This document shows, one piece after another, positions 1 to 25,101 of a DNA stretch of 25,101 nt. The translations under genes were made by a program, and so were the position numbers. How positions within the stretch are numbered: position 1 is the first letter of the stretch; each line of letters opens with the position of its first letter. This DNA is from a virus. The notes below the pieces were generated by a model. The model was not told the DNA's origin, did no database searches, and was given only the letters and a program-made list of their open reading frames with translations. Location of the stretch: positions 1 to 25,101 of the IMG/VR virus record IMGVR_UViG_3300018412_000044, one strand, 5' to 3'.

Positions 1-1
1 C

Positions 2-202
2 CCCTGGCTCAAGCTCCAGCTCCAGTCCGGGAACATCACGGCTGTGGGCCTGCCTTGGATCGTGGACAGCAGCTTTGAGGTGGTGGCTTCGACCAGCATG
101 CGCTTTACCGTCCCCAACGTGGCGCCTGGTCACCAGCAGCGCATCCTCGATGCGCTCTCGGCCATCGGCTACACCGCCGTGGACGTGGAAACCCTGTCGT
201 AA
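2..202 (+). CDS. C-terminal fragment of an unrecognised protein
   Basis: An open frame enters from the left edge and ends at TAA 200-202, giving the last 66 residues (PWLKLQLQSGNITAVGLPWI...). No start codon is visible, so the gene begins outside the window. The end reads VAPGHQQRILDALSAIGYTAVDVETLS, which looks like a small alpha/beta fold terminus, but I recognise no family. Codon use matches the confident genes downstream. A strong terminator hairpin follows at 306-339, so this gene probably ends a transcription unit. Because the next genes include a DNA polymerase piece without motif A, it may belong to a replication cluster. That is inference from position only. Confidence 0.7.
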   Translation, partial: PWLKLQLQSGNITAVGLPWIVDSSFEVVASTSMRFTVPNVAPGHQQRILDALSAIGYTAVDVETLS

Positions 203-305
203 ATCCTGACACGCAGGCCCTGTGGTATGAGGGCTTATGGAGATGGGTCTTCACCATGCGGTAACGGTTGAACGAGGGGACGACCAGCACGTTATCGCAC
301 AACAC

Positions 306-339
306 GCCTGTCCAAGGGATTCGGGTCCCTTGGACAGGC
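306..339 (+). terminator. Intrinsic terminator hairpin
   Basis: A perfect 14-bp inverted repeat pairs GCCTGTCCAAGGGA (306-319) with TCCCTTGGACAGGC (326-339) around a 6-nt loop. A T-rich run (tttcttttttc) begins about 10 nt downstream. It closes the unit of the partial left-edge gene and sits 37 nt before the next start codon. The stretch 203-305 between that gene and the hairpin shows no convincing ORF. Confidence 0.85.
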
Positions 340-376
340 TTCTATGCTGTTTCTTTTTTCCCACCAGGAGTTCACC

Positions 377-817
377 ATGCCCAGCCCTGCTCGAATGCGC
401 AAGGAACTGCAGTATCTCGATGCCCTGTTACGCGACCCGCACCTGGCCTTTGCCAAATCCATTCGCATGACCATGCGCCATGCGCCCTTTGCTCAGGACG
501 GGGAGGTCTATGCGTTCTGCTCCCTATCTGGGCGCTTTTTGGTCATGCGGTTGATCGAAACTCGACCCACCGACCAGGCCACGGTACGCACGGAGGAAGA
601 TCAAGGTGGATTGATCCTGCGACATCCAGGCTGTAACCCCGAGTATGCGTTCTTGTACCAAGCCCGTCGGAGCCGTTCTGAGGTGCGCGTACTACACGCC
701 CTGTCGATGGGTTTACCGCGCATTGCCCACCGCCAGCGGGCGATCTACACCGTGGCCATTCCCGAGGGGGTTTCAGGGAGTTTGATTCTGGACACAACCC
801 TGACATGTTGTACCTGA
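377..817 (+). CDS. Small protein of unknown function upstream of the DNA polymerase piece
   Basis: This encodes 146 aa (MPSPARMRKELQYLDALLRD...). I chose ATG 377 rather than the upstream in-frame ATG 344 because AGGAG (366-370) lies at normal spacing before 377, while 344 falls just after the terminator hairpin. The protein is soluble-looking, rich in Arg and His, with no signal peptide, membrane segment or recognisable motif. It ends 20 nt before the start of the DNA polymerase piece and is probably co-transcribed and co-translated with it. Position suggests a replication-linked role, but I do not recognise a family. The longer start at 344 cannot be excluded. Confidence 0.75.
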   Translation: MPSPARMRKELQYLDALLRDPHLAFAKSIRMTMRHAPFAQDGEVYAFCSLSGRFLVMRLIETRPTDQATVRTEEDQGGLILRHPGCNPEYAFLYQARRSRSEVRVLHALSMGLPRIAHRQRAIYTVAIPEGVSGSLILDTTLTCCT

Positions 818-837
818 CCCCAACAAGGAATCAGTGG

Positions 838-3042
838 ATGAAAGACCCTTTCCTGCTGGATGATGCCGGCTACGTCCGCCAGCCTTACAGCGTGCTGCTT
901 AACGAGTATCTGGACCAGAGCAGCCAGTTCTTGCACCGCATGACGGGCCGTGATCTCAGCGAGTGCCGGGCGTACGTAGAACGCGTTACGGCGCCCCAGG
1001 GCGAGCATCCAATCACTCCGCCCCAGGCCTTGGTTCTGGTGCGTGACGAGCATGGGGATCGCAAGCCCGCGGGCATGAGCTTTGATGCCTTCCTCCAGAC
1101 CGTGGAGGAGAACAACGAGCGGCTTTCACCGTCGGGGGTGGCCTACTGGCCTCCGGAGAAGCGCAAATCAATCCTGGCGATGTACATCCTGGATAACCTG
1201 GCTATCCGTAGCAAGGCCAAAAAGGAGATGATGGCAGCCAAGATGCGTAAGGACCTGGTCCTGGCAGCCCGCAAGAACTCCGAGCAGACTACGCAGAAGA
1301 TCAAGAACAATGCCCTCTCCGGCGGTCAGTCCTCCACGGGTACGGCGTTGTGGAACAAATCAGCCCATACGGCACTGACGTCGATGTGCCGCACGGCTAC
1401 CGGGTATGGCAATTCGAATAACGAGCGCTTCCTGTACGGCAACCGGCACTATGCCACCCCCGAGGTGCTGGAAGCCAACATCATCTGCCTGATGACTCAT
1501 ACCGACTACGCGCGGCTGGAAGCAGTCATCCAGCAGTTTGGCTTGGTGTGCCCGACAGTGGACCAGGCCATGCAGGTCGTACATCGGGGTACGGAAGCCT
1601 ATTGGCGCTCAGCGTCCTACCTGATGCGGGCACGGCACCTGCTCGAAACGGCTACTCCGCTGGAACGGGCGGCGTTCTGTTATACGGGCGATCTGTACCA
1701 CCTGGCGCAGTTCAACCCGGAGGTTGTACGCACGATGCTGGAACGGCTGTCTACGCGCGCTGACTCACTCCCCCATGAGCGGTGGGCTGAAGGCGAAGCC
1801 ATTCGGGAAGAAGGCATGGTGATCCTGGCCACGATGCTCTGTGCCAAGGACTTCCATGGCGGTACGCTGCGTGATGCCGATGGCAACGGCAATCCCTTGA
1901 AGGACGTCAACCCGGTTGGTTATGGCCACTATCTGGGGACGTTGATCAACATCCAGCAGGTCGTCCAGGACTACGCGCCACTGATCCACACGCTGTGGGC
2001 TACGCGTAACGTGCCTGCTTCGGTCTACCGGTTCCCCACGTCCTTGCGTTACTCGGTGATTACCTCCGATACCGACTCGTCGATCTTCACGGTCCAGCAT
2101 TGGACGCAGTGGATGGTTGGTCGATCGGACTTCAGTGAGAAAGCCAATGCCGTGGGCGCCACGATGGTGTACCTGACCACCCAGACGATCCGACACTTGA
2201 TGGCACTGGCTGCCGCAAGTTGGGGCGTGACCGGGCCGGATAAGTACCTGCTGCAGATGAAGAATGAGTTTTACTTCCCCGTCTACGTGCCGACCTCCCG
2301 GGCTAAGCACTACTACGCCGGCATCGCGGCTCAGGAAGGTAACGTCTTTGAGAAGCTCGACTATGAGGTCAAAGGCGCTGCGTATCGCAATGCCAACCTC
2401 CCGCCGTTGGTGCGCAAGGGCTCACGTAAGCTCATGGAGTTCATCGTCAACCGTGTGATCCGTGACCAGTCCCTGTGCATGCGCGATATCCTGCATGCCG
2501 TGGCCGCGGTGGAGAAAACCCTGATGGACGGCATGGCCCAGGGCGAGCGTAAACTCTTCTCCCGTATGCAGCTCAAACCGGCCGAGAGCTACCAGCTTGC
2601 GCCAGAGAAGTCCAACTACCGCCACCACCTGCTCTGGCAGGACGTCTTTGCCGACAAATACGGCCATGTGGCTGATCCGCCATATGTGTCCATCAAGGTG
2701 TCTGTGATGACCGATACACCCAGCAAGGTACGGGATTGGCTGGAGTCTCTGGACGATCCGGCCATTCGGGATCGGATGATTGCGTTTATGAACCGTTGCG
2801 GGATGGACAAGATCTCCACGTTCTATCTGCCCGAGTCCGTGGTGACCAATGGCGGTATCCCGAAGGAAATCATTGCCGCTGCCGGTATCCGTGATGCCGT
2901 GGCGACGATGATGGACTCGTTCTACCTCACCCTGGAGTCGCTGGGGTGGTATGTGATGAACAGTGGTCACACGAAGATGATTTCTGATGACCCCCAGTTC
3001 TTGGTAGATCCTTGGCCTGGTGAAACGATCGACCTAACCTGA
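838..3042 (+). CDS. Divergent family B DNA polymerase, C-terminal piece (split polymerase)
   Basis: This encodes 734 aa. ATG 838 is preferred over 805 because AAGGAA (825-830) is 7 nt upstream and 805 would overlap the preceding gene. Visible motifs follow the family B order. A motif-B-like segment KIKNNALSGGQSSTGT lies at about residues 154-169. Motif C, SVITSDTDSSIF, lies at about 406-417 with the catalytic DTDS at 411-414. A KKRY-like segment (EFYFPVYVPTSRAKHYYAGI) lies at about 477-496. Motif A (DxxSLYPS) and an exonuclease domain are not seen, so the N-terminal half is probably encoded by another gene, as in split polymerases of giant phages. It would replicate phage DNA. A bidirectional hairpin follows. 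The assignment rests on motifs and their spacing. Confidence 0.8.
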   Translation: MKDPFLLDDAGYVRQPYSVLLNEYLDQSSQFLHRMTGRDLSECRAYVERVTAPQGEHPITPPQALVLVRDEHGDRKPAGMSFDAFLQTVEENNERLSPSGVAYWPPEKRKSILAMYILDNLAIRSKAKKEMMAAKMRKDLVLAARKNSEQTTQKIKNNALSGGQSSTGTALWNKSAHTALTSMCRTATGYGNSNNERFLYGNRHYATPEVLEANIICLMTHTDYARLEAVIQQFGLVCPTVDQAMQVVHRGTEAYWRSASYLMRARHLLETATPLERAAFCYTGDLYHLAQFNPEVVRTMLERLSTRADSLPHERWAEGEAIREEGMVILATMLCAKDFHGGTLRDADGNGNPLKDVNPVGYGHYLGTLINIQQVVQDYAPLIHTLWATRNVPASVYRFPTSLRYSVITSDTDSSIFTVQHWTQWMVGRSDFSEKANAVGATMVYLTTQTIRHLMALAAASWGVTGPDKYLLQMKNEFYFPVYVPTSRAKHYYAGIAAQEGNVFEKLDYEVKGAAYRNANLPPLVRKGSRKLMEFIVNRVIRDQSLCMRDILHAVAAVEKTLMDGMAQGERKLFSRMQLKPAESYQLAPEKSNYRHHLLWQDVFADKYGHVADPPYVSIKVSVMTDTPSKVRDWLESLDDPAIRDRMIAFMNRCGMDKISTFYLPESVVTNGGIPKEIIAAAGIRDAVATMMDSFYLTLESLGWYVMNSGHTKMISDDPQFLVDPWPGETIDLT

Positions 3043-3052
3043 TGGCATACCT

Positions 3053-3088
3053 GCCCTCCCCTCCTAGCCTGCGCTAGGAGGGGAGGGC
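3053..3088 (+). terminator. Bidirectional terminator between convergent genes
   Basis: A perfect 16-bp stem pairs GCCCTCCCCTCCTAGC (3053-3068) with its reverse complement (3073-3088) around a 4-nt loop. It lies between the stop of the polymerase gene (3042) and the stop of the minus-strand gene (3093), so it can serve both. There is no T tract on either side. The right arm carries AGGAGG-like sequence, shared with other hairpins in this window. Confidence 0.8.
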
Positions 3089-3092
3089 GTCG

Positions 3093-4199
3093 TCAGACGA
3101 GATACGGTTCGATCCCCCGTTGGATGATCGAGGTGACATCCTCGTAGCGATCCCGCGGCAAGTACGAGCGCAAGAGGTTCCCCGAGTCCAGCTCGGTGAG
3201 CTCCCGGCGGATGATGTTGACCTCGGCACTGTTGTACGTACCAGGGTGCTGGGCGTCCCAGTTGAGCAAGAACGCCAGCATCGGAATCCTCGCCAGCGTA
3301 GCAGCCCAGCGCATGGGGTTCAGGTACGAACGGTCAGGCAGCTCGATGACCGAGTGGAAATCGGCATGGAACACGGACGGGAAGTTCGACAGCAGCGTGT
3401 CAAAGCTCATACCCCGCCGGTTGATGTAGGTGAGGTAGTTGTCCAGGACATGGTCGGTTTCCCGGCTCAGGTCAAAGATGTAGAACGGATGGCGCTTGGC
3501 CATGGCCGCAGGCTCGGCGCCGTAGTAGGTTAGAACCATGCGGTTGAACAGCGCCAGATCCAGTTCACTGGCCAGCATGTTCGGCAGCGTGTAGCTGCAC
3601 AGGAACTGGGCGGTGGTCTGGGGATTGCGCTCAGCGTCCACGGATTGACGCCAGTAGCGCCACTGACGGTACTGCAACGCCAGCATGGGCACGTTGATCA
3701 AGATCACCGACAGCCCGGCTTCGTTGGAGGTCGGTTGCAGGCCTGGGATCGTGAAGCTCAGATCCGAGAGGGGGTGATACACAAAGCGCACCGGTTCCAG
3801 GTCTTGCCAGTGCGCGGCAGCATAGTCGACGTCGAACTCATCGTCCACGGCGATGATCACGTCCTGGACATAGCGGCCGAAGAACTGCCCATCGGTGAAC
3901 ACCCGGCCTTTGGAGACTGGGGAGGTCATGCCCAGGGCCGAGGCATGGTACAGTGAGCGATCACGGGTTTTGTCCACGTAGGACTGCACGTCCATCGACA
4001 GGGGGGTCCCCAGGCCGTTGATCAGGCTGATCAGGATGTGGTCGTTGGCCAGATACCCCGGATACGTGCGACGGTACGTCACAATGCGCTCACGGATGCT
4101 GCGCAGGTTATCGGCCAGTCGTCGGAACGTGGGATCGACATAGCCGCCTTCCGGATGCAGTGTGCTGCCTTGGAAGAGGTTGTACAAAGCGTAGCGCAT
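3093..4199 (-). CDS. Conserved-looking phage protein of unknown function
   Basis: This encodes 368 aa on the minus strand (MRYALYNLFQGSTLHPEGGY...PYLV), stop TGA at 3093-3095. It is rich in Tyr, Leu and Arg, with no signal peptide, membrane helix or catalytic motif that I recognise. The start ATG (4197-4199) has only a weak purine stretch before it, so the start is less certain than others. It converges on the polymerase gene and diverges from the chimallin candidate, whose 286-nt control region it shares. The intact 1.1-kb frame, the normal codon use and the terminator at its 3' end support a real gene. It could be a structural protein or an early protein; I cannot tell. Confidence 0.75.
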   Translation of the reverse strand: MRYALYNLFQGSTLHPEGGYVDPTFRRLADNLRSIRERIVTYRRTYPGYLANDHILISLINGLGTPLSMDVQSYVDKTRDRSLYHASALGMTSPVSKGRVFTDGQFFGRYVQDVIIAVDDEFDVDYAAAHWQDLEPVRFVYHPLSDLSFTIPGLQPTSNEAGLSVILINVPMLALQYRQWRYWRQSVDAERNPQTTAQFLCSYTLPNMLASELDLALFNRMVLTYYGAEPAAMAKRHPFYIFDLSRETDHVLDNYLTYINRRGMSFDTLLSNFPSVFHADFHSVIELPDRSYLNPMRWAATLARIPMLAFLLNWDAQHPGTYNSAEVNIIRRELTELDSGNLLRSYLPRDRYEDVTSIIQRGIEPYLV

Positions 4200-4284
4200 G
4201 GGAGGGCACTCAGGATTAGCGCTGGGTCAGCCCCAGCAGGCACATAAAATCTACCCCGCCAGGAGGATGTGTAAAACTCAACGT

Positions 4285-4299
4285 ACAGTATCATACTGT
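4285..4299. promoter_or_regulatory. 15-bp palindrome, candidate operator
   Basis: ACAGTAT-C-ATACTGT is a perfect 7-bp inverted repeat around one central base. It lies in the 286-bp divergent region (4200-4485) between the minus-strand gene and the chimallin candidate. The size and symmetry resemble a binding site for a dimeric regulator, but it could also be a small RNA hairpin. No second copy was noticed. Confidence 0.35.
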
Positions 4300-4318
4300 G
4301 GAAGACTTGCGCTTCCTC

Positions 4319-4338
4319 GCCTAATCTTCGGATTAGGC
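4319..4338 (+). terminator. UUCG hairpin in the long leader upstream of the chimallin candidate
   Basis: GCCTAATC-TTCG-GATTAGGC forms an 8-bp perfect stem with a stable UUCG tetraloop, followed by aggggggttatt. It may be a terminator, an attenuator or an RNA-stabilising element for transcripts that start upstream. It lies 56 nt before the candidate promoter at 4394, so a terminator that insulates the chimallin unit is plausible. Confidence 0.4.
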
Positions 4339-4393
4339 AGGGGGGTTATTCACCTAAAGCCCCACTCCCGCCAGCTCTGCCACCCTAAAGTTT

Positions 4394-4411
4394 TTCAGAC
4401 ACTCAACATCC
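4394..4411 (+). promoter_or_regulatory. Candidate phage promoter motif, copy 1 (chimallin candidate)
   Basis: TTCAGACACTCAACATCC is one of four similar 18-nt blocks found upstream of plus-strand transcription units. It ends 74 nt before the chimallin start. Shared positions are TCA near the left end, C at position 7, and AAYATCC at the right end. It is proposed as a phage RNA polymerase promoter on recurrence and position only. Confidence 0.4.
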
Positions 4412-4485
4412 ATGTGCACAAGGACTCCTAAAACGAGAACGTGTGCTCGCGAGCAACACCACTACAACCCCAAAGAGGAAACACC

Positions 4486-6390
4486 ATGGCAGTCCAGACC
4501 CCCGGCGACCAGCCGAACAGCACCATGTCCGAAGCGCTGGCCCGCGCCAACCTGGGAGCCGAGCCCCGCACCGCCGAAGCGTCCGCCGGCCCGGTCCCGC
4601 CGAACCCGCCCAGCAGCGGTGGTGGCCCGAAGGTGAAGATCTCCGAGATCAACACCCGCATCTACTCCCCGTTCTCCCGTGCGCCGGCCGGCGAAACCGC
4701 CCGTCAGTTCGCCACGCTGATCAAGGAGTCCATCGCGGCGAACCTGAAGGAGTCCGACGTCCCGCAGTACGGTGTGGACATCCTGGACAACAACGAGGCG
4801 CCGATCCCGTACACCACCTTGACGGTGAGCTACGCGGTCAACGTCAACGGCGTGAACCACGCCTCGATCTACATCCTGGTCGTGGAAGCCTCCAGCGACG
4901 GCATCGAGAACCGCGTGTTCAACAAGGGTCCGGGTCAGACCTTCGAGGTCGAGTCCTGGGCCGGTGACGTGGTCGATCAGGACCTGCGTGAGCGTGTGGC
5001 TCGTCAGCTGGCCCTGCGTCTGGGTGAGAAGATCACCATCCATTTCGCCGGTGCTTCGATCCTGCCCAAGGAGCTCAAGCCGGAAACCGCCCAGGACGTG
5101 CGTGACATCGCCCGTACCGCGGTCAATGCGCTGTTCGTGACCATGGATCGCGAAGTCGTGCATACCCAGCCGCGCCTGTCCATCCCGGACCTGGACACCA
5201 GCGCCAACGTGGCGGTGGTGCTGGACTACAGCCCGCGTCCGGTGTTCACCTCCACCGGCCTGCCGATCCGTTCGAACCTGAGCGTGACGATGCGTTCGGG
5301 TGGTTCCAACAGCCGCGATCGCATCCAGCAGCTGACCCGCGTGGACGGCTACGTCGACCTGATCTGGCGTGCACCCGAGCCGCAGGCGCCCAACGCGTAC
5401 GGCCAGCTCCCGCCGCCGCCGCGTTACTTCAACCAGCTGTTCGTGGCCACCCGTATGGACTCGCAGGCCAACGCGACCACGCCGGAATTCCAGCTGCTGG
5501 CCCTGTCCACGCTGCCGGTGCTGTCGATGAACAAGTCCACGCTGGGTGTGTTCAGCCCGCTGTTCCAGGGCGAGACCAACCCGCGTGAGCAGAACCTGCG
5601 CAACCTGGGTGCGCTGGGCTACGAGATCAACCTCTCGCAGGACCCCAACGCCAAGCCCGAAGCGTTCCCGATCAAGCGCGATGGCTTCAACAACAACAGC
5701 CTGATCGAGCTGGCGCAGCGCCTGTTCTACGACGAGATCATCTTCGCCCGGGACATCGAGGAAGTCGGCGACACCAGTTGGCTGGAGATCCACCTGCTCG
5801 AAGCGGCCATGGGCAACTCGGACGCCTACCAGTACATCACCAAGACGGCCGATGCGCTGACCGGCGGGATCTTCGGCAGGCTGTGGGACAACACCCGCCC
5901 GATCGCCTCCTACACGGGCATCCGTCAGCAGCTGGGGTATTTCACCAGCAAGAAGGGCGTGCGTTCGGACATTCGCGAGATCGACTACCTGGCCCTGCGC
6001 AACCTGTTCAAGGACCAGGACAACGGCTTGGTCGAGCGTTTCGACCAGACCTACTACAACACCTCGATCAGCGAAGCCGAGCGTACCAGTGTGCGTGCGG
6101 ACATCTACCGCTCGGTGGTGCCGGACTTCGAGCTCAAGGGCTACGCCCGTCGCCTGTTCCTGAACGCCCAGTTCCTGCAGACGCTGGCGCTGGCGTGCGA
6201 GAAGGCGGGTCTGCACCCGCGTGCCAACAACCTGTTCGCCATCGACGGCAACGGTGGCCGCGTGCCGTTCTCCCAGCTGGACTTCGGCATGCTGCCCAAC
6301 ACCGGCACGCAGTTCTACGGCGCCACCGGCGCGTCGGCGGCTCAGAACTTCGAGTCGCCCATGCCGTTCGCCTCGCTGTTCCGGCAGTAA
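4486..6390 (+). CDS. chmA: Chimallin candidate, phage nucleus shell protein
   Basis: This encodes 634 aa. ATG 4486 is chosen because GAGGAA lies just upstream; the longer frame from 4441 lacks a ribosome site. The first 50 or so residues are low-complexity and rich in Pro, Ala and Gly. A folded region from about residue 50 to 600 follows, then a short Gly/Ala-rich tail ending PMPFASLFRQ. Chimallins of phiKZ-like phages are about this long, have flexible N- and C-terminal segments that stitch the shell lattice together, and are encoded next to the RNA polymerase beta' N-terminal gene (phiKZ gp54/gp55), as here. Codons are strongly biased to C- and G-ending forms, as in a very abundant protein. 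It has a long leader and its own terminator. No catalytic motif is seen. A different abundant structural protein is the main alternative. Confidence 0.7.
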   Translation: MAVQTPGDQPNSTMSEALARANLGAEPRTAEASAGPVPPNPPSSGGGPKVKISEINTRIYSPFSRAPAGETARQFATLIKESIAANLKESDVPQYGVDILDNNEAPIPYTTLTVSYAVNVNGVNHASIYILVVEASSDGIENRVFNKGPGQTFEVESWAGDVVDQDLRERVARQLALRLGEKITIHFAGASILPKELKPETAQDVRDIARTAVNALFVTMDREVVHTQPRLSIPDLDTSANVAVVLDYSPRPVFTSTGLPIRSNLSVTMRSGGSNSRDRIQQLTRVDGYVDLIWRAPEPQAPNAYGQLPPPPRYFNQLFVATRMDSQANATTPEFQLLALSTLPVLSMNKSTLGVFSPLFQGETNPREQNLRNLGALGYEINLSQDPNAKPEAFPIKRDGFNNNSLIELAQRLFYDEIIFARDIEEVGDTSWLEIHLLEAAMGNSDAYQYITKTADALTGGIFGRLWDNTRPIASYTGIRQQLGYFTSKKGVRSDIREIDYLALRNLFKDQDNGLVERFDQTYYNTSISEAERTSVRADIYRSVVPDFELKGYARRLFLNAQFLQTLALACEKAGLHPRANNLFAIDGNGGRVPFSQLDFGMLPNTGTQFYGATGASAAQNFESPMPFASLFRQ

Positions 6391-6408
6391 GGGTCATCGC
6401 GTAGTACT

Positions 6409-6443
6409 GCCCTCCTATCTGGGAACCCCCCAGGTAGGAGGGC
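6409..6443 (+). terminator. Terminator after the chimallin candidate
   Basis: A 15-bp stem (6409-6423 with 6429-6443, one G-U pair) has a 5-nt loop and is followed by ttcttta. It separates the highly expressed shell gene from the RNA polymerase gene 42 nt downstream and could let the two be expressed at different levels. Confidence 0.8.
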
Positions 6444-6484
6444 TTCTTTAACCTCGTTTTTTCATCTGCGCTTAGGAGGTTAAA

Positions 6485-7720
6485 ATGGGCTTCTCTGCCA
6501 GGATCGAAGATCTTGAAGCAGCCTATCGGTGCGCGACCACCCCACCACGACTGATCAACGAGTTTGATGTATCCCTGACCGATGAGGTGGAGCGTCTGAA
6601 TCATCTGGTCTACACCCACTACGAGGGCGATACGCTGTCCATCGTCCCCTCCTGCGACTGCGGGCACATCACCGGCGAGTACAATCACGGCATCGTCTGC
6701 CCGATCTGTCACACCGAAGTGCTCACCGTGACCGAACGGCCGCTGGAGTCCTTGTTGTGGATTGCCCCGCCCAAAGGTGGTAAGTCCTTCGTCAACCCCC
6801 GCGTCTGGTCGATCCTGTCCGGGGTGTTCACCCACCGCACCATCAACTACCTGGAATGGTTCTGCGATCCGTTAGCGCAGTTGCCTGAGTCCTACCCGCC
6901 TTTCGTGGACCGGCTCAACAAGCTGGGCCTGGAGCGTGGGCTGGATGCCTTCATCGAGCACTTCGATGAGTACTGGGCGATCTTCAACGAGCAGGGGCTG
7001 TTCAACGCCAAGCCCCAGACCGTGGAAGCCACCAACGAGTTCGTGCGCCGGTATCGGAACGTGCTGTTCACCCGATTCCTGCCCGTGCCCAGTCGGCTTA
7101 GTTTCATCACCGAAGGTACGGTCACCGGCTCATATGCCGATGACACGATGGTGCCCATGATCGATGCCATCCGTACGGTATCGGCCACGGAGTTCTCCAA
7201 CTACCCGCTCTCTAAGGCGCGGGTGCAGTCGCGTATGTGCAAGATCCAGCGGTTGGTGTCTGAATACCACCGCCTGACGTACGCCGACTCGATCGCCGGT
7301 AAAACCGGGCTGTACCGTAAGAACATCTACGGTGCACGCTTGCACTTCACCTACCGTGCGGTGATTGTGTCCATTGCAGGACCGCACCGGTACGATGAGC
7401 TGCACTTGCCGTGGTCTCTGTCCGTCCAGCTGTTCCGGACGCACCTGACCTCCAAGCTGTTCCGGCGAGGCTTCAATCCTCGAGCTGCGTCCCGGCAGAT
7501 CAACGAGGCGGTGACCTGCTACGATCCTCTGATCGATGAGCTCTTCCACGAGCTGATCCGAGAATCTCGTGGTGGGCTGGGCATCCCCACGCTCTTGGGC
7601 CGTAACCCGACTCTGCAAAGGGGATCTATCCAACGCTTCTACATCTCGAAGATCAAGACCGATGTCACCGACAATGCCATTGGTCTCTCGGTCATGGTGC
7701 TCAAGGCGCCGAATGCGGAT
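6485..7720 (+). CDS. Non-virion RNA polymerase beta' subunit, N-terminal part, exon 1
   Basis: Exon 1 encodes residues 1-412 of a predicted 474-aa protein spliced as 6485-7720 + 8125-8133 + 8472-8651. The start has a strong TTAGGAGGT site. Landmarks of bacterial-type beta' are present: a zinc site C57, C59, C72, C75; GLYRKNIYGARLHFTYRAVI at about 275-294, corresponding to the GKRVDxSxRxVI region; LGRNPTLQRGSIQRF at about 371-385, matching RAPTLHRxxIQ; and NAD at 410-412, the start of the catalytic NADFDGD motif. The frame without splicing adds only 20 unrelated residues and stops at 7781-7783, inside the first intron. It corresponds to phiKZ gp55 by position next to chimallin. The virion polymerase is the alternative, but the gp68-position gene downstream favours the non-virion enzyme. 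Confidence 0.88.
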
Positions 7721-8124
7721 AAACTCACTACACATCAAAAATCTCACCAAGTAACAAGAATCGTCCAGTGGGAAAACGAGTAGTGAACAGTCCCCCCAGC
7801 CGGCAACAGCTGGGTGATAACCTCCTTAATTGCTGGAAACCCTCGTCAAGTCAAAACGCTAAAGCGGAGCGCGAAAGCGCAAACGTCTATGCCTGAAAAG
7901 TTTTGAATAGAGGCAACCAGCAGCCAAGACCTTCCGTAGTGTCGTGAGACAGGATGGGTGGGTAAGGTTCAACGACTATGGCAGGCATGCCAGTACGCTA
8001 CAAGTGAGCGGAAATAGGAGGCTTCCCCTGTGGGAGGGGAAGGTGATATAGTCTCGGCATCCAGGGAGACCTGGAGCAGTCCCTTGAGGACGGGCTGGAA
8101 TTAACGACCCAGTCGAAGACCCCG
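7721..8124 (+). ncRNA. Group I intron 1 (404 nt, no endonuclease) in the beta' gene
   Basis: All conserved group I core elements are in order: P (AATTGCTGG, 7828-7836), Q (AACCAGCAGCCAAG, 7915-7928), R (GGTTCAACGACTA, 7966-7978) and S (GATATAGTC, 8045-8053). P7 pairs GACTA (7974-7978) with TAGTC (8049-8053). P2 is CCCAGC/GCTGGG (7795-7800/7809-7814). A CCAGG-GAGA-CCTGG hairpin with a GNRA loop follows at 8061-8074, as expected for P9. The intron follows a U (7720) and ends in G (8124), the usual rule. The P1 guide is weak: only GGAU with GUCC (7763-7766 or 7790-7793), so the 5' site rests mainly on the reading frame. No ORF for a homing enzyme fits. The core resembles subgroup IA of phages. 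Confidence 0.88.
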
Positions 8125-8133
8125 TACGACGGT
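8125..8133 (+). CDS. 9-nt micro-exon of the beta' gene encoding Y-D-G
   Basis: TACGACGGT lies between a G that ends intron 1 and the first base of intron 2, and itself ends in U as group I 5' sites require. It encodes residues 413-415 (YDG), exactly what is missing between NAD of exon 1 and DQLN of exon 3 to complete NADYDGDQLN. Six of its nine bases (8128-8133) also pair with the internal guide of intron 2 (GCCGTC, 8142-8147) to form P1. D414 is the middle catalytic aspartate. Confidence 0.82.
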
Positions 8134-8471
8134 GAGCGGTTGCCGTCATTAAACTCCTTAAATTGCTGGGATCTCTCGGTAGGCCAGGCCGCCACAGCGG
8201 AGCGTGTAAACGCAGACGTCACGGTTTGAAAAGGTCTGGATAGAGACAATCAGCAGCCAAGCGCCCTACGTACTGTCGTGAGACAGGATGGAGGATGAAG
8301 GTTCAACGACTAGCCGAAAGGCGTAGCTGACCAAGTGGCAGCGAAACAGGGAGCCCTCAGATGGGGGAAGATATAGTCTACCGTCGGCGAGAGTCGGCGT
8401 TGGTGGCGATCTGGAAGTCGCACCGACCGGAGTCACGACCCGGGAGTTCGTTGGTAACGAACGATCATCAG
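8134..8471 (+). ncRNA. Group I intron 2 (338 nt, no endonuclease) in the beta' gene
   Basis: Core elements are P (AATTGCTGG, 8161-8169), Q (AATCAGCAGCCAAG, 8248-8261), R (GGTTCAACGACTA, 8300-8312) and S (GATATAGTC, 8370-8378). P7 pairs GACTA (8308-8312) with TAGTC (8374-8378). P1 is a perfect 6-bp helix between exon GACGGU (8128-8133) and guide GCCGUC (8142-8147), with the required U-G pair at the splice site. P10 pairs intron GGUU (8138-8141) with exon 3 GACC (8472-8475). The intron ends in G (8471). A 7-bp hairpin (8446-8462) lies near the 3' end. It is closely related to intron 1, sharing an 18-nt identical block and the R element. No endonuclease ORF fits inside. Confidence 0.92.
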
Positions 8472-8651
8472 GACCAGCTCAACGGTACACTGATTCTGGA
8501 CAACTACGAGGACGATCGTTTCATGGCTTTGGCCCCTCATACCGGCGTGATCGATATCGCCGTGCCGAGGAAGATCTCTTCCAACGTAACCATCCCGGCT
8601 CCAGCGGCCAGCACCATCGGCAACTGGATTCGGGCAGCACGTACCGCGTAA
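8472..8651 (+). CDS. Non-virion RNA polymerase beta' subunit, N-terminal part, exon 3
   Basis: Exon 3 encodes the last 59 residues (DQLNGTLILDNYEDDRFMAL...NWIRAARTA). Its first codon supplies D416, the third metal-binding aspartate of NADYDGD, and the following QLNGTLIL matches the conserved continuation of that motif in beta' subunits. There is no ribosome site or sensible start codon at the exon border, and the open frame extends upstream into intron 2 only by chance. These points argue against an independent gene. Termination at 8649-8651 is followed at once by a strong hairpin. The split after this region fits phiKZ-like phages, where the rest of beta' is a separate protein (here 20467-22383). 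Confidence 0.85.
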   Translation, partial: DQLNGTLILDNYEDDRFMALAPHTGVIDIAVPRKISSNVTIPAPAASTIGNWIRAARTA

Positions 8652-8665
8652 CACGCAAGCTCTCA

Positions 8666-8695
8666 CCCCTCCTCGGCCTTCGGGTCGGGGAGGGG
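8666..8695 (+). terminator. Terminator after the beta' N-terminal gene
   Basis: A 13-bp stem (CCCCTCCTCGGCC 8666-8678 with 8683-8695, two G-U pairs) is closed by a stable UUCG loop and followed by gttta. It ends the chimallin/beta' region before the next candidate promoter at 8707. Confidence 0.85.
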
Positions 8696-8706
8696 GTTTA
8701 TGCGCT

Positions 8707-8724
8707 TTCAAGCCCTCAATATCC
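8707..8724 (+). promoter_or_regulatory. Candidate phage promoter motif, copy 2
   Basis: TTCAAGCCCTCAATATCC matches the 18-nt block seen at 4394, 13222 and 18207. It sits directly after a terminator and 50 nt before the start of the 206-aa gene, where a promoter for the 8775-12401 unit is expected. Confidence 0.45.
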
Positions 8725-8774
8725 CTACGTAATGCCCGCTGACACCGGCCCACGTTATGTAGAGAGGAGAATCC

Positions 8775-9395
8775 ATGGCCAATTTCATTGACGGTGGGGA
8801 TGCGACGTTTGAGGCCTTGGCCTATGCAAATCCCCACCCAGGAACACAGCAGTTTATCGTGGCGCAGTTCGAAGGGCCGACGCCTGCGCTGACACAAGCC
8901 GGCCAAGCCTTCATGACGGCTGCGCGTGAGCGGATGGAAGCCTATATGGACCATCAGGCCATGCGCAGCTCCAATGCCCTGGTGCGTAACCTGCGCTCAC
9001 TCTGGGGCGAGGACGTGATTGGGTATCTGAACGACCTGCAAGCCCTGCAACACGCCCCGCCGGTCATGCAGCGTTGGATCATGGCCATGCCCGAGCTGCG
9101 TACGCTGTATCACCAGCAGCGCGTGGATGGCTATTCGGACACCTACGTGGACCTGCATCCGGACGTCAAGGGCGAAGCACATTACGACTACCGCCGTGTG
9201 GTCGATGGGCTCATGCAGGAGACCCCGGAGGAAGACTGGTCAGCGACGATGTACCTGGAGGAGCTGTATCCAGGCGATGCGGACCTGACCTTGCAAGAAC
9301 AGCAAGCCGTGCTGGATACCTGGGCCAACGTGCACAGCTATCTCAAAACCGGTATGGACGATCCGACCAGTTCGGAAGGCAACGAACGAGGCTGA
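8775..9395 (+). CDS. Phage protein of unknown function (206 aa)
   Basis: This starts MANFIDGGDATFEALAYANP. AGAGGAG lies 7-13 nt upstream of ATG 8775, a clear ribosome site. The protein is acidic and soluble-looking, with a helical middle and a Ser/Gly/Glu-rich C-terminus (DPTSSEGNERG). No motif, signal or membrane segment was recognised. It is the first gene after a terminator and a candidate promoter, and a canonical terminator follows 18 nt after its stop, so it may be expressed more strongly than the genes behind it. A structural role is possible but not shown. Confidence 0.75.
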   Translation: MANFIDGGDATFEALAYANPHPGTQQFIVAQFEGPTPALTQAGQAFMTAARERMEAYMDHQAMRSSNALVRNLRSLWGEDVIGYLNDLQALQHAPPVMQRWIMAMPELRTLYHQQRVDGYSDTYVDLHPDVKGEAHYDYRRVVDGLMQETPEEDWSATMYLEELYPGDADLTLQEQQAVLDTWANVHSYLKTGMDDPTSSEGNERG

Positions 9396-9412
9396 TACGC
9401 CTCATCGCCTCT

Positions 9413-9433
9413 CAGCCCCCTCCCCGGGGGCTG
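9413..9433 (+). terminator. Intrinsic terminator with T tract
   Basis: CAGCCCCC (9413-9420) pairs with GGGGGCTG (9426-9433) around tcccc, followed by ttctctttttctttt. This is the most canonical rho-independent terminator in the window. It probably reduces expression of the genes from 9469 on relative to the 206-aa gene. Confidence 0.85.
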
Positions 9434-9468
9434 GGGGCGCTTCTCTTTTTCTTTTCGAGGCGATGACG

Positions 9469-9864
9469 ATGGCTGTGCCGCTCCCTACCCTCACCGCCGG
9501 TGGCTGGGCTACCGATGTGGGTGAGAAAGCCGACAAGCTCATGGGCCACTACCTGGCCTCAAAACACGCTCAGAGTACCCTGTACCAGGGCAGCGTGGTG
9601 TCCCTGGCCTACCACATCCAGCAGAGTACCGACTCGCGTGATACCCTGCGTGAGCTGGTCAACCGGGATCTGGGTCAGTATTTCCGTCGGTATTTCGATG
9701 ACGTGCTCATCGATTGCACGGTGGATGAACCGGACCCCTACAACCCCAACCGCTACATGCTCAACATCAAAGTGCGCTTTGCCCAGGACGGGGTGACCTA
9801 CAGCCTGGGTCGAGCTATCGAGGTGCAGAACTCGGTGGTCACGCGCATTGCCAAACTGCTCTAA
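9469..9864 (+). CDS. Small phage protein of unknown function (131 aa)
   Basis: Two ATGs lie 6 nt apart (9463, 9469). GAGG at 9457-9460 is too close to 9463 and better spaced for 9469, so the product begins MAVPLPTLTAGGWATDVGEK. The C-terminal half (KVRFAQDGVTYSLGRAIEVQNSVVTRI) alternates hydrophobic residues like beta strands and loosely recalls small baseplate-type proteins, but the similarity is too weak to name it. It is followed after 12 nt by the next gene and probably shares a transcript with it. Confidence 0.72.
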   Translation: MAVPLPTLTAGGWATDVGEKADKLMGHYLASKHAQSTLYQGSVVSLAYHIQQSTDSRDTLRELVNRDLGQYFRRYFDDVLIDCTVDEPDPYNPNRYMLNIKVRFAQDGVTYSLGRAIEVQNSVVTRIAKLL

Positions 9865-9876
9865 AGGAGAGACGCT

Positions 9877-10437
9877 GTGAACCAAGACACGTTCAACGCC
9901 GCTGCCCTGCCGGAAAGCTTCCGCCAAGACATGCAGGCCCTGGCCGATGCCGGTCCTGTGGTGGTCCCGCAGGTGCAGGAAGTGTTTTTCACCAAGCAGA
10001 TCCTGCCGCTGTTCGCTGAGCTGGGTCAGCAGCGTGACCTGACGCTGTGGGCGAAAATTGCAGGCAATCTCCTCACCCCCATCGACGTGGTGGATGCCAC
10101 CGGCGCCGTGCTCTTCCGGGCTCCGGCCCCGCTGTCCAACACCAAGTCCTTCATCGGGCCGGGTAACGCCTACTCGGTGGGTGAGGTCATGCTCAACTCC
10201 CAGCTGCGTGAGCAGCAGCTGCCTGGGTCAGGCGCCCGAGCCTTGCAGGAAGGCATGGCCCGTTACAACACGATCGAAGAGGCGGACCTGAAGAACCGCA
10301 ACGAGTGGAAGGCGATCTTTGATCGCTACGGCCTGAGCTTCCCCTATCAGGCCCAGTCCGAGGCAGCCGCAGCTGCACCGACCGTCACGGCTAGCCCCTC
10401 CCATCCGGCGTTGTCTGATGAAGACGAAGAATTCTGA
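9877..10437 (+). CDS. Phage protein of unknown function (186 aa, GTG start)
   Basis: GTG 9877 is preceded by AAAGGAGA, a strong ribosome site, so the GTG start is credible. The product begins MNQDTFNAAALPESFRQDMQ. A folded N-terminal part of about 150 residues is followed by an Ala/Pro/Ser-rich linker and an acidic end (LSDEDEEF). Such acidic tips often bind basic partners, but no partner is evident. Its last 20 nt overlap the start of the SbcD-like gene, indicating translational coupling. No family was recognised. Confidence 0.75.
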   Translation: MNQDTFNAAALPESFRQDMQALADAGPVVVPQVQEVFFTKQILPLFAELGQQRDLTLWAKIAGNLLTPIDVVDATGAVLFRAPAPLSNTKSFIGPGNAYSVGEVMLNSQLREQQLPGSGARALQEGMARYNTIEEADLKNRNEWKAIFDRYGLSFPYQAQSEAAAAAPTVTASPSHPALSDEDEEF

Positions 10438-11539
10438 CCACGCCAGCATCGCCTGCATCAGCGACATCCACCTAGGCCACCGGCGTACGCCCACGCGACT
10501 GATCGTGGATAACCTCTACCGGGCGTTTCCCGATAGTGCGGAGACCCGTGCGCTGGATGTGATCTGCATCGTGGGCGATTTATTCGATCGTCTACTGACC
10601 GCACCGGACCCGGACCTGGGGATCATCCTGGTCTGGATGACCTCGTTCCTGCGTCAGTGTCAGCGCAACAACACCGCGGTGATCTTGCTGGAAGGCACGC
10701 CCTCGCATGACTGGCGTCAGAACCAGCTGATGGTGATCACCAACGACAATGCCCAGATTGGAGCCGAACTGCATTACGTGGACACGCTGTCGGTGGTGTC
10801 CGTACGGGGACTGACGTTCCTGTGCGTACCGGATGAGTGGCGACCCGATACCAACGATACGTGGAAAGACGTCTGTCAGGCCCTCCAAAGTGAAGGCCTG
10901 TCGCAGGTGGACGTATCTTTGGTGCATGGCGCCTTTAGCTTCCAGCTGCCGGACTTCGTCAAAGCCCCCACACACGACCCGGAGCGCTACCAGTCCATCA
11001 CCCGGTACGTGGTTGATGCTGGGCACGTGCACAAACCCGCAGGCTACGGTCGGGTACTGGCCAACGGCTCGTTCGATCGGCTGGCCCATGGGGAAGAAGA
11101 AGCCAAAGGGCATTGGCGCATCCAGCTCTATCAGGACGGGCTCTTTGAAGCCCAGTTCCGGGAGAACCTCGGGGCGATGTCTTACGTGACGGTGGACTGT
11201 CGGGGACTGGCATTGGAAGAAGCTTTAGCGAAGCTGGCGTTTCTGAAGGAACGCACTGAGCCCTCGTTTGTCAGGATCTCAGCGGAAGCTGGCGATGCGA
11301 TCCTGGCGAACCTGCCGGAGTTGAAGAACACCTACCCGCAGGTGGAATTCAGTTCCACGGTGGAAGATCGTACCAAGACCCAAGCCAAGCTCCTGGTCGA
11401 TATGCGCTCGGAGTTCCATCAGCTGGCCATTACCCCAGAGAACGTACGCGAGCTGCTCATACGGCGCCTGGAGGCCCGTGAGACGCCTTCGGAGTTGATT
11501 GAGGTGTGTGACACCTTACTGCAAGAGCTACTGGCCTAA
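10418..11539 (+). CDS. SbcD/Mre11-like calcineurin-type metallophosphoesterase
   Basis: This encodes 373 aa. Metallophosphoesterase motifs appear in order: SDIHLGH (15-21), GDLFDR (53-58), EGTPSHD (92-98, in place of GNHD), VHG (169-171) and GHVHKP (202-207). A C-terminal domain of about 150 residues follows, as in SbcD/Mre11 and phage gp47 nucleases, which cut DNA ends and hairpins during recombination and repair. The start lies inside the preceding gene without a clear ribosome site, so translation is probably coupled. No SbcC/Rad50-type ATPase partner is seen in this window. A general phosphodiesterase is possible, but the length and the replication/repair setting favour a nuclease. Confidence 0.82.
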   Translation: MKTKNSDHASIACISDIHLGHRRTPTRLIVDNLYRAFPDSAETRALDVICIVGDLFDRLLTAPDPDLGIILVWMTSFLRQCQRNNTAVILLEGTPSHDWRQNQLMVITNDNAQIGAELHYVDTLSVVSVRGLTFLCVPDEWRPDTNDTWKDVCQALQSEGLSQVDVSLVHGAFSFQLPDFVKAPTHDPERYQSITRYVVDAGHVHKPAGYGRVLANGSFDRLAHGEEEAKGHWRIQLYQDGLFEAQFRENLGAMSYVTVDCRGLALEEALAKLAFLKERTEPSFVRISAEAGDAILANLPELKNTYPQVEFSSTVEDRTKTQAKLLVDMRSEFHQLAITPENVRELLIRRLEARETPSELIEVCDTLLQELLA

Positions 11540-11549
11540 AGGAGGTCCT

Positions 11550-12401
11550 ATGTCGGTTACCGAAGAACTGGCTGGCCGGGAGGTCATGGCCCTGCCTGTC
11601 TCGGCAGGCACCTCTCTGGCCATTGAAGCCGCATGCGGACAGTATCCGGATCGCCCCGTCAGTCCAGCGCCTCTGCTGGGTTATGGGGAGTTCTGGTTCA
11701 ACCTGCGCACGCTCATCCGCAACATGCTCTCAGCGGTGAAAGCCGATACGCGCAACAACCTGCTGCCCCAGCACGTGGTGCCGGCGCTGGAGCAGGAGAT
11801 CGGGGTGATCCGTGACGCCATCCAGCGCGCGTCCAGCGGGGGCTGTGTGGCACGGTTTTACTTTTGCGACTACAGTTCACTGAGGCGAGATTTTCCCTAC
11901 GCCGTCCATCGTACGCTCAAAGGCGATCGGATGATCTTCGCCCAGACCCTGGAAGACATCAGTCTGAAGGAGCTCACCAAGCGGTTGAACGTAAAAGACC
12001 AGCCGCCGGTGGTGAACGTCTACACCTACCAGCTGCCGGGTTGTGAACGGCCTACCTTGCTGCTCTCCCATGCGGCGGTGGACTTGCTGTGTCGGCCTAA
12101 GTTCCCGCAGCTGGATCTGGTGGAGTCGAACACGGGAGTGATCAAACCTGCCGCGTTGTGGTATACCAAGCTCACCGACGGCAAGCACCTGCCGCCCATG
12201 CCGTTTAACCGTTTCACCTTGCAAGTTTTCGGGGACAACGGGACCCACTTTGCCGCCATGCCACGTTCGATACGTGAACTGGTGATTGAGATGGCCCGCC
12301 GGGATCACTGGACGCCCCTGACCACCGTGGATCGCATGAAGGCATCCATCGCCAAAGTGACCCACAAAGCCGATGCAGACGTCTTGCGTAGGCTGTTTTG
12401 A
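11550..12401 (+). CDS. Phage protein of unknown function (283 aa)
   Basis: ATG 11550 is preceded by AAAGGAGG at 6-nt spacing, one of the best ribosome sites in the window; the longer frame from 11499 lies inside the previous gene and is rejected. The product begins MSVTEELAGREVMALPVSAG. It looks soluble, with a predicted mixed alpha/beta fold and no recognised motif. It follows the SbcD-like gene by 10 nt and precedes the SSB-like gene by 61 nt, so a DNA-metabolism role is possible by association only. Confidence 0.75.
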   Translation: MSVTEELAGREVMALPVSAGTSLAIEAACGQYPDRPVSPAPLLGYGEFWFNLRTLIRNMLSAVKADTRNNLLPQHVVPALEQEIGVIRDAIQRASSGGCVARFYFCDYSSLRRDFPYAVHRTLKGDRMIFAQTLEDISLKELTKRLNVKDQPPVVNVYTYQLPGCERPTLLLSHAAVDLLCRPKFPQLDLVESNTGVIKPAALWYTKLTDGKHLPPMPFNRFTLQVFGDNGTHFAAMPRSIRELVIEMARRDHWTPLTTVDRMKASIAKVTHKADADVLRRLF

Positions 12402-12406
12402 ACTGG

Positions 12407-12422
12407 GCGTATAAAGATACGC
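12407..12422 (+). other. Small hairpin and AT-rich leader before the SSB-like gene
   Basis: GCGTAT-AAAG-ATACGC (12407-12422) is a 6-bp stem in the only AT-rich gap of this stretch (12402-12462, ending in taatcctatttattgag). It could be a weak terminator for the upstream unit or part of a promoter/leader for the SSB-like gene. The 18-nt promoter motif found elsewhere is absent here, so this gene may be read by a different polymerase or at a different time. Confidence 0.35.
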
Positions 12423-12462
12423 ACTAATCCTATTTATTGAGAAACCCACCCGGACACTCCAC

Positions 12463-13152
12463 ATGAGCCAACAAAGCAACTCCGTCCCGCGTCTCCAGAC
12501 CATCCTGTCCGACTACGGCACCAAGCTCACCGCCCCGCCGGTGGATGGCGGCAAGCGTTCGCCGACCCTGGCCGTGGGCTATGACAACCGCAAGAACCGT
12601 CTGGAGTTCGTCCTCTACACCAACGTGGAAGGCGATAAGGACAACGGCCGCATCATCGGCGTGATCAACAACCTCTACGACCTGCAGGCCATCACCGAAG
12701 CCGTGGAGACCGTCCACAGCCAGCCGGCAGACTGGAAGCCGCGTTGGGAGGTCAAGGCCACGCGTTTCGTGGGCGGCAAGCCTTCCGATGGTCCGATCCT
12801 GGACAACACGGTGTTCGTGGGCAAGGAAGAGGACGGGCGCATCTACATCGCCGTCACGTCCTGGGACAAGTCCCGTCCGGCCATCAAGTTCCATTTCGGT
12901 CCGCAGACGGGCACCCGTACGGCCACGCTCATGGCCGGGATCTCGGTGGCTGATCAGTCGCGCCTGTACGCGGCCGGTTGGGCCAAGGCCATCCGAGCCA
13001 TCACCAACCAGCTCATGGTCGCCAACTACACCCCGCCGCCGCCGCGCGATAACCAGGGTGGTGGTCAGCGCTGGGGTAACCAGCAGTCCCAGTCCTCCCA
13101 GCAGTCCGATTCGTCTTCGTCCAACTTCGCCACCAACGACCTGCCTTTCTAA
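12463..13152 (+). CDS. SSB-like single-stranded DNA-binding protein candidate
   Basis: This encodes 229 aa. The body (about residues 1-189) is rich in beta-type sequence and aromatic residues. It is followed by a flexible Pro/Gly/Gln/Ser linker (about 190-224) and the tip NDLPF. That layout, an ssDNA-binding core plus disordered linker plus acidic-hydrophobic tip like the bacterial DDIPF, is typical of SSB proteins, whose tip recruits repair and replication partners. I cannot identify the core as a standard OB fold by eye. Codon bias is strong, as in an abundant protein. No clear ribosome site precedes ATG 12463. It has its own large terminator. It is placed next to replication, repair and transcription genes. 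Confidence 0.65.
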   Translation: MSQQSNSVPRLQTILSDYGTKLTAPPVDGGKRSPTLAVGYDNRKNRLEFVLYTNVEGDKDNGRIIGVINNLYDLQAITEAVETVHSQPADWKPRWEVKATRFVGGKPSDGPILDNTVFVGKEEDGRIYIAVTSWDKSRPAIKFHFGPQTGTRTATLMAGISVADQSRLYAAGWAKAIRAITNQLMVANYTPPPPRDNQGGGQRWGNQQSQSSQQSDSSSSNFATNDLPF

Positions 13153-13206
13153 GGCCATATCCCCCAGCCCGCTAGGACCTTGTGTCCTAGCGGGTTTATG
13201 GCCTTA
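13150..13206 (+). terminator. Two-tier terminator after the SSB-like gene
   Basis: The inner stem pairs CCCGCTAGGAC (13168-13178) with GTCCTAGCGGG (13184-13194), followed by TTTA. An outer 10-bp stem pairs TAAGGCCATA (13150-13159) with TATGGCCTTA (13197-13206) and begins inside the stop codon. The combined structure is unusually large and symmetric. Confidence 0.85.
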
Positions 13207-13221
13207 GCCCAGGCAAGGCAT

Positions 13222-13239
13222 TTGACACCTACAATATCC
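13222..13239 (+). promoter_or_regulatory. Candidate phage promoter motif, copy 3
   Basis: TTGACACCTACAATATCC shares the layout of the other three copies and lies between a terminator and the gp68-position gene, ending 35 nt before its start. The TTGACA at its left end also resembles a bacterial -35 box, but there is no matching -10 box at proper spacing. Confidence 0.45.
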
Positions 13240-13274
13240 TGTTGCACCTACTACCACGCATTGAGGAACTGTTT

Positions 13275-14864
13275 GTGGAACTATCCGTCCTCGTATCGCC
13301 GGCAACCAATCGCTGCCTGCTGATCGCCAAGCATAAAAAAGAGGCCCTGGAATGGGACTTTCAGCCCTATGCCCGTACCTCGGGCACGGCAGAGAAAGTC
13401 GCTGAAGGGGACATCTTCGATGAGATCAATCGCTTCTGGGCTAGTTGCAGTCCGGTCAAACAGCAGCGTTACTGGGAGCTCTACCAAGACCTGACGACCA
13501 TCATCGCCGAAGGCGTGAGTGTGATGAGCATCGTCCCGGCCCTGACAGCCCTGACCCAGCAGATGGCTAAGCTCACTCCGCTGAGCGAGATGGCGGCCTG
13601 GGTACTGGCCAATGGGAACATGACCATCCCGCCGGATCTGCTGGAGGAGTACTCGGAGAAATACCCGGAAGGCTCGACCTACCTGCGTCGGGACTACATC
13701 GAACTGGCATTACTCGCGGTGGCATTTCGCCCCATCGTACCGATCTGGACCTCTTTTTTGAGTCGTGCCACGGCGGACAGTTCGGTGTCAGACCCGGATG
13801 GGTTGGCCATCAGCTTCCTGAAGGACACCGACCTCATCGAGTCGCCGGCCATTGCGCGTATGCGCGTGTACATCAACACGATGATCGCTTCGTTGACCAA
13901 GAAGAACGCCAAGGTCAAGCGCAATGGGATCACCACGATCTCCGTGCTTACGCGCGTGGGTTCGGAGGAACTGCCCGAGTGGTTGATGTCCCAGCTGCTG
14001 GTCCGCCGGATCTCGGTGTGTCCGATCAACTCGGAAGACACTCGCAACAATGTGGTCACCAACGTCCACAAGTTCATCAACAACCAGGTGAGGTTCTCGG
14101 CGGCTGACAAGGAAGGCAGTCGGCGCTTTGGTGGGAAAATCACCGCCCGGGATGAACGCGACTCGGATATGGACGATGACAACCTGTCCAATATCGAGAA
14201 GTACCGGATGAAGAAGGAAGTCGATGAGGCGACCATCGTCATCAACGACTACTACCTGGAAGACTCACGCCACCTGCTGCTGGAACTGGACCCCGAACCG
14301 GATCTGGACATGTACTACGCCTGCCGGGATCTGCGGGCTCGAGTAGGCGGTAGTGAGATCACTACACATCACCTGACCCTGCTACGCTGGCTCATCGCCA
14401 CGGTGAACTCCCCTCACGTGGTCCCCTCGCTGAGCCGTGAGGTCATCGCCGATTCACTGGTGACCGTGCAGTACGTGCTCTGGCGTCGAGGGTTCAAGAA
14501 CCTGGCGGCTCTGTGCACGCTGGAAATGCTGCCCCGTGATCCCAACTTCGTCCAGGGTATCCTCCAATACCCCGTTGAAGTCCCCAAGGAACTCTACGGG
14601 CTGCTGACCGAACTGTTTCCGCATTACCGTCGTCCCAAAGGCGCGCTGGCGAAGTCCCGCATCTCCAATGTGGTGATCACAGCTGCGGATTTGCTGGTGG
14701 AAAACATCGCCGCAGATCGCTGGAAGTACGTCCTCCCCGAACAGCTTGCACTGGAACTGAACGTGCAAGATGGACAGGACTACCAGATGCCTTTCGGATT
14801 GCGGGTTGAAATTGCCCATCTCCACATTGACTTGGCACAGAGGAGTCGTAAGGCCCATGCTTAA
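13275..14864 (+). CDS. Candidate accessory subunit of the non-virion RNA polymerase (phiKZ gp68 position)
   Basis: GTG 13275 is chosen because GAGGA (13263-13267) lies 7 nt upstream; the TTG at 13242 has no ribosome site. The product has 529 aa, close to phiKZ gp68, the fifth subunit that the phiKZ non-virion RNA polymerase needs for promoter recognition. The identification rests on length and order: it precedes two unknown genes and then the beta C-terminal gene, as gp68-69-70-71 do in phiKZ. The protein is largely helical and charged, with a central basic/acidic stretch (KEGSRRFGGKITARDERDSD) that could contact nucleic acid or partners. No motif proves the function. The next gene overlaps its stop by 8 nt, indicating coupling. 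Confidence 0.6.
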   Translation: MELSVLVSPATNRCLLIAKHKKEALEWDFQPYARTSGTAEKVAEGDIFDEINRFWASCSPVKQQRYWELYQDLTTIIAEGVSVMSIVPALTALTQQMAKLTPLSEMAAWVLANGNMTIPPDLLEEYSEKYPEGSTYLRRDYIELALLAVAFRPIVPIWTSFLSRATADSSVSDPDGLAISFLKDTDLIESPAIARMRVYINTMIASLTKKNAKVKRNGITTISVLTRVGSEELPEWLMSQLLVRRISVCPINSEDTRNNVVTNVHKFINNQVRFSAADKEGSRRFGGKITARDERDSDMDDDNLSNIEKYRMKKEVDEATIVINDYYLEDSRHLLLELDPEPDLDMYYACRDLRARVGGSEITTHHLTLLRWLIATVNSPHVVPSLSREVIADSLVTVQYVLWRRGFKNLAALCTLEMLPRDPNFVQGILQYPVEVPKELYGLLTELFPHYRRPKGALAKSRISNVVITAADLLVENIAADRWKYVLPEQLALELNVQDGQDYQMPFGLRVEIAHLHIDLAQRSRKAHA

Positions 14865-16395
14865 TTTCACCATTGCCCGTCTGAACTTGATTGAAATGGG
14901 GACGTATGACGAGATGTACCTGCGTCCCTACCAGACGATGACCACGCCGGAGAACATGGCGCTGCTCAGCGAATCCACCAAGGGCGGGGCGCGTATCAAC
15001 ACCGCCTCGGTGGCTGACTCGGCATGGAGTATCCTGGCCCCTTCGGCGGTGGCGGCCTATGAGGCGCCCATCGCCAATGGCTGGCGCACCTGCCGGTTTG
15101 CCTTCATGCTCGAGGTCATCCATCCCACCGTGATGGGGGGCGCACGTCACCAGTACCTGACCGGGTATACCGATCACAGTGACGTGAGCCACATGCACAC
15201 GCTCGACCCGCGCATGCGGCTGCACTTCAACAACGTCATCGACACGATGGAGGTGCAGGAGCTGGTCAACGGCGTGCTGATGACCCGGCAGAAAATCACC
15301 AATGGCAGTCAGCTGTTGGCTGGCAGCTATACGCCCACGTTGTATTCGGTGGCCCAGAGCCCGCAGACCATGCGTCCCCAGGACATCCTGGACAGCATTG
15401 CCCTCTCGCGTACGCTGGGCGATCATGGGACGATCTACATGACCCATGGGACCTTCGCCACCGAACACGTCAAGCTCTCCAACCGGGCCAATGCCAATCC
15501 GGCCCAGTACCTGAGCAAGACGCTGGGGGCGTATCGTCAGGCCATGAACGATCCGTCTTCGGACACCGACCAGCAGGAAGCCATCTACGGCCGGGCCGCT
15601 GATGCGGTGAAAGACCCGATGATGGGCTCCAATGCCTTCCTGACCTTCCTGAATGCCAACACCTCGTTCTCCGAAGGTGGCTCGATCACCTACGGCGAGC
15701 TGTGCCAGAACGATCCCACGCTGGATGGTCGGGTGCAGGTCATCGCCAGGCGTGGGACGATGTATCAGAACCAGCTGAACTTTGCAGGTTCGGGGGACAG
15801 TGAGCACTGGCGGGGCTCTAACCATGAAACCCTCACGGCCAACACCCTGGCTCAGATGGTCCCCACGCTGATGATGGACCTGATGCTCACCGGCGTGCGG
15901 TTCATGGCCACCAACCAGACCCACAACAACGAGTGGATGGTCCAGATCCTGGGCATGGAGTCATTCCTGTCGGGCGTGGATCTGACCCAGTTCGGTGAGA
16001 GCTTCAAGTTCCGGTTGGTGAATGAAGTTCTGCGCTACTCCACCCAGGGCGGTATGGTGGACATGCGTCTGGACGGCTCGTTCGACATGATCCGAGACTC
16101 GCACCTGCAGCTGTCCATGGGCGGGGGCGTGCCCACGAGCTTCACGATCCCTTCCTTCGCCGATGCGATCTACTCACCCCTGCTGACCAACACGCAGGAT
16201 CACTTGAACGCGATGGCCCACGACATCGGGGAAATGGGCGACATGCTCTCGGGGCGTTCGGGACTGCTGGCCTTGAGTCCGTACGCCACCTACAACCAGA
16301 CCCCCATGGTCTCCCAGCCTCCGGCAGCGCCGTCGGTGGCCCAACCGGCCTCGTCCGGGGAGATTATCCTGCCCCAGCCTTCCACCTATCTCTGA
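14857..16395 (+). CDS. Protein in the phiKZ gp69 position (possible nuclear import factor PicA/Imp1)
   Basis: This encodes 512 aa. ATG 14857 overlaps the previous stop by 8 nt and has AGAGGAG upstream. The product begins MLNFTIARLNLIEMGTYDEM and ends in a Pro/Ala/Ser-rich tail (about 485-512, VSQPPAAPSVAQPASSGEII). No enzyme motif, signal or membrane segment is seen. In phiKZ, gp69 (Imp1; PicA in PhiPA3) is a factor of the phage nucleus needed for selective protein import, encoded between gp68 and gp70. The same relative position here suggests the same role. This is synteny-based, recalled rather than computed, and a different structural or RNA polymerase-linked function remains possible. Confidence 0.5.
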   Translation: MLNFTIARLNLIEMGTYDEMYLRPYQTMTTPENMALLSESTKGGARINTASVADSAWSILAPSAVAAYEAPIANGWRTCRFAFMLEVIHPTVMGGARHQYLTGYTDHSDVSHMHTLDPRMRLHFNNVIDTMEVQELVNGVLMTRQKITNGSQLLAGSYTPTLYSVAQSPQTMRPQDILDSIALSRTLGDHGTIYMTHGTFATEHVKLSNRANANPAQYLSKTLGAYRQAMNDPSSDTDQQEAIYGRAADAVKDPMMGSNAFLTFLNANTSFSEGGSITYGELCQNDPTLDGRVQVIARRGTMYQNQLNFAGSGDSEHWRGSNHETLTANTLAQMVPTLMMDLMLTGVRFMATNQTHNNEWMVQILGMESFLSGVDLTQFGESFKFRLVNEVLRYSTQGGMVDMRLDGSFDMIRDSHLQLSMGGGVPTSFTIPSFADAIYSPLLTNTQDHLNAMAHDIGEMGDMLSGRSGLLALSPYATYNQTPMVSQPPAAPSVAQPASSGEIILPQPSTYL

Positions 16396-16408
16396 GGAGA
16401 ACCTCCCC

Positions 16409-17779
16409 ATGCAACTCCAAGACTTCTACCGTCAGGTACTGAACGCCGTCAATGTCGAAGTCGGTGCTGACGGTCGGCTGTATACCGACTACGGTGAACG
16501 CAAGCCGTTGTTGATCGACGGCGAGTCGGTGTTTTTCCCCAGCCCGGAGCTGCTCCGGGCGGGCGTCCAGCCTGGCATGATGGTGTTCCATCCGCTCAGC
16601 GAGTCGCTGGTGCGCGCGGCGGAGTCGCCGGTGTTCGCCAAGCTGCGCAGTTTGGTCACGTATCGCCTGACGGTGAGCGTGAGCTTGCTGGTGGCTGGGT
16701 ATTTGGACCTGGGCGGAGCTACCCACCGCCATCGCAGTTTGCCGATGAACGCCCATGGCGTGCTCTCGGCGGTGGCCGATGTGGACCCGAAGGTGGCCGA
16801 AGCCTTCGCCGAGATCCTCTCGCGTACCAACATCGACTCCTCCGAGCGGCTGCTGGGCCTGTACGCCAAGCGCGGTGGTACCTACCGGGGTGAGAAATAC
16901 CCGCAGGTGATGGTGGCGACCTTCCCGCTGTACGAGGCACTGGAGGAGACCGACAACAACACGGTCTTCGGTGTGAGCCTGCGCAAGAAAGACATTCGTG
17001 TCCTGACCGACGTGCTGCGCTACGTGCTGCCGGGACTGGAGGATCGGGAAACCTACTCGGCTCCCAGCAGCAACCGTACGGCGCCGATGTTCCATGCGCT
17101 GCTGAGCTCGTTTGCCAAGATCGCCAAGCAGATCAACAAGCTGGTGCATCTGCATCGGGAGTTCCTGGAAGACCCCAGCGCCATCGAGATCCCGACCGAG
17201 TGGGTGAGCGAGCTCGATGACATCAGCCAGTGGGCCGGACAGATCCCCAGCCTGCCGGGTAACGAGGGTCAGTCGCCGGTGACGCCGCAGCAGGAGACGG
17301 CTCCGGGTCAGGCGTATCCGCAGGTCAACGCTCCGATCCAGCCCACGGTGGCTGCTCCGAGCCATACGGCCAACAAGGAAGACTCGCTGGAAGACTTCCT
17401 GCGCAAGACCCGTCCGCAGCCGGCGGGGTATCCGCCCCAGCCGATGGGCGCGGTACCGGTGCCCTATGGGTACCCCCCGCAGCCCCAGGCAGGCTACGGC
17501 CAGCCGGTGTACATGACCCGTGGTGGCTATGCGGTCCAGCCGCAGATGGTCCCGCAGACACAGTACCCGGCCTACGGCTATGGCACCTACACCCAGGCCC
17601 AGCAACCGGTGGCACCGGCGGCCAATGTCCCGTGGGCTAATGCCCAGAACGGTCAGGTCGTAGCAACCCAGACCAACCCGCCGATGATGACCACCCCGGG
17701 CATGACACGCGGAGGCTACATGGTGCAAAACACCCAGCCTGCGATGGGGCAGCCCATGGGGGCGTATCGCACGCTCTAA
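16409..17779 (+). CDS. Unknown protein with a long Pro/Gln/Tyr/Gly-rich disordered tail (phiKZ gp70 position)
   Basis: This encodes 456 aa, 13 nt after the previous gene, with TGAGGAG upstream. Residues 1 to about 280 look folded and helical. From about 281 to the end the sequence is low-complexity, rich in Pro, Gln, Tyr, Gly and Met, with repeated short units such as YPPQP and two related blocks, MTRGGYAVQPQM and MTRGGYMVQNTQ. Such prion-like tails often drive weak multivalent binding or condensate formation in other systems. No catalytic motif was recognised. A bidirectional terminator follows its stop. Its function is unknown; the position between the gp69-like and beta C-terminal genes suggests a link to transcription or the phage nucleus. 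Confidence 0.65.
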   Translation: MQLQDFYRQVLNAVNVEVGADGRLYTDYGERKPLLIDGESVFFPSPELLRAGVQPGMMVFHPLSESLVRAAESPVFAKLRSLVTYRLTVSVSLLVAGYLDLGGATHRHRSLPMNAHGVLSAVADVDPKVAEAFAEILSRTNIDSSERLLGLYAKRGGTYRGEKYPQVMVATFPLYEALEETDNNTVFGVSLRKKDIRVLTDVLRYVLPGLEDRETYSAPSSNRTAPMFHALLSSFAKIAKQINKLVHLHREFLEDPSAIEIPTEWVSELDDISQWAGQIPSLPGNEGQSPVTPQQETAPGQAYPQVNAPIQPTVAAPSHTANKEDSLEDFLRKTRPQPAGYPPQPMGAVPVPYGYPPQPQAGYGQPVYMTRGGYAVQPQMVPQTQYPAYGYGTYTQAQQPVAPAANVPWANAQNGQVVATQTNPPMMTTPGMTRGGYMVQNTQPAMGQPMGAYRTL

Positions 17780-17794
17780 AGTCTGACGGCATAA

Positions 17795-17828
17795 CGCCCC
17801 TCTCTTGCTCCACGGCAAGAGAGGGGCG
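17795..17828 (+). terminator. Bidirectional terminator between convergent genes
   Basis: A perfect 14-bp stem pairs CGCCCCTCTCTTGC (17795-17808) with GCAAGAGAGGGGCG (17815-17828) around tccacg. It separates the plus-strand unit ending at 17779 from the minus-strand gene whose stop is at 17832. Confidence 0.85.
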
Positions 17829-17831
17829 GCT

Positions 17832-18179
17832 TTAGAGGATCTTGTTTGTTTGGGCTTTATAGGACGCCACCAGCGAGTCGATCCGCCCCGGTGCCGGGAT
17901 CATGATCTCAGACAACTGCGAGGTGTTCTCTGTGGGCGCCAGCAGTCCGTTCATGCGCATGACGATGAAGTGCAGGTACATCGGGATCTGCATGGACAGC
18001 AACAGGCCGTGCCAGTCCGATTCGTACTTGACCGCGCTATGCGGCTCCACCGGCAGGGTCATGTTGTCCGGTGCCATCAGCAGGTAAGGCAGGTGGCTCT
18101 CCACCATGCGACGAAACGCCGGCAGGTAGAACACATCATCGCCGTAGTCTACGGCCAGGGCATTGATCGAACAGCTCAT
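17832..18179 (-). CDS. Small minus-strand protein of unknown function
   Basis: This encodes 115 aa (MSCSINALAVDYGDDVFYLP...QTNKIL). On the minus strand, GAAGGA lies about 6 nt upstream of the ATG, a fair ribosome site. It contains a hydrophobic middle (GLLLSMQIPMYLHFIVMRMNG) that could be a buried core or a single membrane segment. It is a lone reversed gene between two plus-strand units and diverges from the beta C-terminal gene with a 71-nt shared control region. It may be an early regulator or an inserted gene. No family was recognised. Confidence 0.65.
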   Translation of the reverse strand: MSCSINALAVDYGDDVFYLPAFRRMVESHLPYLLMAPDNMTLPVEPHSAVKYESDWHGLLLSMQIPMYLHFIVMRMNGLLAPTENTSQLSEIMIPAPGRIDSLVASYKAQTNKIL

Positions 18180-18206
18180 TGGGCTTCCTTCAGGGCACTA
18201 TAGACG

Positions 18207-18224
18207 CTCAGACCTATAACATCC
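18207..18224 (+). promoter_or_regulatory. Candidate phage promoter motif, copy 4 (beta/beta' operon)
   Basis: CTCAGACCTATAACATCC fits the 18-nt motif and lies in the short divergent gap, ending 26 nt before the beta C-terminal start. It is the only obvious promoter candidate for the 18251-22383 operon. Confidence 0.45.
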
Positions 18225-18250
18225 CTCTGCTACCACAGTTAGGAGCCACC

Positions 18251-20470
18251 ATGGAACCCATCAACGAACTACGGCCGGAGATCATCTCCAAGGCCGCGCT
18301 GTCGCCGTACCACTTCTGCACCTCGCCTTCGCGTATGCAGATGTACGGTGGCAGTCATTTGTCCCAATCTCTGGTAGTGGAAGGCAGTGAACCGCCTTTG
18401 CTCACCACGGGCATGGACATGGAATTTGGACGCTTTACCTTCAACATCAAGGCTCCGTGTAACCTCACGGTGATCCGGGTGATCCAGAAGTACCCACCCA
18501 CCTACGACAGCAGCCGCATCGAGCAGAACCCGATGACGCTGCTGATCTACGAGAATGCCGAGAACGGGGAGATTGGCTGCATCAGCGTCCCCAGTCACCA
18601 CTGTCTGCACCAGCACTTTGGCTTTGCCTACAACTTCAAGCCGGAGATGGCAGGTATCACCCAGGGCGTGGAGCTCGAGCAGGGTACGGTGCTGGCCGAT
18701 AGCCCCTCGGTCAAGCCGTCTGGGGAATACGGCATGGGCTTGAATGCCAACGTGGTGTTCATGTCTGACCCCAGCGTCATTGAAGACGGTGTGGTGATCA
18801 GTGAGTCCTTCGCCAAGCGCATGACCACGCTGGGTGTGGAGAAACGCTCGGCCACGTGGGGGTCCAAGCGCTTTCCCATCAACCTGTACGGCACCAAGGA
18901 CGTCTACAAGCCCTTCCCGGACATCGGCGATCCCATTCGGGCTGACGGGTTGGTGTTTGCCCTGCGCGAGTACGATGACCTGATGGCGCCGGTGGAGATG
19001 ACGCCTGAAGCACTGATGCGGGTGGACTACGAGTTCGACAAGCTCTACTACGCCCCGCACGGAGCCAAGCGGGCTCGGGTGATCGACGTGGACGTGTTCC
19101 GGGGTAATAACCGGAATCCACCGCTGACGCCTTTCGGCATGGAAGACCAATGCGTCAAGTACTACGAAGCCAAGCGTCGGTACTGTGAAGCCGTGGTAGC
19201 CACGTATGCCGAGCTGCGTAGCCGTAGGCGTGATCTGCTGCGCGTGACGCCAGAGTTCCAGCGCATCTACAAGGAAGCCCGCATTTTCCTCGACGGCCAT
19301 CGCCATCGGGTGGTGCTGATCCACCAGCGCGTGCCACTGGATGAGTGGCGGGTGGAGCTGACGGTGGAGTACACCCTGATCCCGACGCTGGCCTTCAAGC
19401 AGACCGGTCGATACGGCAACAAAGGGGTTGTGGTTGATGTGCGACCTGATGCAGATATGCCTCGGGATGCCTTCGGCAACGTCGCTGAGATCATTACCGA
19501 CGGCAAAGCCATCGTCAAGCGCATGAACCCGGGGGTGATCTACGAGCAGTACGCCACGGCTGCTGACCGTGATATGCGCAAGCGGGTATTGGAGATGATC
19601 CAGCAGCCCACCGCCGCCAACGTCAAAAAGGCGTGGGAGTACCTGCTGGGCTTCATCCGTATCGTCAGCCCGCGCATGTACCAGATGCTCAGCTCTGCAG
19701 ACTACCGCGGTACGCCGCTGAGCTTCATGCGTGGGGGGTCTGAGCGTGGCTATGACATCTACAGCCCAGCCGATAACCCCATCGACGTGGTGCAGATGCT
19801 CACCCAGCTGCGCGAGCACTACCGGCCGAACTTCTCGCCGGTGACCTACCGCGCGCCCAGTGGGGAGATGGTGACGACCGTGGAGGACGTGCTCATCGGC
19901 ACGGTGTACATCTTGCTGCTGGAGAAAACCGGTGGCGATTACTCCTCGGTAGACTCGGCCAAGCTTCAGCACTTTGGTATCCCCTCCAAGGTGAGCAAGT
20001 CGGACAAATACTCCTCGCCAGGCCGTAAGACGCCTACCCGTACGCTGGGTGAGGCCGAAGTACGGTCCGTGTCGGCGTTCGTGGGCGGGGATATCGTGCG
20101 GGAGAAACTGGAGATGTCCAACAGCCCGCGCACCCATCGGCACGTGATCCACAACCTGATGGATTCGCCCACGCCCTCCAACGTGGCCAGGATCATCGAC
20201 CGGACGGTCATCCCGGAAGGCGGTGGTCGTTCACTGGACCTGGGACGGCATCAGCTGTTCACCAGTGGCGTACGGCTGACCTACGAGCCGTGCGTGGAGG
20301 ATGGGAAGATCTACCACGACACCGACTCAGCCCATGCCCTGTTCGGCGATGTGGACGAGTCCGGCGCGGATGCGGAGGGTGAGCGGGACGAGCTGGAGGA
20401 AGAGGAGGATAGCAAGCCGGGGAAGGAAGCCCCCAGTGACGATGATGATTCCGAGGAGGATGACGAATGA
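18251..20470 (+). CDS. Non-virion RNA polymerase beta subunit, C-terminal part
   Basis: This encodes 739 aa. ATG 18251 follows TTAGGAG; the longer frame to 18179 overlaps the divergent gene and is rejected. Hallmarks of the catalytic half of bacterial beta are present: ADSPSVKPSGEYGMGLNANVVF (about 149-170) and EDGVVISESF (178-187), matching the conserved FEDAILISE region. GRYGNKGVVVDV (386-397) matches GRHGNKGVIS, whose lysine contacts the active site, and is followed by a DMP segment. The last 40 or so residues are strongly acidic. It corresponds to phiKZ gp71-73, which is intron-split there but continuous here. The beta N-terminal part is not in this window. The stop overlaps the next start (ATGA), so the two large subunits are probably made in equal amounts. 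Confidence 0.88.
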   Translation: MEPINELRPEIISKAALSPYHFCTSPSRMQMYGGSHLSQSLVVEGSEPPLLTTGMDMEFGRFTFNIKAPCNLTVIRVIQKYPPTYDSSRIEQNPMTLLIYENAENGEIGCISVPSHHCLHQHFGFAYNFKPEMAGITQGVELEQGTVLADSPSVKPSGEYGMGLNANVVFMSDPSVIEDGVVISESFAKRMTTLGVEKRSATWGSKRFPINLYGTKDVYKPFPDIGDPIRADGLVFALREYDDLMAPVEMTPEALMRVDYEFDKLYYAPHGAKRARVIDVDVFRGNNRNPPLTPFGMEDQCVKYYEAKRRYCEAVVATYAELRSRRRDLLRVTPEFQRIYKEARIFLDGHRHRVVLIHQRVPLDEWRVELTVEYTLIPTLAFKQTGRYGNKGVVVDVRPDADMPRDAFGNVAEIITDGKAIVKRMNPGVIYEQYATAADRDMRKRVLEMIQQPTAANVKKAWEYLLGFIRIVSPRMYQMLSSADYRGTPLSFMRGGSERGYDIYSPADNPIDVVQMLTQLREHYRPNFSPVTYRAPSGEMVTTVEDVLIGTVYILLLEKTGGDYSSVDSAKLQHFGIPSKVSKSDKYSSPGRKTPTRTLGEAEVRSVSAFVGGDIVREKLEMSNSPRTHRHVIHNLMDSPTPSNVARIIDRTVIPEGGGRSLDLGRHQLFTSGVRLTYEPCVEDGKIYHDTDSAHALFGDVDESGADAEGERDELEEEEDSKPGKEAPSDDDDSEEDDE

Positions 20471-22383
20471 CCTACACCGCACGACAACTGGCAACCTGGG
20501 ATACCCAGGCGCTGCTGGCATTGCCCGAACAAGTGTTCGAGGTGAAATTCGATGACGGCATTGCCCAGATCCAGCGTCGGGAGCTGATCTACGGGGCGAT
20601 TTGCTGGCGGATGTACAATGTCCTGCCTCCGTGCCCCACCAGCATCCGGCATTCGGTCAATGGCCGGGAGATCTCCACAATGCTCCATGCCACGATCATG
20701 GGTGAGATCCTCTGGGATGCCGTGGACCACAACCCCACGGTGGAAGTCGACTGGGATCGGGCAACCCGGGAGCTGTATGCCAGCACCAATGAGATCTACA
20801 ACGCTCTGATCCAGGAAGCGGCTGCGCATGTGGAGACCATCAACGCTGAGCACTTCATCGACATCATGCTCGAGCCGAGTATCGCCAAAGCCCGAGCGGA
20901 GGTCAAACCCACCACGCTGAGCATCGACACGCTTTATGCGACCGTCCAGTCCACGATGCGTGAATCGCCTGCGCTGCGTAACAACCCGGTGGTGCGTTCG
21001 GTAATGACGGGGATGCTGGACTCCTCGCAGGTGGCTCAGTGCGTGGGTGCCCGTGGGTTCATGACCGATATCGATGGGCACATCTTCCGGGACCCGGTGA
21101 TCTCCTCCTACGCCGGCGGGGTCATGACAGCACTGCAGTCGCTGATTGACTCCCGTTCAGCTTCGGTGGCGGCACTGACCAACGGTACGCCGCTGCGCAA
21201 GACCGAGACGTTCAACCGGCGTATCCAGCTGCTGGCCGGTGTGATGGGGACTTTCTCCATGCACGACTGCCGCAGCCCCCACCATCTGAAGTGGATGGTG
21301 GGTTCGGGGGATCTGAAACATCTGAACGGCATGTACTACCAGAACGAGCAGGGCGGGTACTCGCGCGTCACGCTCAAGTCCGCCGAGCTGGTGGGTAAGA
21401 CCATCAACGTGCGCACCGTGCTCACGTGCATGTCGCCCGACCCCACCCGGCCGTGTGAGATGTGCTTTGGTGAGCTGGCCAGTTCCATCCCCAAGGGCAC
21501 CAGCGTGGGCCATGCATCCTCAGTGGCTCTGTGTATGCCCGCCACCCAGGGAGCGTTGTCCACCAAGCACTTGATCCGCTCCGCGCATGCCTCTACGATT
21601 CAGTTCTCTGAGGAGGAGCTGCGCTACGTGCGTCACAGCACGGATGGGATGTCTGTGCTGCTTAATCCTCGCCTGAAAGGGAAGAAACTGTGGCTGGAGA
21701 TAGCAGCCTCGGAGGCGCAGAACATCGGTAACGTCAAGTACGTCAGCGGTGTGCGTGAGTTGCGGCTGGAGTCTACCTCCCAGATCACCACCATCGGTCT
21801 GACGAGCATCGATGCCTCCGGGATGGAGTCTCGGGTGGATATCCTGGTCACCGACACCACGGCTCGGGCTTCGATTTCCTATGAAATGCTTGAGCACATC
21901 CAACGGGCTGGCTTTACCGTCAGCCCGCGTGGGAACTTCCAGATCCCGCTGGATGACTGGGACTACAATGCCCCGGTCTTGGTGTTGCCGGCTAAGCACA
22001 TCTCCATGGTCGAGCAGATGCTTACGATCGTGGGATTCTTTGGCTCTACCCGCAAAGCCGGCAAGAAAGTCCTGGCCGATTCCAAGTCACCGGAAGAAGC
22101 CCTGCGGGCCCTGCATGCGGTCGTCAATGCAAGGTTGTCGGTGAATCTGGCATACCTGGCACTGCTGATCAAGTGCTGTATGGCGCGTAACCCCGCCGAT
22201 GGGGATTACCGTATCCCCCACTATGGCAATGCGGTGCACTTCATCACGATGGACACTGCCATCTACCGCCGATCCATGGCGGCCATGATGGCCTACCAGC
22301 GTCACAGCTACCAGCTCAAAGATCCGGTGCAGTTCTTGCTGCGTAACCGGCCGGACCATCTGCTGGACCCCATCTTGATGTAA
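20467..22383 (+). CDS. Non-virion RNA polymerase beta' subunit, C-terminal part
   Basis: This encodes 638 aa, starting in an ATGA overlap with the beta gene. Residues about 189-260 (QVAQCVGARGFMTDIDGHIF...LTNGTPLRKTETFNRRIQLL) match the beta' bridge helix/trigger loop region, where bacteria have GARK...T..SGYLTRR. Four cysteines, C268, C321, C330 and C333, reproduce the second zinc site. SVALCMPATQGALSTKHLIR (about 352-371) matches the AAQSIGEPGTQLTMRTFH segment. It completes the active centre with the spliced beta' N-terminal protein (6485-8651). Its likely equivalent is phiKZ gp74. A terminator follows the stop. The bacterial GEPGTQ core is changed to MPATQG, as expected for a very divergent enzyme. 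Confidence 0.88.
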   Translation: MTYTARQLATWDTQALLALPEQVFEVKFDDGIAQIQRRELIYGAICWRMYNVLPPCPTSIRHSVNGREISTMLHATIMGEILWDAVDHNPTVEVDWDRATRELYASTNEIYNALIQEAAAHVETINAEHFIDIMLEPSIAKARAEVKPTTLSIDTLYATVQSTMRESPALRNNPVVRSVMTGMLDSSQVAQCVGARGFMTDIDGHIFRDPVISSYAGGVMTALQSLIDSRSASVAALTNGTPLRKTETFNRRIQLLAGVMGTFSMHDCRSPHHLKWMVGSGDLKHLNGMYYQNEQGGYSRVTLKSAELVGKTINVRTVLTCMSPDPTRPCEMCFGELASSIPKGTSVGHASSVALCMPATQGALSTKHLIRSAHASTIQFSEEELRYVRHSTDGMSVLLNPRLKGKKLWLEIAASEAQNIGNVKYVSGVRELRLESTSQITTIGLTSIDASGMESRVDILVTDTTARASISYEMLEHIQRAGFTVSPRGNFQIPLDDWDYNAPVLVLPAKHISMVEQMLTIVGFFGSTRKAGKKVLADSKSPEEALRALHAVVNARLSVNLAYLALLIKCCMARNPADGDYRIPHYGNAVHFITMDTAIYRRSMAAMMAYQRHSYQLKDPVQFLLRNRPDHLLDPILM

Positions 22384-22392
22384 GTCCAACAC

Positions 22393-22419
22393 CCTCCCCT
22401 GCCTTACCGGCAGGGGAGG
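22393..22419 (+). terminator. Terminator after the beta/beta' operon
   Basis: An 11-bp stem pairs CCTCCCCTGCC (22393-22403) with GGCAGGGGAGG (22409-22419) around ttacc, followed after a few bases by cttttctctc. Confidence 0.8.
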
Positions 22420-22455
22420 CGTGGCATCTTTTCTCTCATCCATCAGGAACCCCGT

Positions 22456-24003
22456 ATGCACGAGATGACTGAGCGCGTTCGAATCGAGGTCTACTCGCAC
22501 TTCGTGAAAGTGACGGGGTTCGACGATACGATCAAAGAAGCGTTGCTGTACTACTGTGCGTCCTCGCTTACCCAATACGACCTGGTACGTAACGGGCAGC
22601 GCTTTGAGCGCAATGCCCGGGCCGTGTACGCTGCTCGGCGTGCGGATAACAGCGAGTTTCGTTTTCACCGAAACCTACTGGAACAGGTCGTCGCCACGAT
22701 CACAAATACCGGATACCCGTCCGAGAACATCGAACGGGTGGAGCAGGAAGTCTACGCACCTGACACGGTGGACTTTCAGTGGATCGATAAGCGCACCCCG
22801 CGTCCTGACCAGCGCAAGATCATCGACTACGGCCTGGCCGTGTGCGACCCCCGCTTTGCCCCCTCCAAGCTCATCACAGCCAATACCGGCTTTGGTAAGA
22901 CGCTGTGTTCGATGAACATCGTCCATGAGCGGGGCTTTCGGACGGCTATCGTCGTCAAGGGCGCGTACGTGGATAAATGGGCCACGGACGTGCGTGAGTG
23001 CTTCAAGCTCAAAGACCATCACATCCGCCGGGTCTCTGGTACACCCAGCCTGCTCAAGCTCATCGATGAAGCACGGGAGGGTAAGCTCACCTACCAGTTC
23101 ATCATCTTCGGCAACCGCACGCTGGGGAACTTCTACAAGAACTACGAGCAGTACGGCGTATGCGAGGAAACCGGGAACATCGCCCCGGAGGAGTTATTCC
23201 CCTTGCTGGGCATCGGCACCAAGATGGTCGATGAGGCCCACATGGAGTTCCACTCGGTCTACCGGCAAGACCTGTACACGCATGTGCCCTACACGCTGTC
23301 CATGTCCGCTACCATCGATGGCGATGACCGCTTCGTCAACCGCATGACCGAAGTGGTTTGGCCGCCGATCACCCGATCCCCACCGATCGACTACAAAGCC
23401 TTCATCGAGGTCAAGGCCCTGCTCTACAGCCTGCAGCATCCTGATCGGATACGCTGCATGAACTTCATGAAGCAGTACAACCACATCCTGTTTGAACAGT
23501 CGATCATGCGGAACCAGGCCACGTACCACCGCTACCTGGGCATGATCACCGATATCGTCCGTACGGCGTTTGTGGACAAAATGCAGCACGGGCAGAAGTG
23601 CATCGTGTTTTGCTCCACGGTGGCCTTGTGTACCCGCTTGGCGGAGGTGCTGGCCGGGGCGTTCCCTGCGCTTAAGGTCAATCGGTACTGCCAGGAAGAT
23701 CCCTACAGCGACTTGCTGCAAGGGGAGATCGTGGTCTCTACGGTGCTCTCGGCCGGTACGGCCGTGGACGTACCCAACCTGCGGGTGACGATCCAGACCA
23801 TCGCCATCAACTCCAAGCAGTCCAACATCCAGACCCTGGGTCGTACCCGGCCACTGAAAGACTGGCCGGATGTGGCGCCGGAGTTTTACTTCCTCTCGGC
23901 GCGTGAGATCGAGCGGCACATGGTCTACGCCCGGGCTAAAGAAGAGAAATTCCGCGGCCTGGTTGTCAGTTTCGAGGTCTTGGAAACCCCTTTCAAGATC
24001 TGA
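22456..24003 (+). CDS. UvsW-like superfamily 2 DNA helicase
   Basis: This encodes 515 aa. ATG 22456 follows AGGAA. Superfamily 2 motifs are in order: RPDQ before motif I (116-119), Walker A TGFGKT (144-149), DEAH (259-262), SAT (284-286), KCIVFCST (381-388), VVSTVLSAGTAVDVPN (426-441) and QTLGRTRP with the arginine finger region (459-466). The N-terminal 100 or so residues form a separate small domain, as in T4 UvsW, which unwinds branched DNA and R-loops and restarts forks. Its place after the beta'C gene is like phiKZ gp75. It is flanked by its own terminators, so it may be a single-gene unit, although no promoter motif was found before it. Confidence 0.85.
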   Translation: MHEMTERVRIEVYSHFVKVTGFDDTIKEALLYYCASSLTQYDLVRNGQRFERNARAVYAARRADNSEFRFHRNLLEQVVATITNTGYPSENIERVEQEVYAPDTVDFQWIDKRTPRPDQRKIIDYGLAVCDPRFAPSKLITANTGFGKTLCSMNIVHERGFRTAIVVKGAYVDKWATDVRECFKLKDHHIRRVSGTPSLLKLIDEAREGKLTYQFIIFGNRTLGNFYKNYEQYGVCEETGNIAPEELFPLLGIGTKMVDEAHMEFHSVYRQDLYTHVPYTLSMSATIDGDDRFVNRMTEVVWPPITRSPPIDYKAFIEVKALLYSLQHPDRIRCMNFMKQYNHILFEQSIMRNQATYHRYLGMITDIVRTAFVDKMQHGQKCIVFCSTVALCTRLAEVLAGAFPALKVNRYCQEDPYSDLLQGEIVVSTVLSAGTAVDVPNLRVTIQTIAINSKQSNIQTLGRTRPLKDWPDVAPEFYFLSAREIERHMVYARAKEEKFRGLVVSFEVLETPFKI

Positions 24004-24011
24004 CCCCACAC

Positions 24012-24045
24012 GCCCGTCCTACTGCCGATGCGCAGTAGGACGGGC
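24012..24045 (+). terminator. Terminator after the helicase gene
   Basis: A perfect 14-bp stem pairs GCCCGTCCTACTGC (24012-24025) with GCAGTAGGACGGGC (24032-24045) around a 6-nt loop, followed by tttta. Confidence 0.88.
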
Positions 24046-24065
24046 TTTTATGCGAGTTAAGTCCC

Positions 24066-24203
24066 ATGTCGAACATCATCTCCTTTCCTACTCCGCCTCA
24101 ACGCCTCAATCGCAACCCTACGTCCCAACAAATCGAAGACTACTCCATGGCGGTGCGCGATATACTGACCCGCTTTGGCGAAGGCAATGGGGAGGGGCAC
24201 TGA
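24066..24203 (+). CDS. 45-aa small protein, translationally coupled to the next gene
   Basis: An ATG at 24066 opens a 45-codon frame (MSNIISFPTPPQRLNRNPTS...GEGNGEGH) that ends TGA at 24201-24203, sharing its last A with the ATG of the next gene. The ribosome site is weak (gagttaag). The frame covers almost the whole gap between the terminator and the next gene, and its sequence is not an obvious shadow of another frame. The stop-start overlap argues that it is translated, at least as a leader that controls the 240-aa protein. No family was recognised. Confidence 0.5.
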   Translation: MSNIISFPTPPQRLNRNPTSQQIEDYSMAVRDILTRFGEGNGEGH

Positions 24204-24925
24204 TGGAGACCTTGATCGATACCCCGACCTTGGTGCTGCCCTCGCAGCATGTGCGTGGCGGACAGTTTTGGTCGGAGCGTTTCTGGGAGGTGGTCAGCGA
24301 ACACGGTGATCGGGTACGCCAAGCCTTTGCTCACTTTGATGATCATCAAAGCCCGATGACGGCCTTGGGTGTGGCCATGCAGCGGATGGCCAAGTCCACC
24401 ACCCTCCTCCAGCGCGGTCAGTGGGGCATGCTGGGCCTGACGCATCTGTCAGACAGCCTTTGCATGCCGTCAGCCGTCCGACGTCAGGTGGTACAGATCC
24501 ACGACTACTACCGGATGATCCTGCACCCGGATCTGCTCACGCAGGGCAACACAGCGATGCTGACCATCCATGTCACCCCAGGCGTTCGGTCAGATGGGCG
24601 GGTGGCGGTATGGGCGGAGGTCAAGAAAGCCTTGAACGCGTATCTGGACAACTACCCTGTCCAGCGCAATGACCGCCTGCCAATGGTCAGTAGCTTGATG
24701 AAGTTCATGCTCGCGGACTCAGACATCCTCTACCGCGGGAATTCCATCACCGATGATCGCTTCCAGCTGCTGTTGACCGAAGAACTGTGCGAGCAGGACA
24801 CGCCGGCCTATCTGGACTACCGCATCGAGTTTGACTTCCTGCCCTTTCTGCTCAATAACGCTGCCTATAGGCGCTGGGAGCAAAAGAACGAGTACTTCGG
24901 CAGCGCTAGCTTGTACACCGCCTAA
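24203..24925 (+). CDS. Phage protein of unknown function (240 aa)
   Basis: ATG 24203 is preceded by GGGGAGGGG and overlaps the stop of the small upstream frame, so it is preferred to the much longer open frame reaching back into the helicase gene. The product begins METLIDTPTLVLPSQHVRGG and ends NEYFGSASLYTA. It is soluble-looking and balanced in charge. No catalytic or binding motif was recognised. It is followed after 11 nt by the PP-loop gene and is probably co-transcribed with it. Confidence 0.75.
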   Translation: METLIDTPTLVLPSQHVRGGQFWSERFWEVVSEHGDRVRQAFAHFDDHQSPMTALGVAMQRMAKSTTLLQRGQWGMLGLTHLSDSLCMPSAVRRQVVQIHDYYRMILHPDLLTQGNTAMLTIHVTPGVRSDGRVAVWAEVKKALNAYLDNYPVQRNDRLPMVSSLMKFMLADSDILYRGNSITDDRFQLLLTEELCEQDTPAYLDYRIEFDFLPFLLNNAAYRRWEQKNEYFGSASLYTA

Positions 24926-24936
24926 GGCCTACCACA

Positions 24937-25101
24937 GTGAAAGATAAAATCCCCCTCCTGCTGTTCTCCGGTGGTGCTGACTCCACCAACCGGCTGTGCG
25001 CGTTACTGCAGACCACCAACGTAGATACCCTCTACATCGACGCTCACCAACACCCGCTCAAGAAGGAGAAGGAGCGTCAGCAGCGCAAGAAGATCGTGCG
25101 C
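24937..25101 (+). CDS. PP-loop ATPase, N-terminal part (QueC-like or related), runs off the edge
   Basis: GTG 24937 with AAGG at 24924-24927 starts a frame that stays open to the window end (55 codons). It begins MKDKIPLLLFSGGADSTNRL; LLFSGGADST is the PP-loop SGGxDS signature, which binds ATP in adenylating enzymes such as QueC (7-deazaguanine synthesis), tRNA-modifying enzymes and asparagine synthetase-type proteins. The beta strand and Asp/His-rich turn that follow (VDTLYIDAHQH) resemble QueC, but the fragment is too short to choose. If QueC-like, it could make a modified base for DNA or tRNA. Confidence 0.7.
   Translation, partial: MKDKIPLLLFSGGADSTNRLCALLQTTNVDTLYIDAHQHPLKKEKERQQRKKIVR

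Follow-up and report, generated by a model that had tools for sequence, protein, structure and literature searches.

Results

A beta'-N gene in three exons

The window, by which we mean the whole stretch of DNA analysed here, comprises positions 1 to 25,101 of the IMG/VR virus record IMGVR_UViG_3300018412_000044, and the whole record holds only these 25,101 bases. An RNA polymerase gene interrupted at its catalytic motif lies downstream of a chimallin gene, with the following features:

4441-6390, + strand, chimallin, the phage nuclear shell protein (Pfam PF25677, E = 1.3e-28; PHROG 4795)
6485-7720, + strand, exon 1 of the beta'-N gene, residues 1-412, ending N-A-D (PHROG 2987; joined protein against 7ogp_A)
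7721-8124, + strand, group I intron 1, 404 nt, with terminal G (Rfam RF00028, 58.8 bits; ORF list; spliced profile alignment)
7781-7786, + strand, tandem in-frame stop codons TAG TGA, which end the unspliced frame just 5' of the intron 1 guide
7790-7793, + strand, GUCC, the probable guide (IGS) of intron 1, which pairs with GGAU, the last bases of exon 1 (7717-7720; 4 bp with U.G)
8125-8133, + strand, micro-exon TACGACGGT, 9 nt, residues 413-415, Y-D-G (spliced profile alignment; shuffle test; same split in L226)
8134-8471, + strand, group I intron 2, 338 nt, with terminal G (Rfam RF00028, 49.5 bits, local E = 1e-11)
8138-8141, + strand, P10 strand of intron 2, GGUU, which pairs with the opening bases of exon 3, GACC (8472-8475)
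8142-8147, + strand, guide (IGS) of intron 2, GCCGUC, pairing with GACGGU of the micro-exon at 8128-8133 (6 bp with U.G)
8472-8651, + strand, exon 3, residues 416-474 and the stop codon, starting D-Q-L-N (homology; alignment with intron-less homologues)
18179-20470 and 20467-22383, + strand, two more RNA polymerase genes (PHROG 3295 and PHROG 3015)

The chimallin match scores 100 bits with PF25677 against a cut-off of 27, which meets the Chimalliviridae criterion of a chimallin gene. On the strength of this gene, which lies upstream of the beta'-N gene, we assign the window to a nucleus-forming giant phage. The identity of the interrupted gene is observed through homology. The product of exon 1 matches PHROG 2987 (RNA polymerase beta subunit) with E = 8.5e-127, and the joined 474-residue protein aligns over residues 1-469 with PDB chain 7ogp_A (E = 7.4e-100), which its depositors named PHIKZ055 plus PHIKZ056.1, that is, beta'-N of the phiKZ non-virion RNA polymerase. 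The joined protein fulfils our criterion for a phiKZ-type non-virion beta'-N, namely full-length homology together with the NADxDGD motif, and the assignment of the gene to beta'-N of the non-virion RNA polymerase of a nucleus-forming phage is supported. An earlier note on this DNA had recognized in the joined string NADYDGDQLN the metal-binding motif of multisubunit RNA polymerases and had suggested an alignment to phiKZ gp55 as a check; the phiKZ homology bears this out.

AATGCGGAT ends at 7720, TACGACGGT occupies 8125-8133 and GACCAGCTCAAC begins at 8472, with one copy of each in the window. When the three exons are joined, the frame is preserved and stays open for 474 codons; the coordinates, the length of 474 aa and the aspartate numbering (D412, D414, D416) of the earlier note are correct. 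The codons for these three metal-binding aspartates sit on three different exons. The joined protein also aligns with intron-less homologues, and a spliced profile alignment to which no boundaries were supplied returned the same four splice sites, using a protein profile of 101 sequences that included the joined window protein. In dinucleotide shuffles of 7721-8471 (751 nt), 31 of 20,000 cases contained a G|[FY]DG(GGT) string no closer than 200 nt to either end, and 1 of 20,000 combined such a string with a P1 of at least 6 bp within 30 nt. The unspliced exon 1 frame continues 20 codons into intron 1 before it stops at 7781, and since the TAG TGA pair lies in the P1 extension ahead of the guide, a ribosome on unspliced RNA would halt before the intron 1 core.

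Intron cores and splice signals

The Rfam Intron_gpI covariance search proposed in that note finds both introns. Intron 1 matches at 7774-8076 with 58.8 bits (E = 9e-13, whole window searched), and intron 2 matches the full model at 8124-8399 with 49.5 bits (E = 1e-11, 441 nt searched), 0.5 bit short of the RF00028 gathering score of 50. We count the group I core (P3-P8, by covariance model) as met for both; homologues of intron 2 at the same site score higher, with 89.1 bits in the relative L226 and 77.8 bits in L471. The list of open reading frames contains none of endonuclease size in 7721-8471, and the homing-endonuclease criterion is not met by the window introns; introns of relatives at the same sites carry HNH genes.

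Splice-site signals and guide pairing are likewise observed. Both 3' ends carry a terminal G (CCCCG|TAC for intron 1, ATCAG|GAC for intron 2), and in both introns P1, of 4 and 6 bp respectively, pairs the final U of the 5' exon with a G of the guide. In intron 2 the guide begins nine bases into the intron, and P1 folds with -10.8 kcal/mol, the exon strand lying wholly within the micro-exon. For intron 1, the minimum-energy fold of 7713-7815 (z = -2.8) contains P1 with its extension as well as P2; another GUCC, at 7763-7766, is less likely to be the guide. Intron 1 has weak points, namely a P1 of only 4 bp with a long loop and no clear P10. At its 3' end it closely matches, with near identity, an L010 intron that occupies the corresponding site. 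Compensatory changes of the guide occur in L266, where exon GAC has become GAU and guide GUC has become AUC, and in L276, where exon GGU has become GGA and guide ACC has become UCC. The claim that two group I introns flank a 9-nt micro-exon is hence backed by covariance models, guide pairing, homology and related loci, with splicing itself unobserved.

Micro-exons in related phages

We gathered beta'-N genes from IMG/VR and from named phages. In 92 of 148 distinct beta'-N sequences no intron was called in the region studied. Among the remaining sequences, most credible calls fall within or at the edge of P-NADFDGD-Q, except for a recurrent site at N374|P375; the occupied sites are A408|P409, codon 409 in phase 1, N410|A411, A411|D412, D412|F413, codon 413 in phase 1 or 2, D414|G415, G415|D416, D416|Q417 and one at 417|418. 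The last exon base is U at nearly all of them. The single sites used by the window introns are occupied in many phages, AR9 included, and many phages share the gene order of the window, with one intron or two.

Recurrence extends to the micro-exon itself. L226 is split as NAD|FDG|D at the same two sites as the window, leaving a 9-nt micro-exon FDG between introns of 69.5 and 89.1 bits. L249 carries a 12-nt micro-exon FDGD (introns of 86.0 and 90.9 bits), L287 and L482 each a 15-nt micro-exon ADFDG (all four introns above the Rfam cut-off), and L275 one of 20 nt (89.2 and 83.4 bits). Both introns flanking the 12-nt micro-exon DFDG of L407 exceed the cut-off, the 3' end of the second lying outside the stored DNA. 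L010 (6249-7658) holds three introns in one NADFDGD motif, separated by exons of 6 nt (AD) and 12 nt (FDGD): the first scores 65.5 bits, the third only a weak 21.8 bits (E = 0.007), and the middle one, unrecognized by Rfam, is identified only by conserved core strings and splice signals. In Goslar (L499 5637-5649, NC_048170.1), a phage that infects laboratory E. coli and whose beta'-N gene is annotated only as fragments, a 13-nt piece CGACGGTGACGCT (C GAC GGT GAC GCT) follows an intron annotated as group I in the record and precedes one that matches weakly (16.7 bits, E = 0.065); Goslar thus probably carries a 13-nt micro-exon in the motif, as judged from its DNA.

On a tree of 122 beta'-N proteins, the nine micro-exon loci correspond to nine state changes, all forced by supported branches, and we therefore see no sign of shared origin; long branches make the details of this tree rough. 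The motif is accordingly split into micro-exons in eight, probably nine, genomes without shared origin on the protein tree.

Several candidates were set aside. An exact search of viral contigs with TACGACGGTGAGCGG returned 81 stretches, none of which proved to be a further carrier of the gene in later surveys, and we regard them as chance matches. Intron calls at residues 467/468 in the spliced alignment are artefacts of the profile's end or poor fits, and the scattered short exons in L092, L209, L453, L457, L458, L463 and L103 and in the tails of L501 and L505 are alignment artefacts.

Probable origin of the introns

Group I introns favour conserved sites. How two came to lie so close together may be explained in more than one way, and one account, which concerns origin only, gives each site its own old intron lineage with site-specific endonucleases, a micro-exon resulting where lineages meet without any local spread. 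Clades do exist that keep to one site (L287/L471/L476 at G415|D416, phiKZ/L019 at N410|A411 and L276/PS119XW at D416|Q417), and introns of different lineages stand side by side in L482, L275 and L010. A tree of 42 motif introns nevertheless speaks against such lineages: a single clade is rejected both for all G415|D416 introns (p = 0.004) and for all D412|F413 introns (p about 1e-126), and the insertion site is barely conserved, with 23 changes on the tree against 25.5 when shuffled. Moreover, sister pairs from the same phage number 4 where 0.24 are expected (0 of 5000 shuffles), in L226, L249, L407 and L459, and in three micro-exon loci both introns are each other's closest relatives. These tree tests reject the account in its pure form, and overall we hold it to be possible but doubtful.

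The window introns themselves are sisters (95/87) in this motif-only tree. In a larger tree, to which about 80 introns from other contigs were added by core pattern, an intron of Xanthomonas phage LucasX groups with window intron 2 and so separates it from intron 1. Duplication as the source of the window pair is consequently unsure; the tree test does not reject a clade formed by the two (p = 0.445). Motif introns cluster apart from those of other contigs (10 changes against 35.5 shuffled), and a few of the added introns may also lie in the beta'-N gene.

The simplest reading of these sequence data is an intron family that moves among neighbouring sites of one hotspot, either by local duplication or by new arrival, the micro-exon being what would remain between two introns inserted in one gene. 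The first intron would split the usual homing site of the second, 9 nt away; we infer that the second intron would be able to enter by reverse splicing or through an endonuclease that recognizes a single side of the site, and the route of insertion as a whole is an inference.

The DNA of the motif is itself repetitive, with GAY occurring three times, and the phage nucleus separates transcription from translation. Speculatively, and with the odds in our view well against it, the motif could serve as a landing strip on which introns multiply locally and re-target their guides within GAY-TTY-GAY-GGN-GAY, each intron re-inserting a few bases away through reverse splicing or a tolerant endonuclease; multi-intron genes would then be tolerated owing to the separation afforded by the phage nucleus, and splicing of the polymerase mRNA would act as a checkpoint for late transcription.

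Discussion

Our analysis leads us to favour, with a probability of roughly 0.87, two independently folding and separately excised group I introns that lie 9 nt apart in the NADYDGD motif and arose by insertion into a hotspot, a reading made from DNA in the absence of RNA data. Intron 1 would hold the end of exon 1 (GGAU) through its guide GUCC, and intron 2 would hold the last six bases of the micro-exon (GACGGU) through GCCGUC. Each would be excised, in either order, by two transesterifications that use an outside guanosine and the intron's own terminal G, and the product after both excisions would read NAD-YDG-DQLN in frame. What happens in the cell is inferred, namely that splicing occurs, in what order and how efficiently, and so is self-splicing with exogenous guanosine; retention of the micro-exon in the mature RNA is inferred from conservation and guide pairing only. 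On this reading of two separately excised introns, the polymerase works only if very small exons are rejoined correctly.

A nine-base exon can be omitted without loss of frame, and in Twort and SIOphi an exon flanked by group I introns is known to be skipped (PMC11878797). The micro-exon might accordingly be mostly skipped, with the 5' site of intron 1 joined to the 3' site of intron 2 to give NADDQLN, a mostly dead or regulatory subunit. We consider this very unlikely, as skipping in the main product would leave no active polymerase, while conserved residues are kept in all three exons and in every relative's motif. Each intron also has its own P1, the guides pairing over 4 and 6 bp with their own exons and over only 1 and 3 bp with the exon of the other intron. 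Even less credible is a broken, unspliced gene whose function is supplied by an undamaged copy outside the window. Such a copy cannot be ruled out, the record being only 25 kb of the genome, but the exons are intact and conserved, the splice signals are intact, and many phages have this gene order with one intron or two. Least plausible of all is a twintron, in which the 9 nt would not be an exon and both introns would be removed together with them, or the removal of one intron would rely on the other. Fungal mitochondria do have tandem twintrons whose spacers are short (PMC12308204), but both cores here are complete with a P1 and a terminal G each, and the 9 nt encode exactly the residues missing from the invariant motif.

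The arrangement that we favour, two introns excised separately around a retained micro-exon, has partial counterparts. In phiKZ (PHIKZ055, the HNH gene PHIKZ056 and PHIKZ056.1), the same gene follows chimallin and a group I intron (75.6 bits) interrupts the same motif, and the joined beta'-N protein is present in the solved structure; unlike the window, phiKZ has one intron, at N410|A411, of 1372 nt with an HNH gene, and no micro-exon. Bacillus phage AR9 g270, annotated as spliced, is interrupted at G415|D416, where window intron 2 also sits, and the two introns have the same P1, but AR9 is a distant phage with one HNH-bearing intron and no micro-exon; HNH genes occur within introns in phiKZ, Goslar and AR9. 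For the polymerase genes of nucleus-forming phages, endonuclease-bearing group I introns have been published from PhiPA3, whose gp210 has such an intron beside conserved aspartates; it differs from the window in being a beta subunit gene, of a polymerase homologous to the phiKZ virion enzyme, with a single intron and a working homing endonuclease (PMC11620839).

Outside this group, a micro-exon of 1 nt separates two group I introns in placozoan mitochondrial cox1 and has been attributed to insertion beside an older intron; here the setting is an animal mitochondrion, with group IB introns of one lineage and proof by RNA-seq (PMC5436844). The Bastillevirinae phages phiNIT1 and SIOphi, and Twort orf142, show neighbouring group I introns with a small exon and skipping in cDNA, in other genes and not in a polymerase active-site motif (PMC11878797). 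The preference of introns for active-site codons is also a published idea (PMC12908238). Single introns at this motif (phiKZ, AR9) and mitochondrial micro-exons between group I introns (PMC5436844, PMC8971849) were already known.

The earlier note had called the arrangement very unusual and knew of no described example. For micro-exons in a phage polymerase motif we likewise found no description in the open-access literature, to which our search was confined and which is no proof of absence. Micro-exons between group I introns as such are known from mitochondria, and the rarity is qualified by the seven further contigs, and probably Goslar, that have micro-exons in this motif. It is more general than first supposed, the exons cut from these few codons in relatives being 6 to 20 nt long. 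It is now possible to test with what accuracy a pair of adjacent ribozymes splices a 9-nt exon, whether introns spread locally with a change of guide, and whether the phage nucleus lets multi-intron genes survive. Because introns split the motif, many phage records list the essential beta'-N gene in pieces.

Several minor observations accompany these results. The N374|P375 site (RN|P) forms a second intron hotspot in the same gene, seen in L407, L444/L269, L021, L022, L024, L497, L498 and L506. In L459 (about 4633-5605), sister group I introns (100/98) at S381 and D412|F413 lie 95 nt apart, a pair that from its sequence is likely another local duplication. The 3' end of intron 2 in L287 (7630-7656) has an extra short stretch, ACTACCAATGCTAGTGGTGTGATTTGG, before exon 3. 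In Raoultella phage VB_ZK_P1 (L501 4626-4936), a good group I intron precedes a 12-nt piece encoding DFDG, beyond which there is no group I core; the sequence 3' of this piece resembles a group II intron in its GTGCG start and other stretches. A stretch of PhiPA3 just downstream of DNA polymerase gene 085 and outside annotated genes (L025 3001-3119; NC_028999.1, 74587-74705) resembles intron 1 and is possibly an unannotated group I intron. Finally, Xanthomonas phage LucasX (MW825358.1, 12938-13038) matches window intron 1 with 71% over about 100 nt at a position away from its polymerase gene.
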